From Akkermansiaceae bacterium (lineage in GTDB: Bacteria > Verrucomicrobiota > Verrucomicrobiia > Verrucomicrobiales > Akkermansiaceae), in the NCBI GenBank assembly GCA_029866215.1, contig JARWZU010000011.1:1-64000 (forward strand): DNA of 64,000 bases, read 5' to 3'. The position numbers were made by a program, and so were the translations under genes. Under the pieces are notes generated by a model, which saw only the letters and a list, made by a program, of their open reading frames with translations, searched no databases and was not told the DNA's origin. The first letter of the stretch is position 1. The number at the start of each line of letters is the position of its first letter. Positions 1-64,000 of the stretch are shown here, in pieces.

Positions 1-128
1 CAGAACGGCTCAAGGTCCATGCGAGTTGATGCCAAGGTTCGTACAGAACGGCCCAAGGTGCGTGTAAATGGGCCTCTAGGTTTGCACAAAACGGCACGAG
101 GTATGTGTAAACTCACCCTAGGTGCGTG
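1..128. repeat. Degenerate tandem repeat, ~21.5-bp period (43-bp higher-order unit)
   Basis: Six AGGT-centred units lie at 13, 35, 56, 78, 99 and 120, spaced 22, 21, 22, 21 and 21 bp. Odd-numbered units start with a variant of CAGAACGGCYCAAGGT. Even-numbered units differ from them, so pairs form three 43-bp higher-order copies (1-43, 44-86, 87-128). The array is cut by the window edge, so its full length is unknown. It ends at a small perfect hairpin (ACGCCG, 3-nt loop, CGGCGT) at 138-152. The period is about two helical turns, which would put each unit on the same DNA face. Function is unknown. The sequence stays open in one frame to about 180, so a coding repeat cannot be excluded. Confidence 0.75.
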
Positions 129-461
129 TAAAACCGCACGCCGCCCCGGCGTAAATCAGCTAACTCCAGCCACTTGCGGAAATTGATCTGCCGCCAGCTT
201 TGCAGCTTCCCTCTTCCCTATGGAGCAGCGGAATCCGTCCGCTGTGCCGCTGGAAAGCCGATTGAAGTGGTGAGTTTTGAATCGAAATGCATAGAAGGGG
301 AGGTCGCAGAGAGATCCGGAGAGGTGTTTTGATCCCCAATCTCCAATCCTCAACATCTTGTAAAATATGCCGCTTTTAAGCGCGTAAATCTTCAGATCCG
401 TCGATTTGCACTCAATCATTCACGTGAAGCTGCAATTTTTTCGTTGGCTTGGCCGCACGTT
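129..461. other. Stretch without a convincing gene
   Basis: This lies between the left-edge repeat array and the first accessory gene. It contains the small hairpin at 138-152. The only sizeable open frame (minus strand, 156-419) gives an unconvincing composition and has no recognisable domain. Nothing else is supported. Confidence 0.5.
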
Positions 462-533
462 GATTTACAAAGGTGGAAACTATAAAGTGGGTGGATATCT
501 CCTCCACTTTTGTAGGTAAACAACAAGTTCGAC
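462..533. repeat. Imperfect palindrome, possible degenerate attC-like site
   Basis: The left arm at 462-477 (GATTTACAAAGGTGGA) pairs with the right arm at about 508-526 (TCCACTTTTGTAGGTAAAC), with two extra bases on the right arm and a ~30-nt loop. The right side ends in GTTCGAC at 527-533, 11 bp before the ATG at 538. This matches the spacing between the right end of the two better attC-like sites and the next start codon. The left outer box does not match. Weak call. Confidence 0.3.
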
Positions 534-537
534 ACAA

Positions 538-1245
538 ATGCAATTCCTCACTATGATTGTTTTCGCTTCCGTTGGTGGCCTCGCGCTGGGAGGCGAAATG
601 AACGCTGCTGAACGTGTCACGATACCTCGAACGCTTGAGCACACAGTCACATCCTATGAGAAAAGTAGCACTGGGCCCGAGCATTCTAGATTCAGGTATC
701 CGGATGGACTCTGGGTCGATATTACGCCTCTCAAAGATGCAACGGTTGTCAATTTCTTCGGTGCATACCCATCACTAAGCCTGTTTTCAAACCAAGTTCA
801 CAAGCTGGTCAAGTCAGGCGCATCACCTACTAATGAGAACACACCGCTACTCCCGGGCGCGAACAGTTCACGATACATCTTCGGTCAGGTAGCAAGTCAT
901 TCGAACGCCGGGTTTAAGGGCTTTAGCTACATGGCTCAATATACTCAAGGCCCAGGTGACCACTCACTAAAAAACGAGGACCTTTACTGGACACTCCAAG
1001 GGCTGATTTATTCTTCCGATGGAGAGAAACTTTTCGTAGTAAGAGCAGGAATGTCTGTCTCCCACGAATCGCTTAGGACGAAGCGACCCTACACGGACGG
1101 ATCAACCGAAACATTAAAGGGCGAGAATCAAGCATTAAGCGCTTTGGATACAAAAGGATTTACTCCTTCGATCGAAGGGGCAGTGGCGCGACTTTTAGAG
1201 GTGATCAAACTTGTCGAACAAGCCGGCGCATCCAACGGCGGGTAA
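538..1245 (+). CDS. Exported hypothetical protein, first gene of a putative cassette array
   Basis: A 235-residue protein of no family I recognise. The first ~25 residues are hydrophobic and end near AERV, which looks like a Sec signal peptide, so a periplasmic or outer-membrane location is inferred. The rest is soluble and aromatic-rich with no cysteine pairs. Start: the ATG at 538 puts the signal peptide at the very N-terminus. Its last codons lie inside an attC-like palindrome (1213-1301), as expected of an integron cassette gene whose stop falls in the left half of attC. Codon and base composition look less GC-rich than the housekeeping genes to the right. Probably a mobile cassette gene of unknown role. 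Confidence 0.6.
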   Translation: MQFLTMIVFASVGGLALGGEMNAAERVTIPRTLEHTVTSYEKSSTGPEHSRFRYPDGLWVDITPLKDATVVNFFGAYPSLSLFSNQVHKLVKSGASPTNENTPLLPGANSSRYIFGQVASHSNAGFKGFSYMAQYTQGPGDHSLKNEDLYWTLQGLIYSSDGEKLFVVRAGMSVSHESLRTKRPYTDGSTETLKGENQALSALDTKGFTPSIEGAVARLLEVIKLVEQAGASNGG

Positions 1246-1301
1246 CGTCATTCTTTGAATCCAGACTTCCATTCCCGCCGTGCATGTGCTCATCGTTCTC
1301 C
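1213..1301 (+). repeat. attC-like recombination site 1
   Basis: Imperfect palindrome of 89 bp. Left outer box GTCGAAC, 5-nt spacer AAGCC, then an arm containing GCGCAT and ACGGCGGG. Right side CCCGCCGT, ATGTGC, 5-nt spacer TCATC, outer box GTTCTCC. Both the layout (outer box, unpaired 5-nt spacer, inner box, loop) and the length fit integron attC sites. The outer boxes depart from the usual RYYYAAC/GTTRRRY consensus. Site 2 has the same spacers and nearly the same outer boxes. Confidence 0.6.
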
Positions 1302-1307
1302 AAAGAA

Positions 1308-1682
1308 ATGAAGATCCCACCATACCTCACGCTTCTGCTGACCAGCCTGATTTTCATGTCATGCCAGCCCAAGAGCTCTGAACAAGTGCCTACGCCAGAA
1401 GCCACCTCAGCCTCGAAGAAAATTCCAAGCCCATCCAAAGCGAAGGAGGTGAATCGCTACGAATTTGTCGAGAGTGAGATACTGAGTCATCCTGAAGACG
1501 AGATAGGTTTCAACCATCTTTACATGGGTAGTCTGGATGGCTTCGATTATGTTTCCGTTCGATCCAATAAATACCGGATTCCGAGTGATCAGCTTGAACT
1601 GGAGCGTAGTTTTCCTCTGACCCAAGATGCGGCGAAGTGGATTCACATGCGGATACACTTTTCCCGCGTCAAATATCAATAG
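1308..1682 (+). CDS. Small putative lipoprotein, second cassette gene
   Basis: A 124-residue protein. I start it at the ATG at 1308 (MKIPPYLT...) rather than an in-frame ATG 24 bp upstream, because this gives a typical lipoprotein signal: two N-terminal charges, a hydrophobic stretch LLLTSLIF, then MSC as lipobox with Cys19 or so as the lipidated residue. A Ser/Thr/Pro/Lys-rich linker follows, then a ~75-residue domain with no family I recognise. The start codon is 13 bp after the outer box of attC-like site 1, as in integron cassettes. An attC-like site follows the stop by 2 bp. Function unknown; likely membrane-anchored. Confidence 0.6.
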   Translation: MKIPPYLTLLLTSLIFMSCQPKSSEQVPTPEATSASKKIPSPSKAKEVNRYEFVESEILSHPEDEIGFNHLYMGSLDGFDYVSVRSNKYRIPSDQLELERSFPLTQDAAKWIHMRIHFSRVKYQ

Positions 1683-1684
1683 AT

Positions 1685-1812
1685 GAAGAACAAGCCGCGT
1701 CATGACAGCCACTACTAGCCGCCCTGTTTCGATGGTTTCCCGTAATTACAACACTAACCCCGTGATCGACGTGCGCCGCCGCTGGTAGTGGTGCATGCGC
1801 TCATCGTTCTGC
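1685..1812 (+). repeat. attC-like recombination site 2
   Basis: Imperfect palindrome of 128 bp. Left: GAAGAAC, spacer AAGCC, then GCG(t)CATG(a)CA(g)CCACTAC. Right, read as reverse complement: GCAGAAC, spacer GATGA, then GCGCATGCACCACTACCAGC. The arms pair over more than 17 positions with three extrahelical bases on the left arm only, a hallmark of attC hairpins. Spacers and outer boxes match site 1. It sits between two unrelated same-strand genes. Confidence 0.65.
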
Positions 1813-1818
1813 CAAGAA

Positions 1819-2334
1819 ATGAAGACTTTCGCGATCACCGTCTTCGCGCTCGCACTACTGTCCGGCATCCTAGCTCAAGGAAGCTTGGGACACGCGATTA
1901 TCGTTATGAGCGCGTTTCTCTACATCGGAGGCCCATTGACACTATTTTTGGTTCTCTGGCTCATGATCGGCTTGAAGCGCAGCGGTGGAATACCCCCTGG
2001 ATGGCGCAAGACCTCGACCATCTCAGCGATGATCGGCGGAGGCCTGATCCTATCTTTCGGGACGGGTTCGCTGATTCATTACTGGGAGATTCGCAAGGTG
2101 AGGCAGTTCGTTGAAGCGACTGTTCCTTTCCTCGACGAATATCACCACAAGAACGGCACCTATCCATCGACACTAGAGGAGCTGGGCATTTCATCGATAC
2201 CGAAGGTTCTCCGAGAGTCCGGCGGTTACTCCTCAACCCAGAATACATTCAGATTCGAGTATTGGGATGAGGCAGGGATGATGGATGGCTATGACTTCAG
2301 CAGCTCAACACGTGAATGGATCTACTTCGACTAA
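1819..2334 (+). CDS. Membrane protein with pseudopilin-like C-terminal motif, third cassette gene
   Basis: A 171-residue protein started at ATG 1819, 13 bp after the outer box of attC-like site 2; an ATG 24 bp upstream lies inside that site. Three hydrophobic segments (about residues 5-20, 25-50 and 65-85) are followed by a soluble C-terminal domain. That domain carries a Y-x5-GTYP-x2-LEEL motif, resembling the segment that follows the helix in GspG-type pseudopilins and related small domains; this resemblance is inference from motif only. The leader is almost identical to that of the gene before it (14 bp around the start codon). The stop is followed within ~20 bp by IS30-type sequence, so any attC after this gene is lost. 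Confidence 0.6.
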   Translation: MKTFAITVFALALLSGILAQGSLGHAIIVMSAFLYIGGPLTLFLVLWLMIGLKRSGGIPPGWRKTSTISAMIGGGLILSFGTGSLIHYWEIRKVRQFVEATVPFLDEYHHKNGTYPSTLEELGISSIPKVLRESGGYSSTQNTFRFEYWDEAGMMDGYDFSSSTREWIYFD

Positions 2335-2350
2335 TAAAAGACGAATAGTT

Positions 2351-2890
2351 TCAAGGTTGAAGTGCGACAACAGGTAATTGATAGTATATCTCGTTCGGAG
2401 TCTTGAATCCGAGGCGTTTCCTGGGTCGATTGTTGAGTGTTTTGGTAATTCGGGTGCATGTAGACTGCGCCAGATCATCAAGCGGCATTCCCTTTGGTAG
2501 ATATTGTCTGATTAAGCCATTGGTGTTCTCGTTGGTCCCTCGTTCCTATGCGTGATGGGGTAATGCAAAGTAGATATTCGTTTCCAAGGCCTTCTCTATC
2601 CGGCGGTATCTATGTAATTCGCCGCCATTGTCAGAGGTGATGGTTTTGGTTCGATCTTTTTCCCTTTTAAGCAATTTGATGGTCCGCTTCTCGGTCTGCT
2701 CCTTGATAATCCGCTTGAGCTTTCCAATGCGAACGAGGCCACTACACCTCTCCACAATGGTGAGTATTCCGGCCTTTGTCGTCCCGTGGACCGTATCGAT
2801 CTCCCAGTCACCGATCCGTGAGCGCCGTTCGACCACGGCAGGCCGTTCACCAATCATTTTCTTGGCTGCGAGGCAACAAGCGGCGCGCAT
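2351..2890 (-). pseudogene. IS30-family transposase remnant with internal amber codon
   Basis: The minus-strand frame contains the IS30 core: GDWEIDTVHG (first catalytic Asp), TSDNGGE (second Asp). After an in-frame TAG at 2546-2548 the same frame continues with ERGTNENTNG (catalytic Glu region) and IRQYLPKGM, through to a TGA at 2351. In IS30 proteins a Trp codon normally stands where the TAG is, so a TGG-to-TAG nonsense change is inferred. The N-terminal half (HTH region, roughly 190 residues) is missing: similarity stops near 2880, just before an unrelated gene. No right-hand inverted repeat was found. The element is dead. Confidence 0.85.
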
Positions 2891-2949
2891 TGGGGGGCTG
2901 AATGTGCTCGACTTGAATCCATTGGGTGGGTTTTCATTTCATCACCGAT

Positions 2950-3609
2950 ATGAGCAAAGAGAAAGCAAGTCCCGCCGATGATTCCGCCGCCCCTGCGAAG
3001 GGTGCCTCCCCTCGTGCCCGCAAGGTGGCAACGCCGCGGCCGAAAAAAGTGGCAAAGGTGGAAGCTGCTGCAGATGTGGTCCCTGAGCCAGCGAGCATTC
3101 CATTTCCGCCAGCGCCGAAGCGTCGGGTTGAGCCGGCGAGTGAGTCTGCCCCGAGTCAGACGGAAGCGAGCGCGTCAGCGAGTCCAAGTGACTGGCCTGA
3201 GCCCGAGGCGGAGTCGGCAGGCGGTGCGTCTTCGACGTCCGAGGGTGGCAAACGGAAACGCCGCCGCCGCAAGGGCAAGGGGCAGTCGGGTGGCGCGCCG
3301 AACCAAGCAAGCGCGGCTCATGGTGAGGGATCTTCGGCGGCAGTCGCATTGCCCGTGGAGGTCAAATCGGCCGAGTCGGGCCAAGAGCAACGCCAGCGCC
3401 CGGCACCGCAGCAGGTGGCCCAGCAGCCTTCGCCGCATCGTCCCAAGATTGACCCTGAGTTGCTGACCAAGATGGCTTGGAAAATTTATTTGGCAGAGAT
3501 CGGCGAGGAGGGGGTTGCGTTGATTGGTGACAACGATGCCAAGGAACTCTCGCGACGTTGCTACCGGCTGGCCGAGATTTTCATCGAAGAACAGTCGCGC
3601 AGGCGTTGA
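2950..3609 (+). CDS. Low-complexity Ala/Pro/Ser-rich basic protein
   Basis: A 219-residue protein, started at ATG 2950 (MSKEKAS...) rather than an upstream in-frame start. Residues ~1-155 are disordered and Ala/Pro/Ser/Glu-rich, with Lys/Arg clusters including KRKRRRRKGKG near residue 105, suggesting nucleic-acid contact. The C-terminal ~60 residues look folded and helical, with KIDPELLTKMAWKIYLAEI and a basic tail. I do not recognise a named family. It opens the stable chromosomal block right after the IS30 remnant, so it may mark the right border of the accessory patch. It has its own frame and strand continuity with the genes that follow, but a 66-bp gap separates them. Confidence 0.6.
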   Translation: MSKEKASPADDSAAPAKGASPRARKVATPRPKKVAKVEAAADVVPEPASIPFPPAPKRRVEPASESAPSQTEASASASPSDWPEPEAESAGGASSTSEGGKRKRRRRKGKGQSGGAPNQASAAHGEGSSAAVALPVEVKSAESGQEQRQRPAPQQVAQQPSPHRPKIDPELLTKMAWKIYLAEIGEEGVALIGDNDAKELSRRCYRLAEIFIEEQSRRR

Positions 3610-3675
3610 TGGGTGCTGATTGGCGGGCGGTTTCTTCCGCTTGCTTCCGTCCTGCCGCACGCTAGGTTGACGTGA

Positions 3676-5184
3676 ATGAATCGTAGGGCCAGAAGACACA
3701 AGAAGTCGGGTGGAAACCGTTGGCTTGGTAGGGGATTTGCGTGGTTCGTGGTGCTCTCACTGGTTCTATTAGGTGTAGGCTATGGGATGCTGCGGAGCTA
3801 TTTGCGGAGTGATGCGTTCCGGCAATTTTTATCGGCAGAAGTTAGTAAAACTGCGGGGGTGAGTGGCGAATTCGCGCCATTTCGTTGGGATGGATTGGCG
3901 GTCGATACCGATGGGTTTGAAGCGAAGGGTGCGGGTTGGGTCACGGCGTTGCGTGCGGATGATTTGCGAACCGAGGTGGGTTTGGGTGAGGTGCGGAGAG
4001 GCGTCTGGCAGATTCGGGAATCGAGCGTCCGTCAGTTGGAGCTGGCCATTGACGCGAGGAAATCCATGGCAATTGAGGGAAAGCCGGTGATGCCAAATCT
4101 GTTTGGCGCGCCACCGGTAAAGCGTTCCCCATGGCTGCCCAGTGAAGTCGAACTTCAGGGGATCAATGTCGGGAAATTGGTGGTTCGTGCGGCCCTCGAT
4201 GCGGGCGTGGCGACTGTGGCTGGTGTGGAGTTGCGAGTCACCCAAGCCGGTGCGAAGCATGCGTATCGCGCGCAAGCCATGGGTGGCACGATTCGGTTGC
4301 CTTTTGAAAAGGCCCCAGAGTTATCATTGGACCAAGTTCGGCTGAGTTATCAGGACCAACAAGTTTTCCTAACCGATTTAACCATGGGAGTCTGGGGTTC
4401 TGGGCGGATCCAGTCGAGCGGCGAGTGGGACATGGAAGCGGAAAAATTTTCCATGCAGGGAGACATCACTGGGATCAAGTGTGAGAATTTATTGAATGAG
4501 AACTGGGCCAAGCGGTTGTCTGGCGACGTGCGTTCCAATTTTATCGTCGATCAGCGCGGAGGTCGTGCGGGGGGGATGCGTGCGAGTGGTCATCTGGTGG
4601 TTCAGAATGGGGTGCTGACGGCCCTGCCGATCCTTGATGCCATGGCGGCTTATGCCGATACGCGGCGGTTCAGAGTTCTTACCCTGAGTGACGCTCAAAC
4701 CGACTGGCAGTGGCAAAAGGATGAGCTCAAACTCACCAAGCTCGTGATTGCAAGTGAAGGGCTGGTGCGGCTGGAGGGGGGGATTCAAATCCGCGGGAAC
4801 CAACTGGATGGATCATTTCGGCTGGGGATTGCACCTGGCACGCTTGCGACCATTCCCGGGGCGGAATCCGAGGTCTTCGTGCCGGGAGAGCGTGGGCTTT
4901 TGTGGACCTCGCTTCGCATCACTGGCACCGTGGACAACCCCAAGGAGGACCTGACCGACCGACTCGTCGCCGCGGCAGGCATCCGGATGTTTGAGCAATT
5001 ACCCAAGAGCGGAGAAAAAGTGATCAAATTTGCCCAGTCCATCCTCGGCGGGTCCTCGCCAACAGCGGGCGAAGACAGTGCCGAGGCGAATGAGCAAAGC
5101 GAAAAGGTTATTAAGGAGGTAAATGGTTTACTCCAAGGGTTGCTCGATGGAGGCCTGCGCAAGCGGCAGAAGGAGGAGCCATGA
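3676..5184 (+). CDS. AsmA-like single-span membrane protein
   Basis: A 502-residue protein with a very basic N-terminus (MNRRARRHKK), one transmembrane segment at about residues 20-40, and a long beta-rich extracytoplasmic part. The layout resembles the AsmA/DUF3971 group, whose members help lipid or outer-membrane protein assembly in Gram-negative envelopes. The C-terminus (about 450-502) is acidic then helical. The assignment rests on layout and on repeated short beta motifs such as GSGRIQSSGEWDME, not on a catalytic motif. Its stop overlaps the next start by 4 bp (ATGA), so it is probably translationally coupled to the GT2 glycosyltransferase and may share an envelope role. Confidence 0.55.
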   Translation: MNRRARRHKKSGGNRWLGRGFAWFVVLSLVLLGVGYGMLRSYLRSDAFRQFLSAEVSKTAGVSGEFAPFRWDGLAVDTDGFEAKGAGWVTALRADDLRTEVGLGEVRRGVWQIRESSVRQLELAIDARKSMAIEGKPVMPNLFGAPPVKRSPWLPSEVELQGINVGKLVVRAALDAGVATVAGVELRVTQAGAKHAYRAQAMGGTIRLPFEKAPELSLDQVRLSYQDQQVFLTDLTMGVWGSGRIQSSGEWDMEAEKFSMQGDITGIKCENLLNENWAKRLSGDVRSNFIVDQRGGRAGGMRASGHLVVQNGVLTALPILDAMAAYADTRRFRVLTLSDAQTDWQWQKDELKLTKLVIASEGLVRLEGGIQIRGNQLDGSFRLGIAPGTLATIPGAESEVFVPGERGLLWTSLRITGTVDNPKEDLTDRLVAAAGIRMFEQLPKSGEKVIKFAQSILGGSSPTAGEDSAEANEQSEKVIKEVNGLLQGLLDGGLRKRQKEEP

Positions 5185-5900
5185 GTCCTCGGATCTCGCT
5201 CATCATCCCGGCGCACAATGAGGCTGCGTTTTTACCAAGTTGCCTCGCTGCGGTGGGGCGGGCGTCGGAGCGCGTTGCTGGCGGGGTGGAGATCATTGTA
5301 ATCCTCAATCGCTGCAGCGATGAGACCGAGCAAATCGCGCGGGATCATGGCTGTGCGATCGTCCGCGAGGATGCCAAGAACCTCTCGATCATCCGCAATG
5401 CCGGTGCGGCAGCGGCTAGAGGCGAGGTGCTCGTCACTTGTGATGCCGACAGTCGGATGCACCCGGACAGTTTTGTCGAGATTCTCAAGCGCCTCGATTC
5501 GGGGCGTGTCATTGGCGGTGGCGCGGTCGTCTTGCCGGAACGGTGGTCACTGGGCATCGTCGCAAGTGGGCTGTCGATCTTACCTTACCTTGCCTTTACG
5601 GGGGTCAGTTTCGGATTGTTTTGGTGTTGTAAGCGGGATTTTGACGCGATCGGTGGTTTCGATCCGCGCTTGGTTTCGGTCGAGGACATTGATTTCGCGC
5701 AGCGGTTGAAAGCACATGGCCGCAAAACCGGGCGCTCGTGGGGGACCTTGGTTCGGACTCCGCTGGTGACGTCATGCCGGAAATTTGATCAATTTGGCGA
5801 TGCCTATCTTTTTTGGAATCCCCGCTTCGTGCGCAAGGTCTTCCTAGGCACCGACCGGGAAGCCGCCGACCATTTTTGGTACGACGTCAGGGCAAAGTGA
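5181..5900 (+). CDS. Family 2 glycosyltransferase
   Basis: A 239-residue protein with the GT-A fold signatures of family 2: N-terminal SLIIPAHNEAAFLPSCL, an Asp in VEIIVILNRCSDET, and the CDADSRMHP metal-binding DxD-type motif near residue 93. GGFDPRLVSVEDIDFAQRL near residue 160 matches the GxxE/D acceptor-side motif. It would transfer a sugar from a nucleotide donor in the cytoplasm; the acceptor is unknown. A hydrophobic stretch around residues 125-150 may associate with the membrane. It overlaps the AsmA-like gene by 4 bp, so the two are co-transcribed. The length is typical of small stand-alone GT2 enzymes. Confidence 0.85.
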   Translation: MSPRISLIIPAHNEAAFLPSCLAAVGRASERVAGGVEIIVILNRCSDETEQIARDHGCAIVREDAKNLSIIRNAGAAAARGEVLVTCDADSRMHPDSFVEILKRLDSGRVIGGGAVVLPERWSLGIVASGLSILPYLAFTGVSFGLFWCCKRDFDAIGGFDPRLVSVEDIDFAQRLKAHGRKTGRSWGTLVRTPLVTSCRKFDQFGDAYLFWNPRFVRKVFLGTDREAADHFWYDVRAK

Positions 5901-6061
5901 CGATTCTTTGAGGTCCACTGAGGTTTTGGCTTTCGGTGTTTATGACAGTTTCGTCACAATCGCCATGTTGGGGAGTAAAATATCTGCGCTTTCATCGTCG
6001 ATATCGCTTCGTGTTGGCATGAGTTCTGCACTCAACTCACGGGGGGCTTCCCCATAATTTC

Positions 6062-6748
6062 GTGATTTTGCATTCAAAAGTCAGTCATGCCAGCAGAGAG
6101 GCGGGCTTCTCGCTCGTTGAGATGTTGGCCGTGATTGCCATCACGGTGATTTTGCTGACGGCAGGGATTAGCCTCTTGGCGGGCACGGGGGTGCAATCTC
6201 GCAAGACCAGTTCGGATCTTCTTGCCGGGTTGATCGAACAGGCGCGTACGCTCGCGATCACCTCAAGGTCCTGCGTGGTGTTGGCGGTCGCGGAGCCGGG
6301 TGACCTTCCTGGGGACGACGAGAGATGCCGGCTTGGCCTTTTCAAAATCCCAGAGTGGCCTGATGGCGTTTCATCGCCCACCGCGCTGACGGGTGTCCAA
6401 GTCAGTCGTTGGCAAATCCTAGAGACGGGCATCGTGCTGCTTGCAGGAAGTGTCGGTGGCGTGATGAATCCAATCGACCAACCGGAGGTGACGCTGACCT
6501 ACGGGGGGGCGAAAAATCTCAGCGCAAAAGTCCACTTCATCGCGTTCAACACGCGTGGTCGACTTTGTTGTCCGGTAGATCCGACGGCGGTTGTTCAGCC
6601 AGCAATCGCCATGCGGATCGCTGAGGGTGGATATCGTGGCAGCCCGCGCAAGGCCGTCGCCAACTTGCGAGGTTCACAGCGAACCATTGCAGAAAACCGT
6701 TTACAAGTTGGGCGTGTCGTGGCGCGCCCTTACCGCATTGACGGATGA
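6062..6748 (+). CDS. Verru_Chthon cassette protein D (pseudopilin-like)
   Basis: A 228-residue protein with a class III (type IV pilin-like) leader: after ~15 residues comes AGFSLVEMLAVIAITVILL, with the Gly-Phe processing site and Glu+5, then a hydrophobic helix. It would be cut by a prepilin peptidase and held in the inner membrane. In Verru_Chthon cassettes protein D is a GspH/FimT-like member, and position and size here fit. The start is a GTG at 6062; no ATG lies close upstream. It overlaps the next gene by 4 bp. The cassette's function is unknown; a secretion or surface-structure role is inferred from pseudopilin features. Confidence 0.75.
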   Translation: MILHSKVSHASREAGFSLVEMLAVIAITVILLTAGISLLAGTGVQSRKTSSDLLAGLIEQARTLAITSRSCVVLAVAEPGDLPGDDERCRLGLFKIPEWPDGVSSPTALTGVQVSRWQILETGIVLLAGSVGGVMNPIDQPEVTLTYGGAKNLSAKVHFIAFNTRGRLCCPVDPTAVVQPAIAMRIAEGGYRGSPRKAVANLRGSQRTIAENRLQVGRVVARPYRIDG

Positions 6749-7257
6749 AAATTTTTCCACTGGCATCACCTAAGAACCGCGGCGTGTCACTGATTGAGGC
6801 AGTGATCGCGATGGGCGTTCTAGCCGTGGCGATTCCGGTGGTTTTTGGGGCATTGGCGAAGTCCGGCAGCAGTGGATTGGACTCGGAGGCGGAGACTCGA
6901 AGCACGTGGATTGTGCCGATTTGCGTGAATGAGATTGCAGCATCCCGCGATGCCAAGCCTGAATTTTTTACGACCACTGCGGTGGCGCAAGCGTTCCCTC
7001 CCACCGGCGAGGTTTGGGCCCTAGCATTTTCTCGGGAAGGCAAGGTGATCGGCAAGGTCAGCAAGAGCCTCTATGACGCAGGGCTCAAGCAGCTCGGCGG
7101 TCAAGAAGTCCGTTATGTGGCCACGCTCAGTGCTGTTGCTCCGACGGTGGTCACGGGGCCAGTTCCCATGCTTTCTGCGAAGATATCGCTGGAATATCCA
7201 TCCGCGGCACCTGCCGCGAAACGGCAGAAACTCGATTTTTATTCGCGCATTCCATGA
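6745..7257 (+). CDS. Verru_Chthon cassette protein B (pseudopilin-like)
   Basis: A 170-residue protein with a prepilin leader: MKIFPLASPKNRGVSLIEAVIAMGVLAVAIPVVF, with Gly-Val cleavage site, Glu+5 and a hydrophobic N-helix. The C-terminal part is short and soluble. It sits second in the cassette, and size and place match protein B of the Verru_Chthon set. It overlaps both neighbours by 4 bp (ATGA on each side), so translation is tightly coupled. Presumably it assembles with proteins A, C and D into a pseudopilus-like complex, but no experiment I know of shows what the complex does. Confidence 0.75.
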   Translation: MKIFPLASPKNRGVSLIEAVIAMGVLAVAIPVVFGALAKSGSSGLDSEAETRSTWIVPICVNEIAASRDAKPEFFTTTAVAQAFPPTGEVWALAFSREGKVIGKVSKSLYDAGLKQLGGQEVRYVATLSAVAPTVVTGPVPMLSAKISLEYPSAAPAAKRQKLDFYSRIP

Positions 7258-8057
7258 GAGGAAATCATCGTTCATCTGCTGGATTTACCCTCATGGAGCT
7301 GATGTTCTCCATGGCGATTGGCTCGGTGATTTTGATCGTGGCAGCGACGATGCTCCGGAGTTCGGGCGATGGCTATGAAAGGCTTGGTGGCAATGTGGCG
7401 AGTGAACGCGAGGCTCGTGCGTTCATCACCCAGATAGCCTCGGACCTCGCGACTGCCAACTTTCACAAGGATACCCTCGTCGAAAAGTACGCGAGCGAGA
7501 GTCCTCGGCCGTTCGATGACCTTGGATTTCTCAGTCTGCAACCGGCCCAGGCCCAGACGGATGCAGGGCGGATTGGTGACCTCTGCGCGGTGAATTATTA
7601 CTTTAAAGACCTGCCGATAGGTGGAAAAACCGTCCGCTGTCTCATGCGCGGCTTTCGCGAGAGCAAAGATGTCTTCGCGGCGCTTCGAGCACCCGCCAGC
7701 ATTCCGCCTGCAGTGGCAGAGCTCTTTAAGCCGCAGGTCGCGGTGGACGATAAGCCGCAGGTCGCGGTGGACGAACCCATTGCCTTCGGGGTCGTCTCCT
7801 TTGAGGCTCGCCCAAGGGCTCGTGATGCTGCTGGCAGATGGATCGATTGGGTAAAGAATGACACCACCGGCCCCGAGGCGCTGGACATCAAGTTAGTCGT
7901 TGCTCGCCGCGAATTGGTTGGCAAACTGAAGACATCCAGTGACTGGGATGACTTTGTCAAAGCGAATCTCATCGGCTCGCCCAGTTTGGCAAGCCGTAAC
8001 AAAAACCTCGAAGTCTACTCGACATCTCTACGTTTTGGAAACCGACCATCGATCTAA
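7254..8057 (+). CDS. Verru_Chthon cassette protein C (pseudopilin-like)
   Basis: A 267-residue protein starting MRGNHRSSAGFTLMELMFSMAIGSVILI, a clear prepilin leader with Gly-Phe site and Glu+5, resembling GspJ/PilW-type minor pseudopilins. It contains a perfect tandem 8-residue duplication, KPQVAVDD then KPQVAVDE (DNA 7728-7775), not expected in the family and probably recent slippage. It overlaps the previous gene by 4 bp and the next gene by about 20 bp or more, depending on the start chosen there. Confidence 0.75.
   Translation: MRGNHRSSAGFTLMELMFSMAIGSVILIVAATMLRSSGDGYERLGGNVASEREARAFITQIASDLATANFHKDTLVEKYASESPRPFDDLGFLSLQPAQAQTDAGRIGDLCAVNYYFKDLPIGGKTVRCLMRGFRESKDVFAALRAPASIPPAVAELFKPQVAVDDKPQVAVDEPIAFGVVSFEARPRARDAAGRWIDWVKNDTTGPEALDIKLVVARRELVGKLKTSSDWDDFVKANLIGSPSLASRNKNLEVYSTSLRFGNRPSI
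7728..7775 (+). repeat. Perfect 2 x 24-bp tandem duplication inside cassette gene C
   Basis: The units at 7728-7751 and 7752-7775 differ only in the last base. They keep the frame and encode two copies of KPQVAVD(D/E). Confidence 0.95.
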
Positions 8058-11000
8058 ATCTTCCGCGTCCCGACAGGCCAATGGGTTCACCTTGCCGGCG
8101 ATCCTCGTGGTCGTGGGTGCTCTGTTGATTCTCGCCGTCGGGATTCTGATCGTGGTCGGAATTGAAAGGAACACTGCGCGTGCCTTTGCCGATCGCCAAC
8201 GGGCTGGACTCGCTGCCATCGCGGGTCTCAACGAGGTCCGCGGCATCCTCACCACTGAGGCCGCCAATGACGATTTTTTGGTTTTGCAAGATCCCGGTAC
8301 CGCAGCTGTGGGAGCGACCAAAACCCCAAGCCCCTACCTCTACCTCGCGCGGGGCTCAGGCGGAGGGAATGCGGTGAGTTATCGCTACGTGCCGATGTTT
8401 AGCACGGAGAGCCTCCCTGCAAAACCCGCTGCAGGAAGCCCACTCAAGGCTCCGGATTCCAGCTCGCTCATCGGAGCCGCTCCCAAACAACTCGACACGC
8501 TGCCATGGTTTGATTCCACCAAGGTGAGTTGGGTCAACATCAAGGACTCGGCAGGCAAGGTGGTTTCGCGTTACGCCTACTGGGTTGAGGACTTGCAAGG
8601 GCGCGTCGATGCAGGAACTGCGGGTAACATGAAGGATACCGGTGGGGCTCACAAACGCTACGGCTGGAAAGCGGGGGATACGTCAACGTCCGCAAAATTT
8701 CCAGCCCCAGGGTTAAACGCAGAGGAATCGAAGGTTGGCACCAATGGAAGGGATGCTGAGCCACCCTTAGATCAAATTGCACTTTATGCGTTGGATCCGA
8801 CTGTCACCGTCACCGACAACTCGAGCCTCGACAAGACGATCATCGAGGGGCGCAAGTTGCTCGTTTCTCCGGACTCTACGCTCGCCGCTGCGGGGATCGT
8901 CCCGCCACTGACTCGCGGTGCCGATGGGCGTCTCGTATCGCAACTTGCACGCTCGGTCGAAGAAAACCTAACGGCATCGGTCATGCCCTACGATGAGCAG
9001 CCGCTTGTGCCGTTCGCAAAGGGGATCGATGCTTCCGTCACGGGTAAGCCCAAAGTAAATTTGAATGCCTTGTTGGCGAAGCCAGCGGCAAACGCGGTCG
9101 ATGAAATGGCGGCCTGGATGAATGCAGGTCTGCCTGACTTCGAGAGCCGAAAAGGTGGATTTCCAGACAACTACTTGAAAACACTCGCGGCCAACGCAAT
9201 TGATTATGCGGACGCGGACACTGAGCCTACTGTCAGCTCCCCCTCGATCATGGGTGGGAATGCCTACCGGGGACTCGATGCCTATCCTTTGATAAGCGAG
9301 GTGATTTTGCACATCAAATATCTTGGGAAGACCGTTAGAAACAACAGGAATGTTCTCCTGTGGCAGATGATTCAGTTCGTCGAACTCTGGAATCACACGA
9401 ACGTCCGAGTCACGGGAAATGCCAGGGTTTCCTATGAAAATGGGTTGAGGCTTTCTAATATCGGAAGTGGCATAGAGGGCATTCGCTTCGACGATCCCTC
9501 ACTGATGGCTTCTGTTACGCCAGCTCTCTCCAACGTGGGTGGCCGCTACTGGTCCGCGGCGATTCCCTGCGATTTGCAACCGAACCAATACAAGTTCTAT
9601 AAGGCGCTCACTGGTAATTATACAATGGATGCGGGGCCTTCGTCACTAAGGCTCCAAAGCCAATTTTCGATCGAAGAACCCCTGGGGGCTTCGGCGATCA
9701 GCATGATGTGGAACAATAAAGAAGTCGATCGCACTGATAAGCTGCTTAGGGAGACCACAGATATTACCACGAACACACCAAGGCAAGCGGGGAAGGCGAA
9801 TATTCCAGGGCACAGCTACGGAATCTATAATACAAACAATAACTATAAAAATAACATGGGGGATTCGAGGCAGGCCCTCTATTTGCGTGAGGCCTCGTAT
9901 CCACTCTCGAGTAATTCCTATCCCAGTAACATCAGTCCGAATCGGAGAAATATTCGAAATTTTACCATCTATAAGAATGGCTCTGGGCAATCCAGCGTTT
10001 ACGGACGGGTGCTTCCATCGGAATGGCCAGATGGGGGGCATGATGTCGCAGTCAGTGTATGGTCGCCGCTTTCGCCAGTATTGGATAACTATGATCCTAC
10101 GACTTTATATTCCGATGTGACCCCTGGGGTGGAAGGCGATACCCCTACTTTCCTCTCAAACCGAGGTCGCTTTTACAGTGCCACCGAGCTCGGTCGAGTC
10201 TTCGATCCGATCATGTTTCTCCCGACCTACGACAGTGCTTCGGATTCAAGCACGCTGCTCACGGGTACTATGCCATCCAGCCGTGTTTCTTGGCCTTCGG
10301 TCGAAGTGAGCAATGCTGCTTCGACCTTCTACGGCGGTGGTAATACGCTGCGGATCGGTCGGCCCGAGCATCCAAATTTTGATCAGCCCGCGAGGCATGC
10401 TCCGGCAAGCATGCCAGGAACCCACGCAGCTCGATTGCTGGATCTTTTTCATGCGGGGAAGTCGCGTTCAGGGGTAAGTGCGGATCGTGAGGGGGCGGTT
10501 GTCAGAATTGAGGGTCATATCAACATCAACACTGCCTCCACGGATACCCTCCGAGCGATGGCCGTAGGCCTACTCGCATCCGATCCTAGGCTGGCGAGAA
10601 GAACTTCCGAGACCCATTCATCGACCACCTTCGCACCACCCACCACGTCTGTATCGCTTTCGGCACCCACGTTGACCAAGGAAGCGGATGTGGTGGCCAA
10701 AGCCATCGAGGGAGGACGGCCATTTGTATCACCTTCGGAACTCGCCTCGGTGTTGAATCCTGATGGGAAATTGGTTTTTGGGAATCCGTTTCTCTATCCG
10801 ACTTATACGAGTAGTGGCACTCCGAATATCACCCGGCTTCAGTGGTCGGATGCTGCTGCAGAAGAGTTGTTTGGGCGCGTTTTTGAGTCATCGACAGTTC
10901 GATCGCGCAATTTTAGAGTTTGGGTCATTGGCCAAGCGGTTGCACCGACCTTAGCGACTACCACGACGCCCGAAATCCTAGGAGAAATTCGCAAGTCCTA

Positions 11001-11094
11001 CACGATTTTTGTCGATCCGGGAGTTCGCAATACGAATGGATCAATTGATAATACTAAATTTAAAATCACCACACTTAATGAAAACGATTTTTAA
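8035..11094 (+). CDS. Verru_Chthon cassette protein A (large pseudopilin-like protein)
   Basis: A protein of about 1,020 residues. After a short basic N-terminus comes GFTLPAILVVVGALLILAVGILIVVGIE, a prepilin-like leader lacking the usual Glu+5 (Pro stands near it), then a very large extracytoplasmic domain. This is the signature big member of the Verru_Chthon cassette, perhaps analogous to the large minor pseudopilin GspK. The start is uncertain: an ATG at 7939 would overlap protein C by ~120 bp and put ~45 residues before the leader. The TTG at 8035 gives a compact leader and is preferred. The segment HININTASTDTL near 820-835 resembles the helix-hairpin-helix start of GspK, supporting the analogy. 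It overlaps the next gene by 17 bp. Confidence 0.75.
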   Translation: METDHRSKSSASRQANGFTLPAILVVVGALLILAVGILIVVGIERNTARAFADRQRAGLAAIAGLNEVRGILTTEAANDDFLVLQDPGTAAVGATKTPSPYLYLARGSGGGNAVSYRYVPMFSTESLPAKPAAGSPLKAPDSSSLIGAAPKQLDTLPWFDSTKVSWVNIKDSAGKVVSRYAYWVEDLQGRVDAGTAGNMKDTGGAHKRYGWKAGDTSTSAKFPAPGLNAEESKVGTNGRDAEPPLDQIALYALDPTVTVTDNSSLDKTIIEGRKLLVSPDSTLAAAGIVPPLTRGADGRLVSQLARSVEENLTASVMPYDEQPLVPFAKGIDASVTGKPKVNLNALLAKPAANAVDEMAAWMNAGLPDFESRKGGFPDNYLKTLAANAIDYADADTEPTVSSPSIMGGNAYRGLDAYPLISEVILHIKYLGKTVRNNRNVLLWQMIQFVELWNHTNVRVTGNARVSYENGLRLSNIGSGIEGIRFDDPSLMASVTPALSNVGGRYWSAAIPCDLQPNQYKFYKALTGNYTMDAGPSSLRLQSQFSIEEPLGASAISMMWNNKEVDRTDKLLRETTDITTNTPRQAGKANIPGHSYGIYNTNNNYKNNMGDSRQALYLREASYPLSSNSYPSNISPNRRNIRNFTIYKNGSGQSSVYGRVLPSEWPDGGHDVAVSVWSPLSPVLDNYDPTTLYSDVTPGVEGDTPTFLSNRGRFYSATELGRVFDPIMFLPTYDSASDSSTLLTGTMPSSRVSWPSVEVSNAASTFYGGGNTLRIGRPEHPNFDQPARHAPASMPGTHAARLLDLFHAGKSRSGVSADREGAVVRIEGHININTASTDTLRAMAVGLLASDPRLARRTSETHSSTTFAPPTTSVSLSAPTLTKEADVVAKAIEGGRPFVSPSELASVLNPDGKLVFGNPFLYPTYTSSGTPNITRLQWSDAAAEELFGRVFESSTVRSRNFRVWVIGQAVAPTLATTTTPEILGEIRKSYTIFVDPGVRNTNGSIDNTKFKITTLNENDF

Positions 11095-11758
11095 GACATT
11101 GCTGGCGCTTGGGGCGACGATTTCGGTTTCCTTAGCGCAACAAGATAAACCAGCGAACCCCACTGGGTTTATCCGTTTGGTGAATGGAGTTGCTGAAGGA
11201 TCTGGCAAAATTCAATTGATGATCGATGGCGATGACATGCGCCCCGAAGGATACAAACTTGGGGATGCGACGGGTGGGATGGGGTTGCGCGCTGGCGCCC
11301 ACAAGGTGGTCATTAAGAAAGAGGGACTTGAGGATGGATCCACGACCGTCGTCCTCGAAAAGGATCAGACAGTCACGTTGATTCCCTTCTCAGAGAAAGT
11401 TCCTGCGAGCGATAAGCGTCCGGCCTATTTTCGAATCCAGATCTTACGGTTGAAGCAGAATGAAGTCCAAACAGGCCGCTTGGCTACCTTTGTCTCGGTT
11501 TCAGCCAACCTTGAGATCAAAGTGGATTTGCAGGATGAAAGTGGCAAATTTGCATCGGCAAACGTAAAGCGCTTGGCAATCGCTGAGCTGCCCTTGAACT
11601 ACTCGGAGGGATATGCACCTGCCAAGGTGAACGGTGTCGCCATCAGTCCAATCCCGATCGGTGGTGCGGGCAACTACGTGGTGGTTCTCTACGACACCCC
11701 CGAAGGTAAAGTTGGATCGGTGTATTTCCGTGACTTTAAGTTTGTCAGTGCTGATTGA
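11078..11758 (+). CDS. Exported hypothetical protein coupled to the Verru_Chthon cassette
   Basis: A 226-residue protein. ATG 11078 is chosen because it gives a signal peptide (MKTIFKTLLALGATISVSLA, cleavage before QQ); the longer frame start would place 23 extra polar residues before it. The mature protein is beta-rich, with PEGA-like repeats of the type GFIRLVNGVAEGSGKIQLMIDG, and no catalytic motif. It starts 17 bp inside the end of cassette gene A, so it is a translationally coupled fifth gene. A periplasmic or surface partner of the cassette is inferred. Confidence 0.6.
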   Translation: MKTIFKTLLALGATISVSLAQQDKPANPTGFIRLVNGVAEGSGKIQLMIDGDDMRPEGYKLGDATGGMGLRAGAHKVVIKKEGLEDGSTTVVLEKDQTVTLIPFSEKVPASDKRPAYFRIQILRLKQNEVQTGRLATFVSVSANLEIKVDLQDESGKFASANVKRLAIAELPLNYSEGYAPAKVNGVAISPIPIGGAGNYVVVLYDTPEGKVGSVYFRDFKFVSAD

Positions 11759-11839
11759 GTGTTGCGGCTAGCAAACAGCCCGCCGGCGGTGGTTGAGGAG
11801 TTTTTGCAGTTTTAGTCCGAGAGGTGCATTCTCGGTGGC

Positions 11840-11945
11840 CGCCGAGGATGCATTCGGGGGCGTTGGAAATGCCGTTTCCGTCAGGGTCTGCGGTAGCCTC
11901 CGCCGCCGCGCTTTGAAGTCCTTGGGTGGCATTCGCAGTTGGAAT
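11840..11945 (-). pseudogene. Decayed fragment of a Verrucomicrobial 'DPDGDG...EFxLGG' surface module
   Basis: Minus-strand translation gives NATQGLQSAAAEATADPDG followed by NGISNAPECILGG. This resembles the calcium-binding-like DPDGDGxSNxxEFxLGG module near the C-terminus of many large exported Verrucomicrobial proteins. There is no full domain around it and no start or export signal; the surrounding frame runs into simple repeats. It is best read as a short gene relic. The family link is from memory of the motif only. Confidence 0.4.
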
Positions 11946-12031
11946 GCGGATTTGGGGTAAAGCGGAAATTCGGAAAGCAGAAAGCTGAAATGGCGACTTC
12001 TTTTTCCCAGCACTCAAGCGGGGGCGGAGAT

Positions 12032-12115
12032 CTAAGTTGCGATTACGGAGGCCTAAGTGTCGATTACGGAAGCTTAAGCGTCGATTACGGAGGCTTAAGC
12101 GGCGATTACGGGGGC
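12032..12115. repeat. 4 x 21-bp tandem repeat
   Basis: Four copies of a 21-bp unit with the invariant core CGATTACGG at 12040, 12061, 12082 and 12103, an exact 21-bp period. Most units also carry CTTAAG or CCTAAG. The array lies ~110 bp before the UvrA start. The period is two helical turns. Function unknown; the whole region 11759-12227 has no supportable gene apart from the relic upstream. Confidence 0.9.
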
Positions 12116-12227
12116 GTGTCAAAAAGGGCAAGGCAGGCTGCTAATTTGCCCTGTCTGAAATGAGCCGAATTTGCAGTGATGCGCATGGTTCCTCTGGCGG
12201 ACTGCCCATTCTTGCTTAATCTGCGGC

Positions 12228-15200
12228 GTGCCTAAAGCAGTCAAGAAATCGAATCCGCTCTCGTCGCAACCCGTGATTTCGCTCAAGGGGTGTCGCCAAC
12301 ACAACCTCCAAGGTTTTGACCTGGATATCCCACTCGGCAAGCTCACGGTGGTCACGGGCCCCTCGGGCTCTGGGAAGTCGTCGTTGGCATTTCACACGCT
12401 CTATGCCGAAGGTCAGCGCCGATACGTGGAGACTTTCTCGCCTTACGTCCGCCAGTTTTTTGACCGCATGGACAAGCCGGCGGTGGATCAGATCGATGGC
12501 ATTCCGCCAGCCATCGCGATCGAGCAGAAAAACCACGTGCGCACGACGCGATCGACCGTCGGTACGCTCACGGAGATCAATGACTACTTGAAGTTGCTTT
12601 TTGCCCGTCTTGCGATCGGCTACGATCCGAAAACGGGTGAGGTCATCCAGCCAGATTCTCCTGAGTCCGCCGCAGCGTGGGCGCATGGAAATCTAGCGGG
12701 AAAGCAAGTTCATGTGACTTTCCCGATTCCGGTACCGCATGGCACGTCGGCGGATGAGTTGTTTCCGTTTCTCAATGCGCAAGGCTATCTCCGAGTCATC
12801 GTGGCGGGTCAGGTGCATCGCACGGACGAGGTTCCCCAGGCGGGAGTGGGCCGCCTTTCAGGCTCCGTTCAGGTTCTCCAAGACCGCCTCACGGTTTCTA
12901 AGCCAACCCAGTCTCGCTTGCTTGAGGCGTTAGAAGCGGCCTTCACGCTTGGCAAGGGCCATGCGGCAATCCACGCGGTTGATGCGGCGGGTTCCAAACA
13001 AGCGGGTTCGCCGCTTTCTCAGGCGTTCTCCACCAGTTGGACGAATCCGAAAACCGGCTTCACCCTGCGTCCTCCGACGGCAGCGCTCTTTTCGTTCAAT
13101 TCGCCGGTCGGGGCCTGTCCGAAATGCCGTGGGTTCGGCCGAATCATCGGAATCGATTTGGAAAAGGCGGTCCCCGACAAGTCGCTTTCGATCGCGCAGG
13201 GAGCCATCAAGCCATTCCAAGGCGAGCGCGGCGATGAATGCCAGCGCGACCTCATTCGCAACTGCCGTGAACACGGTGTGGATATTCGTTGTCCATTTGA
13301 AGATCTATCCGAAGACGAGCAGGAGTGGATCTACTACGGAGACCGTAGAGCCGGTGATCTATCGCCCGAGGAGCTTGAGAGCATTTGGGAATCGGGCGAA
13401 TGGTATGGGGTGAAGGGGTTTTTTGATTGGATGGAGACGAAGGCATACAAGATGCATGTTCGCATTTTTCTATCGAGGTTTCGCTCTTACACGGCGTGCT
13501 CGACCTGCCGGGGAAAGCGCCTGCAACCGCAAGCGCTTTGCTTCAAAGTAAATGGCAAGACGGTTCCAGAGGTGGGTGCGCTTGCGATCTCGGAACTCCT
13601 GCCGTGGTTCTCAAAGCTCAACGATGACCGGCGCGCCTCGGCGAAAGCGGTGGACCCCACGCTCGATCTGGTACTCACCGAAATCACCTCGCGGCTCTTT
13701 TATCTCGATCAGGTGGGTCTCGGTTATCTCACACTCGACCGCGCGACCCGTACGCTTTCCGGCGGGGAAGTGGAGCGGGTGAATCTCACCACCTGCCTCG
13801 GCGCGGCGCTTACGGGTACGCTCTTCGTGTTAGACGAACCCACGGTGGGACTCCACCCGCGCGACATCGATCGCCTCGTGGGCGTCATGCACGATCTTCG
13901 CGACAAGGGGAACACCTTGGTGGTCGTCGAGCATGAGCAAACGGTGATGCAGGCTGCCGATCATCTCGTCGACATCGGCCCTGGTGCGGGTTCATTTGGC
14001 GGCACACTCATCTATCAGGGCTCGCCTAATTCTAAAGCTTCCAAGCACACCACAGGCACCTTGCCATGGATCACGGGCCAGCGTTCGATCGCCATTCCCG
14101 CGACGCGCCGCAAGCCGAGTAAGCAAATGCTCTCCATCAAGGGAGCCTCGCGGCACAACCTCAAGAAGTTGGATGTTGAGATTCCGCTTGGCCTTTTCAC
14201 GGTTCTAACTGGAGTTTCTGGATCGGGTAAATCGACGTTTGCACACGATGTCCTCTATCTGAATCTTGCGAGGAAACTTGGCCAAGAAGTCGAGGGTGAT
14301 GCCGCGCCGATTCATGACCTCAAAGGCGCCCAGCACCTTGGTGGAGTGGAGTTGGTGGATCAGACGGCGGTGGCTCGCACCCCGCGCTCGACTCCAGCAG
14401 TTTTTCTCGGTGCATTCGATCCGATCCGGCAACTTTTTTGTGACACCGATAGTGGCAAGTCTGCCGCGCTCAAGCCCGGTTTTTTCTCATTCAATGCGGG
14501 CGATGGGCGTTGTGACCGTTGTGCGGGCAATGGATTTGAAAAGGTGGAGATGCAGTTCCTCTCTGATCTGTATGTTACCTGTCCAGATTGCGATGGCAGG
14601 CGCTACAAGTCATCGACCCTCGACTATACTTACCGTGGGAAATCGATTGCCGATGTACTCGATTTAACGGTTTCTGAAGCGGTAGTGTTTTTTGTGAACG
14701 ATGCATCTCTCGCCAAGAAAGAAATTCGGCTGATTGAGCAGATCCATGCGGCCTTGGACCCGCTTCTTCAGGTTGGACTGGGGTACCTCAGGCTGGGTCA
14801 GCCACTCAACACGCTTTCGGGAGGTGAGGCGCAGCGGCTCAAACTTTGCCAACTTCTTGCAGCAAATGTGCAGTCGGCAACTTCTCCGCGAAAGTTGCTT
14901 ATTCTTGATGAGCCGACGACCGGCTTGCATTTCTCAGACATCGAGAACCTGCTAGGTGTGTTCCAAAAGTTGGTGGATTCAGGGCACTCGCTTTTGGTGA
15001 TTGAGCATAACCTCGATGTGATCAAATCGGCTGACTGGATTCTCGATCTCGGCCCGGAGGCGGGCATGCATGGAGGCAAGCTCGTGGCCAGTGGACCACC
15101 CGAAGCCGTTGCTCTAACCGGCACTCCGACGGCGCATTTCCTCAAGCAGGTTTTGGCTGTAGATGCACCTCATGCCAGTCGGTTGATCGAGCGTCATGCG

Positions 15201-17903
15201 CCACCTTCCAAACGGCCTAATGCCATTCAATCTTCGATCACCCTTCGCGGCGCTCGTCATCACAACCTCAAGAATATCTCACTCGACATTCCGCGGGATC
15301 AGTTGGTGGTCATTTCCGGTCTCTCGGGTTCGGGCAAGTCGACGCTCGCGTTCGATATTCTTTTTGCTGAGGGGCAGCGTCGGTTTCTTGACTCGATGTC
15401 GGCTTACGCGCGGCAATTTGCGGAGCAGCTAGAAAAACCGGAGATCGACCAACTTGCAGGGCTTCCGCCAACAGTTGCGATCGAGCAGCGAGTCTCACAG
15501 GGCGGCGGAAAATCCACGGTGGCCACGGTGACCGAGCTGTGGAATTTCATCCGTTTGCTCTATTCAAAGTTAGGCACACTGTATTGCCCGGATTGTCAGG
15601 TGCCGGTGGAGCGTCAATCTCTAGCAGCGATAGAGAACACCATCCGTGGGCACTTGAAAAAAGGCGCTGTGACGCTGTTAGCGCCGATCATTCGTGGGAA
15701 AAAAGGCTATCACAACGAGATTGCCGAATGGGCACTCAAGCAGGGTTTTTCAACCTTGCTCGTCGACCGGCAGTTCAAATCCGCTGAGGGCTTCGTGCGC
15801 TTGGAACGATTTAAGGAACATGACATCGACGTGGTTGTCGCCGAGATTGCAAAGACGGGTGGGCAGCAACTTCAGGCAGTGCTTGAGCGGGCACTCATCA
15901 TTGGCAAGGGGATGGTGAGACTTTTCACTTCGGATAAAAAATTCATCCTGCTTTCGACCGAGTCGAGTTGCCCGTCGTGCCGTCAATCGTTTGAGGAGCT
16001 TGATCCTCGGCTTTTTTCATTCAACTCCCCGCATGGTTGGTGCACGGAGTGTCGCGGTCACGGGCGGGTGCCAAAGCGCCGCCAGCATCTCGACGTTGCC
16101 AGCTTCGACTCGGTGTTAGCAGCGGAGTTGGATGCCGATCGCGCGATGGACCGCATGGATGAGGTCGAGTTGACCGTGTGCTCGGAGTGCCATGGATCTC
16201 GACTCAATCCGACGGCCTCGGCGGTGCAACTCAAGGGCACGCCGGTGGCAGACCTTGGGAGTTTATCGATCGATGCAGCATCGAAGCATTTCGAGAAAAT
16301 CGCCTTCACGGGTTCTCGAGAGCATTTGATTGCGCGCGACATTTTGCCGGAAATCCGGCAGCGCTTGGCGTTTCTCGGTGAGGTGGGGCTAGGTTACTTG
16401 CAGCTCGATCGTTCGGGCAACACGCTCTCCGGTGGAGAATCCCAGCGGATCCGGCTAGCCGCTCAGTTGGGCTCGAATTTACGCGGCGTGCTTTACGTTC
16501 TCGATGAGCCGACGATCGGCCTGCATCCCCGCGACAACGCTGCGTTGCTGAAGACGTTGATTGCTCTCCGCGACCAAGGTAATTCGCTCATCATTGTGGA
16601 ACACGACGAGGATACGATCGCTGCGGCAGATCATTTGATCGATCTTGGGCCAGGTGCTGGCCGGCTTGGTGGCGAGATCGTTTACCAAGGCAAGCCCCCG
16701 AAGATCCCGCAAGGGAAGGCGAAGGCGAAGACTTCCGCCGCGAAGTCTGCGAAGACTGTGAATTCTGCTGGGTTTGATCTCACCAAGTCGCCGACGTATC
16801 GGGCGCTCACCGCCGTGATGCATCATCCGATCCGTGGCTCGCGCCGTGCGGTCCCCAAGGGGCACGCTCACATCACTCTCGCGGATTGCCGTGCCAACAA
16901 TCTTAAGAGTATTGATGTGGCCATTCCGCTGGGCAGGCTCACCGTACTAACAGGGATCTCCGGCTCGGGGAAATCATCGTTGATGCATGCGTGCATTGCT
17001 GAGCTTTTCCGCAACGAGGCGAAGACGACCCGAGTGAAGAAGGCCCGCTTGCCTTTCGGAAAGACCACGGGGGAGAAGCAGATCAAGGCCTGCTTCGAGG
17101 TTGATCAGTCGCCGATCGGGAAGACCTCACGTTCCTGTCCGGCGACCTATGTGAAGGTGTTTGATCACATTCGCGAGTTGTTTGCTCAGTTGCCGGATGC
17201 GCGCATGCGTGGCTTCGAGGCCTCGCGGTTTTCCTTCAACACCGAAGGCGGAAGATGCCCGGAGTGCAAGGGCAACGGCCGTGTGAAGCTCGAAATGGAT
17301 TTTCTGCCGAGCACCTGGGTTCATTGCGAATCTTGCAATGGCCAGCGCTACAACCCCGCAACCTTGGAGGTGACCTTCCGCCAGAAAAACATCGGTCAAA
17401 TCCTCGCCATGACGATCGATGACGCATCCGCGTTTTTCGAGTCCCAACCGCGCATCGCGCATCCGTTGAAGTTGATGGCAGACACGGGGCTTGGATACCT
17501 CCAGCTTGGCCAGCCATCGCCCACGCTTTCGGGGGGTGAGGCGCAGCGTATCAAGTTGGTCTCTGAGCTGACCAAGGGCCGCGGCACTCGTGCGACTCTC
17601 AACAATGCCGCTCTGACCCAGCGGAACCTCTATCTCATCGAAGAGCCAACGGTCGGTCTCCATCTTGAAGATGTGCAGCGGCTCATCGATGTCCTTCACC
17701 GCCTCGTCGATGAAGGGCACACCGTGGTGGTGATCGAGCACCACATGGCCGTGGCCGCCGAGGCAGACTGGATCCTCGACATCGGCCCGGAGGCAGGCGA
17801 GGGCGGAGGGAAGATCATCGCCCAAGGCCCGCCGGAAAAAGTCGCCCAGTCCAAGACCTCGCGCACCGCGCCGTTTTTGAAGGTGGCATTGGGGTGTTCT
17901 TGA
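12228..17903 (+). CDS. uvrA: Double-length UvrA excinuclease subunit
   Basis: A protein of 1,891 residues, two UvrA units in one chain (usual UvrA ~940). It shows four Walker A sites: GPSGSGKSS (~44), GVSGSGKST (~662), GLSGSGKST (~1031), GISGSGKSS (~1576). Four LSGGE signatures lie near 510, 863, 1399 and 1767, each followed by a Walker B with DEPT or EEPT. CxxC zinc modules are present in each unit (for example CPKC, CDRC/CPDC, CPSC/CTEC, CPEC/CESC). UvrA recognises DNA lesions and loads UvrB in nucleotide excision repair. Fused tandem UvrA is known from chlamydiae and relatives. The start is GTG at 12228. It is followed convergently by the Fic gene. Confidence 0.95.
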   Translation: MPKAVKKSNPLSSQPVISLKGCRQHNLQGFDLDIPLGKLTVVTGPSGSGKSSLAFHTLYAEGQRRYVETFSPYVRQFFDRMDKPAVDQIDGIPPAIAIEQKNHVRTTRSTVGTLTEINDYLKLLFARLAIGYDPKTGEVIQPDSPESAAAWAHGNLAGKQVHVTFPIPVPHGTSADELFPFLNAQGYLRVIVAGQVHRTDEVPQAGVGRLSGSVQVLQDRLTVSKPTQSRLLEALEAAFTLGKGHAAIHAVDAAGSKQAGSPLSQAFSTSWTNPKTGFTLRPPTAALFSFNSPVGACPKCRGFGRIIGIDLEKAVPDKSLSIAQGAIKPFQGERGDECQRDLIRNCREHGVDIRCPFEDLSEDEQEWIYYGDRRAGDLSPEELESIWESGEWYGVKGFFDWMETKAYKMHVRIFLSRFRSYTACSTCRGKRLQPQALCFKVNGKTVPEVGALAISELLPWFSKLNDDRRASAKAVDPTLDLVLTEITSRLFYLDQVGLGYLTLDRATRTLSGGEVERVNLTTCLGAALTGTLFVLDEPTVGLHPRDIDRLVGVMHDLRDKGNTLVVVEHEQTVMQAADHLVDIGPGAGSFGGTLIYQGSPNSKASKHTTGTLPWITGQRSIAIPATRRKPSKQMLSIKGASRHNLKKLDVEIPLGLFTVLTGVSGSGKSTFAHDVLYLNLARKLGQEVEGDAAPIHDLKGAQHLGGVELVDQTAVARTPRSTPAVFLGAFDPIRQLFCDTDSGKSAALKPGFFSFNAGDGRCDRCAGNGFEKVEMQFLSDLYVTCPDCDGRRYKSSTLDYTYRGKSIADVLDLTVSEAVVFFVNDASLAKKEIRLIEQIHAALDPLLQVGLGYLRLGQPLNTLSGGEAQRLKLCQLLAANVQSATSPRKLLILDEPTTGLHFSDIENLLGVFQKLVDSGHSLLVIEHNLDVIKSADWILDLGPEAGMHGGKLVASGPPEAVALTGTPTAHFLKQVLAVDAPHASRLIERHAPPSKRPNAIQSSITLRGARHHNLKNISLDIPRDQLVVISGLSGSGKSTLAFDILFAEGQRRFLDSMSAYARQFAEQLEKPEIDQLAGLPPTVAIEQRVSQGGGKSTVATVTELWNFIRLLYSKLGTLYCPDCQVPVERQSLAAIENTIRGHLKKGAVTLLAPIIRGKKGYHNEIAEWALKQGFSTLLVDRQFKSAEGFVRLERFKEHDIDVVVAEIAKTGGQQLQAVLERALIIGKGMVRLFTSDKKFILLSTESSCPSCRQSFEELDPRLFSFNSPHGWCTECRGHGRVPKRRQHLDVASFDSVLAAELDADRAMDRMDEVELTVCSECHGSRLNPTASAVQLKGTPVADLGSLSIDAASKHFEKIAFTGSREHLIARDILPEIRQRLAFLGEVGLGYLQLDRSGNTLSGGESQRIRLAAQLGSNLRGVLYVLDEPTIGLHPRDNAALLKTLIALRDQGNSLIIVEHDEDTIAAADHLIDLGPGAGRLGGEIVYQGKPPKIPQGKAKAKTSAAKSAKTVNSAGFDLTKSPTYRALTAVMHHPIRGSRRAVPKGHAHITLADCRANNLKSIDVAIPLGRLTVLTGISGSGKSSLMHACIAELFRNEAKTTRVKKARLPFGKTTGEKQIKACFEVDQSPIGKTSRSCPATYVKVFDHIRELFAQLPDARMRGFEASRFSFNTEGGRCPECKGNGRVKLEMDFLPSTWVHCESCNGQRYNPATLEVTFRQKNIGQILAMTIDDASAFFESQPRIAHPLKLMADTGLGYLQLGQPSPTLSGGEAQRIKLVSELTKGRGTRATLNNAALTQRNLYLIEEPTVGLHLEDVQRLIDVLHRLVDEGHTVVVIEHHMAVAAEADWILDIGPEAGEGGGKIIAQGPPEKVAQSKTSRTAPFLKVALGCS

Positions 17904-17911
17904 GGTCTGCG

Positions 17912-17967
17912 GTAGGATCCGCAAGCGGTGATAGATTCTAGTAGATTAGAAATTTCTAAAATCCTAC
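17912..17967. repeat. Inverted repeat between convergent genes
   Basis: GTAGGAT (17912-17918) pairs with ATCCTAC (17961-17967) around a perfect 14-bp palindrome TTAGAAATTTCTAA (17946-17959). It lies at the meeting point of uvrA and fic. A structure or bidirectional terminator is possible, but there is no clean T-tract on the plus strand. Confidence 0.45.
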
Positions 17968-19004
17968 GGGAACTTCGTGGAGGTGCTCGACTCTGGTTTT
18001 GTTTGTTTGAGTGAGTACCGTCCGGTTTTTTTGCCGCCGATCTTTTCCACTAGTCCGGCTTCCAAAAGCGGACGGAGCAAATCCATCGCCCCTTGCCTGG
18101 AAACCGCAAGCTTAGCCCAAAGTTCGGCGGGCGTCATGCTCCCGTGGTCGCGCAGTAGCTTTAGAAGCAACTCCTGCCTAGGACGCAGCACCAGTTTCTC
18201 GGTTGATTTCACGTTGTAGGCCTGCACCCGCAGCCAGACTTGCTCCAAGGTCTGCCTCACGCCTTCGGCACAGTACTCCAGCCAACCGGTGAGATCCTCG
18301 CCTGCCACTCGCACGGCATCCAATGCGGCGTAGTAGCCTGGGCGGTCTTCCCAGTAGTATTCATCCACGGAGAAAATGTGATGGCTATCGAATCCGCGTC
18401 GGTAGAGCTCCCATAGCGCCAGCGCTCGACCCGTTCTGCCATTGCCATCGGCGAAGGGATGGATGTTCTCGAACTGGTAGTGCAAAATTGCGGAACTCAG
18501 TACGGGAGACAACTCCGTGGATTGATTGTTCCACCATTCCAGCAGCTCAAACATCAGCCCCGAGACATCTGCTGCGGCGGGCGGGAAATGATTGCCCACC
18601 CTGACCTGAATCGTCCGATAACACCCGGCCGTCCCCTGATCCATCACGCTGTCTGCCAAAATTTGGTGGAGCTCAAACAGGTCTTCGTGACGGATGGCTT
18701 TCTTCTTGGCGTGCTTTTCCACGTAGCGTAGCCCCGCGAAATAATTCAGCACCTCTCGGGTGGATCTCGTGTCGGAGGCGACCAGTTCCCGCCCCTCCTC
18801 GAGCGCCCGCACCTGTTCCAGGGTCAATGGATTACCCTCTATGGCGGTGGAGGCATGGCCGTTGCGGGTGCGGGTGTCCTTTTGTAGCGCCGGAATCCAA
18901 GAAAGCTCCACCGCCGCCCCGAGAATCCGCTCGCGTAAGGCCGCGATCATCTCCACCAGCGAAAGCAGGCGAGTGCTGATCGTGAATTGCGGTTCGTAGG
19001 CCAC
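17964..19004 (-). CDS. Fic-domain protein (class II, self-inhibited AMPylase type)
   Basis: A 346-residue protein with the complete Fic motif HPFADGNGRTGR at 182-193, which transfers AMP (or another nucleotide moiety) to a target hydroxyl. Upstream, residues 52-58 read STAIEGN, the inhibitory helix motif (S/T-x3-E-G/N) of class II Fic proteins, so activity is probably kept low until released. The C-terminal ~70 residues look like a winged helix (ELLLKLLRDHGSMTPAELWAKLAVS), which may bind DNA or mediate autoregulation. The start is GTG at 19004, fitting the conserved N-terminal FTIS...LL pattern. The target is unknown. No antitoxin gene is adjacent, consistent with in-chain inhibition. Confidence 0.9.
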   Translation of the reverse strand: MAYEPQFTISTRLLSLVEMIAALRERILGAAVELSWIPALQKDTRTRNGHASTAIEGNPLTLEQVRALEEGRELVASDTRSTREVLNYFAGLRYVEKHAKKKAIRHEDLFELHQILADSVMDQGTAGCYRTIQVRVGNHFPPAAADVSGLMFELLEWWNNQSTELSPVLSSAILHYQFENIHPFADGNGRTGRALALWELYRRGFDSHHIFSVDEYYWEDRPGYYAALDAVRVAGEDLTGWLEYCAEGVRQTLEQVWLRVQAYNVKSTEKLVLRPRQELLLKLLRDHGSMTPAELWAKLAVSRQGAMDLLRPLLEAGLVEKIGGKKTGRYSLKQTKPESSTSTKFP

Positions 19005-19011
19005 GGTGCTA

Positions 19012-19041
19012 AGTCAAGTGTGAGTCAAGTTGTGAGTCAAG
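19012..19041. promoter_or_regulatory. Three CTTGACT direct repeats upstream of fic
   Basis: AGTCAAG on the plus strand (CTTGACT on the fic strand) occurs at 19012-19018, 19023-19029 and 19035-19041, spaced 11 and 12 bp, starting 8 bp before the fic start codon. Each repeat contains TTGACT, close to a -35 hexamer. A protein-binding site, perhaps for the Fic winged helix itself, is inferred. Confidence 0.5.
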
Positions 19042-19150
19042 CGATTAAAGTTTTCTGGTGATAGCCTGGCGCAGCAGTGTTTTCCTCAATGCGTCCGGTG
19101 AGGCGTTTGGTTGGGTTGCGGCAATCTATAAAAACGACCATTTCCTAAAC

Positions 19151-19200
19151 AGGGTGGTACCGAGCGCTCAGTCGATGTTCTAACCGCTAGAAGCCACCCT
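19151..19200 (+). other. Hairpin AGGGTGG/CCACCCT in the leader before the GT2 gene
   Basis: A 7-bp stem (19151-19157 with 19194-19200) with a ~36-nt loop, followed by TTTGAGGCGTTTTTC. The left arm continues GTACCGAG, which resembles the T-box antiterminator core AGGGTGGNACCGCG. However, the upstream stem-I elements and a fitting downstream gene are missing. The gap 19005-19399 holds no gene I can support beyond this and the CTTGACT repeats. Confidence 0.4.
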
Positions 19201-19399
19201 TTGAGGCGTTTTTCATCGGGTCATGCGGGCGATTGGGGCTCCAGCTTGGGGCTTGACGCTGGGGGGGCTTCCTGCAACGCTCTGCTAGTTGGCAACGACC
19301 TTTCGGTTAATTGCCAGCCAGCGAGTGCCAGACAGGGGATAAAATTCCCTGCATGGATGGGCTCGGTGCCTCCGCTTTCTCATCGATTCACCTGCCTTT

Positions 19400-20908
19400 A
19401 TGGATTGGACCTCACCTTTTTGGTATGCCTCTTACATCGTAGTCCTCATCGGGCTTGCGGGGTATGGGTCGCACCGATTGACCATCGTTTTTCTTTATTT
19501 GAAGCACTCGCGGAAGCATCCGACGCCGAAGAGCTTGTTTGCAGAGTTGCCGCTGGTGACGGTCCAGTTGCCGGTTTTCAATGAAATGTACGTCGTTGAC
19601 CGTCTTTTGGCGTCGGTGGCGGCGTTGGATTACCCGCAGGATAAACTGCAGATCCAGCTTTTGGATGATTCGACCGATGAGACGGTGGAGATTTGCCGGG
19701 CTGGGATTGAGCGGTTGAAGGCCCGTGGATTTGACGCTGAGCACCTTCACCGGACGGATCGCACGGGCTACAAGGCTGGTGCGCTTGAAAATGGCACCCA
19801 CTTTGCGAAGGGTGAGTACCTTCTGATCCTCGATGCGGATTTCGTCCCGAATCCGGACCTGCTTCAGGAGACGATCCATTATTTTTCCGATGATCAGATC
19901 GGCATGATCCAGACCCGCTGGGGCCACCTCAATCGGACATTCAACGTTTTGACGCGGATTCAGGCGATGTTTTTGGATGGTCACCTCGAGTTGGAGCAGA
20001 CCGCGCGCAACCGCTCTGGCCGATTTTTCACCTTCAATGGCACGGGCGGGATTTGGAGAAAATCCTGCATCACCGATGCGGGCGGGTGGGAGCATGATAC
20101 CCTCACTGAGGACATGGATCTCAGTTATCGCGCTCAACTCAAGGGTTGGCGTTTTGTGTTTCTCAATGAGGTCGAGACTCCAGCGGAGCTGCCGGTCGAC
20201 ATGAATGGCTTCAAGAGCCAGCAGCATCGTTGGACCAAAGGCTCGATCCAAGTGTGCAAGAAGGTACTTCCGGCAATTTGGCGGAGCGACGTGCCGCTTT
20301 TCATCAAGATGGAGGCGACGGCGCACCTCACCTCGAATTTTGCCTATCTTTTGCTGATATGCCTCTGCTTTTTGATTTATCCGAACCAGCAGTTTCAGCC
20401 TGACTTTGGGGCGATGACGACCTACATCATCAACGTTCCGATCTTCTTTTTTGCGTCGGTTTCGGTGATTGTATTCTACATGGTGGCGCAGAAAGCGCTG
20501 CGGCCTGGTTCTTGGTGGAAAGAAATTCCCTATCTGCCATTGCTTTTGGCGTTGGGCATTGGAATGTCCATCAGCAATGCCAAAGCAGTTCTCGAAGCCC
20601 TTTTCAATCATCAGTCAGCATTCATCCGTACTCCGAAGTACGGGATCGGCCAGACCAGGCGCAACGATTGGAAAAAGAGCAGCTACAAGGCAATGAAGAC
20701 CCTCACGCCCTTCGTGGAGTTGCTGTTTGGTTTCTTCTTTTTGTTCGTGGTCGTGGAGGCCGCGATGAAGGCAAACTGGTCTTCGGCCATCCTGTTACTG
20801 CCATTCCCGGTTGGCTTCTTTTACACCTCGCTTTGCTCACTTGTCCGGATGCTGCCAACTGGATCGGAAGAGCGCATCGTACCAATCATTGATCAAAATT
20901 TGCCCTAA
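19400..20908 (+). CDS. Membrane GT2 glycosyltransferase, cellulose/mannan-synthase-like
   Basis: A 502-residue processive-type GT2. N-terminal membrane helix (about 7-30), then the catalytic domain: VTVQLPVFNE, a first Asp in LLDDSTDET, LDADF (about 143-147), TED (about 235-237) and QQHRW (about 273-277), the Q(Q/R)xRW motif of cellulose, hyaluronan and mannan synthases. Three to four C-terminal membrane segments follow (about 315-335, 345-370, 385-400, 435-480). It would polymerise or transfer hexose from a nucleotide sugar across the inner membrane. No PilZ domain is visible. The TAATG overlap with the L,D-transpeptidase-like gene suggests a shared envelope-polymer operon. Confidence 0.85.
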   Translation: MDWTSPFWYASYIVVLIGLAGYGSHRLTIVFLYLKHSRKHPTPKSLFAELPLVTVQLPVFNEMYVVDRLLASVAALDYPQDKLQIQLLDDSTDETVEICRAGIERLKARGFDAEHLHRTDRTGYKAGALENGTHFAKGEYLLILDADFVPNPDLLQETIHYFSDDQIGMIQTRWGHLNRTFNVLTRIQAMFLDGHLELEQTARNRSGRFFTFNGTGGIWRKSCITDAGGWEHDTLTEDMDLSYRAQLKGWRFVFLNEVETPAELPVDMNGFKSQQHRWTKGSIQVCKKVLPAIWRSDVPLFIKMEATAHLTSNFAYLLLICLCFLIYPNQQFQPDFGAMTTYIINVPIFFFASVSVIVFYMVAQKALRPGSWWKEIPYLPLLLALGIGMSISNAKAVLEALFNHQSAFIRTPKYGIGQTRRNDWKKSSYKAMKTLTPFVELLFGFFFLFVVVEAAMKANWSSAILLLPFPVGFFYTSLCSLVRMLPTGSEERIVPIIDQNLP

Positions 20909-21567
20909 TGCCGATCCTTCAGTCGAAAGCGCTCCAATTCCTCTTTCTCGCGTCCCTTGGGGTTATGGCGTTGGTTGGCCTTACGAGTTGTGGTTCAAAC
21001 GGGTTGGCTTTCGGCTATGATGCTCGCAACAAGATGATTGTGAGCGTGAAGGATCAGAAGATGTTGCTGGTTTGCGATGGAGTGCCGCTGAAGTCCTACA
21101 AGATTTCTACCTCGAAATTCGGGCTGGGGGATCGTCCTGGCAGCAATTGCACCCCGCTCGGGCGTATGCAAGTCGCTCAAAAGATCGGCGGGAGTGCGGC
21201 GATCGGCAGTGTATTCAAAAGTCGGCGGCCCACGGGCGAAGTGCTCAAGCCGAATGCTCCGGGGCGAGACCCGGTGGTCACTCGGATTCTTTGGCTGAAG
21301 GGGAAGGAATCTCGCAACCGGAATGCCTTTGGTAGGACCATCTACATCCACGGCACGCCTGAGGAAAATCGTTTGGGATCTCCTGCTTCCTTTGGCTGCA
21401 TTCGCATGGCTAGCAAGGATGTGGCGGAGCTTTTTAATAAGGTTGGCAAGGGAGCGGATGTCTTTGTGATTCGCGATTCCATCAAGACAGGCAGTGTCAA
21501 TCAGGCGTCGGCCTCCAGCGGGAAAACGGGCAATTCTCGCAAACAGGTGATATTCTCTGAAACATGA
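20908..21567 (+). CDS. L,D-transpeptidase (YkuD) family lipoprotein with altered active-site motif
   Basis: A 219-residue protein. Its lipoprotein signal is LFLASLGVMALVGLTSC with Cys28 as the lipidated residue. The YkuD domain spans ~35-190. The conserved His is H148 (IYIHGTPEEN). The catalytic loop reads ASFGCIRM with Cys164. In most members the residue two before Cys is His (SHGC), here it is Phe162. These enzymes crosslink peptidoglycan stems (3-3 links) or attach proteins to it; activity here is uncertain though Cys and the first His are kept. The start codon overlaps the GT2 stop (TAATG). A Ser/Lys/Asn-rich tail follows. Confidence 0.8.
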   Translation: MPILQSKALQFLFLASLGVMALVGLTSCGSNGLAFGYDARNKMIVSVKDQKMLLVCDGVPLKSYKISTSKFGLGDRPGSNCTPLGRMQVAQKIGGSAAIGSVFKSRRPTGEVLKPNAPGRDPVVTRILWLKGKESRNRNAFGRTIYIHGTPEENRLGSPASFGCIRMASKDVAELFNKVGKGADVFVIRDSIKTGSVNQASASSGKTGNSRKQVIFSET

Positions 21568-21569
21568 GC

Positions 21570-21597
21570 TTGACACCTGCGCTCAAACTCCTATTTT
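21570..21597 (+). promoter_or_regulatory. Sigma-70-type promoter for rpsT
   Basis: TTGACA at 21570-21575, 16-bp spacer, TATTTT at 21592-21597, 43 bp before the rpsT start. The -35 matches consensus exactly. Confidence 0.6.
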
Positions 21598-21639
21598 CCC
21601 CCGCCCGCCCACAAGCGACTGATTTTTTCAAATACAACC

Positions 21640-21903
21640 ATGGCTAACCACAAATCTTCAATCAAGCGCGCACGTCAAACCGTAGTCCGGACCGAGCGTA
21701 ATCGTGCTGAAAAAAGCCGCATGAAGACGCTTCGCAAGAAGGCGCTCGTTGCGATTGCTTCTGGCGATAAATCCGCAGCCGCTGAGGCGAGCTCTGCATT
21801 TTCCTCGGTGGTGGACAAAGCTGCGAAGCGCAACTTGATTCACCCGAATAAGGCGGCGAACCTGAAAAGCAAGACTGCCAAGGCATTGGCCGGTATCGCT
21901 TAA
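21640..21903 (+). CDS. rpsT: 30S ribosomal protein S20
   Basis: An 87-residue, Lys/Ala-rich helical protein starting MANHKSSIKRARQ, the family's hallmark, with the conserved KNLIHPNKAA-like segment near residues 68-76 (RNLIHPNKAA). S20 binds 16S rRNA early in 30S assembly. The length is exactly typical. A sigma-70-like promoter lies 43 bp upstream and a strong terminator follows 38 bp after the stop, so it is probably a one-gene unit. Confidence 0.98.
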   Translation: MANHKSSIKRARQTVVRTERNRAEKSRMKTLRKKALVAIASGDKSAAAEASSAFSSVVDKAAKRNLIHPNKAANLKSKTAKALAGIA

Positions 21904-21940
21904 TTGGCCTTTTAGCTGGTTTCAAATCAATCTACGAAAC

Positions 21941-21979
21941 AAGCGGGCCGTGCAAATCGGTGCCGCTTTTTTTATTTTT
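21941..21979 (+). terminator. Rho-independent terminator after rpsT
   Basis: AAGCGG-g-CCG, loop, CGG-tg-CCGCTT, followed by a T-rich run (TTTTTATTTTT). Its end is 4 bp before the ATG of the next small gene, so that gene depends on read-through or an internal promoter. Confidence 0.8.
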
Positions 21980-21982
21980 CCC

Positions 21983-22213
21983 ATGGCTGAATCCTCAAAA
22001 TCCGATCGCGCCGCCGCCGCTGCAAAGATTGCAGCGCAACCTTCCAGCTATAAAGTTTGCGAAGGGTGCGATTCGATTATCGGGAGTGGTGCTGCCCTCT
22101 GCCCGAACTGCCATAGTTATCGTTTTGACCCCACGCCAGACCGCGTCATTCGGCAGGCTGGGATTCTGGGATCGCGCGAGCAGACCTCGGTGACGGCGGA
22201 TGACCTTGGATAA
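21983..22213 (+). CDS. Small zinc-ribbon protein
   Basis: A 76-residue protein, started at ATG 21983 (MAESSKSD); the longer frame begins inside the rpsT terminator. An Ala-rich N-terminus is followed by CEGC...CPNC (about residues 33-52), a zinc-ribbon pair of CxxC motifs, then RFDPTPDRVIRQAG. I do not recognise a named family, though short zinc-ribbon proteins of this kind recur in Verrucomicrobia. It overlaps the DUF1802 gene by 14 bp if that gene starts at its first ATG, suggesting coupling. Confidence 0.65.
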   Translation: MAESSKSDRAAAAAKIAAQPSSYKVCEGCDSIIGSGAALCPNCHSYRFDPTPDRVIRQAGILGSREQTSVTADDLG

Positions 22214-22790
22214 GGCAGGCTCAGAACTCCGAATGAGTACGCCGATCGGATTCAAAGAGTGGCAAGTGGTTTGCGATGCGCTTGCATCGGGCAGGCAAGC
22301 GATCCTCCTCCGCAAGGGTGGAATCCACGAGGGTCGGCAGGGATTTTCCTTCGCGCACGAATCGTTTTTTCTATTTCCCACACGGTTTCATGCCATCGCC
22401 GAGCATGTGCGTGAGGGCGAGGTGAAGGTGATGCCCGAGTGGCAACCTGGTGATCGCATCTGCATCACGCATCAGGTGAAAGCGCGGTGGGCGGTGACCT
22501 TGACCGATTGGGAAAAGGTCGCGGCCTTGGAATCTCATCATGTGTATTCTGAGCAAACGGTGAGAGATCGGTTTGATTGGGAAGGTAAGGGCATGGCGGC
22601 TGGGAGTATCCACGTTGCATTGGCTGAAGTTCGCGAGCTTGCGGAGCCTTGGGAATTTCCCTACGAGGCGAAGTACGGTGGTTGCCGTAGTTGGGTCAAT
22701 CTTCCCCAAGCGCCGGAGGGCTGGGAGAGTGCCGCGCGTCCGGTGTTAGAGCGGGGCGTGTTGGATGCGCTGGACGCACTCCGTGGATGA
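22200..22790 (+). CDS. DUF1802 family protein
   Basis: A 196-residue protein (185 if ATG 22233 is used). It shows the DUF1802 layout: FKEWQVVCDALASGRQAILLRKGGIHEG near the N-terminus, FSFAHESFFLFPTRFHA in the middle, and FPYEAKYGGCRSWVNLP near the C-terminus. The function of this family is not established. The GG(I/C)...GR..F.. and HE residues are the conserved ones. It partly overlaps the zinc-ribbon gene and is convergent with dnaE (15-bp gap). I favour the second ATG slightly as it gives the domain start MSTPIGFKEW. Confidence 0.8.
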   Translation: MTLDKAGSELRMSTPIGFKEWQVVCDALASGRQAILLRKGGIHEGRQGFSFAHESFFLFPTRFHAIAEHVREGEVKVMPEWQPGDRICITHQVKARWAVTLTDWEKVAALESHHVYSEQTVRDRFDWEGKGMAAGSIHVALAEVRELAEPWEFPYEAKYGGCRSWVNLPQAPEGWESAARPVLERGVLDALDALRG

Positions 22791-22805
22791 GCGGTTCGGT
22801 TGGCT

Positions 22806-25800
22806 TTACTCCTCAAGCCAGCGGCCAAGCGCTTCTTCGAGGTCGTCACTGCGTTGCACCTGAAAGTTTTCGCCTGCGGCGACCGTGACTCTGCGGCCGG
22901 CGCTGTTCTGGAAATGGAGGAGTACCGGGGTGGGGCCCGGATGTTGGGTGAGCGCGAGTTTGATTTCCAGGAGATCGCGATCGCTGTGACGGGTCGTCCA
23001 GAGCGTGAGCTCGAGTGGGCCGTTTTGATTCGCGGCTGTCCGCTTGGGTTTGAGCTCGGCGAGCTCGTAGCCGGTGATGCGCCTGCCGCCCGTGCGCTCG
23101 TCGACTTGGATGTTGCCTTTGAGCCGGATGATTTTGCCAGGTTCCAACAAGCCGGCATCGCGAGCTGGAACAAAGGTCTCGCCCCAGAGCATGATTTCGC
23201 TGCTGCCGGTGAAATCCTCAAGCACCAACACGCCGAACGGCTTGCCTGTCTTGGTGGTCTTCGCATCGAGCGAGCGGACCATGCCGGCAAAAGGAAATCG
23301 TTCGCGCGGATTGGATAAATCGAGGTCATCCATCAGCCCGAGCCTGCGGTACTTGTTTGAATCGATCACCTTGCGGAATTTGTCGAGCGGGTGACCAGTG
23401 ACATAGAACCCTAGCAGTTCTTTTTCATGGGTGAGGCGTTCATCTTTGCTCCACTCTTCGATGGTCGGTTCTGAGGAGCGCTTGGATTTGGACTTGGCTG
23501 CGGGTGAGGCGAAGTCCATCGAATCAAACATGGAAACTTGGCCTGAGGCGCGGTCGCGTTGCGCGGAAGATGCCGAGGCTACGACTTGTTCGAGCCGTGC
23601 GAACATGCCGGCGCGGGTATCATTGGTCCAATCGAGTGCGCCTGCTTTTACGAGATTTTCGAGGATGCGTTTGTTGACCACCTTCGAATCGAGCCGTGAG
23701 GCAAAATCATCGAGCGAGGTGAATGAACCGTTTTTCTCGCGTTCCTCGATGGCGATGGCCATCGCGCCCTCACCGCAGTTTTTGATGGCAGCAAGGCCGT
23801 AGCGAACGCCCTTGGCACCGTTCGGGGTGACTTCGGGTGAGAACCTGAGATGGGAGGCATTGAGATTGGGCGGGAGAATTTCCAGTCCCATCCGGTGGCA
23901 CTCCGAAACAAAGACGCCGATCTTGTCGGTGTTGTGAATTTCGTTTGAAAGCAGTGCGGCCATGAACTCGACTGAGTGGTTTGCCTTGAGATAGGCAGTC
24001 CAGTACGAGATGTGGCCGTAGCAGGCGGAGTGGGATTTGTTGAATCCGTAGCCGGCGAACATCGCGATCTTGTCGAAGATTTGGTCCGCGAGCTTCTTGC
24101 CGATGTTGTTGGTTTTTTCTGCGCCTTCGACGAATTTCGCCCGCTGCTTCTCCATCTCCACCGGGTCCTTCTTGCCCATCGCCCGACGCAGGAGGTCGGC
24201 ACCACCGAGTGAATAGCCTGCGAGGACCTTCGCGGCATTCTGAACCTGTTCCTGATAGATCATCACGCCGAACGTGTCGCCGCAGACTTGTTCTAGCAGC
24301 GGGTGTTCGTACATCGCCCGCGCGCGGCCCTTTTTCACATCGAGCATTTGGTCGATGAATTGCATCGCGCCGGGGCGGTAGACGGCGAGAAGGTCGATGA
24401 TGTCGTCGATTTTCTCGATGGCATATTTGCGGCACGTTTCGACCATGCCGCCTGATTCTAGCTGGAACACGCCCATCGTTTCACCGCGGTTGAGCAGTTC
24501 AAAGGTCTTCCAATCCTCGAGTGAGACCGACTCGATCGAAAATTCCGGCGTGTGTTTGCGGATGTTTTGGACCGCCTCATGAATCACGGTGAGGTTCTTC
24601 AGTCCGAGGAAATCCATCTTGAGGAGGCCCACGTCGGTGATGGCTTTCATGTCGTATTGGGTAACGACTTCCCCTTCATTTCCACGGGTGAGTGGGACGT
24701 GCTCGTCGAGCGGGCGGTCTCCAATCACAACGCCGGCTGCGTGAACCCCGACGTTTCGGGCGAGTCCTTCAAGCTTGGTCGCGTAGCTCCAAAGTTGTTG
24801 GTAGGTGCTGCTGCTCTCGATGAGTTCCTTTAGTTCGGGCTTGGCGTCGTACTCGGCTTGGAGCTTCGTATCCGGTTTCGCCTCGATCATTTTCGCGATG
24901 CGATCGCCCTCGCCGTAAGAAATCCCCATCACGCGGCAGACGTCTCGCAGGACGCTTTTTGCGCCGAGTTTTCCGTAGGTGATGATGTGGGAAACGCTGC
25001 GCTCGCCGTATTTTTTCCGGACGTAGGCGATCACCTCCGTGCGGCGGCTTTGGCAGAAGTCGATGTCGACGTCGGGTGGGCTCACGCGTTCCGGGTTGAG
25101 GAATCGCTCGAACAACAGGCCGAAACGCATCGGGCAGATGTCGGTGATGCCCATGGCGTATGAGGCGAGCGAGCCTGCAGCAGAGCCCCGACCCGGGCCG
25201 ACAGGGATGTCATGATCACGCGCCCACTGGATGAAGTCGGCGGTGATGAGGAAGTACGAGGCGAAGCCGAGTTGGTTGATGGTATCGACCTCGTATTTCA
25301 GGCGGTCGGCAATTTCGGGTGATGCGGCGCGTTCGGCGCCATAGCGCTTCACGAGGCCGTCACGGCAGACCTTCATGAGGTACTCCTCGCGCGGGCTGCC
25401 ATCGGGTGTGCCGAATTGCGGGTACTTCTCGGAGCTCGTCGAGTCGAGCGTGATCGTGACGTTACAGCGCTCGGCGATTTCGAGGGTGGCATCACAAGCG
25501 CCGGGCACATCGGCGAAGATCTCGCGCATTTGTTCTGCCGTCTTGAAGTAGACTTCTGGCGAGTAATGCATCCGGTTCTCGTCGATCACGAGGTGACCGG
25601 TGCCGATGCAGATCATCACGTCGTGGGCCTCGTGGTCAAATTTGTTGAGGAAATGGACATCATTCGCGGCGACCACCTTCAAGCCGAGTTCGTTGGCAAA
25701 TTTGAGGAGTGAGGGGGTGACGAGGCGCTGGGGTTCGAGGCCATGGTTGTGGATCTCCACGTAGGTGTTGTCCTTGCCATAGATGCCGACGATTTCGATG

Positions 25801-26285
25801 AGTGTCTCGCGAGCTTTCTCCTCGTCGCCGGCGCGGAGCCACTCGTTGACGGGTCCCGAGATGCATCCGGTTAGACAGATGAGCCCTTTGGAAAACTCGC
25901 GGAGTGTCTCGTGGTCGACGCGGGGTTTCCCGTAGTAAAGCCCTTCGAGGTTGCCTTTGGAAACCAGCTTGCTGAGGTTATTCCAGCCCTCGTTGGTTTC
26001 TGCGAGGAGCGTCATGTGGGTCGCGCGCTTGCGGCCTACGACCTCGCGTTTGTCCTCCATCGAGCCTGGAGCGAGGTAAATTTCGCATCCGAGGATCGGC
26101 TTGACGCCGACTTTGTGGCAGTCTTGATAGAATTTGATGGCCCCGTAGAGATTTCCGTGGTCGGTCATGGCCACGGCGGGCATGCCGAGCTCACTGGCGC
26201 GTTTGGCGAGATCCTTGGTGCGGATCATCCCGTCGAGTAGCGAAAACTCGGTGTGAAGATGAAGGTGGACGAAGGAGTCAGACAT
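22806..26285 (-). CDS. dnaE: DNA polymerase III alpha subunit
   Basis: A 1,159-residue replicative polymerase. Start at 26285 (MSDSFVHLHLHTEFSLLDG), as in other DnaE; a longer frame upstream adds 9 residues. The PHP domain (HLHTEFSLLDG, AMTDHGN) is N-terminal. The palm carries PDVDIDFC with catalytic aspartates near residue 395. The Pol3 thumb and fingers contain YQEQVQ. A C-terminal OB-fold (about 980-1075) holds GMVRSLDAKTTKTGKPFGVL. It is convergent with the DUF1802 gene and downstream of ychF on the same strand with 78 bp between. Length and motifs are normal. Confidence 0.98.
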   Translation of the reverse strand: MSDSFVHLHLHTEFSLLDGMIRTKDLAKRASELGMPAVAMTDHGNLYGAIKFYQDCHKVGVKPILGCEIYLAPGSMEDKREVVGRKRATHMTLLAETNEGWNNLSKLVSKGNLEGLYYGKPRVDHETLREFSKGLICLTGCISGPVNEWLRAGDEEKARETLIEIVGIYGKDNTYVEIHNHGLEPQRLVTPSLLKFANELGLKVVAANDVHFLNKFDHEAHDVMICIGTGHLVIDENRMHYSPEVYFKTAEQMREIFADVPGACDATLEIAERCNVTITLDSTSSEKYPQFGTPDGSPREEYLMKVCRDGLVKRYGAERAASPEIADRLKYEVDTINQLGFASYFLITADFIQWARDHDIPVGPGRGSAAGSLASYAMGITDICPMRFGLLFERFLNPERVSPPDVDIDFCQSRRTEVIAYVRKKYGERSVSHIITYGKLGAKSVLRDVCRVMGISYGEGDRIAKMIEAKPDTKLQAEYDAKPELKELIESSSTYQQLWSYATKLEGLARNVGVHAAGVVIGDRPLDEHVPLTRGNEGEVVTQYDMKAITDVGLLKMDFLGLKNLTVIHEAVQNIRKHTPEFSIESVSLEDWKTFELLNRGETMGVFQLESGGMVETCRKYAIEKIDDIIDLLAVYRPGAMQFIDQMLDVKKGRARAMYEHPLLEQVCGDTFGVMIYQEQVQNAAKVLAGYSLGGADLLRRAMGKKDPVEMEKQRAKFVEGAEKTNNIGKKLADQIFDKIAMFAGYGFNKSHSACYGHISYWTAYLKANHSVEFMAALLSNEIHNTDKIGVFVSECHRMGLEILPPNLNASHLRFSPEVTPNGAKGVRYGLAAIKNCGEGAMAIAIEEREKNGSFTSLDDFASRLDSKVVNKRILENLVKAGALDWTNDTRAGMFARLEQVVASASSAQRDRASGQVSMFDSMDFASPAAKSKSKRSSEPTIEEWSKDERLTHEKELLGFYVTGHPLDKFRKVIDSNKYRRLGLMDDLDLSNPRERFPFAGMVRSLDAKTTKTGKPFGVLVLEDFTGSSEIMLWGETFVPARDAGLLEPGKIIRLKGNIQVDERTGGRRITGYELAELKPKRTAANQNGPLELTLWTTRHSDRDLLEIKLALTQHPGPTPVLLHFQNSAGRRVTVAAGENFQVQRSDDLEEALGRWLEE

Positions 26286-26363
26286 GGGGCGGATCGAGGA
26301 TTGGCGGCCCATCCGGCGGAGTGCAAGCCGGGTGATTTTTCGCTGGGTGGTGGGTTTTTCGCG

Positions 26364-27479
26364 TTACACGTTGAACCGGAATTCCACGACGTCGCCATCT
26401 TTGACGACGTACTCCTTGCCCTCGATGCGGACCTTGCCGGCGACTTTGGCGGCAGCTTTATTTCCTGCGGCGACGAGGTCGTCGTAGTGGACGACTTCTG
26501 CGGCGATGAAGCCGCGCTCGAAATCCGAGTGAATCACGCCGGCAGCGGCGGGAGCCTTATCACCGGCGATGATCGTCCAGGCGCGGGTCTCTTGGACGCC
26601 GGTCGTGAGGTAGGTGCGGAGGCCTAAGAGATGATAGACTGCACGAATGAGACTTGAGACTCCGGAGTCGGTCACGCCCATGTCGGCGAGAAATTCGTCG
26701 GCCTCTTCGGGCGGCATTTCGCTGAGTTCCTCCTCGATGCGGGCGGAGATCACGACGGCCTCAGACCCGCTGTGTTCGGCGGCAAATTTCCGGACGCGGG
26801 CGACTTGGGCGTTCGAGTCTGGGTTTTCGATGGCGGCCGCCAATTCGTCCTCGGCGACATTGCAGGCGTAGATGGTTTTCTTGGACGAAAGCAGGAAAAA
26901 CTCACGGACGATTGCTTGGTCGTCCTCGCTGAATTCGATGGTCAGCGCGGGATTTCCTTGGTCGAGGTGAGGGAGGATGACGTCGATGAGTTCGACTTCC
27001 TTTTTGGCTTCCTTGTCGCCGCCTTTGGCCTTTTTCTCGCGAGATTGGCGACGTTTTTCGAGTGACGCCATGTCGGCGAGGATCAACTCGGAGTTGATGA
27101 TTTCGATGTCACGGATGGGATCGACTGTGCCGAGTTCGTGGATGATGTCGTCGTTTTCAAAGCAGCGGACGACTTGCACGATGGCGTCGGTTTCGCGGAT
27201 GTTGGCAAGGAACTGGTTGCCGAGGCCTGCGCCTTCTGATGCGCCTTTGACCAAGCCGGCGATGTCGACGAACTCGATCGCGGTGGGGACCAATTTCTGT
27301 GATCCCGAGATTTTCGAAAGCACGGCGAGACGTGGGTCTGGCACGCTGACGATGCCGACGTTTGGGTCGATCGTGCAGAATGGATAATTGGCAGCCTCCG
27401 CCTTGCGGGTGCGGGTCACCGCGTTAAAGAGTGTCGATTTTCCGACGTTGGGTAGTCCTACGATTCCAGCCTTGAGCAT
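26364..27479 (-). CDS. ychF: Redox-regulated ATPase/GTPase YchF
   Basis: A 371-residue Obg-related P-loop protein. The start at 27479 ([16 protein letters not shown]) is the family N-terminus; the longer frame adds an unrelated 24-residue prefix. G1 is GLPNVGKS (8-15). [20 protein letters not shown] is the G3/switch region. The TGS domain is at the C-terminus ([13 protein letters not shown]). YchF preferentially hydrolyses ATP and associates with ribosomes. It is on the same strand as, and before, dnaE. It is convergent with nothing; its 5' side faces the S11 peptidase gene divergently with ~165 bp between. Confidence 0.97.
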
Positions 27480-27643
27480 TGCGGTGGGAGCGTGGGGGAG
27501 AGGCGGGTCATAGGACGAGGAAAAAGTTTCAGATCCGCCGGCTTCGGGCATTTTCTGGATGGATTGCGCCGCGATTGGTGTGACTTGTCCTGTTTGGAGT
27601 TGAGTTGTGAAGCCAGCGGGGTAATCTGCGACCCTTGCTGGTC

Positions 27644-28609
27644 ATGAAGAATTATAAGATACTCAAAGCACTTTCGCTCATCGCCATTTTACTGTCCTCT
27701 CCCTTGTTTGCTCAGGCTCCGGAGAGTGTGATGGTGGTGGAGGCCTACTCGGGGAAAATCCTCCTTGCGAGCAACGCGACGGTGAAGCGGCCTGTGGCGA
27801 GTCTCAACATCATCGGCACTGCGGTGGTTGCGGTGGATTGGGCGACCGCGACCGGTGCTGACATCGCGACGACCAAGATCACGGTTCCGCAGACGGTCAC
27901 GCTGATCGGTGGGCCGAATCCCATGAATTTGCAGCCCGGCGATCAGTTGACCCTGCGCGATGCGTTGTATTCCGCTTTGTTGGGATCGGACAATCTCGCC
28001 GCCTTCAGCATTGCGGATCACGTGGGGCGGGAAATCCTCAGCCGCCGTGGGAAAAATGGCGACTCAATCTCGACGTTTGTCGGAGAAATGAATCAGCTCG
28101 CCAAGGCGCTGGCCATGACCCAGACGCGGTTTGGCTTTCCTCATGGGTTGGATCGTCCGGGATCGCGCGCGTTTTCAACGGCGGCGGACATGGTTCGGCT
28201 CTCGGCATACGCGATGAAGCGCAATGCATTCAATTTCATCGTCCGCCAGCAAGATCGGAACATCAGCGTGTTCACCTCCAGCGGAAAGCGGGGTTTTCTG
28301 ATCAAAAACTCGAACGAGCTGATCGGCGAGCTAGGGATTCTCGGAGTGAAAACGGGCACCACGCCTGCAGCCGGACCCTGCGTCTCGGTCTGCATGGATC
28401 GCCAGCCACTCGTCCGGACCAAGCCAGACGGCAGCAAAGGCGCGACGCCACGCCGGATCATGGTGGTGGTTTTGAATAATCCGGACCGTTTCAATCGGGC
28501 CCGCGGGCTCATCCGCCAAGGCTGGTCGATTTACGACGCATGGCTGGGTTCGGGGGCGCAGGTGCTCAAACGGGAGCAGGAAATCCTCAGCATGCCGATG
28601 CCGCTCTGA
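27644..28609 (+). CDS. S11 (DacA-like) peptidase homologue lacking the catalytic lysine
   Basis: A 321-residue exported protein; signal peptide MKNYKILKALSLIAILLSSPLFAQ. It has the fold marks of D-Ala-D-Ala carboxypeptidases: YSGKILLASNATVKRPVAS, SDN at 115-117 (the SxN motif) and KTG at 236-238. The first motif, normally SxxK, reads SLNI: Ser53 is present but the lysine position is Ile56 (codon at 27809). DacA needs this lysine as general base, so the enzyme is probably inactive or uses another mechanism; a binding or scaffold role in peptidoglycan maturation is inferred. Start ATG 27644 preferred over a TTG 9 bp upstream. It is followed by pfk after 30 bp. Confidence 0.85.
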   Translation: MKNYKILKALSLIAILLSSPLFAQAPESVMVVEAYSGKILLASNATVKRPVASLNIIGTAVVAVDWATATGADIATTKITVPQTVTLIGGPNPMNLQPGDQLTLRDALYSALLGSDNLAAFSIADHVGREILSRRGKNGDSISTFVGEMNQLAKALAMTQTRFGFPHGLDRPGSRAFSTAADMVRLSAYAMKRNAFNFIVRQQDRNISVFTSSGKRGFLIKNSNELIGELGILGVKTGTTPAAGPCVSVCMDRQPLVRTKPDGSKGATPRRIMVVVLNNPDRFNRARGLIRQGWSIYDAWLGSGAQVLKREQEILSMPMPL

Positions 28610-28639
28610 TGGGCCGACGCGGCGGGTTCATTCAATTTC

Positions 28640-29713
28640 ATGAAAATCGGTATTCTTAATAGTGGAGGGGATTGCCCCGGCCTGAACGCGGTGATCCACG
28701 GGGTTGTGGGAGCGGCGGACCAGCTGGGTTGGGAGGTGATCGGGTTCCGTGACGGCTTCGAAGGGCTCTTGCCACCTGGGAATTTCACGGTGCTACGGCC
28801 GAAAGATACCATCGGCATTCTGAAAATGGGCGGCACGATTCTGGGCTCGACGAACAAAGGGCACTTTGCGGCAAAGGTCGGTAAGGGCGACATCGCCGAG
28901 GTGCCGAATGAGATTGTCGCAAGGGCCAAGCAGACGATGGATGACCTTGGCGTGGGGGCTCTCGTCATTGTGGGCGGGGATGGGTCGTTGACCACCGGGC
29001 TGCAACTTTACCGCGAAGGATGGCCGATCATCGGCGTGCCGAAGACGATCGATAACGACCTCAGCGCCACGGCGTTTACGTTCGGCTTTGATAGTGCGGT
29101 TTCAACGGTAGTCGATGCGCTCGACCGCTTGCATACCACGGGGGAAAGTCACAAGCGGGTGATGGTTTTGGAAGTCATGGGGCGGCACGCAGGTTGGATC
29201 GCTTTGTGGGGTGGCATCGCGGGTGGTGCTAACGTAGTCCTCATTCCCGAGATGCCGTTTTCGTTGGAAAAGGTTCGTGACTTCATCAACCAGCGAGATG
29301 CCCAAGGATACCATAGCACCCTGGTGGTGGTGGCGGAGGGGGCTCGGATGCCGGATGGCGATTTGGTAACGCTGGATTCCAATGAGGGCGGCGAATTCCG
29401 ACTGGGTGGCATCGGCGACCGAGTGGCGGCGAAGCTTCAGGAACTGACGGGCAAGGAGACTCGTGCCTGCACCTTGGGCCATCTTCAGCGGGGCGGGGCG
29501 CCCACTGCATTGGATCGGATCTTGGGCATGCGCTTCGGAGTGATGGCGGTGAAACTCGCAGAAGCGGGTTCATTTGGCCGGATGGTGAGCTATCAATCGT
29601 ATCACGTGGATTCCGTGCCGATCGAGGATGCGGTCAATCAATTGCGCCTCGTTGAGCCACAAAGCGAGTTGGTGCTGGCCGCCAAAGCGGTGGGAATTTG
29701 CCTGGGTGACTGA
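28640..29713 (+). CDS. pfkA: 6-phosphofructokinase
   Basis: A 357-residue PFK. It has GGDCPGLNAVI near the N-terminus, GGDGS (112-116) and PKTIDND (134-140), then MGRHAGWIAL (~180-190). GGDGS has Gly where PPi enzymes have Asp, pointing to ATP. The Lys135 in PKTIDND is shared with PPi-type enzymes. This mixed pair is typical of group III 'mixed-type' PFKs, many of which use ATP, so ATP is likely but not certain. It phosphorylates fructose 6-phosphate in glycolysis. It lies 30 bp after the S11 gene and 80 bp before the AsnC-type gene, same strand. Confidence 0.92.
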   Translation: MKIGILNSGGDCPGLNAVIHGVVGAADQLGWEVIGFRDGFEGLLPPGNFTVLRPKDTIGILKMGGTILGSTNKGHFAAKVGKGDIAEVPNEIVARAKQTMDDLGVGALVIVGGDGSLTTGLQLYREGWPIIGVPKTIDNDLSATAFTFGFDSAVSTVVDALDRLHTTGESHKRVMVLEVMGRHAGWIALWGGIAGGANVVLIPEMPFSLEKVRDFINQRDAQGYHSTLVVVAEGARMPDGDLVTLDSNEGGEFRLGGIGDRVAAKLQELTGKETRACTLGHLQRGGAPTALDRILGMRFGVMAVKLAEAGSFGRMVSYQSYHVDSVPIEDAVNQLRLVEPQSELVLAAKAVGICLGD

Positions 29714-29794
29714 TCGAGGGTGAGTTTGGGGTTGAGCGCTTGCGGTGCGGAGGTAAGACTCGACTTGCCACTCGATAAATCTCAATTTCAAACC

Positions 29795-30280
29795 ATGTCA
29801 TCCGATCCATTGCTCCAACTTCTTCGTCGTAAGGCTCGTTTCACGAACCAAGAACTCGCAGATCTGCTGAGTCTGGAGCCCGCCATGGTGGCAGGACTCA
29901 TCGCTGGCTGGGAAGCGGATGGCACGATTTTGGGTCATCACGCGGTGATCAATCCAGAGGCGATCGGTGACACCACGGTTTCTGCATTCATCGAGGTGAA
30001 GGTCACGCCCGAGCGCGGGGGTGGATTTGACCGACTTGCCATGCGGATTGCTCGATTTAATCAGGTCGTTTCCTGTTATCTTGCGAGCGGCGGCTACGAT
30101 CTCATGGTGGTGGTGGAAGGTGGCGACCTCCGCGAGGTGGCACGCTTCGTCTCGGAAAAACTGAGCTCGCTCGATGGGGTGATCTCCACTGCCACTCACT
30201 TCCGGCTCAAGACCTACAAGGAAAATGGATTTTTGTTTGAGCGAGAAATCAGCTCAGAGCGTTTGGCGGTTACGCCCTAA
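29795..30280 (+). CDS. Lrp/AsnC family regulator
   Basis: A 161-residue protein started at ATG 29795 (MSSDPLLQLLRRKARF). The N-terminal helix-turn-helix (about 10-50: FTNQELADLLSLEPAMVAGLI) is followed by the RAM ligand-binding domain (about 65-140: TVSAFIEVKVTPE, ASGGYDLMVVVEG). The extension near the C-terminus reads FRLKTYKENGFLFE. It is likely a homo-oligomeric transcription factor responding to an amino acid. No target site is obvious nearby. The frame's longer start upstream would overlap nothing but adds an unrelated prefix. Confidence 0.8.
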   Translation: MSSDPLLQLLRRKARFTNQELADLLSLEPAMVAGLIAGWEADGTILGHHAVINPEAIGDTTVSAFIEVKVTPERGGGFDRLAMRIARFNQVVSCYLASGGYDLMVVVEGGDLREVARFVSEKLSSLDGVISTATHFRLKTYKENGFLFEREISSERLAVTP

Positions 30281-30400
30281 AGTCCTAGAGCACGCAACCG
30301 TAGCCGCGGGAGCACACGTCGATCGCGGGGTTCAGTTCGAACCTACGGAACGCTAAAATGCATGTGCGCTGGGGGGGATGCGCGTTACGGGGGGAAATGC

Positions 30401-31252
30401 TCATGCGAGGGTGATCGCCGCATGGCGCTCGGTCAGATCCGCTTGGGTGAGCGGGACAAAATCGGCATCGAGACAGGAACAGGTGACCCAGCTCAACGTG
30501 AGTTCGGGATTGCCAAAAATCGTGCAGACGGCGGTATCTGCGGCATCGCGGCCGTTGGCGATTCGGATGAGACCATTGAGAGGGGCGAGTCCGGTGGGGT
30601 CGAAGGTGTACCACGCTCCGCCGATGAAGGCCTCGAAGCAGGCGTGGAAATCCTGAGGATTGAGTTGGTAAGCGTAGAAGGATGCGTAGCGCGCGGGCAC
30701 ATTGAGCGCTCGACAGAACGCAATGCCGAGGTGGGCGAAGTCCCGACAGACGCCTTCGCGCCGGTCCAGGGTATCAACCGCCGAGCAATTTTCCCCCGAG
30801 CTGCCGCTCACGTATTCGATGTTTGAGGCGAGCCAGTCACGAATGGCCAATGCGATTTCGTAGGATTCTGTGAGGTGGCCGAATAATTCGTACGCAGGCT
30901 GGCGGAGTCGATCGGACTGGCAATATCGGCTCGGAAAGAGCAACGGGATGACCTCGGGGGAGAGATCTTTAAGTTGGTTGGATACGATGGTTTCGAGTGG
31001 TACTAGCTGCGGATAGATCTGGACGTCGGCATCGTAGGAGACCTCCAGATTTCCTTCATCCGCAGTCGTGATGCGTGAAAAGCGAGTTTCATTGCCGGAG
31101 TTGCGGAACTCTTGGGCGGCAAGCGACGGGCTGAATTTCAATGATTCCTTGAGGAGGCGCTGTGCTCCCATTTCCATGCATTGGATGGAAAAGAGGAAGG
31201 TGGCTGGATCCCTTAGGGTGTAGCGCAATCCGCAGTTGACTCGGAAATTCAT
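30401..31252 (-). CDS. Transglutaminase-like cysteine protease family protein
   Basis: A 283-residue protein with the transglutaminase-like triad: Cys169 in REGVCRDFAHL, His203 in DFHACFEAF and Asp218 in YTFDPTG. The N-terminal ~120 residues form the beta-rich domain that usually precedes it. Such proteins act as proteases or amidases; the substrate is unknown. No signal peptide is visible, so a cytoplasmic place is inferred. It is convergent with the AsnC-type gene (120-bp gap with no feature) and lies downstream of batE on the same strand (68-bp gap), so it may be read through from the Bat operon. Confidence 0.85.
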   Translation of the reverse strand: MNFRVNCGLRYTLRDPATFLFSIQCMEMGAQRLLKESLKFSPSLAAQEFRNSGNETRFSRITTADEGNLEVSYDADVQIYPQLVPLETIVSNQLKDLSPEVIPLLFPSRYCQSDRLRQPAYELFGHLTESYEIALAIRDWLASNIEYVSGSSGENCSAVDTLDRREGVCRDFAHLGIAFCRALNVPARYASFYAYQLNPQDFHACFEAFIGGAWYTFDPTGLAPLNGLIRIANGRDAADTAVCTIFGNPELTLSWVTCSCLDADFVPLTQADLTERHAAITLA

Positions 31253-31320
31253 CGTGGGGTGGCTATGCTCTCTTTCTCAGGGCAAGAAACGAAGTTCCAA
31301 ATTTTGCCGACAGCGCCCAT

Positions 31321-32061
31321 TCAAGGTTGATGGGGAATCACTGCGGAAAAATCTCGATCGGCCACCCAGCCGCGCAGCCCTGAGTTGGGCGATTCAACGT
31401 AGTGAAAACCGGATTGCTGGGCACCGATTTGGATGATTTGGCCGGGGCTCAGGGTGGCAATCGACTCCGCTTGTTCGAAGGGCGAAATGCGAATGGCCGT
31501 GGTGTCGGAGAGGACGACGCCGCGGGTTGATTCGGTGCGGCGCAGGTAGAGTGCGGAGGCGCTGAGCGCGATGCAGAAGAGTGAGAGCCCCACGGCTCGC
31601 CGAGTCCAGTGGAGCGGGAGCCGGATGACGCCACCGACCATCGTTAGGGCGCCGATGGCAAGTGCTGTGCTTGCGAGGAGCCACGACCATTCATTGGGGC
31701 TGAGTGCGCTCACGACCGCGTTGATTCTTGGGTCGAGTTGGGATTCGTCTGTCACGGCCGCATCCTTGCGAGCGCGTGCGAGGTTGGTTTTTAGGTCGCG
31801 GTCGCGAGGGGTTAGGACTCGTGCACGTTCGTAGGCAAGAATGGCAGGGCCGAATTTACCAAGGCGGAAGTGGCTATTTCCGAGGTTGTAGTACACGTTG
31901 GCCCGAGGTCCCTCCACGGCGAGGATTTGCTCATATGCAGACGCCGCACCCGCGAAGTCTCCTTCTTGAAATCGTTGGTTTGCCTCTGCGAAGTCTCCAG
32001 CGAGCGAAGACGCGGTTCCTACCACTAGGACGAGGAGGCTGATGAGAAAATTTCGGCTCAT
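31321..32061 (-). CDS. batE: BatE-like TPR protein with SH3-type domain
   Basis: A 246-residue protein started at 32061 (MSRNFLISLLVLVV, signal peptide ending ASSLA), which also leaves just 1 bp to the batD stop. Two TPR-like helical pairs (about 25-100: YYNLGNSHFRLGKFGPAILAYERA), two membrane segments (about 125-150 and 160-180), then a C-terminal bacterial SH3-like domain (about 190-245: SPGQIIQIGAQQSGFHYVE). This is the usual BatE layout. It is the last gene of the moxR-bat operon, whose products are linked to stress or aerotolerance in other bacteria. Confidence 0.8.
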   Translation of the reverse strand: MSRNFLISLLVLVVGTASSLAGDFAEANQRFQEGDFAGAASAYEQILAVEGPRANVYYNLGNSHFRLGKFGPAILAYERARVLTPRDRDLKTNLARARKDAAVTDESQLDPRINAVVSALSPNEWSWLLASTALAIGALTMVGGVIRLPLHWTRRAVGLSLFCIALSASALYLRRTESTRGVVLSDTTAIRISPFEQAESIATLSPGQIIQIGAQQSGFHYVESPNSGLRGWVADRDFSAVIPHQP

Positions 32062-32062
32062 G

Positions 32063-33910
32063 TCAGCGGGTGGATGGGTTGAGTGAGGCGATGGCATCAT
32101 CGAGAAGCGTGCGCCATTCGGGCAGGAATCCCGTTGACCCCTCGCGATGGTATTGGTTGCGATCCGCCGCGATGAAGAAGCGGGTGACGGGTGAGTCGCT
32201 CGGAAGGTGGGAATGGATTTCCGTGAGGGTGATGGCCTGTGGCGGCTTGCTCCAAAGCGCGCCTAAGCGGTACTGGAGCGCAAGTCTGGCTGCGGCGAAG
32301 AAACCCTCGACGTCTCCGGAGGTGGCACGAGCTGCTGCGAGTTCAAGTGCCTCACGGGTCGACTTCTCGAGGGTGGTAGCTGCGCGTCGCGCTGGGTCAT
32401 TTCGGCGCTGACGCAGCCAGCTGAGCAATTGGCCCATGAGACAAAGCCCGCCTGATAGAATGAGCAGGTTCTGAAAGAGAGGTTGCGAAACCAGTGGGGC
32501 CAGCGAGCGAACTGCTGACAGTTTGAGATGTTGCTGGGCGATGTCTTCGGTCTTTTTCTCCGGCTGCGGCGGCTCGGGAGCGGTCGCCGGCTTTTCTTCG
32601 ATGATGGCCTCGCCAGTCACCTGAATTTTCTGAGAATCACTGGTTAGCGTCTGATAGGCTCCGGCGGAAGGATCGAAAAAGCTGAAGGTGAGTGCGGCTT
32701 CCTGTGCGCCACTCTTCCGAGGCACGGCACTGAAGTTGAAACTCTTGCTGCCAGAGAATGATGCCGCATCTCCTCCGCTGAATTCACCCTTGGCCGGATA
32801 GCATTTCCAAGCATCAGAGGGTGCGAGATCAGGGGCATTCATGAGAGCGAAATTACCGGTTCCGCTGAGGACTGCCGAGACCTGCTGTGGCTCCCCATTT
32901 TTCCAGTCGGCGGGGATGCGAGTGCTATCGAATTTGAAGTTACCAACGGCGCCGGTGAATCCTTCAGGTCGCCCCTCCGTGGGTAGCGGGCGAATCTCAA
33001 TTTCCTGATCGTCCGACTTTAGTGTGATGTCTTTCTGGATCATCGGTGTGTTCATTTGGTCGAACACCGAGTCAAAAAATGGATCGTCAAACGGCCCACC
33101 TGTCCTCCTGCGCGTTTGCTTGAGCGCGGCCGTATCGCGAATGGCGACGGTGACATCCACCGAGAGCGATGCTGGGAACTTGCCGGCCTTGGTGGCCGAA
33201 ATGCCGCCGTACCAAGTCACGACCGTGTGGCGTTTGCCATCCTTGATTTCTTGAGTCTGCTGCGGTTGGCCGCTTACGTTGTGAAGTGTGAACGCTTGGC
33301 TCTCTGGCTGAATGCCGCTGCGGAGATTCGCTCGCGAATCGGCGGGTAACCATGCCTTGATCCTAACGGGTGCAATCTCACCGACATAGGCGTGTTTGCG
33401 CTCATTGGCAGCGAGCTCTACGGTGAGAAATCCGAATTGATCCTTGCCCTCGCTGGCGGCATCGGCGGGTGCATCCGGTGTTGAGCCTGGTGCATTCTGC
33501 GGTGCACCTGCAGGCGCCGCCGCTGCACCGGCATCAGTTACTTTCAATTTCAGCGGCTGAGTTGATATCTTTTTCCCATCCACCATGAAGTCGATGGGAG
33601 GGATCTGATAGTCGCCCGGAGTATGGGAGCCGACAACGTAGGTGTACGAGGTTGATCGAGTGGCTTGGCCGTTGATGATTTGGAATTGCTGGCTCTGACC
33701 ATTGGGCTGGATGATGAGGTTTTCTACGGGTGGCACCACGGGTTGGTTGGCACTGCCGCCCGAAATGCGAAGCGTCATCATCGCGCCATTTCCAGCTGCT
33801 ACGGTATCTCGGTCGAGCTGCGCATCCACTTCTGCGGCCATGGCAGAAGCCGTGAGGATGAGGAGGGCGGCGAGAATTTTATAGAATTCTGTTAAAGCAA
33901 TTTTTACCAT
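32063..33910 (-). CDS. batD: BatD (oxygen-tolerance-type) membrane protein
   Basis: A 615-residue protein with an N-terminal signal (ILAALLILTASAMAAE) and the BatD beta-sandwich repeats (QLDRDTVAAGNGAMMTLRISG; then DFMVDGKKISTQPLKLKV). A Pro/Ala-rich linker near 140-160 precedes further beta domains. One membrane span lies near 478-500 (FQNLLILSGGLCLMG), with a cytoplasmic helical tail of ~110 residues. It overlaps the batB/C fusion stop by 7 bp. It probably presents its large periplasmic part to the VWA partners BatA and BatB. Confidence 0.85.
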   Translation of the reverse strand: MVKIALTEFYKILAALLILTASAMAAEVDAQLDRDTVAAGNGAMMTLRISGGSANQPVVPPVENLIIQPNGQSQQFQIINGQATRSTSYTYVVGSHTPGDYQIPPIDFMVDGKKISTQPLKLKVTDAGAAAAPAGAPQNAPGSTPDAPADAASEGKDQFGFLTVELAANERKHAYVGEIAPVRIKAWLPADSRANLRSGIQPESQAFTLHNVSGQPQQTQEIKDGKRHTVVTWYGGISATKAGKFPASLSVDVTVAIRDTAALKQTRRRTGGPFDDPFFDSVFDQMNTPMIQKDITLKSDDQEIEIRPLPTEGRPEGFTGAVGNFKFDSTRIPADWKNGEPQQVSAVLSGTGNFALMNAPDLAPSDAWKCYPAKGEFSGGDAASFSGSKSFNFSAVPRKSGAQEAALTFSFFDPSAGAYQTLTSDSQKIQVTGEAIIEEKPATAPEPPQPEKKTEDIAQQHLKLSAVRSLAPLVSQPLFQNLLILSGGLCLMGQLLSWLRQRRNDPARRAATTLEKSTREALELAAARATSGDVEGFFAAARLALQYRLGALWSKPPQAITLTEIHSHLPSDSPVTRFFIAADRNQYHREGSTGFLPEWRTLLDDAIASLNPSTR

Positions 33911-35826
33911 GTTTTGCCTTTGGTCGAATTGTCAGGAGTGGCGAAGCGGGTCCGCTGCGGTTGAGGAATTGGAATCACGGTGCGCTCGTCTTGCCGCAAG
34001 GATTCTAAAAGTTGCTTGGCTTCCTCTGGAGTCATTTCCCGCTTCTCAACCCGCTCATTGCTCATCGCCTCTTGCTTCTCATCTCCGGGTTTTTCTGAAC
34101 CATCCTTCTCAGTTGAAGGCTCTTCTTTTGATAAGGGGTCTTTGGAGTCTTTGGAGTCTTTGGAGTCCTTCTGATCCTTCTGATCCTTCTGATCCTTCTG
34201 AGCGTCTTTTGAGTCTTGCTGCTTTTTGTCTTCCTCCTCGGATTCTTTGGGATCTTTGTTGCCGTCTTTCCCGTCGTTATCTTCTTTTGAATCTTCTTTT
34301 GAATCTTTTTGCTGATCCTTTTTGTCGTCCTTTTTGTCGTCCTTTTTGTCGTCTTGTTTTTGCTGCTTCTTCAATTCCTCTAGTTTTCTCTCAACCAGTG
34401 ATTGGTTGAAGGTCGCATCCTCATCGTTTGCGTTGAGTGCGAGGGCATCTTGATAGGCTTTGCTAGAATCGGTCCAAAGTTTGATTGCCGATTCCGGATC
34501 TTTTTCGAGTGCGGCCTGCCCCTTGCGGTAGAGCGTGTTGCCGAGGTTATAGTATGAGCGCTGCTGGAGGGAAGTGTCTTGAGTGCGCAGGGATGCACGG
34601 AGCGATTCGGTAGCCTTTTCAAAATCGTTTTTGGTATAGGCGTCAGTTCCTTGGTTGTAGGATTGGCGCGGATCGATTGTCGTAGGCGGTGCCTCGGCGG
34701 CGTGGCTGGGTTTTGGAACCAGAGCGATGTATCCAAAGAAAACGAGGGCGGGCACGTTGAAGACCGCTTTGTTTCGGCGCCCAATCGATTGCAGTGGGCG
34801 ATCTTTCTTAGGTCGGTGACGGTCTCTAATAAAAAATTCAAGAAGGAGAAGCATGACAGTGGCGCCGAGTGGCCATTCGAAGCGCTCGAGTGGTATGCGT
34901 TCAAGCCGCTGGTCCATCTCGCTTTTTGGAACCAAGCGCAGTTTTTCTTTGTAGATCGTGTTGAGTCCCTCTGCGCCCTTGCCCAGTGGGACGTAAAGTG
35001 CGTTGCTGATCGAAGCGATTTCCTTCAGAGTTGTTTCATCGAGAGTCGTCCGGACGGGTTGGCCATTTTGGTCGCGGACGAAATCGGTGCCACCATTTCT
35101 CAAGGGGATGGGGATCGTGGAACCCTGAGGGCTTCCGACACCCACCGTGTAGATGGCCATTCCGTTTTTTGCGGCTTCCTTCGCGGCATCGATGACCGAA
35201 CCCTGGAGGTCCTCACCATCGGTTAGGAGGACCAGCACGCGGTGGTTGTTGCCATTTTCCTTAAAGAGACGTTCTGCCTCCTTGATCGCACTGGCGAGGT
35301 CAGTGCCTTGGCGTGGGATGAGGTCGGTATTGAGCGCGTTCAAGGATTCACGGAACGCATCGTAGTCCAAAGTCAGTGGGCAAAGGGCGAAGGCGCTTCC
35401 GGCGAACGGGATGAGTCCCACTCGGTCACCCTCGAGCCGTGCGACAAAGTCGATGATGCCAAGTCGAGCGCGTTCCAAGCGGTTGGGCGTGAGGTCATCC
35501 GCCAGCATGCTGCGAGACGTGTCCACGGCGAAGAGGATGTCGATTCCCTTGCGCTTCACTTCTCGCCATTCGTAGCCCATCTGCGGTCGTGCGACTGCGC
35601 AGAAGGCCATGAACACGGCGAGTAACCAAAGCCCGCGTTTGAGGTTGCGGCGCTTGGGTGAGAATCCTTCGGTGAGGCGTTGGCGGAAGCGTGGGTGAAT
35701 CAACTTGGCCAAGTCTGCCTCCCGGCGCTTGTCGAAGCGGAGAAATAAGCCGACGGCTCCGGCACAGATGACGGCGCCGACGATGATCCAAAGGGGATGA
35801 GCGAAATGGAGTGCGGTGTCGTCCAT
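33904..35826 (-). CDS. batB: BatB-BatC fusion: VWA domain, TPR and Lys/Asp-rich tail
   Basis: A 640-residue protein. The N-terminal part (about 1-320) is BatB: two membrane helices (10-28, 65-80), then a VWA domain with the MIDAS motif DTSRS (102-106) and TD-G (LTDGEDL). A third span lies near 310. The rest is BatC-like: signal-like helix (350-375), TPRs (about 380-480), then ~90 residues almost all Lys, Asp, Glu, Ser and Gln, ending in the conserved EMTPEEAKQLLESLRQDE. BatB and BatC are often separate genes, so this is a fusion. The low-complexity tract is encoded by 9- and 12-bp DNA repeats. It sits 7 bp after batA. Confidence 0.85.
   Translation of the reverse strand: MDDTALHFAHPLWIIVGAVICAGAVGLFLRFDKRREADLAKLIHPRFRQRLTEGFSPKRRNLKRGLWLLAVFMAFCAVARPQMGYEWREVKRKGIDILFAVDTSRSMLADDLTPNRLERARLGIIDFVARLEGDRVGLIPFAGSAFALCPLTLDYDAFRESLNALNTDLIPRQGTDLASAIKEAERLFKENGNNHRVLVLLTDGEDLQGSVIDAAKEAAKNGMAIYTVGVGSPQGSTIPIPLRNGGTDFVRDQNGQPVRTTLDETTLKEIASISNALYVPLGKGAEGLNTIYKEKLRLVPKSEMDQRLERIPLERFEWPLGATVMLLLLEFFIRDRHRPKKDRPLQSIGRRNKAVFNVPALVFFGYIALVPKPSHAAEAPPTTIDPRQSYNQGTDAYTKNDFEKATESLRASLRTQDTSLQQRSYYNLGNTLYRKGQAALEKDPESAIKLWTDSSKAYQDALALNANDEDATFNQSLVERKLEELKKQQKQDDKKDDKKDDKKDQQKDSKEDSKEDNDGKDGNKDPKESEEEDKKQQDSKDAQKDQKDQKDQKDSKDSKDSKDPLSKEEPSTEKDGSEKPGDEKQEAMSNERVEKREMTPEEAKQLLESLRQDERTVIPIPQPQRTRFATPDNSTKGKTW
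34141..34201. repeat. 9-bp simple repeats in batB/C low-complexity tract
   Basis: Three copies of TTTGGAGTC run into about four copies of CTTCTGATC (plus strand), encoding Lys-Asp-Ser and Lys-Asp-Gln triplets on the minus strand. They keep the frame when copy number changes. Confidence 0.9.
34318..34353. repeat. 3 x 12-bp perfect repeat in batB/C
   Basis: Three perfect copies of CTTTTTGTCGTC (plus strand), encoding Asp-Asp-Lys-Lys units on the minus strand. A second slippage-prone tract in the same gene. Confidence 0.95.
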
Positions 35827-35833
35827 GATTCAG

Positions 35834-36844
35834 TTAGGGCAGCCGCCGGAAGCGGGTCTGTGTTAGGAAAAGTTCTAGCAGGAGCAGCGCAAGGCCTGGC
35901 GCGAGGAAGTAGAGGAAGAGCTCCTCGTATTGCTGGTACTTCTTCATTTTCCGTGTCGTTTTTTCAAGCTGGTTGATCGACTCGTAAATCTTTTCCAGCG
36001 AGTCGGTATCGGTGGCTCGAAAGGATTGAGCGCCGGTCGCTGAAGCGACCTTGCCTAGCATTTCCTCATCGATATCGACCTTCATGGTTTGCAAATAGGT
36101 TCTGCCGAAGCCGTCGCGAACGGGGATGGGGGCTTCCCCACGGGTTCCGGCACCGATGGTGTACACCTTGATTCCGAGGGCCTTCGCGGCTTCTGCGGAG
36201 GTGAGCGGATTGATCGCGCCGGCGTTATTCACGCCGTCTGTCAGGAGAATGACGATGCGGGACTTCGCGGTGGAGTCCCGTAAGTGGTCGACCGATGATG
36301 CGATCGCGGAGCCGATGGCGGTGCCGTCCTCGACTTGGCCCATTTTGACATCGGCGAGGCGTTTGGCCAAGAAGTCATGGTCGAGAGTGAGTGGGCTCAC
36401 AAGGTAGGGCCTGCCGGCAAATGCCACCATGCCAAGTTTGTCGTTAGGGCGTTGGCCTACAAATTTCGCGACGACCTTTTTGACCACTTCAAGTCGGTTG
36501 GCGGGTTGTCCATCGAGCTTGAAATCCAGTGCTTCCATCGAGCCGGAGACGTCGAGTGTGAGAACCACGTCGATTCCGCTGGTTTCGATATCGGTTGAGC
36601 CCTTTCCGAGACGAGGGCGTGCAAGGGCGATGATTAGAAGCCCAAGAGCGATCAATCCGAAGAATGGGAGGAAACCGCCAGCCTTTGAGCGTGGGCGTGC
36701 ACCAACGCTGATCGCATCCGCAGTGGATGGCATTTTGATCGCGACTGGTTGGCCCCAGCGGCCTTTCCAGATGGCGAGTAGGGGTAAAAAAAGCAGCAGG
36801 AAAAGAACTCCTGGATGGGCGAATTGGAAACTCTCGTTCGTCAT
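35834..36844 (-). CDS. batA: BatA VWA-domain membrane protein
   Basis: A 336-residue protein: membrane helices near 11-26 and 58-75, a VWA domain with the MIDAS motif DVSGS (98-102), T...(PLTLDHDFLAKRL) and LLTDGVNNAG, and a C-terminal span (about 310-328). Metal-dependent binding of a partner, probably BatD or the DUF4381-like protein, is the known role of such domains. It overlaps the upstream gene by 4 bp and precedes the batB/C fusion by 7 bp. Confidence 0.9.
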   Translation of the reverse strand: MTNESFQFAHPGVLFLLLFLPLLAIWKGRWGQPVAIKMPSTADAISVGARPRSKAGGFLPFFGLIALGLLIIALARPRLGKGSTDIETSGIDVVLTLDVSGSMEALDFKLDGQPANRLEVVKKVVAKFVGQRPNDKLGMVAFAGRPYLVSPLTLDHDFLAKRLADVKMGQVEDGTAIGSAIASSVDHLRDSTAKSRIVILLTDGVNNAGAINPLTSAEAAKALGIKVYTIGAGTRGEAPIPVRDGFGRTYLQTMKVDIDEEMLGKVASATGAQSFRATDTDSLEKIYESINQLEKTTRKMKKYQQYEELFLYFLAPGLALLLLELFLTQTRFRRLP

Positions 36845-37434
36845 GAAGTCGGCGTGATAGACGTTGAGCGCACGAACTCGCGTGCCGTTTCGATGAGTTC
36901 CTCTCGACGATGGAAATCGAGGTTAGCCCCTGCGAATTTCGCGAGGTCGCAGGATTTTAAAAATGGTTGGAGGGTCTGGCTTTGCTGAATGAGAGAGAGT
37001 TGATTTTTTGCGGTGAGGTCTCGGAGGAATTCCTCAGTCGTCCGCCGTGGGGCAGCGATGCCGAATTGTGCCTCGATGTAATTGCGAACTAACTGCGCTG
37101 CGCGTTCAGCGAATGCATCTGCGGCGAGAGAATCCCGAGTGTTTGCCAGTTCCATCAGCGACTTCAAGGCGATGGCGGATGGGCGGGGAGCCGTTTTCTT
37201 GCGTGAATGTTTTCTCCAGAAATAGGTGGTGAGGGCGATCACGGCGACGCCTCCGGCAATGCCTGCCCACCATGCGATGGGTGATTTGGGCGGCACGGGG
37301 ATTTCTACCATCGCTTTCGGCCCGCGGATGTCCTCCGTTGCGTCGGGCGCTTGGGCGTACAGGCTGCACGGCATCGCTGCGGTCATGATGGCGCAGATCG
37401 CGAGCAATGAGGGTATGAGGCGGTGTTTGGGCAT
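36841..37434 (-). CDS. DUF4381-like membrane protein of the Bat operon
   Basis: A 197-residue protein. Signal peptide (MPKHRLIPSLLAICAIMTAAMPCSLYA), a membrane span near 52-70 and a cytoplasmic helical domain with RRTTEEFLRDL and FLKSCDLAKFA, the pattern seen in DUF4381 proteins that stand between DUF58 and batA in Bat operons. Function unknown; probably a structural partner of BatA. It overlaps batA by 4 bp and lies 12 bp after the DUF58 gene. Confidence 0.75.
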   Translation of the reverse strand: MPKHRLIPSLLAICAIMTAAMPCSLYAQAPDATEDIRGPKAMVEIPVPPKSPIAWWAGIAGGVAVIALTTYFWRKHSRKKTAPRPSAIALKSLMELANTRDSLAADAFAERAAQLVRNYIEAQFGIAAPRRTTEEFLRDLTAKNQLSLIQQSQTLQPFLKSCDLAKFAGANLDFHRREELIETAREFVRSTSITPTS

Positions 37435-37446
37435 GGTTAGAGAAAA

Positions 37447-38400
37447 TCAACCTGACCGCTGGCGGCGACCTCGGAAAAAACCGATGAGAGTGGGCATCCA
37501 GTTTTCGCCGTTGGTGAATTCTAGCAGATCGACTCCCAAGGATCGGATGCGAGTGGTGGTGAGTTCACGGCGGGTGCGAGATTGTTTTTGGTAGGCGTCA
37601 CGGACCTTTGCGTTGCCGGTGTCGATTTCCACGACTTCGCCGCTTTCTGCGTCCTCGATGCAGATGCGTCCGACATCGGGCAGAGATTCTTCACGGGGGT
37701 CGGTGACTGTCACGGCGATCACATCGTGGCGGCGGTTGGTCACCTGAAGTTTCGTGCGAAGCAGGTTCAGGCGCTCTTCGAATGGGCTGCCGAGGCAGAA
37801 GTCTGAAACGAGGAAGACCACCGACTTCCGGTGAATGACTTGGTTCGCGAAGTCCAATGCCTTCGCGATGTTGGTGCCACGTTGTTCTGGTTGGAAATAC
37901 AAGGTCTCGCGGATCAGTCGCATGATGTGCATGCGGCCCTTTCCCGGGGGGATGTATAGTTCGACATCATCGCTGAAAAGGATAAGGCCGACCTTGTCGC
38001 GGTTGCGGATTGCTGAGGCGGCAAGGACTCCGGCAGCTTCCGCGGCGAGTTCGCGTTTCGAGTCAACCACGGAGCCGAAATCCGAAGATCCGCTGACATC
38101 GATCATGAGTAAAATTGTCAGCTCCCGTTCTTCGGTGAAAAGTTTCACGTGTGCCTCGCCGGTGCGAGCGGTGACGTTCCAGTCGATCGTCCGGACGTCA
38201 TCGCCGGGCATGTAATTCCGTACGCGGTCGAAGTCCATGCCACGGCCTTTGAAGACACTTGCGTAGCGGCCAGCGAGCGAGTCGTCGACCAGTCGGTTTG
38301 TCCTGACTTCCATCCGGCGGACGCGGCCGAGGATTTCTGCGGCGCGGGCCTCTTCTTGAAGGCTAGTGGATGTGTCTGCTTTGTCCTTGCGCTTCATCAT
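37447..38400 (-). CDS. DUF58 (VWA-like) protein of the MoxR-Bat operon
   Basis: A 317-residue protein with the DUF58 core: GMDFDRVRNYMPGDDVRTIDW (about 54-74), ARTGEAHVKLFTEERE, then a VWA-like domain with MIDAS DVSGS (101-105). It contains no signal peptide. DUF58 proteins are thought to be substrates or adaptors of MoxR ATPases in metal insertion or folding steps. Its start overlaps the moxR stop by 4 bp, so it is coupled to that gene. Confidence 0.88.
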   Translation of the reverse strand: MMKRKDKADTSTSLQEEARAAEILGRVRRMEVRTNRLVDDSLAGRYASVFKGRGMDFDRVRNYMPGDDVRTIDWNVTARTGEAHVKLFTEERELTILLMIDVSGSSDFGSVVDSKRELAAEAAGVLAASAIRNRDKVGLILFSDDVELYIPPGKGRMHIMRLIRETLYFQPEQRGTNIAKALDFANQVIHRKSVVFLVSDFCLGSPFEERLNLLRTKLQVTNRRHDVIAVTVTDPREESLPDVGRICIEDAESGEVVEIDTGNAKVRDAYQKQSRTRRELTTTRIRSLGVDLLEFTNGENWMPTLIGFFRGRRQRSG

Positions 38401-39416
38401 GGCACTGGCAACTCATCGAGAAGTCGAGTGACGATTTGGTCGCTGTTGAGGCCCTCGGCCTCGGCCTCGTAGGTGACCGTCACGCGGTGGCGTAGCACGT
38501 CGAGGGCGACATTTTTCACATCGTGCGGGGTAACGTAGGCGCGGCCGTGAAGGAATGCGTGGGCCCTGCTTGCGAGTGCGAGGTTGATGGTGGCGCGGGG
38601 TGATGCGCCCACACGGATGAAGGGTGCGATTTTGACGCCGTATTCGTCTGGGCGGCGGGTCGCGTGGACCAAGCGCACGATGTAGCGTTTGACTTTATCG
38701 TCGAGGTAAAGGCCGTTCACCACGGCGCGCGCTTTTTGAATTTCATCCAGGCTGACGATCGGGGTGGGCGTTGGCATTTCGTCGGTCGTGCCTGCGAGAT
38801 CGAGCACGCGGAGCTCCTCTTCTTCCGTCGGGTAGCCCATGACCACCTTCATCATAAAACGATCTAACTGCGCTTCTGGGAGAGGGTAGGTTCCTTCTTG
38901 TTCGAGCGGGTTTTGGGTCGCCAGTACGAAAAAGGGTGAGGGCAGCGGGAAGGTTTCCTCACCGATGGTCACTTGTTTTTCCTGCATGGCTTCTAGCAGA
39001 GCGCTCTGAACCTTTGCGGGAGCACGATTGATTTCGTCAGCAAGGATGAAATTGGCGAACACTGGGCCGTGTTTCACGCGGAAGCGGGCTTCGCGTGGGT
39101 CGTAGATTTCCGTGCCCACGATGTCTGCGGGCAGCATGTCTGGGGTGAACTGGATTCGGTGGAATTTCGCATTTACGAGTGAGGCCAGGGTTTTCAGCGC
39201 GAGGGTTTTGGCGAGGCCGGGGACCCCTTCGAGGAGGATGTGGCCCTTGACGAGGAGCGAAATGAGGAGGCGGTCAACGAGATCGTTTTGGCCAATCAGG
39301 TAGCGGCCGATTTCGCTGCGGAGTGGTTGAATCCAATGCGATGCATCGCGGATGAAGGCTTCGGAATCCACAGGATTTACGAAGGGTTGGGAAGGGGTTC
39401 CTTTTTCAAATGTCAT
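38397..39416 (-). CDS. moxR: MoxR-family AAA+ ATPase
   Basis: A 339-residue AAA+ protein: Walker A GVPGLAKT (64-71), Walker B and sensor region ILADEINRAPAKVQSALLEAMQEKQVT, sensor 1 ATQNPLEQEGTYPLPEAQLDRF, and arginine-finger region near KRYI. MoxR ATPases act as chaperones on VWA partners, here most likely the DUF58 protein and BatA/BatB. It is the first gene of the seven-gene minus-strand operon (moxR to batE). Confidence 0.95.
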   Translation of the reverse strand: MTFEKGTPSQPFVNPVDSEAFIRDASHWIQPLRSEIGRYLIGQNDLVDRLLISLLVKGHILLEGVPGLAKTLALKTLASLVNAKFHRIQFTPDMLPADIVGTEIYDPREARFRVKHGPVFANFILADEINRAPAKVQSALLEAMQEKQVTIGEETFPLPSPFFVLATQNPLEQEGTYPLPEAQLDRFMMKVVMGYPTEEEELRVLDLAGTTDEMPTPTPIVSLDEIQKARAVVNGLYLDDKVKRYIVRLVHATRRPDEYGVKIAPFIRVGASPRATINLALASRAHAFLHGRAYVTPHDVKNVALDVLRHRVTVTYEAEAEGLNSDQIVTRLLDELPVP

Positions 39417-39866
39417 GGGTCAGTGGCGGTTCTTTTTTAAAAGTTGAGGCATCCGAGGCGTTTGGATTCTAAGGGATGGAAAGTGGTCGGTAGTCACGGG
39501 TGACAAGCGGTGCAGGGTGTTGAAATCGTCTAAAGTCTGTTGGTTTGGGGTAGTGAAATATCTGTGGTTGGGCGGAGTCTGTCTGGGTGGGTGGTCACAT
39601 CCAAGCGCCAACTCTGTGGTTACGATGATTTAGGAGCTTGCAAAGTGGGGAGCGTGAATCGCGAGGATACGGGGCAAGTTATTGCCTGTCCGGAGTCGAA
39701 CGTGCTTGCGGTCGATCTCGTTTCGTGGGAATCTCCACCCTTGAACGTTCCACCCATCCTTGCGGGTAATGGCTCGCCAATTTGGCCCGTTACTTGCTTG
39801 GTACCGCTAAAATAACGCCGCGCCGCACGATCATATGGCGGTCGGCCAACGAATACTTGCTCAACC
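39417..39866. other. 450-bp divergent intergenic region, no gene found
   Basis: It lies between the starts of moxR (minus) and the GT4 gene (plus), so it must hold both promoters. I see no tRNA-like or clear ncRNA structure and no convincing coding frame; the minus-strand frame at 39620-40054 runs into the GT4 gene. A loose inverted pair around 39760-39805 (GGGTAATGGC ... GCCCGTTACTTG) is the only structure noted. Confidence 0.5.
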
Positions 39867-41177
39867 ATGAATCGATTGCGTGTCCTCAAGCTTGGCTGGG
39901 AGTTCCCCCCTCTCATCAATGGTGGCTTGGGAGTCGCATGTCTGGGGCTTGCAAGAGCCCTTGCAAAGCATGTTGATTTAACGGTTCTCATTCCGAAATC
40001 TTCGCGAGATGAGGCATCGGAGGATTTCAACCTTCTGGGGGTCAACCATCTCACGGTGAATGATTTGGAATCGGTAGAGGCGAGCTACCGCTACGAAAGT
40101 TTTGCGCAAGTCCGGCAGGTGCCAGTGAGTCTTGATCCATATGAGTGCGGCGAATGTGGCGGTTCGGGAGAGGTGATTTCGACTGGTCATGTCGTGGAAC
40201 CGGGGGGGGAGGCCGCATTTTCAGAGACCACTCAGCGGCAGCTTGAATCGTTTCGGACTGGCGAGCTTTACGGGTCAGATTTGGGCAGCAAGGTGGTCGA
40301 GTTTTCCAAGATCGCGGCAAAAATGGCGATGTTGGAGACATTTGACGTCATTCATGCGCATGATTGGATGACTTTTTTGGCTGGGGTCGAGGTCAAGAAG
40401 GCGACGGGAAAACCGTTGGTCGTGCATGTGCACGCCTTGCAGTATGATCGGGCTGGGGCAGATGCGAGGGGGTGGATTTATGAAATCGAAAAGTACGGGA
40501 TGGAGCAGGCTGACTGCGTGGTGCCGGTGAGTCACTACACGGGCTTCATCATTTCGAGTTACTATGGGATTGAAATCGCGAAGATACGGCCGGTTCACAA
40601 TGGGGCGCACCCCGTCGAGGTTTTCACGATGAAGAAAAAATTTCCGGAGAAGCTCGTTCTGTTTCTTGGTCGGCTGACGTCCCAAAAGGGTCCCGAGTTT
40701 TTCTTGGAGACCGCCTCGCGGGTGATTGCGAAAAACCCGAATGTTCGCTTCGTCGTCGCGGGGACTGGCGATAAACTGAGGCCATTGATCGAGTCCGGCG
40801 CGTTCAGGGGGCTTGGCGGGCACTTCCATTTCACGGGTTTCCTCGATAAAGATAAGGTCAACGATCTGTTGTCGATGACGGATGTGTATTGCATGCCATC
40901 GGTCTCCGAGCCGTTTGGTTTATCGGCACTGGAGGCCGCGCAGTTCGGTATCCCGGCGGTGATTTCTAAGCAATCCGGTGTCGCAGAGGTGCTGAAGGGT
41001 GCTCTCAAGGCCGACTTCTGGGATGTCGAGCTGATGGCGAAGCACATCAATGATTTGCTCAGTGACGATGAACTTCGCGAGCGGGTCGTCGAGCAAGCCA
41101 AACATGACATAGCAGCATCCACGTGGGACGCGGCAGGTGCCAAGATCTTCGAGATTTATCGGGAAGTCGCCAGTTAG
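39867..41177 (+). CDS. Family 4 glycosyltransferase (glycogen-synthase-like)
   Basis: A 436-residue retaining GT-B enzyme. The N-terminal half begins LKLGWEFPPLINGGLGV, the GGLG loop typical of glycogen synthase and GT4/GT5, and has FDVIHAHDWMTFLAGV. The C-terminal half holds KLVLFLGRLTSQKGPEF and SVSEPFGLSALEAAQFGIP, the E-x7-E motif. An unusual CGECGGSGEV segment (Cys94, Cys97) is inserted near the N-terminus, resembling one zinc-finger half. It is 30 bp before the GH57 gene, so both probably work on alpha-glucan. Likely adds glucose to glycogen or a maltodextrin; donor not determined. Confidence 0.85.
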   Translation: MNRLRVLKLGWEFPPLINGGLGVACLGLARALAKHVDLTVLIPKSSRDEASEDFNLLGVNHLTVNDLESVEASYRYESFAQVRQVPVSLDPYECGECGGSGEVISTGHVVEPGGEAAFSETTQRQLESFRTGELYGSDLGSKVVEFSKIAAKMAMLETFDVIHAHDWMTFLAGVEVKKATGKPLVVHVHALQYDRAGADARGWIYEIEKYGMEQADCVVPVSHYTGFIISSYYGIEIAKIRPVHNGAHPVEVFTMKKKFPEKLVLFLGRLTSQKGPEFFLETASRVIAKNPNVRFVVAGTGDKLRPLIESGAFRGLGGHFHFTGFLDKDKVNDLLSMTDVYCMPSVSEPFGLSALEAAQFGIPAVISKQSGVAEVLKGALKADFWDVELMAKHINDLLSDDELRERVVEQAKHDIAASTWDAAGAKIFEIYREVAS

Positions 41178-41207
41178 TTTTTTAGCGCATTCAACTCTTT
41201 CAAACCC

Positions 41208-42407
41208 ATGCCAGACGTTTGCATCTACTTTCAAGTTCATCAACCGAACCGACTGTTGCCCTACGATTTTTTCCGGATTGGAGAAAATGCGGTTTATGAG
41301 GATGTCGCCATGAATGCGGCGATTCTCGATAAGGTGTCCGACAATTGTTATTTGCCCGCTAACAAGATGTTCAAAAAGTTAGTCGAGGAGAATGACGGTC
41401 GCTTTCGGATGGCATTGTCGATCAGTGGCACAGCAATCGAACAGATGGAGCGATATCGGCCGGATGTGCTTGATTCATTTCGCGAGCTCGTGGCCACTGG
41501 GAGTGTCGAGGTATTGGCGGAGACTTACTATCATTCGCTGGCATTTGTGCATTCTAACAAGGAGTTTGATCGCCAAGTCGAGATGCATCTGGAGAAGCTT
41601 GAGAAGGTGTTTTCGGTTAGGCCGCGTGTCTTTCGGAATACGGAATTGATCTACAATGATTCGATCGCTGCGAAGGTAGAGACCATGGGATTTGATGGAA
41701 TCATCGCGGAGGGGGTCGACTGGAATTTGAATGGTGGGTCTCCCAATTTCATCTACCAGGCGCCTGAGGCAGCAAGGATCAAGACGATCTTGCGGAATAC
41801 TCGGTTGTCAGATGATTTGGGTTTTCGATTCTCGGATCAATCGTGGTGTGAATTCCCGGTGACTCCAGGGAAATTTGCCAGTTGGCTTGGAGATTGTGAG
41901 GGCGATGTGGTTAATATTTTCATGGATTATGAAAACATCGGTGAGCATCAGTCGGCGGAGACTGGGATTTTTGACTTCTGGAAGGCATTGCCCGAGGCGA
42001 TAGATGATCAGGGCTTGCAGTGGGTGACGCCGTCCGAATCCGTGGAACTTTATCGAGCATCTCGCGAATACCACAGCAGGTTCATCACTTCATGGGCCGA
42101 TGCTGAGCGCGATCTTTCCGCTTGGATGGGCAATGTGATGCAGCAGGAGGCGATCGCGAAAGTTCATCGGCTCGAGCACGAGATTTTGGCGGTCAATGAC
42201 CCGAAGCTCACCGATACGTGGGCGAAAATGCAGACCTCGGATCATTTTTACTGGATGTCTACCAAGGGTGGTACCGATGGGACTTTCCATTCAACCATGA
42301 CGCCTTACCCAAGTCCATACGACGCCTATATTTATTTCATGAATGTCTTAGCGGATCTACAAATTCGGCTTCGTCGTGCGCAGGATCGGCAGAAAATGTT
42401 ATCATAG
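41208..42407 (+). CDS. GH57 family alpha-amylase/glucanotransferase
   Basis: A 399-residue GH57 protein: N-terminal FQVHQPNRL (conserved His-Gln-Pro), the nucleophile region FRNTELIY with Glu near residue 145, and the acid/base region MDYENIGEHQ with Asp near residue 240. These define the (beta/alpha)7 catalytic barrel. GH57 members hydrolyse or transfer alpha-1,4 (sometimes 1,6) glucan chains. The tandem with a glycogen-synthase-like GT4 suggests a maltooligosaccharide or glycogen-type pathway in the cytoplasm; no signal peptide is seen. Confidence 0.9.
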   Translation: MPDVCIYFQVHQPNRLLPYDFFRIGENAVYEDVAMNAAILDKVSDNCYLPANKMFKKLVEENDGRFRMALSISGTAIEQMERYRPDVLDSFRELVATGSVEVLAETYYHSLAFVHSNKEFDRQVEMHLEKLEKVFSVRPRVFRNTELIYNDSIAAKVETMGFDGIIAEGVDWNLNGGSPNFIYQAPEAARIKTILRNTRLSDDLGFRFSDQSWCEFPVTPGKFASWLGDCEGDVVNIFMDYENIGEHQSAETGIFDFWKALPEAIDDQGLQWVTPSESVELYRASREYHSRFITSWADAERDLSAWMGNVMQQEAIAKVHRLEHEILAVNDPKLTDTWAKMQTSDHFYWMSTKGGTDGTFHSTMTPYPSPYDAYIYFMNVLADLQIRLRRAQDRQKMLS

Positions 42408-42479
42408 AATCACGATGGTAAGGGTTTGCGGAGGCAACTTGATGCTTGGAACCATGGGCGAGCTTGCTAAAATTTCCTC

Positions 42480-43559
42480 ATGCGTACGAAGGCGGTTTCA
42501 TTGTTGAGAGAATTGACGGAAGCTCATTCGGTTTCCGGACACGAGGATGAGGTCAGGGCAATTTTTGTCGACGAGCTTGCGGACTGTGGTGAGTTATCGG
42601 CAGATCGGAACGGCTCGGTGTTCTGTGAGGTGGGCGATTCTGGGCCGCGGGTGTTGGTGGCGGGTCACATGGATGAAGTTGGGTTCATGGTGCAGAATAT
42701 CACGGTGGATGGGTTCATTCAGTTCGTGGCGATCGGGGGGTGGTGGGAGCATAATTTGCTTTCACAACGTGTTGAGATTCTCACACGAGGTGGAGAAAAG
42801 ATTCTTGGCGTGGTGGCATCGCGTCCACCGCATTTTCTGCCGGAGTCACAGCGACGCCAGGTGATGACGATTGACCAGATGTTCATCGATGTGGGGGCGG
42901 ATTCGCGTCGTGATGTGGTCGAGCGCTTCGGGATTTCGCTGGGGGATCCGATTGCACCGAGTTCGGGGTTCACTGAGATTGGTCGGGAAGATTGTTTCAT
43001 GGCGAAGGCGTTCGATAACCGCGTCGGTATGGCGGGGACGATTCAGGCGGGTCAGATTTTGGCGCAGTCGGTGCATCCAAATCGGTTGATTTTGTGTGGA
43101 ACGGTTCAGGAAGAGGTGGGATTGCGCGGGGCCAAGACGGCGGCAAATTTTTCCAAGCCCGATGTGGCGATTATCCTTGAAGGCCCGCCTGCGGATGACA
43201 TGCCGGGATTTGCACGGGCGGACTGCCAAGGTCGGCTCGGTGGGGGAGTTCAGATCCGGATGTTTGACCCGACGGCCATCACCAACCCTCGATTGGCGAG
43301 ATTGGCGATTGAGACTGCGGTGGAGGAGGGGATCCCTCATCAAGTCACCGTGAGGCGGAGTGGTGGCACGGATGCGGGTGCCTTTCATTTGGCGAATGAA
43401 GGAGTTCCGAGCATTGTTTTGGGGGTTCCAGCGCGTTACATCCACTCACATAATGCCATCATCGATGTGAATGACTACTTGAGCATGCTCGCGTTGACCA
43501 TCGCGTTGGTTAGAAAGCTCGATGATGAAGCGGTCGAAGGACTGGTTTCCTATTTATGA
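42480..43559 (+). CDS. M42 family metallopeptidase (first copy)
   Basis: A 359-residue cytosolic aminopeptidase. Metal and catalytic residues are in place: GHMDEVGF (first His and Asp), AFDNRVG (bridging Asp), VQEEVGLRGA (catalytic Glu-Glu) and IHSHNAI (last His). M42 enzymes form large tetrahedral dodecamers that trim peptides. A second M42 gene lies at 57204-58262. It stands 72 bp after the GH57 gene. GTG/ATG ambiguity is absent: ATG 42480 is the only plausible start. Confidence 0.9.
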   Translation: MRTKAVSLLRELTEAHSVSGHEDEVRAIFVDELADCGELSADRNGSVFCEVGDSGPRVLVAGHMDEVGFMVQNITVDGFIQFVAIGGWWEHNLLSQRVEILTRGGEKILGVVASRPPHFLPESQRRQVMTIDQMFIDVGADSRRDVVERFGISLGDPIAPSSGFTEIGREDCFMAKAFDNRVGMAGTIQAGQILAQSVHPNRLILCGTVQEEVGLRGAKTAANFSKPDVAIILEGPPADDMPGFARADCQGRLGGGVQIRMFDPTAITNPRLARLAIETAVEEGIPHQVTVRRSGGTDAGAFHLANEGVPSIVLGVPARYIHSHNAIIDVNDYLSMLALTIALVRKLDDEAVEGLVSYL

Positions 43560-43618
43560 TGGGGGTACGCGCTGATTTTTAGCTTGCGCAAAATCTTTTT
43601 TGGAGTTGGTTTGCTGGC

Positions 43619-44467
43619 ATGATTTTCTCAATTCCAACGAAGAGTTTGTTTTTAGCTGGGCTAATGGCTGCAGTCGGCATCGTTCAGGTTCGCGCGGAGC
43701 TTCCGTCGTTGAACGAGAAGGAGTGGCTCGGGTATTTTGTTGGATTGGATAACAAGAATTACCAGTTTGGGGTATCGGCGGTCGGTAAGATTCAGTTGAA
43801 AACGAAGGCCAAAAATGGCGATGTCCTCGGGCAAGAGAAAATGGTGGATATTGGAATTGTGATCGAGGAAACTCAAGCCGATGGCAAGGTTGTGCAGCGC
43901 AGGATTTTGCCCGAATCCCTAGAGTCCGCGCAGCCCGCAACCTACAAACTTGATCATGTCGCCATCCGAGGCAAGGTGACTGGCAATGTAGAGTTTGAGG
44001 TAACGATCACTGAGGGAAAAGCAGGTGAAATTCTATTCGGCGGAAAGCTGCTAGATCCGAGCCAGTTGAAGGGGCCATCGAAATTTCTGCTCTTGGTGAA
44101 ATTCCCTAATGCCTACTTACATGACAAGAAAGATGGGGACAAAAAGACGGAGAAGGCATTTGAGGAAAAGATTAAGAAGGATCGGTTACAGCTGATCTTG
44201 GCAGACAAAAAGCGGGTGAAAATGGAAACATCAGGGCCAGCCGTTATGGATTTGACGCAGATCAATCGAGTTGGAATTGCAGCGGCTCAGCTCGGGCTTT
44301 CTGCTTATCAAGGGAAGGAGTTCGAAGTCACAGCGTCGGAGAACTCAATGATGAAGATTGTCCCAGCGGGAGCAGGACCACTTCACGATGGCTTTTCACT
44401 TAGTTGGTCGGCTGATTCGGCAAAGGATCCTCAAGGCCAAGCTCGCCTTGCCGTCAAGGTGAAGTGA
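43619..44467 (+). CDS. Exported hypothetical protein
   Basis: A 282-residue protein with signal peptide MIFSIPTKSLFLAGLMAAVGIVQVRA (cleavage before ELP). The mature part is beta-rich with Lys/Asp-rich segments (about 175-200: KKDGDKKTEKAFEEKIKKD). No family recognised. It is likely periplasmic. It is convergent with the Gfo/Idh/MocA gene, 28 bp away, and 59 bp after the M42 gene. Confidence 0.7.
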   Translation: MIFSIPTKSLFLAGLMAAVGIVQVRAELPSLNEKEWLGYFVGLDNKNYQFGVSAVGKIQLKTKAKNGDVLGQEKMVDIGIVIEETQADGKVVQRRILPESLESAQPATYKLDHVAIRGKVTGNVEFEVTITEGKAGEILFGGKLLDPSQLKGPSKFLLLVKFPNAYLHDKKDGDKKTEKAFEEKIKKDRLQLILADKKRVKMETSGPAVMDLTQINRVGIAAAQLGLSAYQGKEFEVTASENSMMKIVPAGAGPLHDGFSLSWSADSAKDPQGQARLAVKVK

Positions 44468-44495
44468 TGCCGAGGAATTGGGTGGTTGGCGATGC

Positions 44496-45827
44496 TTACG
44501 CGCTAGGCAATTCCCAGCCTGTGCGGTAGTCGCGCTTCACGAGTTTATTGGCGAGTTCGTGATTGGAAATTTTCAGCCCGGGAGCATCCCAGCGGAGGAC
44601 TTCGCCTGGGAATGGACTTGAAAGGCAGCCTAACAAAACTGCTTCGGTGAGGGGGGCGGCAATGTCGAAATTGGCACCTGTCTTGAAGTCACCTTTGAGG
44701 CAGCAGTCGATGAATTCATGATAATGGTCAACGGCTTGGACCTCTGGCATCGGGTAGTTTTTGAATTTTTCCTTGGGAACCAGCAATGGGGCTCCGCCGT
44801 GGGGGAAAAGCATGACTCCGTCGGTACCAAGAAAGATGCTCCCTTCCTTTGAAATGCGCCCACCCGCCGCGGCGATGACTTCTGCTGGCAGTTGGGAGTC
44901 CCCATCGTACCAAGTGACTTTGACCGTACCGGCTGCGGTGTGTGCCGTGCCTTTGAAGGTGTATTCGACCCATCCATTGATGGCCCAGCTGGTGGCGTTG
45001 AGGGGGGCGGGGCCCTTCGAGCAAACCTCGATGGGAGCGGCGAGTTCTAACGCACGGAACCACGCGCTGAACATGTGGCAGCCCATGTCGCCCAAGGTGC
45101 CCGTGCCGAAATCACGGCGTTTGCGCCATTCTTGCGGGTGATAGTAGCCATTGATGAATGGGCGCTCCGCTGCAGGCCCAAGCCACAGGTTCCAATCCAG
45201 CTCCTTGGTGACTTCGTCGGTTGGGCTGGGTACGGGCTCCATATCGCCCCATTTTTTGTAGGACCAACTGTGCACTTCCTTCACCTTGCCAATAGCGCCT
45301 TGGCGGATCAAGGCCACGGCAAGCCGCTCGTTGCGCCCTGCGGAGACTTGAATGCCCATTTGGGTTACGACCTTTTTCTCGCGAGCTCGTAGCATCATTT
45401 GGCGACACTCGAACAAATTTTGTGCTAGAGGTTTTTGACCATAGAGGTGCTTGCCTAACGACATCGCTTCGAGGCCGACCGAGCCGTGCAGGTGGTCGGG
45501 AGTTGCGACGTTCACTGAGTCGATGCGATCGGCTTCTCTCTCTAACAACTCGCGCCAATCGCGGTAGCAGGTGGCCTTTGGAAATAATTGGCTGGCTGCC
45601 GCAAGGTTGTTGCTGTCGACATCACACAGGGCCACGATTTCAATCATTGGATGGCTGGCGAGCGATTCGAGGTCGCTCTCGCCCATGCCACCGACGCCGA
45701 TAGACGCATGGCGAAGTTTGCCATTAGGCGAGGCAGCGCGCAGGCCGCTGGTGACCCATGGGGCCACTGCCAGTCCGACAGCAGTGGTGGCGAGGAAGCG
45801 ACGGCGTGAAACGAGCGGTTGCGGCAT
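44496..45827 (-). CDS. Tat-exported Gfo/Idh/MocA family oxidoreductase
   Basis: A 443-residue protein. Twin-arginine signal SRRRFLATTAVGLAVAPWV (about 7-25). A Rossmann domain follows (RHASIGVGGMGESDLESLAS, with GxGGxG-like loop), then the substrate part typical of the family: GMGESDL, ATPDHLHGSVGLEAMSLGKHLYGQKPLAQN (about 115-145). These enzymes use NAD(P) to oxidise or epimerise sugars; Tat export is common for the Verrucomicrobial and Planctomycete members. The neighbour recJ ends 78 bp upstream on the same strand. Confidence 0.9.
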   Translation of the reverse strand: MPQPLVSRRRFLATTAVGLAVAPWVTSGLRAASPNGKLRHASIGVGGMGESDLESLASHPMIEIVALCDVDSNNLAAASQLFPKATCYRDWRELLEREADRIDSVNVATPDHLHGSVGLEAMSLGKHLYGQKPLAQNLFECRQMMLRAREKKVVTQMGIQVSAGRNERLAVALIRQGAIGKVKEVHSWSYKKWGDMEPVPSPTDEVTKELDWNLWLGPAAERPFINGYYHPQEWRKRRDFGTGTLGDMGCHMFSAWFRALELAAPIEVCSKGPAPLNATSWAINGWVEYTFKGTAHTAAGTVKVTWYDGDSQLPAEVIAAAGGRISKEGSIFLGTDGVMLFPHGGAPLLVPKEKFKNYPMPEVQAVDHYHEFIDCCLKGDFKTGANFDIAAPLTEAVLLGCLSSPFPGEVLRWDAPGLKISNHELANKLVKRDYRTGWELPSA

Positions 45828-45905
45828 TTCAACCGAACGTCACTGTGATTCGGAGTCTTTCAATTTCTGCGCTGGTTTGCCGAAAATTCTTGGATGCCGG
45901 GCCAC

Positions 45906-47606
45906 TCAGGGTCTCGTCGCGGCGCGGACGTCTTGAATCACGAGCTGCAAGGTGGTCTTGCCGCGGAAGGTGTTGCGGTCGATGGTGAAAGCGATATCCC
46001 ATGGTGGGTTTGGCAGCGGATGTTCGCCGCCACCAAAGAAAACGGCGTCCTGCTCGTGGTAGCCTTGGCGAAGCATGAAGCGGAGGTGGTTGTTTTTCAT
46101 GTGGAGCGGTGAGCGGCTCAATCCAACTTGGCGTGAAACGAAAACCGGCTGCGGATTTCCACTGCCAAATGGCTGCAGCAATTCGTAGCTCGCGAGAAAG
46201 TCTAACGAAAGTTGGTCGAAGGAAATTTCGGCATCGTACATCAATTTCGGCTGCCGCTGTTCTTGGCTGCTATTGCTCAAGACATAGTCGGAAAAATGCT
46301 TCCTGAACTCATCGAGTTGATCCTCATGGATGGAAAGTCCAGCGGCCATCGCGTGGCCTCCACCAGTGATGAGATCGCCTTGGCATGCACGAATCGCGTC
46401 CACCAGGGAAATTCCCTCGATGCTCCGGCCCGATCCCTTGCCGATGCCACCTTCATCGATGGCGATGATGAAGGTAGGTTTGTAAAATTGGCGCATTAGC
46501 CGTGAGGCGACGATGCCGACCACGCCGTGATGCCAAGTTCGCGATCCTAGCACGATGACCGGGTCGTTGAGCGAATCAAAATCACGGTTGAGCATTTCGA
46601 TCGCTTCCCGCCGGATTAGCCCCTCGTGGGTTTGTCGCTGTTTGTTGTAGGCGTCGAGCTTTTGGGCGAGCTCCTGCGCGTGTCGTCGGCAATCGGTGGT
46701 CAGCGTTGCCAATGCGTCTTCGGGCACATCCATGCGGCCAGCGGCATTCAGTCGTGGCCCGATGCGAAACCCAATATCCATCGAAGTGGTGCTGCCAGTC
46801 ATCCCGCTGATTTCCTGCAGGGCGCGCAGACCTGGATTGAGGGTGCTCGAAAGGGATTTGAGACCGTGGCGCACCATGATGCGATTTTCCCCGACCATGG
46901 GGACAATGTCCGAGATGGTCGCGACGGCCACCAAGTCCAGCAATTCTTTAAGATCCAGCTCGGTGGCACGGGTTTTCAGAAGCGCGTGGCCCAATTTGAA
47001 AACCACCCCCGCCGCACAAAGGTAGGTGAATGCATCGCCGCATTTCGGGTTCACCAATGCGCAGCACTCTGGCCGCCCGGTCAATTCTGGCTCGTGGTGA
47101 TCGACAATCAGCACATCGATGCCGTCTGCACGCAACGCCGCAACTTCCTTAATCGAGATCGTCCCGCAATCGACGGTGATCAATAAATCCGGCTTGGCCC
47201 CCTCCTGCATGCAACGGGCCAGCGCAGCCGTGCTCAGTCCGTAACCTTCAGGCCCCCGTCGTGGGATGAAATGCCGCGGCGTTAGCCCATAAGACATCAG
47301 AATGCGCCTCATCAAGGTGATCGAGCTGACACCGTCAACGTCGTAGTCCCCATAAATGCAGACTTCCTCGCCGCGATCCACCGCTGCCAACACCCGCTCA
47401 ACGGCAGGCTTCATGTCAGGGATGAGGAATGGATCCGCCAAGTTTTTGAGCTTGGGGTGGAGGTAGTCATCGAGATTTGTGCCCATCGGTAAGCCGCGCT
47501 GGCGGATGAGGTGCTCCAAAATCGGTGGAAACGAGCCCGGGTTCCCGACCGTGTCGTTGTGAAAGGGTTCGCCGCGTGCGATCCATTGGGAATTCTGAGC
47601 TCGCAT
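45906..47606 (-). CDS. recJ: Single-stranded-DNA exonuclease RecJ
   Basis: A 566-residue protein started at 47606 (MRAQNSQWI); the frame extends another 50 residues upstream with unrelated sequence. DHH-family motifs: DYDVDGVSS (87-95, Mn binding), TVDCG, VDHHEPE (the DHH motif) and GRMDVP in the DHHA1 part, then the OB-fold at the C-terminus. RecJ degrades 5' ended ssDNA in recombination and mismatch repair. It is divergent from dnaK with a ~290-bp intergenic region. Confidence 0.92.
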   Translation of the reverse strand: MRAQNSQWIARGEPFHNDTVGNPGSFPPILEHLIRQRGLPMGTNLDDYLHPKLKNLADPFLIPDMKPAVERVLAAVDRGEEVCIYGDYDVDGVSSITLMRRILMSYGLTPRHFIPRRGPEGYGLSTAALARCMQEGAKPDLLITVDCGTISIKEVAALRADGIDVLIVDHHEPELTGRPECCALVNPKCGDAFTYLCAAGVVFKLGHALLKTRATELDLKELLDLVAVATISDIVPMVGENRIMVRHGLKSLSSTLNPGLRALQEISGMTGSTTSMDIGFRIGPRLNAAGRMDVPEDALATLTTDCRRHAQELAQKLDAYNKQRQTHEGLIRREAIEMLNRDFDSLNDPVIVLGSRTWHHGVVGIVASRLMRQFYKPTFIIAIDEGGIGKGSGRSIEGISLVDAIRACQGDLITGGGHAMAAGLSIHEDQLDEFRKHFSDYVLSNSSQEQRQPKLMYDAEISFDQLSLDFLASYELLQPFGSGNPQPVFVSRQVGLSRSPLHMKNNHLRFMLRQGYHEQDAVFFGGGEHPLPNPPWDIAFTIDRNTFRGKTTLQLVIQDVRAATRP

Positions 47607-47809
47607 GGAATGGGCACCATGGTAGGGGCAGGACATCCTGCTAGACAAGATCGGATACAGAAAGTGCGTAAATCTGTCTGCTGCGTCGTTTTGACGCGCG
47701 TGAACTGAGACAAATTGGCGCAATCTCACCTCTTTGAGAAACGGGGACGAATTCAAAAAACGATTTAATTCACTTATTATAAGTTAGTTAGTTATATCTA
47801 AAAACAGGT

Positions 47810-47825
47810 TGGCACAATCCATGCG
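47810..47825 (+). promoter_or_regulatory. Possible sigma-54-type promoter upstream of dnaK
   Basis: TGGCAC, 5 nt, ATGC: 12 of the 13-16 fixed positions with the correct GG to GC spacing of the -24/-12 consensus (TGGCAC-N5-TTGC). It lies 73 bp before the dnaK start. No CIRCE element was found here. A chance match is possible. Confidence 0.3.
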
Positions 47826-47876
47826 AAAGGTTTTGTGAAATCAACTGCTCTCATCGGCGATACACACAGGCTCTAA

Positions 47877-49805
<1,929 letters not shown>

Positions 49806-49977
49806 TTGTTCCCACGCCCGGTCCGCGGTGCTTTCCAGAGCCCGATGCGTTGCAAAATGCACGCATTAGGCCACCGATCGCAGCGCAAATCGCAATCCAC
49901 TCTCTTATGAAAAATTTCCACGCCGTTTGATCGGCGTGGCCTCTCGCAACCAAACAAACACAAACACACCACAAACT

Positions 49978-50268
49978 ATGGCTAACATCAAACCACTCGG
50001 ACAACGGGTCCTCGTCAAACGTCTCGAAGCCGACGCCATCAGCGCAGGCGGCATTGTCCTCCCCGACACCGCCAAGGAAAAACCTCAAGAAGCAGAGGTC
50101 ATCAGCCTGGGCACTGGCGGGAAGGATGACAATGGCAAGGCCATCGAATTCACCGTCAAAGTCGGTGACAAAGTCCTCATCTCCAAATACGGCGGCACTG
50201 AAGTAAAAGTCGGTGGCGAGGAAGTCCTCATCCTCAACGAATCCGATATCCTCGGCATCGTCGGCTAA
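49978..50268 (+). CDS. groES: Co-chaperonin GroES (Hsp10)
   Basis: A 96-residue protein from ATG 49978 ([19 protein letters not shown]). It carries the mobile loop ([18 protein letters not shown]) and the C-terminal [16 protein letters not shown]. It caps GroEL. A longer frame upstream would add an unrelated prefix. It lies 172 bp after dnaK and 47 bp before groEL; co-transcription is likely. Confidence 0.98.
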
Positions 50269-50309
50269 TCCTCGATCTCAATTCAGCAATCATCATTCTT
50301 AAATCTTAA

Positions 50310-51953
<1,644 letters not shown>

Positions 51954-51990
51954 ATCAGCGCGACGGCTTCTAACCGTCAAACCTCAATCA

Positions 51991-52024
51991 AAAGCCGGGC
52001 AGGAAATCCTGTCCGGCTTTTTTT
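51991..52024 (+). terminator. Rho-independent terminator after groEL
   Basis: AAGCCGGGCAGGA, AA loop, TCCTGTCCGGCTT, then a run of seven T. It ends the dnaK-groES-groEL block. Confidence 0.92.
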
Positions 52025-52260
52025 GTGTCTGCCCAGTAATGGGAACTACGAGGTGCCATGCTGAAATGTTCGAAAACGAGAAGTTTGAGATTCATGGCAT
52101 GTGGCCCTCGCGAAGAAGCTTCATCGAGGTGGCCGACCTTCCCCCAAATTGGAAAAGCGCCAATTTGCGGTGATGAGCAAGGGGTGGGAAGCCGTCGCAA
52201 ACGTCAGGAAACGTCCCAGCGCTTTGTAGACCTCGCTGCACGCGGCGAGCTGAGGTAGAC
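52025..52260. other. Non-coding stretch with hairpin, repeat-like
   Basis: Between the groEL and nrdA terminators. It holds a perfect 8-bp inverted repeat (CAAATTGG 52145-52152, CCAATTTG 52160-52167) and a second hairpin (CTCGC...GCGAG). Short open frames on both strands look like decayed coding or a dispersed repeat and are not called. Whether it is repeated elsewhere in the genome cannot be told from this window. Confidence 0.4.
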
Positions 52261-52264
52261 AGCA

Positions 52265-52303
52265 AAAGGGGCCCAGAGCGGAAATTCCGCTTGTGCCCCC
52301 TCT
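52265..52303 (-). terminator. Terminator after nrdA (minus strand)
   Basis: On the minus strand: GGGGGCACAAGCGGAA pairs with TTCCGCTCTGGGCCCC, then TTTTGCTG. It lies 20-58 bp after the nrdA stop. Confidence 0.6.
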
Positions 52304-52322
52304 GTTAAGAATTAATAGCTAC

Positions 52323-55300
52323 TTACTGGCAGACTTCGCAGATTCCGCCGTTCAGCATAGCCTCAATCGAGCAGGCGTTCTTTTCTGCCTCGGTGTAGGT
52401 CGGCTTGTCAGTGCCACCCGTCGCTGCCATGAGGCCTCGGGTCTCCTTCTTGACGTCGATGGTCGATTTCTCGACGTTTGATGCCCCGAGGGTACGGAGG
52501 TAGTAGGTGGTTTTGAGGCCTTTATCCCAAGCTCGGCGATACATGTGCGAGAGGGCTTTCATCTCGGGAGTCGCGAGGAAAAGGTTCACACTTTGGGCTT
52601 GGTCGATCCACTTTTGACGGCGGGCGGCGGCGTCGATGATGTATTCGTAGCTGATGCCGAAGACCGTTTTGTGCTTGTGCTTGAGGCTCTCTGGGATCTC
52701 GTCGATTGCGTCGAGTTCGCCGTCGAAATACTTCAGCTGATCCAGCATTTCTTGGTTCCAGAGGTTCAGTTTTTTCAGATCCTTCACGAGCTCTGCGTTG
52801 AGAATGATGAATTCTCCGCCGAGGTTGGATTTGACGTAGAGGTTCTTGTAGTTTGGCTCGATGCAGGGGGTGGTGCCCATGATGTTCGAGATCGTCGCGG
52901 TAGGAGCGATCGCGAGGACGTTCGAGTTGCGCATGCCGTGTTTGGCGATTTTTTCCCGGACGACTGACCAGTCCATTTTTCCACCGCGTGGGACGTCGAT
53001 TGTGCGGCCACGCTCGGATTCGAGGAGGTCAACAGTATCTTGTGGGAGGAGTCCGCGGTCCCATTTTGAACCCTTGTAGCTTGAGTAGCAGCCGACTTCC
53101 GACGCGAGGTCGCTGGATGCGCTGTAGGCGTAGTAGGCAATGGCTTCCATGAACTCGTCATTGAATTCCACTGCGGCGTCCGAGGCGAACGCGAGGTTGC
53201 GCTTGTAGAGCGCGTTCTGGACACCCATTACGCCGAGACCGATCGGGCGGTGGCGGCTGTTCGCCGTTTTGGCGGCATCGGTTGGGTAGAAATTGATGTC
53301 GATCACGTTGTCGAGCGCGCGGATGGCGACCGTGATCGTCTCCTTTAGCATTTCGTGATCGAGCGCGCCGTCGCGGGTGATGTGAGTGTCGAGTACGATC
53401 GATCCCAGGTTGCAAACTGCGGTTTCTTCGTCAGACGTGTTGAGGGTGATTTCCGTGCAGAGGTTACTCGAGTGAATCACGCCGCAGTGGTCTTGTGGGG
53501 AGCGGACGTTGCACGGGTCTTTGAAGGTGATCCATGGGTGACCGGTTTCGAAGACCATTTTGAGCATCGACTTCCAGAGCTCGAGGGCGGGAAGTTGGCG
53601 GCCCCAGATTTTTCCATCGGCGACCATTTGTTCGTATTCGCAGTAGCGGGTTTCGAAAGCGCTGCCGTAGAGATCGTGGAGGTCGGGGACTTCGTTTGAG
53701 CGGAATAGTGTCCAGGTGCCACGGTCTTCCATGCGCTTCATGAAGAGGTCAGGAACCCAGTTGGCGGTGTTCATGTCGTGGCAACGGCGACGTTCGTCAC
53801 CGGTGTTTTTGCGGAGGTCGAGGAAATCCTCGATGTCGTTGTGCCACGTTTCGAGATAGGCGCAGCCAGAACCGCGGCGTTTTCCACCTTGGTTCACCGC
53901 GACGAGCTGGTCATTGTGGAGCTTGAGGAAAGGGATGATGCCTTGTGACTCACCATTCGTGCCTTGGATGTAGCCGCCGGTGCCGCGAACGGCAGTCCAT
54001 GAGCCGCCGAGACCGCCCGCCCACTTGCTGAGGAAGGCATTTTCCGCGATGCCGCGATACATGATCGATTCGATGGAGTCATCGACCTTGTAAAGGTAGC
54101 AGGATGAGAGCTGGCTGTGGAGTGTTCCCGAGTTGAACAGCGTGGGTGTGGATGAGCAGAAGCGGCGTCCTTTGTAGAGACTGTAAAGGCGGATGACCCA
54201 ATCTTCCCGCTGGTTTTCTTCCTTCTTGAAGAGGCCCATGGCGACGCGCATCCAGAAAAACTGAGGAGTTTCGATGCGGCAGTGCTTGTTGCTGGTTTTA
54301 TCAACGATCAGGTAGCGATCATAGAGCGTTTGGATGCCGAGGTAGTCGAAATCGAGGTCGGCGGTGGGGTCGAAGGCATCGGCCAGTTTGTCGATGTTGT
54401 AGCATTCCAACAGATCCGGATGAAGGCGTTTGATGGAGACACCGTACTTGAGGTAGGACTTAAACGCAGCCTTGTGGGCTTGTTTCAGCTTGTCGATGCC
54501 GTCCTTGAGAATGCTCCAGTCGAGGACTTCCTCGTAGATGTAGGAGAGCAGGATACGACCGGCGAATTTTGCGAAGTCCGCATCTTTTTCGATGAGTGCC
54601 TTGGCATTGAGAATGATCGTGTTTTTGAGATCTTTTTCGGAAATTTCCGTGCCGACCGAGCGGCGGAGTTCGCGTTCGATATCGGGTTCCGTGATGTTGA
54701 GGTCGAGGCCGATGGAGGCGTAGGCGATGCGCTTGCGGAGGTCGGTGCCATCCCAGAATGATGATACACCTTCGTCATTGGTGACGGTGACCATCAACTC
54801 TTGGTTTGGGTCCTCGGCGCGTTCGAGCTCTTCGGCACGGAGGCGGCTGCGCTGGGCCCTATATAGGATGTAATGTTCTGCGGCTTTGAAGTGGCCTTGG
54901 CGCATGAGTTCCTCTTGAACCATGTCTTGGACGTCTTCGATGTGGACGAAGGATTGGTCCCCGCGGCGAATGCGATCTGTGACGCCCTTGGCGATGTCGA
55001 TTGCGGGCTCCGGGTTTTCCTTGATCGTCAAGAAGGCCTTGCGCACGGCGATTTCGATTTTGGTCTCGGACCAAGGGACAACATTGCCGCTGCGGCGAAT
55101 GAGGCGGACGGGAAGGGCGTTCGGGCCGGCGTAGAGGTCGACGCTGCCATGTTTTTCCATGGAGCGGCGGAATGCGAGGGATTTCGCGACGTCGTAGGCT
55201 TCATTTTCGAGGAGGGCCTTCTCGATGAGCAGATAGAGGTCCGCCTCGGATAGGCGGAGGCGCCCGCCGCTCTCGAGCGTCTGCATGAGTGAGGCCGCCA

Positions 55301-55601
55301 CTGAGTGAGCAACATCAGAAACGAACTTGCGGTTGTCTGCGGTGAAGATCGATGTTTCCTCTTGGCTACGGGAGATCAGTAGGTCAGTGAGCGAGTTGCC
55401 GATGGCATCTGCTACATCTTCCAGAGAGAAATGCGAATCAACGGTACCGCGGGTGACGATGATGTCAGGGTTGGACGCCCGTTTTTCCGAGGGAAGGACT
55501 TCACGCCATGAGTAGCCACGATCCGTGACGGACATGGAGAAGCGGTCACTGATGACTTGTTTGAGAATGATGTCCTCGTCGGGATTTACAGGGCGGTACA
55601 T
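52323..55601 (-). CDS. nrdA: Ribonucleotide reductase class Ia large subunit
   Basis: A 1,092-residue protein from ATG 55601 (MYRPVNPDEDIILK); the frame adds an unrelated 26 residues upstream. One ATP cone is clear (IRRSGNVVPWSETKIEIAVRKAF); an earlier, weaker one may precede it, which would fit the large size. The barrel carries SSCYLYKVDD (Cys), FSIEW-type region NLCTEITLNTSDEETAVCNLGSI with Cys, Asn and Glu of the radical site, and the end CEVCQ supplies the redox cysteines. It makes dNDPs with NrdB. It is expressed after nrdB, the reverse of E. coli, with a 61-bp gap. Confidence 0.95.
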   Translation of the reverse strand: MYRPVNPDEDIILKQVISDRFSMSVTDRGYSWREVLPSEKRASNPDIIVTRGTVDSHFSLEDVADAIGNSLTDLLISRSQEETSIFTADNRKFVSDVAHSVAASLMQTLESGGRLRLSEADLYLLIEKALLENEAYDVAKSLAFRRSMEKHGSVDLYAGPNALPVRLIRRSGNVVPWSETKIEIAVRKAFLTIKENPEPAIDIAKGVTDRIRRGDQSFVHIEDVQDMVQEELMRQGHFKAAEHYILYRAQRSRLRAEELERAEDPNQELMVTVTNDEGVSSFWDGTDLRKRIAYASIGLDLNITEPDIERELRRSVGTEISEKDLKNTIILNAKALIEKDADFAKFAGRILLSYIYEEVLDWSILKDGIDKLKQAHKAAFKSYLKYGVSIKRLHPDLLECYNIDKLADAFDPTADLDFDYLGIQTLYDRYLIVDKTSNKHCRIETPQFFWMRVAMGLFKKEENQREDWVIRLYSLYKGRRFCSSTPTLFNSGTLHSQLSSCYLYKVDDSIESIMYRGIAENAFLSKWAGGLGGSWTAVRGTGGYIQGTNGESQGIIPFLKLHNDQLVAVNQGGKRRGSGCAYLETWHNDIEDFLDLRKNTGDERRRCHDMNTANWVPDLFMKRMEDRGTWTLFRSNEVPDLHDLYGSAFETRYCEYEQMVADGKIWGRQLPALELWKSMLKMVFETGHPWITFKDPCNVRSPQDHCGVIHSSNLCTEITLNTSDEETAVCNLGSIVLDTHITRDGALDHEMLKETITVAIRALDNVIDINFYPTDAAKTANSRHRPIGLGVMGVQNALYKRNLAFASDAAVEFNDEFMEAIAYYAYSASSDLASEVGCYSSYKGSKWDRGLLPQDTVDLLESERGRTIDVPRGGKMDWSVVREKIAKHGMRNSNVLAIAPTATISNIMGTTPCIEPNYKNLYVKSNLGGEFIILNAELVKDLKKLNLWNQEMLDQLKYFDGELDAIDEIPESLKHKHKTVFGISYEYIIDAAARRQKWIDQAQSVNLFLATPEMKALSHMYRRAWDKGLKTTYYLRTLGASNVEKSTIDVKKETRGLMAATGGTDKPTYTEAEKNACSIEAMLNGGICEVCQ

Positions 55602-55662
55602 GGTAATTTTGAGAAAAAAATGAGAAGGTCGAGTGAGTGGGGTTGTTTTTGGGGGTAGGGGG

Positions 55663-56766
55663 TTACAGTTCGTCGTCATCGACGGAGGCGAGAGCCGAAG
55701 CCTTTTGGTATTCGGTGACGCGTCCTTCGAAGAAATTGGTTTCTTTTTTGATATCCATCATTTCAGCAAGCCATGGGAACGGGTTGGAAACGGACTCGTT
55801 GAGGGGTGCGAGGCCGCACGATGTGAGGCGGCGGTCTGCAATGTAGTCGATGTAGGTCTCGAAGTCAGCAGAATTCAGTCCGAGGCCCGCCACGGGGAGG
55901 CAGTCGCGGATGAATTGTTTTTCGAGGGTGATGCCTTCGCGCATGGTGGCGCGGAGGTTTTCGCGGAAGTCTTCGGTCCAGATGTCTGGGTTTTCATCGA
56001 TTAAGTCCATGAGGAGATTCCGGAACACCTCGATGTGGTTGGATTCGTCACGCAGGGTGTAGCGGAACATTTGTCCGATCCCAGGGAACTTATTTTGGCG
56101 ATAGAGGCTGAGGATCATGCCGAAAAGGCCGTAAAACTGCGTGCCTTCCATGACTTGGCCGAACATGAAGATATTCTTCGCAAGCGCTTGCTTGTTCTCG
56201 GTGATGGTGAGGTCGATGTCGCGGCGGAGCGCCTTGCTGTTCGAAACGACGAAATTATTCTTGGCGGTGATCGAAGGAACGTCCTCAAACATGGCTTCGC
56301 ACTCGTGTGGGTTGATGCCGAGCGAGGAGATCATGTAAACGAGTGAATCGGCGTGGATGTTCTCTTCGTGAGCGTGGCGGCCGAGCACGAGTTTGAGCTC
56401 AGGTGCGGTGACCACTTCGCGGACGACGTGGAGTACGTTGTCCCCGACGATGCCTTCAGCCGCCGAGAAATAGCCGATGCCCATTTTGATGATCCAGCGC
56501 TCGACATCGGTGATCTCATCGGAACGCCACTGTTCGACATCTTTCTGCATGGTGATGTCTTCCGGTTCCCAGTGGTTGTTCTTCATCGTCTTGTAGAGGT
56601 CGTACGCCCACTGGTATTTGAGTGGGAGGATGTTGAAGAACATCGTGGGTTTGCCGTTGATGACCCGCTTGCCGGCGTATGCGAGCTCTGCCTTTTCTCG
56701 ATCGAGAACAAAGGTGCGGTTGCCGAGAGCGATGGTGGTGGTGGCAGATGGAGCAATGGTAGACAT
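55663..56766 (-). CDS. nrdB: Ribonucleotide reductase class Ia small subunit
   Basis: A 367-residue R2 protein. It has the di-iron ligands in helices: EQWRSDEITDVERWI, HEENIHADSLVYM (Glu-His) and DESNHIEVFRN (Glu, His). The radical-forming Tyr is expected near the second helix; I cannot pin it by eye. NrdB generates the tyrosyl radical used by NrdA. It starts at 56766 (MSTIAPSATTT). Upstream region 56875-56915 carries DnaA-like boxes and a palindrome. Confidence 0.93.
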   Translation of the reverse strand: MSTIAPSATTTIALGNRTFVLDREKAELAYAGKRVINGKPTMFFNILPLKYQWAYDLYKTMKNNHWEPEDITMQKDVEQWRSDEITDVERWIIKMGIGYFSAAEGIVGDNVLHVVREVVTAPELKLVLGRHAHEENIHADSLVYMISSLGINPHECEAMFEDVPSITAKNNFVVSNSKALRRDIDLTITENKQALAKNIFMFGQVMEGTQFYGLFGMILSLYRQNKFPGIGQMFRYTLRDESNHIEVFRNLLMDLIDENPDIWTEDFRENLRATMREGITLEKQFIRDCLPVAGLGLNSADFETYIDYIADRRLTSCGLAPLNESVSNPFPWLAEMMDIKKETNFFEGRVTEYQKASALASVDDDEL

Positions 56767-56874
56767 GATTTTAAGCAGAAATAAGGGCTTTAGAAGAATT
56801 CAAACACAGTTAAAACGATCGAAGAGCAAGAGACAGCAAATCGTAGGCTCAGTCAAACGGATTTTGCTCATGTA

Positions 56875-56915
56875 GTATCCACAAATTATTCACAATACAA
56901 GATATGGTATCTTGT
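56875..56915. promoter_or_regulatory. DnaA-like boxes and palindrome upstream of nrdB
   Basis: GTATCCACA (56875-56883) and TTATTCACA (56886-56894) fit the DnaA box TTWTNCACA (the first with one mismatch). Next to them is a perfect inverted repeat, ACAAGATA TGG TATCTTGT (56897-56915), possibly for a repressor such as NrdR, though it is longer than a usual NrdR box. In E. coli nrdAB is controlled by DnaA. The region 56767-57203 is AT-rich and otherwise holds only the terminator below. Confidence 0.5.
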
Positions 56916-57152
56916 TTAATGTAACCACAAAGTAAACATGCTTGTTTCCTAGTCCTTTTGGCAATTTAGTCAGAGGAACGAGGGCCCATTCTTGGTGCTA
57001 AGAAATTTAGCGGGTTCTGTTAGAGTCTTGGGTCTGGCGGAAGATTTTAAAAATTATTAACTTTTGCTAACTATTAGGCACAATAAGATAAATTTTCATC
57101 TAACATGTTGATTTTTAGTGTTTTGTTTTTTAACGCGGGTGGGGTGGGCATG

Positions 57153-57187
57153 AAAAACCGCCCGATTCGGTGACGAAAAGGGCGGTG
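57153..57187 (-). terminator. Terminator after the second M42 peptidase (minus strand)
   Basis: On the minus strand ACCGCCC ... GGGCGGT followed by TTTTTC, 17-51 bp after the stop of the peptidase gene. Confidence 0.7.
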
Positions 57188-57203
57188 CATGAAGAGGGTG
57201 GGA

Positions 57204-58262
57204 TTAAAATTCCCAGTTGTGTTGGTCGAGTTCGCAGACGCAGGCAGCGAGGAGATTGATGCAGGCCGCGAGGTCCTCCTTGTGGCAGGATTCGATGGTT
57301 TGATGGATGTGGCGTGTTGGGATCGAGACCGCTCCGGTGATTGAGCCGCCGGCGACCATGCGCTGAAGGCTCGCGGTGTCGGTGCCGCCGCCACTGAGGA
57401 TTTCAGGCTGCCACTTGATTTTGTGGCGTTTCGCGGTGGCTTTCATGAAGGCGACCATGCGGTAGTCGCAGATGACCGACGAATCCATGAGCTTGATTGC
57501 CGCGCCACCGCCGAGGGACGTGCAGCGTTCTTGCGGAGAAGACCCTGGGACGTCATACGCGATCGTGGTGTCGAGCCCGAAGCCAAAGTCGGGCTGAATC
57601 TGAATGGCTGACGCTTGTGCGCCACGAAGACCGACCTCTTCTTGGACGGTGAATACCGCGTAAAAGTCATAGGCTGGCTTGCGCTTGGATTTTTTCAGCG
57701 CGCGCAGCGTCTCGATGAGCACGAAAACCGACGCGCGGTTGTCGAGGGATTTCACGTTGACGCAGTCTCCGAGTTCAATCAGCGGCGAGTGGCGGGTGAC
57801 GAAATCGCCGACAGCGACGACTTTGATGACCTCCTTCATCGGGAGGCCGGTGTCGATGAAGTAATCGGTTATTTTCACCACTTTATTCCGCTCCTCAGGA
57901 CTCATCAGATGGACGGGTTTGGAGCCCATCACCCCCATGAGATCCTTGCGGCCGTGGATGATGACCCGCTGTGAAGTGAGCGTTTTGGGGTCGAATCCGC
58001 CGACGGGATTGAAGCGCACGAAGCCTTGGTCGTCGATGTGGGTCACGATGAAGCCGATTTCGTCCATGTGAGCGGCGACCATCGTCTTTTTTGCCGAGGA
58101 TTTGCCTTTTTTGAGGGCGACGACGTTGCCCATGTTGTCCACGCGGATGTCGTCGGCGAGGCCTTCGAGTTCGGTGAGGACGAGTTTGCGGATTTCCTTT
58201 TCAAATCCGGGAGCGCCGGGAGCTTCACAAATACGGGTGAGGAGTGGGATGTCGATAATCAT
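57204..58262 (-). CDS. M42 family metallopeptidase (second copy)
   Basis: A 352-residue protein started at 58262 (MIIDIPLLTRICEAPGAPG). Metal ligands: AAHMDEIGF, SLDNRASV, VQEEVGLRGAQ (catalytic Glu) and RHIHQTIE. Only moderately similar by eye to the other M42 gene in the window, so the two are likely old paralogues with different peptide preferences. It is divergent from the yceD-type gene (106-bp gap) and followed by a terminator. Confidence 0.9.
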   Translation of the reverse strand: MIIDIPLLTRICEAPGAPGFEKEIRKLVLTELEGLADDIRVDNMGNVVALKKGKSSAKKTMVAAHMDEIGFIVTHIDDQGFVRFNPVGGFDPKTLTSQRVIIHGRKDLMGVMGSKPVHLMSPEERNKVVKITDYFIDTGLPMKEVIKVVAVGDFVTRHSPLIELGDCVNVKSLDNRASVFVLIETLRALKKSKRKPAYDFYAVFTVQEEVGLRGAQASAIQIQPDFGFGLDTTIAYDVPGSSPQERCTSLGGGAAIKLMDSSVICDYRMVAFMKATAKRHKIKWQPEILSGGGTDTASLQRMVAGGSITGAVSIPTRHIHQTIESCHKEDLAACINLLAACVCELDQHNWEF

Positions 58263-58368
58263 GAGGTCGAAGTGTCCCCCATCATACCGCGAGATGGCAG
58301 GCAAACTATCCAGGGGAGATAAAATAATTGCGGCTTGGCGAAACGGGATCGTTGGTTACCTTTTTGGC

Positions 58369-58872
58369 ATGAAAAATCGTTTAATGGTCGACTTGGTCAA
58401 CCTTCCCGAGGAGGGAAAGGAATTTTCGGGTGAGTTGGCGAAAGAAATTTTTGATCTTCCGGAGGACGATGCACGGGCCGCTGGGCCGCTCAAATACGAG
58501 CTTTGGGGGCAACGGTTTGGTGGGGAATTATTGTTGACCGGATCGCTCTCCGCGCCGTTCGAATTTACCTGTGTGAGGACGCTACATCCCTTTATTCAAA
58601 CGATTTATCTCGAAAATTCGGCCATCTCGGTGGAGATCGAAAAAGAGGGTGAAATCGACGTCACTGAGGCCCTGCGCGAGGAGGTTTTGATCAACTTCCC
58701 AGCCGATCCCAGATGCGAGGAGGGAGATGTTCCGCAGAAGTGTGAAATCGATTCCCGATATTTATCAGTGGACAAGTCGATGCAAGATGGGCTACCCACT
58801 CCGCCCCGCGCCGAGAGTGATGACCGATGGTCAGCTCTCGACACTCTCAAGGACCTCAAGGACCCAAACTAA
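58369..58872 (+). CDS. DUF177/YceD family protein
   Basis: A 167-residue protein from ATG 58369 (MKNRLMVDLVNLPEEG); the frame runs longer upstream through the divergent region but that is not coding. DUF177 pattern: FSGELAKEIFDLPEDD, LTGSLSAPFEFTCVRTLHPF and the C-terminal DSRYLSVDKSMQDGLPTPPRAE. YceD-type genes precede rpmF in most bacteria, and the protein is tied to 23S rRNA or ribosome biogenesis (as in plants). rpmF begins 13 bp later. Confidence 0.85.
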   Translation: MKNRLMVDLVNLPEEGKEFSGELAKEIFDLPEDDARAAGPLKYELWGQRFGGELLLTGSLSAPFEFTCVRTLHPFIQTIYLENSAISVEIEKEGEIDVTEALREEVLINFPADPRCEEGDVPQKCEIDSRYLSVDKSMQDGLPTPPRAESDDRWSALDTLKDLKDPN

Positions 58873-58885
58873 ACGAACCAAGACT

Positions 58886-59068
58886 ATGGCCGTACCAAAG
58901 CGCCGCCAATCCAAAAGCCGTCAAAAAATGCGCCGTGGCGCCACTCGCTGGCGTGCACCGATCTTCAAGAGCTGCCCTGAATGCAGCAGTAAAGTGCCAT
59001 CGCACATTGCGTGCCCATCGTGTGGCTATTACCGCAATCGTCAGGTGCTCGATGTCGAGGCTCTCTGA
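58886..59068 (+). CDS. rpmF: 50S ribosomal protein L32
   Basis: A 60-residue protein from ATG 58886: MAVPKRRQSKSRQKMRRG, then CPEC...CPSCGYYRNRQVL, the zinc-binding form (four cysteines) of L32. It stands between yceD and plsX, the classic arrangement. Confidence 0.97.
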   Translation: MAVPKRRQSKSRQKMRRGATRWRAPIFKSCPECSSKVPSHIACPSCGYYRNRQVLDVEAL

Positions 59069-59175
59069 AGCGTGGGATCTGATTTTCCAGAAGTTGCCGC
59101 CCGGAAGTGTCCGCGGCGGTAATTTTTCGTAGTTTTTTTCCTGATTGAATTGCTGAATCGCCCTTCCTATCTGAG

Positions 59176-60204
59176 ATGAAAGTTGCCCTAGACGCCATGG
59201 GTGGGGATCACGCCCCCGCCGTAAACATCGGAGGAGCCATCGACGCGCTGCGCTACTATCCAAAGCTGCAACACCTTTACTTGGTGGGAGTTGAGGATGC
59301 CCTAGTGGAGGAGTGTAGGAGGCAAGGCCTGGACCTCAATGATCCTCGGGTGAGTATTGTCGGAGCCCCAGAGGTCATTGGAATGGCCGAGCCGGGTGCC
59401 AAAACGGTGCGGCGGAAGAAGTTTTCTTCGATCAGCATTGCGATGGACATGGTGAAAGATGGGCGGGCCGATGCGTTCGTTTCTGCTGGAAACACGGGCG
59501 CGGCGGTGGCTGCGGCGACCCTGAAATTGCGGACCTTGCCCGGAGTGGATCGTGCGGGGATCGCCTCGGCTTTGCCGAATGAGTTTGGCATTTGCCACAT
59601 CCTTGATGCGGGGGCGAATCCCGAAGCGAAGCCTGAACACCTGGTCGCCTATGCGGTGATGGGAACTGCGTTTTCGCGCGGGGTTCTGGGGGTTAAGGAC
59701 CCGAAAGTGGGTCTAATGTCCAATGGCGAGGAGGAGGAGAAGGGTACCACCTTCACCAAGGAAACGTTCAAACTTCTCAAAGAGACCCCGGGCATCAACT
59801 TTGTCGGCAATGTCGAGGGGCGTGACCTTTTCGAAACGGAGCTGGATGTGGTGCTGTGCGATGGATTTGTGGGTAACATCATGCTCAAGACCATTGAAGC
59901 CACCGCCAAAGCGGTTTCAAAATGGCTCAAAACCGAAATCAAGGGTAACCCGCTGCGGATCGCTGGGGCGGTGCTGGCTCAAGGAGCGTTCAAGGCCCTC
60001 AAGGAGAAAAGCAGTTACGAAACTTACGGTGGAAGTCCGCTTCTCGGGGTCAATGGGGTGGTGATCATCGCCCACGGATCCTCAAGTGCGCTGGCCGTCC
60101 GTAACGCGATCCGGGTGGGGATTGAAACGGTTGAAAATGGCGTGAATGTCGAAATCCAAAAGGCATTGACTGCGATTTCACTCGTGGATGGGTCGGAAGG
60201 TTGA
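59176..60204 (+). CDS. plsX: Phosphate acyltransferase PlsX
   Basis: A 342-residue protein: MKVALDAMGGDHAPA at the N-terminus, ISIAMDMVKDGRADAFVSAGNTGA (about 90-115) and EGRDLFETELDVVLCDGFVGNI. PlsX makes acyl-phosphate from acyl-ACP for phospholipid synthesis. It follows rpmF by 107 bp and precedes fabH by 66 bp. Confidence 0.97.
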   Translation: MKVALDAMGGDHAPAVNIGGAIDALRYYPKLQHLYLVGVEDALVEECRRQGLDLNDPRVSIVGAPEVIGMAEPGAKTVRRKKFSSISIAMDMVKDGRADAFVSAGNTGAAVAAATLKLRTLPGVDRAGIASALPNEFGICHILDAGANPEAKPEHLVAYAVMGTAFSRGVLGVKDPKVGLMSNGEEEEKGTTFTKETFKLLKETPGINFVGNVEGRDLFETELDVVLCDGFVGNIMLKTIEATAKAVSKWLKTEIKGNPLRIAGAVLAQGAFKALKEKSSYETYGGSPLLGVNGVVIIAHGSSSALAVRNAIRVGIETVENGVNVEIQKALTAISLVDGSEG

Positions 60205-60270
60205 TTTAAGCGCTCACTGGCCACACTTCGCGCTTGTGGCGGCCCGAGTTGGGTTTCATCGTCCCCGCGC

Positions 60271-61272
60271 ATGAGTGAATCGACGCCAGCCATCCAAGTC
60301 TGCATCGCAGGTACTGGGAGTTATTTGCCTGAAAGGGTTTTAACCAATGAAGAGCTTGCGGCACGAGTTGATACAAGCGACGAGTGGATTGTCTCTCGGA
60401 CTGGGATCAAGGCCCGCCGGATCGCGGCGGAGGGCGAATTCACCTCGCACATGGCTTCGCATGCTGCAAGGCGTGCCCTCGAACAAGCGGGGCTTGCTGC
60501 GGAGGATGTCGAACTGATCATCGTTGCGACGATTACACCTGATACGCCGACTCCAGCGACGGCTTGCTATGTCCAACAGATGCTCGGTGCGAGTCGCGCA
60601 GTTGCCTTTGACATTTCCGCCGCATGCTCGGGTTTCCTTTATGCGATGGAAATCTCCAAGCGCCTGATCTCCGGTGGCGCGTTTAAGAACGCCTTGATCA
60701 TCGGAGCCGAAAAGCTCTCAGCGGTGACAAACTGGGAAGACCGGACGACTTGCGTGCTGTTCGGGGATGGAGCGGGAGCTGCTGTTTTGCGCCGCGCTGA
60801 ACCGGGTGAGGGCGCCATCCTGGCGATGGAAATGGGCACCGATGGAAATCTAACTCATCTTCTTAACATCCCGGGCGGTGGTAGCGCCTGTCCTATTACC
60901 GAGAACAACGTCAACGATCATCTCTTCTCGCTCACGATGATGGGTAAAGAAGTGTTCAAGCATGCGGTGACGCGGATGAAAGAGGCAGCAGAAAAAGTCA
61001 TCGAGGGTGCCGGATTGCAGCCGGAGGACATCGCGTGCGTCATTCCCCATCAGGCGAATTTAAGAATCATCGATGCCATCGCGGATCGTCTAGCAGTTCC
61101 TAATGAGAGAGTTTTTGTGAATCTCGACAAGTATGGCAATACATCGGCCGCTGCGGTTGCGATCGCTCTTGACGAGGCGAATCGCACCGGAGCGTTTCAA
61201 CGGGGTGAGCACATTGTGTTGGTGGTTTTCGGTGCGGGTCTCACGTGGGCCGCCGCTGCCATTCGGTGGTAA
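60271..61272 (+). CDS. fabH: Beta-ketoacyl-ACP synthase III
   Basis: A 333-residue enzyme with Cys119 (ISAACSGFLYAM), His in IPHQANLRI and Asn in YGNTSAAA as the catalytic triad. It starts fatty-acid synthesis by condensing acetyl-CoA with malonyl-ACP. It ends the yceD-rpmF-plsX-fabH cluster. Starting residues MSESTPAIQVCIAGTGSYLP fit the family. Confidence 0.97.
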   Translation: MSESTPAIQVCIAGTGSYLPERVLTNEELAARVDTSDEWIVSRTGIKARRIAAEGEFTSHMASHAARRALEQAGLAAEDVELIIVATITPDTPTPATACYVQQMLGASRAVAFDISAACSGFLYAMEISKRLISGGAFKNALIIGAEKLSAVTNWEDRTTCVLFGDGAGAAVLRRAEPGEGAILAMEMGTDGNLTHLLNIPGGGSACPITENNVNDHLFSLTMMGKEVFKHAVTRMKEAAEKVIEGAGLQPEDIACVIPHQANLRIIDAIADRLAVPNERVFVNLDKYGNTSAAAVAIALDEANRTGAFQRGEHIVLVVFGAGLTWAAAAIRW

Positions 61273-61296
61273 CGGGTCGCGCGCAATTCGCAACTG

Positions 61297-63135
61297 ATGT
61301 CCCACCGTTCCGCGCCATTGGAAACCGATCAGATGCCGCCAGGCATTCCGTTCATCATCGGGAACGAGGCGGCGGAACGCTTCTCCTTCTACGGCATGCG
61401 CACGATCCTAGTCGTGTTCATGGCGCAATACCTGCATTTCATGGATGGCACTGGCGGGCAGGCGCTGTCGGCCAATCAAGCGGTGGAGGCTTATCATCAG
61501 TTCGCGAGCTGGGTGTATTTCACGCCGCTTCTCGGAGCTTTGATCGCGGACATTTTCTTTGGAAAATATCGGACGATCCTTTGGCTTTCGATCGTCTATT
61601 GCCTCGGTCATGCAGCGCTTGCTTGCATGGGATCTTATGGTCATTCGCCGATGTGGTTGGGCACGGGGCTTGCCCTGATTTGTCTAGGTTCTGGGGGAAT
61701 CAAGCCCTGCGTCTCTGCTCACGTCGGTGATCAATTTGGCAAGAAAAACCAACACTTGATCTCCAAAGTTTACAATTGGTTCTACTTCGCCATCAACTTT
61801 GGTTCATTCTTTTCCACTTTGCTGACGCCATGGTTGTTAGAAAATTATGGGCCGCATTGGGCTTTCGGGGTTCCCGGGGTGCTCATGGCGATCGCGACCT
61901 TCATGTTTTGGATGGGGCGGAAGCGTTTTGTCCACATTCCTGCTTCGGGCAAAGCGTTTTTCAAGGAAGCGTTTTCCCGGGAGGGGGTCGTGGCGGTTTG
62001 CAAGTTGGTTCCCTTGTTTGCATTCATCGCTGTGTTTTGGTCGCTTTACGATCAAACGGGTTCTTCCTGGGTATTTCAGGCGGAGCAAATGAACCTAAAT
62101 TTCATGGGAATTCATTGGCTCGAGTCGCAGATCCAAGCGGTCAACCCGATCCTGATCCTCCTGTTCATTCCGTTGTTCACCTTCATCATTTATCCGTGGA
62201 TGAATCGAATGTTCCAACTGACGCCGCTGCGCAAGATCGGCATCGGATTGGCCCTGATCGCTGCGTCGTTTGCTCTCACCACGTTGATCCAGTCTTGGAT
62301 CGACGCCGGACAGCGGCCGTCGATTGGTTGGCAAATGCTCGCGTATGTGATCATCACTGCGTCTGAAATCATGGTGTCGATTGTTGGGCTTGAATTCGCC
62401 TATACTCAGTCACCTAAGGCGATGAAGTCATGGATCATGGCTTTGTTTTGGCTCGCCGTGTGGGGGGGGAATCAATTCACCGCGCAGGTGAATCACGTGA
62501 TCGATATTCCCTCGGCTGGGACGAGGCAGTTCGAGCAGGCGAAGGCGCAGCTTCCTGCGGATTGGCAGGCATCGCCACGCACCATCACCCTGCCTGGGTA
62601 CGATGGAGTGACCGGTACGGCCGACGATCTCGTCGCACGCTGCCACCAAGGACGCCTTGAATCGTTAGAAATCCCGGGACGCGCTCAGTTTCTCGCTGCG
62701 GCGAGCCGGATTGAAGCGGTTTCCAAAGATGCCTTTCCATCAGATGAAGCGGGAGCCAAAACCATCGGCGATGCCAAAGACCCATGGGGCAATCCTTTGG
62801 TTTACCACCTTATCGATTCGTCACATGCGCGGATTTCCAGTGCGGGGCCAGATCGGAAAAACAAAACCGAGTGGGACATTGGTGTCATCCTTGAAAAAAT
62901 TGACAGCGGAGTAGCAACGGAAACCAACACGTGGTTAGGTCGGCGGAAGGCAGCATTGGGGATTCATGACAAGCCTGCCGAAGCCGGGTTTGCGCTCACC
63001 GAATTTTCCGGCGGGCAAAGTAAGCTCGAGGGGGCCGCCTACTTTCGGTTTTTCACCGTGCTGATCCTCGCGACGACGCTGCTTTTCATTCCGTTCGCGA
63101 TGCTCTATCGTCCGCGCACCTATCTCCACGACTGA
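61297..63135 (+). CDS. POT/PTR-family peptide transporter with a large pseudopilin-like insert
   Basis: A 612-residue proton-coupled oligopeptide transporter. ERFSFYGMR (about 28-36) is the family E-x-x-E/ERFSYYG-type motif; several membrane segments follow, with FYFAINFGSFFSTLLTPWLL near 160-180. Unlike usual POT proteins, an insert of ~178 residues (about 401-578) separates the penultimate segment (FWLAVWGGNQFTA) from the last one (YFRFFTVLILATTLLFIPF). The insert holds DPWGNP (495-500) and ISSAGPDRKN...WDIG, matching the end of GspG-type pseudopilin domains, and an earlier YDGVTGTADDL. See findings. The gene is 24 bp after fabH. Confidence 0.85.
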   Translation: MSHRSAPLETDQMPPGIPFIIGNEAAERFSFYGMRTILVVFMAQYLHFMDGTGGQALSANQAVEAYHQFASWVYFTPLLGALIADIFFGKYRTILWLSIVYCLGHAALACMGSYGHSPMWLGTGLALICLGSGGIKPCVSAHVGDQFGKKNQHLISKVYNWFYFAINFGSFFSTLLTPWLLENYGPHWAFGVPGVLMAIATFMFWMGRKRFVHIPASGKAFFKEAFSREGVVAVCKLVPLFAFIAVFWSLYDQTGSSWVFQAEQMNLNFMGIHWLESQIQAVNPILILLFIPLFTFIIYPWMNRMFQLTPLRKIGIGLALIAASFALTTLIQSWIDAGQRPSIGWQMLAYVIITASEIMVSIVGLEFAYTQSPKAMKSWIMALFWLAVWGGNQFTAQVNHVIDIPSAGTRQFEQAKAQLPADWQASPRTITLPGYDGVTGTADDLVARCHQGRLESLEIPGRAQFLAAASRIEAVSKDAFPSDEAGAKTIGDAKDPWGNPLVYHLIDSSHARISSAGPDRKNKTEWDIGVILEKIDSGVATETNTWLGRRKAALGIHDKPAEAGFALTEFSGGQSKLEGAAYFRFFTVLILATTLLFIPFAMLYRPRTYLHD

Positions 63136-63210
63136 GGCGGGGTGGCTTGCGATGAAATCGGAGTCCATAGTTCTTGCGTGTTCGGTGACCGCTGTGGCTA
63201 AATAGGCGAT

Positions 63211-64000
63211 GTGAAGGTCTATCTCGATTTGATGCGCGATGTCTTGGAGCACGGCGAGGAACGCCCAGACCGGACGGGAACGGGAACGGTTTCGGTTTTC
63301 GGAAGACAGGCTCGTTATGATTTGCGGCAAGGATTCCCATGCGTAACAACGAAAAAGTTGCACCTTCGGTCGATCATTCATGAGTTGTTGTGGTTTCTAA
63401 AAGGGGAGACCAACACCCGCTACTTGAAAGAGCATGGCGTGAGCATTTGGGATGAGTGGGCGGACGCCGATGGCGAGCTAGGGCCGGTTTATGGCAAGCA
63501 ATGGCGGGCATGGGAAACGCCTGAGGGGCGGACGGTGGACCAAATCCGCTTATTGATTGATGGCTTGCTCGGAAACCCAGGATCGCGGCGTCACTTGGTT
63601 TCCGCGTGGAATGTCGGTCAAATTCACCAGATGGCCTTGCCTCCTTGTCACTTGCTCTTCCAATTTTACGTCCATGAACCGACCGATGGCGGGCGACGTG
63701 GGCTTTCCTGTCAGCTGTATCAGCGCAGTGCGGATTTATTCTTGGGTGTGCCCTTCAACATTGCGTCGTATGCCTTGCTGACCCAAATGGTTGCCCACGT
63801 TTGCGGGTACGAGGCTCGAGATTTCGTCCACACGTTTGGGGATTTGCACCTTTATTCGAACCATTTGGAGCAGGCGGAGCTCCAGCTCACGCGCGAGCCG
63901 CGGCGCTTGCCGAAGCTGTGGCTGAACCCGGATGTTCGGGACATCGACGCATTCACCTTTGAGGACATTCGCCTTGAAGACTATGACCCTCATCCGCACA
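63211..64000 (+). CDS. thyA: Thymidylate synthase (cut off by window end)
   Basis: Translated from GTG 63211 ([15 protein letters not shown]). It shows [54 protein letters not shown], the active-site Cys146 in [36 protein letters not shown] and DLHLYSNHL; it ends at DYDPHPH where the window stops, about 10 residues before the expected end. ThyA makes dTMP from dUMP with methylene-THF. A small insertion (EPTDGGRRG) stands after FYVH. It is 75 bp after the transporter gene. Confidence 0.97.

Follow-up and report, generated by a model that had tools for sequence, protein, structure and literature searches.

Clusters of attC sites lacking an integron integrase (CALINs) are common, and the route by which such a cluster arose is usually guessed. 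CALINs have been described as integrons in a state of partial degradation, mobilizable in trans, and deletion of the integrase gene, intI, has been documented in Xanthomonas (PMC9024848, PMC8618304, PMC12444791, PMC9668308), with intI loss proposed as one of several routes to a CALIN (PMC8618304, PMC12444791). Integrons are known in Verrucomicrobiota, as in other phyla (PMC8618304).

The window, the whole 64,000-nucleotide stretch analyzed here (1-64000), is part of the 146-kb contig C38, with its left edge at the contig end, in a draft genome of 3.03 Mb and 88 contigs. A first-pass annotation had described a possible integron cassette array near this edge without an integrase in view; its attC sites were confirmed, and intI is absent beside them. 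With a probability of about 0.92, the 5′ end of the window is the proximal part of a chromosomal integron platform that has had its own intI deleted, in which attI, two complete cassettes, and an IS-truncated third remain. The features are given below, where C86 and similar labels denote other contigs of the genome.

1-352, no strand assigned: platform flank, lying 3′ of intI in the intact C86 copy (window 1-358 aligns 87% to C86:11566-11914)
345-358, no strand assigned: deletion junction (flanked by two collinear 87% alignments; C86:11915-12978 absent)
353-533, plus strand: attI without its integrase (87% to C86:12979-13165; crossover G527/T528, AACAA-G/TTCGAC)
528-1295, plus strand: gene cassette 1 (ORF 538-1245, 235 aa, without Pfam match; end boxes 7/7)
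1213-1301, plus strand: attC1 (89 bp; 29.1 bits, E 2.9e-6, under a model that excluded attC1 from training)
1296-1806, plus strand: gene cassette 2 (ORF 1308-1682 intact, 124 aa, lipoprotein-like N-terminus MSC; end boxes 6/7)
1685-1812, plus strand: attC2 (128 bp; 86.2 bits, E 4.6e-24, with a model not trained on attC2)
1807-2339, plus strand: gene cassette 3, truncated (ORF 1819-2334 intact; own attC missing)
2340-2890, minus strand: IS remnant, IS30-like with an rve domain, terminating the array (PF00665, E 8.8e-6 for 2546-2890)

attC and attI sites of the window

Both palindromes have the anatomy of attC sites. The boxes of attC1 are GTCGAAC (1213-1219) and GTTCTCC (1295-1301), with the spacers AAGCC and TCATC, and those of attC2 are GAAGAAC (1685-1691) and GTTCTGC (1806-1812), again with AAGCC and TCATC; at each site, an ATG (1308 and 1819) lies 13 bp past the G of GTT. 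The boxes, spacers, and start-codon distances claimed in the first-pass annotation were all found where it had placed them. Each site is an imperfect inverted repeat running from an inverse core, xxxxAAC, to a core, GTTxxxx, and the lengths of 89 and 128 bp fall within the ~57-141 bp of attC sites. The window sites have the AAC and GTT triplets, as do nearly all other sites of the genome; the canonical core is GTTRRRY (PMC3053210), and strict RYYYAAC / GTTRRRY is unmatched. The departure at the fourth base of the core is genome-wide, the outer bases being mostly GTTC..., and since the remaining attC features all hold, this departure is taken to be a variant of the lineage, as the earlier suggestion of lineage-specific outer boxes had anticipated.

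The complementarity of the arms was reached by shuffled arms in 6 of 2000 cases for attC1 and in none of 2000 for attC2, and the mean complementarity of a site with its own arm was 11.8, compared to 6.7 for arms combined across different sites. The DNA folding energies of the two palindromes (z = -1.9 and -0.7) are not distinctive alone, and this weakness counts against the main reading. RNAalifold gave zero consensus pairs on the attC alignment because MAFFT loses the register of the right arms, and the attC model was therefore sequence-only, built from 21 clear attC sites on other contigs with the window sites excluded. Across the 3.03-Mb genome, this model gave 38 matches at E < 1e-4 on 12 contigs, 17 of them outside the training set, including both window sites, so that the further copies named in advance as support for the array are present. 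The right-arm motif, TGCATGNGCTCATCGTTCT, has seven close genomic copies (0-2 mismatches), two in the window and five elsewhere with 1-2 mismatches each (C13, C39 twice, C59, and C19); a backwards control pattern of the motif had no match in the genome. The identity of attC2 to the attC at C39:10172-10298 is 93%, which exceeds the 87% of the window attI to its nearest copy. Related attC sites elsewhere in the genome are arranged in tandem, on the same strand, and adjoining intI. An Rfam scan of window positions 1-3000 returned no match, and no attC match was found between 1812 and 30280 of the window. An isolated partial attC-like right arm on the minus strand at 30280-30357, a long way from the array (25.5 bits over positions 46-121 of the model), is probably the relic of an old cassette insertion.

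The attI comprises ~150 bp conserved across six copies and ends in the crossover core AACAAGTT. With the window copy left out of its construction, an attI model matched window positions 378-529 (E 6.7e-23) and found exactly four sites in the genome, on C3, C48, and C86 and in the window; among 58 relatives, its matches were two strong single copies and a weak third. The window thus retains the attI of a complete integron. Insertion at an off-target site (attG) is ruled out, as attI is present. Transcription of the cassettes would start at a promoter within or close to attI, and a search for a sigma-70-like promoter 5′ of cassette 1 gave a single weak match (529-557), fewer than the 2.9 expected from shuffled sequence of this region; the lack of a prominent promoter here is a further point against the main reading.

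Cassette boundaries and cargo

In an integron array, the core box on the right side of an attC is part of the next cassette. If mobilization proceeds through circles that are cut between G and TT, the start box of a cassette would be expected to complement the inverse core in that cassette's attC. Each cassette of the window would have entered as such a circle: an integron integrase would have joined attI to attC, the latter as a folded bottom strand, by exchange between the G and the TT, and integration would leave the cassette's own half-boxes at both of its ends. In six arrays, the end boxes were fully complementary in 23 of 24 cassettes, compared with at most 11 of 24 in any of 100,000 shuffles, and the boxes adjacent in the array matched fully in 3 of 24. 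The window's GTTCGAC (527-533) is complementary at all seven positions to GTCGAAC (1213-1219), which shows, on sequence grounds, that cassette 1 entered at the window attI by site-specific recombination. The outer boxes had looked mismatched to the earlier reader because the box on the right is the start of the following cassette; each inverse core pairs instead with the start box of its own cassette. Complementary end boxes, both in the 23 of 24 cassettes and in cassette 1 itself, indicate that the window array is one built by an integrase in the normal way. The single mismatch in the end boxes of cassette 2 speaks against the main reading and is compatible with slow decay.

These results also bear on whether the palindromes are ordinary intergenic terminators or interspersed palindromes rather than attC sites. 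They do sit between short genes, and their folding z-scores are modest, but the conserved attC box order, the same-strand arrays adjoining intI, and the box complementarity rule together with attI all oppose this explanation, which the attI alignment and the box rule refute and which has a negligible probability.

A Pfam search of the three cassette reading frames (538-1245, 1308-1682, and 1819-2334) found no family, and the encoded proteins are absent from the 58 relatives, except for weak matches of 26-29% to cassette 3 in two of them. Absence from relatives is usual for cassette genes. Conservation of the three genes together had been named in the first-pass annotation as evidence that would tell against an array, and in the 58 relatives, they form no conserved block. 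Cassette 3 lost its attC beside the rve-domain IS remnant, of which no full copy was found in the genome.

The missing integrase and integrases elsewhere

The integron on C86 has the attI type and flank found in the window (87%), an attC family common to both, and an array longer than that of the window. Window positions 353-540 align 87% to C86:12979-13165, directly 5′ of the C86 intI, and the 1,064 bp absent from the window by comparison include the whole of intI and a strong palindrome preceding it. The functional intI that lies beside attI in a complete integron is therefore lacking in the window, having been deleted relative to C86, and its alignment marks the window platform as paralogous to the complete C86 integron. 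The first-pass annotation was right that no integrase adjoins the array, but the cause is deletion from the platform and not the contig end alone.

The contig end lies 0.35 kb to the left of the deletion junction, and this, together with the 88-contig draft, counts against the main reading; it also raises the question of whether a misjoin of two repeats removed intI from the window in assembly. The contig end at position 1, the short CAAATCT repeats by the junction, and the draft state of the genome are what such a misjoin would have in its favor. The divergence from C86, however, is equal on both sides of the gap (87%), as expected of one paralogous locus, which is therefore favored over a chimeric contig, and the genome has only four such attI sites, without a matching spare intI. 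A misjoin is accordingly very unlikely.

Two sequence elements flank intI in the related platforms. Directly 5′ of intI, a strong palindrome, GCAGATTTACGCGC...GCGCGTAAATCTGC, occurs on C86 (L022 12913-12962); the corresponding place on C3 (L034) and C48 (L030) has a different sequence that is also in part palindromic, AATAACATG...CATGTTATT. The pre-intI palindrome is possibly an operator for intI. On the 3′ side, intI is adjoined by degenerate tandem repeat units like CAAGGTGCGTGTAAAAC (window 1-170; L022 11440-11690), and repeats of this kind likely caused the contig break.

A search for intI beyond the array had been proposed, and two intact genes were found, both on other contigs. They encode full-length integron integrases by TIGR02249, with 396 bits for C86 and 331 bits for C84 against the curated cut-off of 265 bits. 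The C86 IntI aligns along the length of the solved Vibrio cholerae integrase 2A3V (268 bits), the Arg, HxxR, GH, and Tyr motifs included, and its gene has a dN/dS of 0.055-0.068 against three relatives. The tyrosine-recombinase motifs in this alignment and the low dN/dS make the C86 IntI very likely functional. The nearest named integrases, at 85-88% amino-acid identity, are in genomes labeled Verrucomicrobiaceae bacterium and Prosthecobacter debontii and in a MAG labeled Akkermansia sp., which identifies the host as verrucomicrobial. The C84 integrase (L021 2151-3083) is of a different type; its attI differs too, and it is accompanied by a separate array of at least five attC sites, inside which the contig ends.

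Among 59 genomes of the genus and order, with the window's genome counted, 37 have integron integrases, 29 of them above the cut-off; integrons are therefore common in the lineage. An AsmA-like gene at 3676-5184 of the window is present in 56 of the 59 genomes, and in one relative, G030, an attC array lies just upstream of the same gene, as in the window. In 15 other relatives, several of whose contigs have little upstream sequence, no array was found there. The array position may be common by descent to the window genome and G030, but the region upstream of this gene is generally variable. Within the G030 cassette array, the 25-nt sequence ACAACTTCCCAGACAAAAAGAAGCG occurs four times (L119 2454, 3815, 4526, and 5176, minus strand), apparently in place of attC parts; among the other fetched loci, it was found only in L097, an overlapping piece of that contig.

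Orphan platforms and comparison with known integrons

Of the four attI copies of one type, the C86 copy has an intact intI, and the other three, in the window and on C3 and C48, do not. The platforms on C3 (L034 ~1404-1800) and C48 (L030 ~9280-9643) consist of attI and an intI cut back to its initial 35 to about 50 codons, and they are 88% identical over 382 bp. Both have a TAG stop at one intI codon where intact relatives have AGG, AGA, or AAA, and their first cassettes, compared by eye, encode unrelated proteins, each joined to attI through boxes that match at every position. Most simply, a platform already lacking intI would have been duplicated and would then have received cassettes by way of an integrase from elsewhere, probably that of C86. 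The one common stop together with the different first cassettes suggests, short of proof, that C86 acts in trans.

Whether the orphan attI sites of the window, C3, and C48 are still landing pads on which the C86 integrase may act in trans is evenly balanced. The one attI type at all four sites, the intact and constrained C86 IntI, and the common stop of C3 and C48 with differing first cassettes argue for it; on the other side, the common stop may be convergent, or the platforms may have been acquired from different strains. The odds that the C86 integrase could still insert or excise cassettes at the window array in trans are likewise about even. That this single integrase would serve all three orphan sites, with intI-less platforms copied around the genome and the attI platforms being satellites of one master integron, is a tentative and rather doubtful proposal.

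Only a little short of even is the probability that the window array is a dead fossil, its cassettes inserted while the platform had its own intI and frozen since the deletion. The 13% divergence of the window attI from C86, the mismatch in the cassette 2 boxes, and the IS remnant truncating cassette 3 are consistent with this, but the window attI core and the cassette reading frames are intact, and the common intI stop of C3 and C48, with unrelated first cassettes and perfect attI junctions, suggests insertion after intI loss.

Like a CALIN under the IntegronFinder definition, the window has at least two attC sites and no adjacent intI, but it differs in that the attI and intI flank is retained, and the origin by intI deletion can therefore be read directly. 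With an intact parent-type integron and an intI-deleted copy that kept its attI in one genome, a route to a CALIN becomes readable from sequence, in a phylum known for integrons yet seldom studied for them. In Xanthomonas integrons whose intI was deleted or broken by stop codons, the platform and cassettes were kept (PMC12444791), as in the window. The Xanthomonas platform, however, is at a single locus (ilvD), whereas this genome has four attI sites of one type on separate contigs, one with an intact integrase. A limited literature search found no description of a genome with four attI sites of one type and intI kept at only one. The window array itself is a CALIN or relic integron, of a kind already known, and the interesting part is the arrangement of several attI sites, a natural system for asking whether one integrase feeds several attI in trans.
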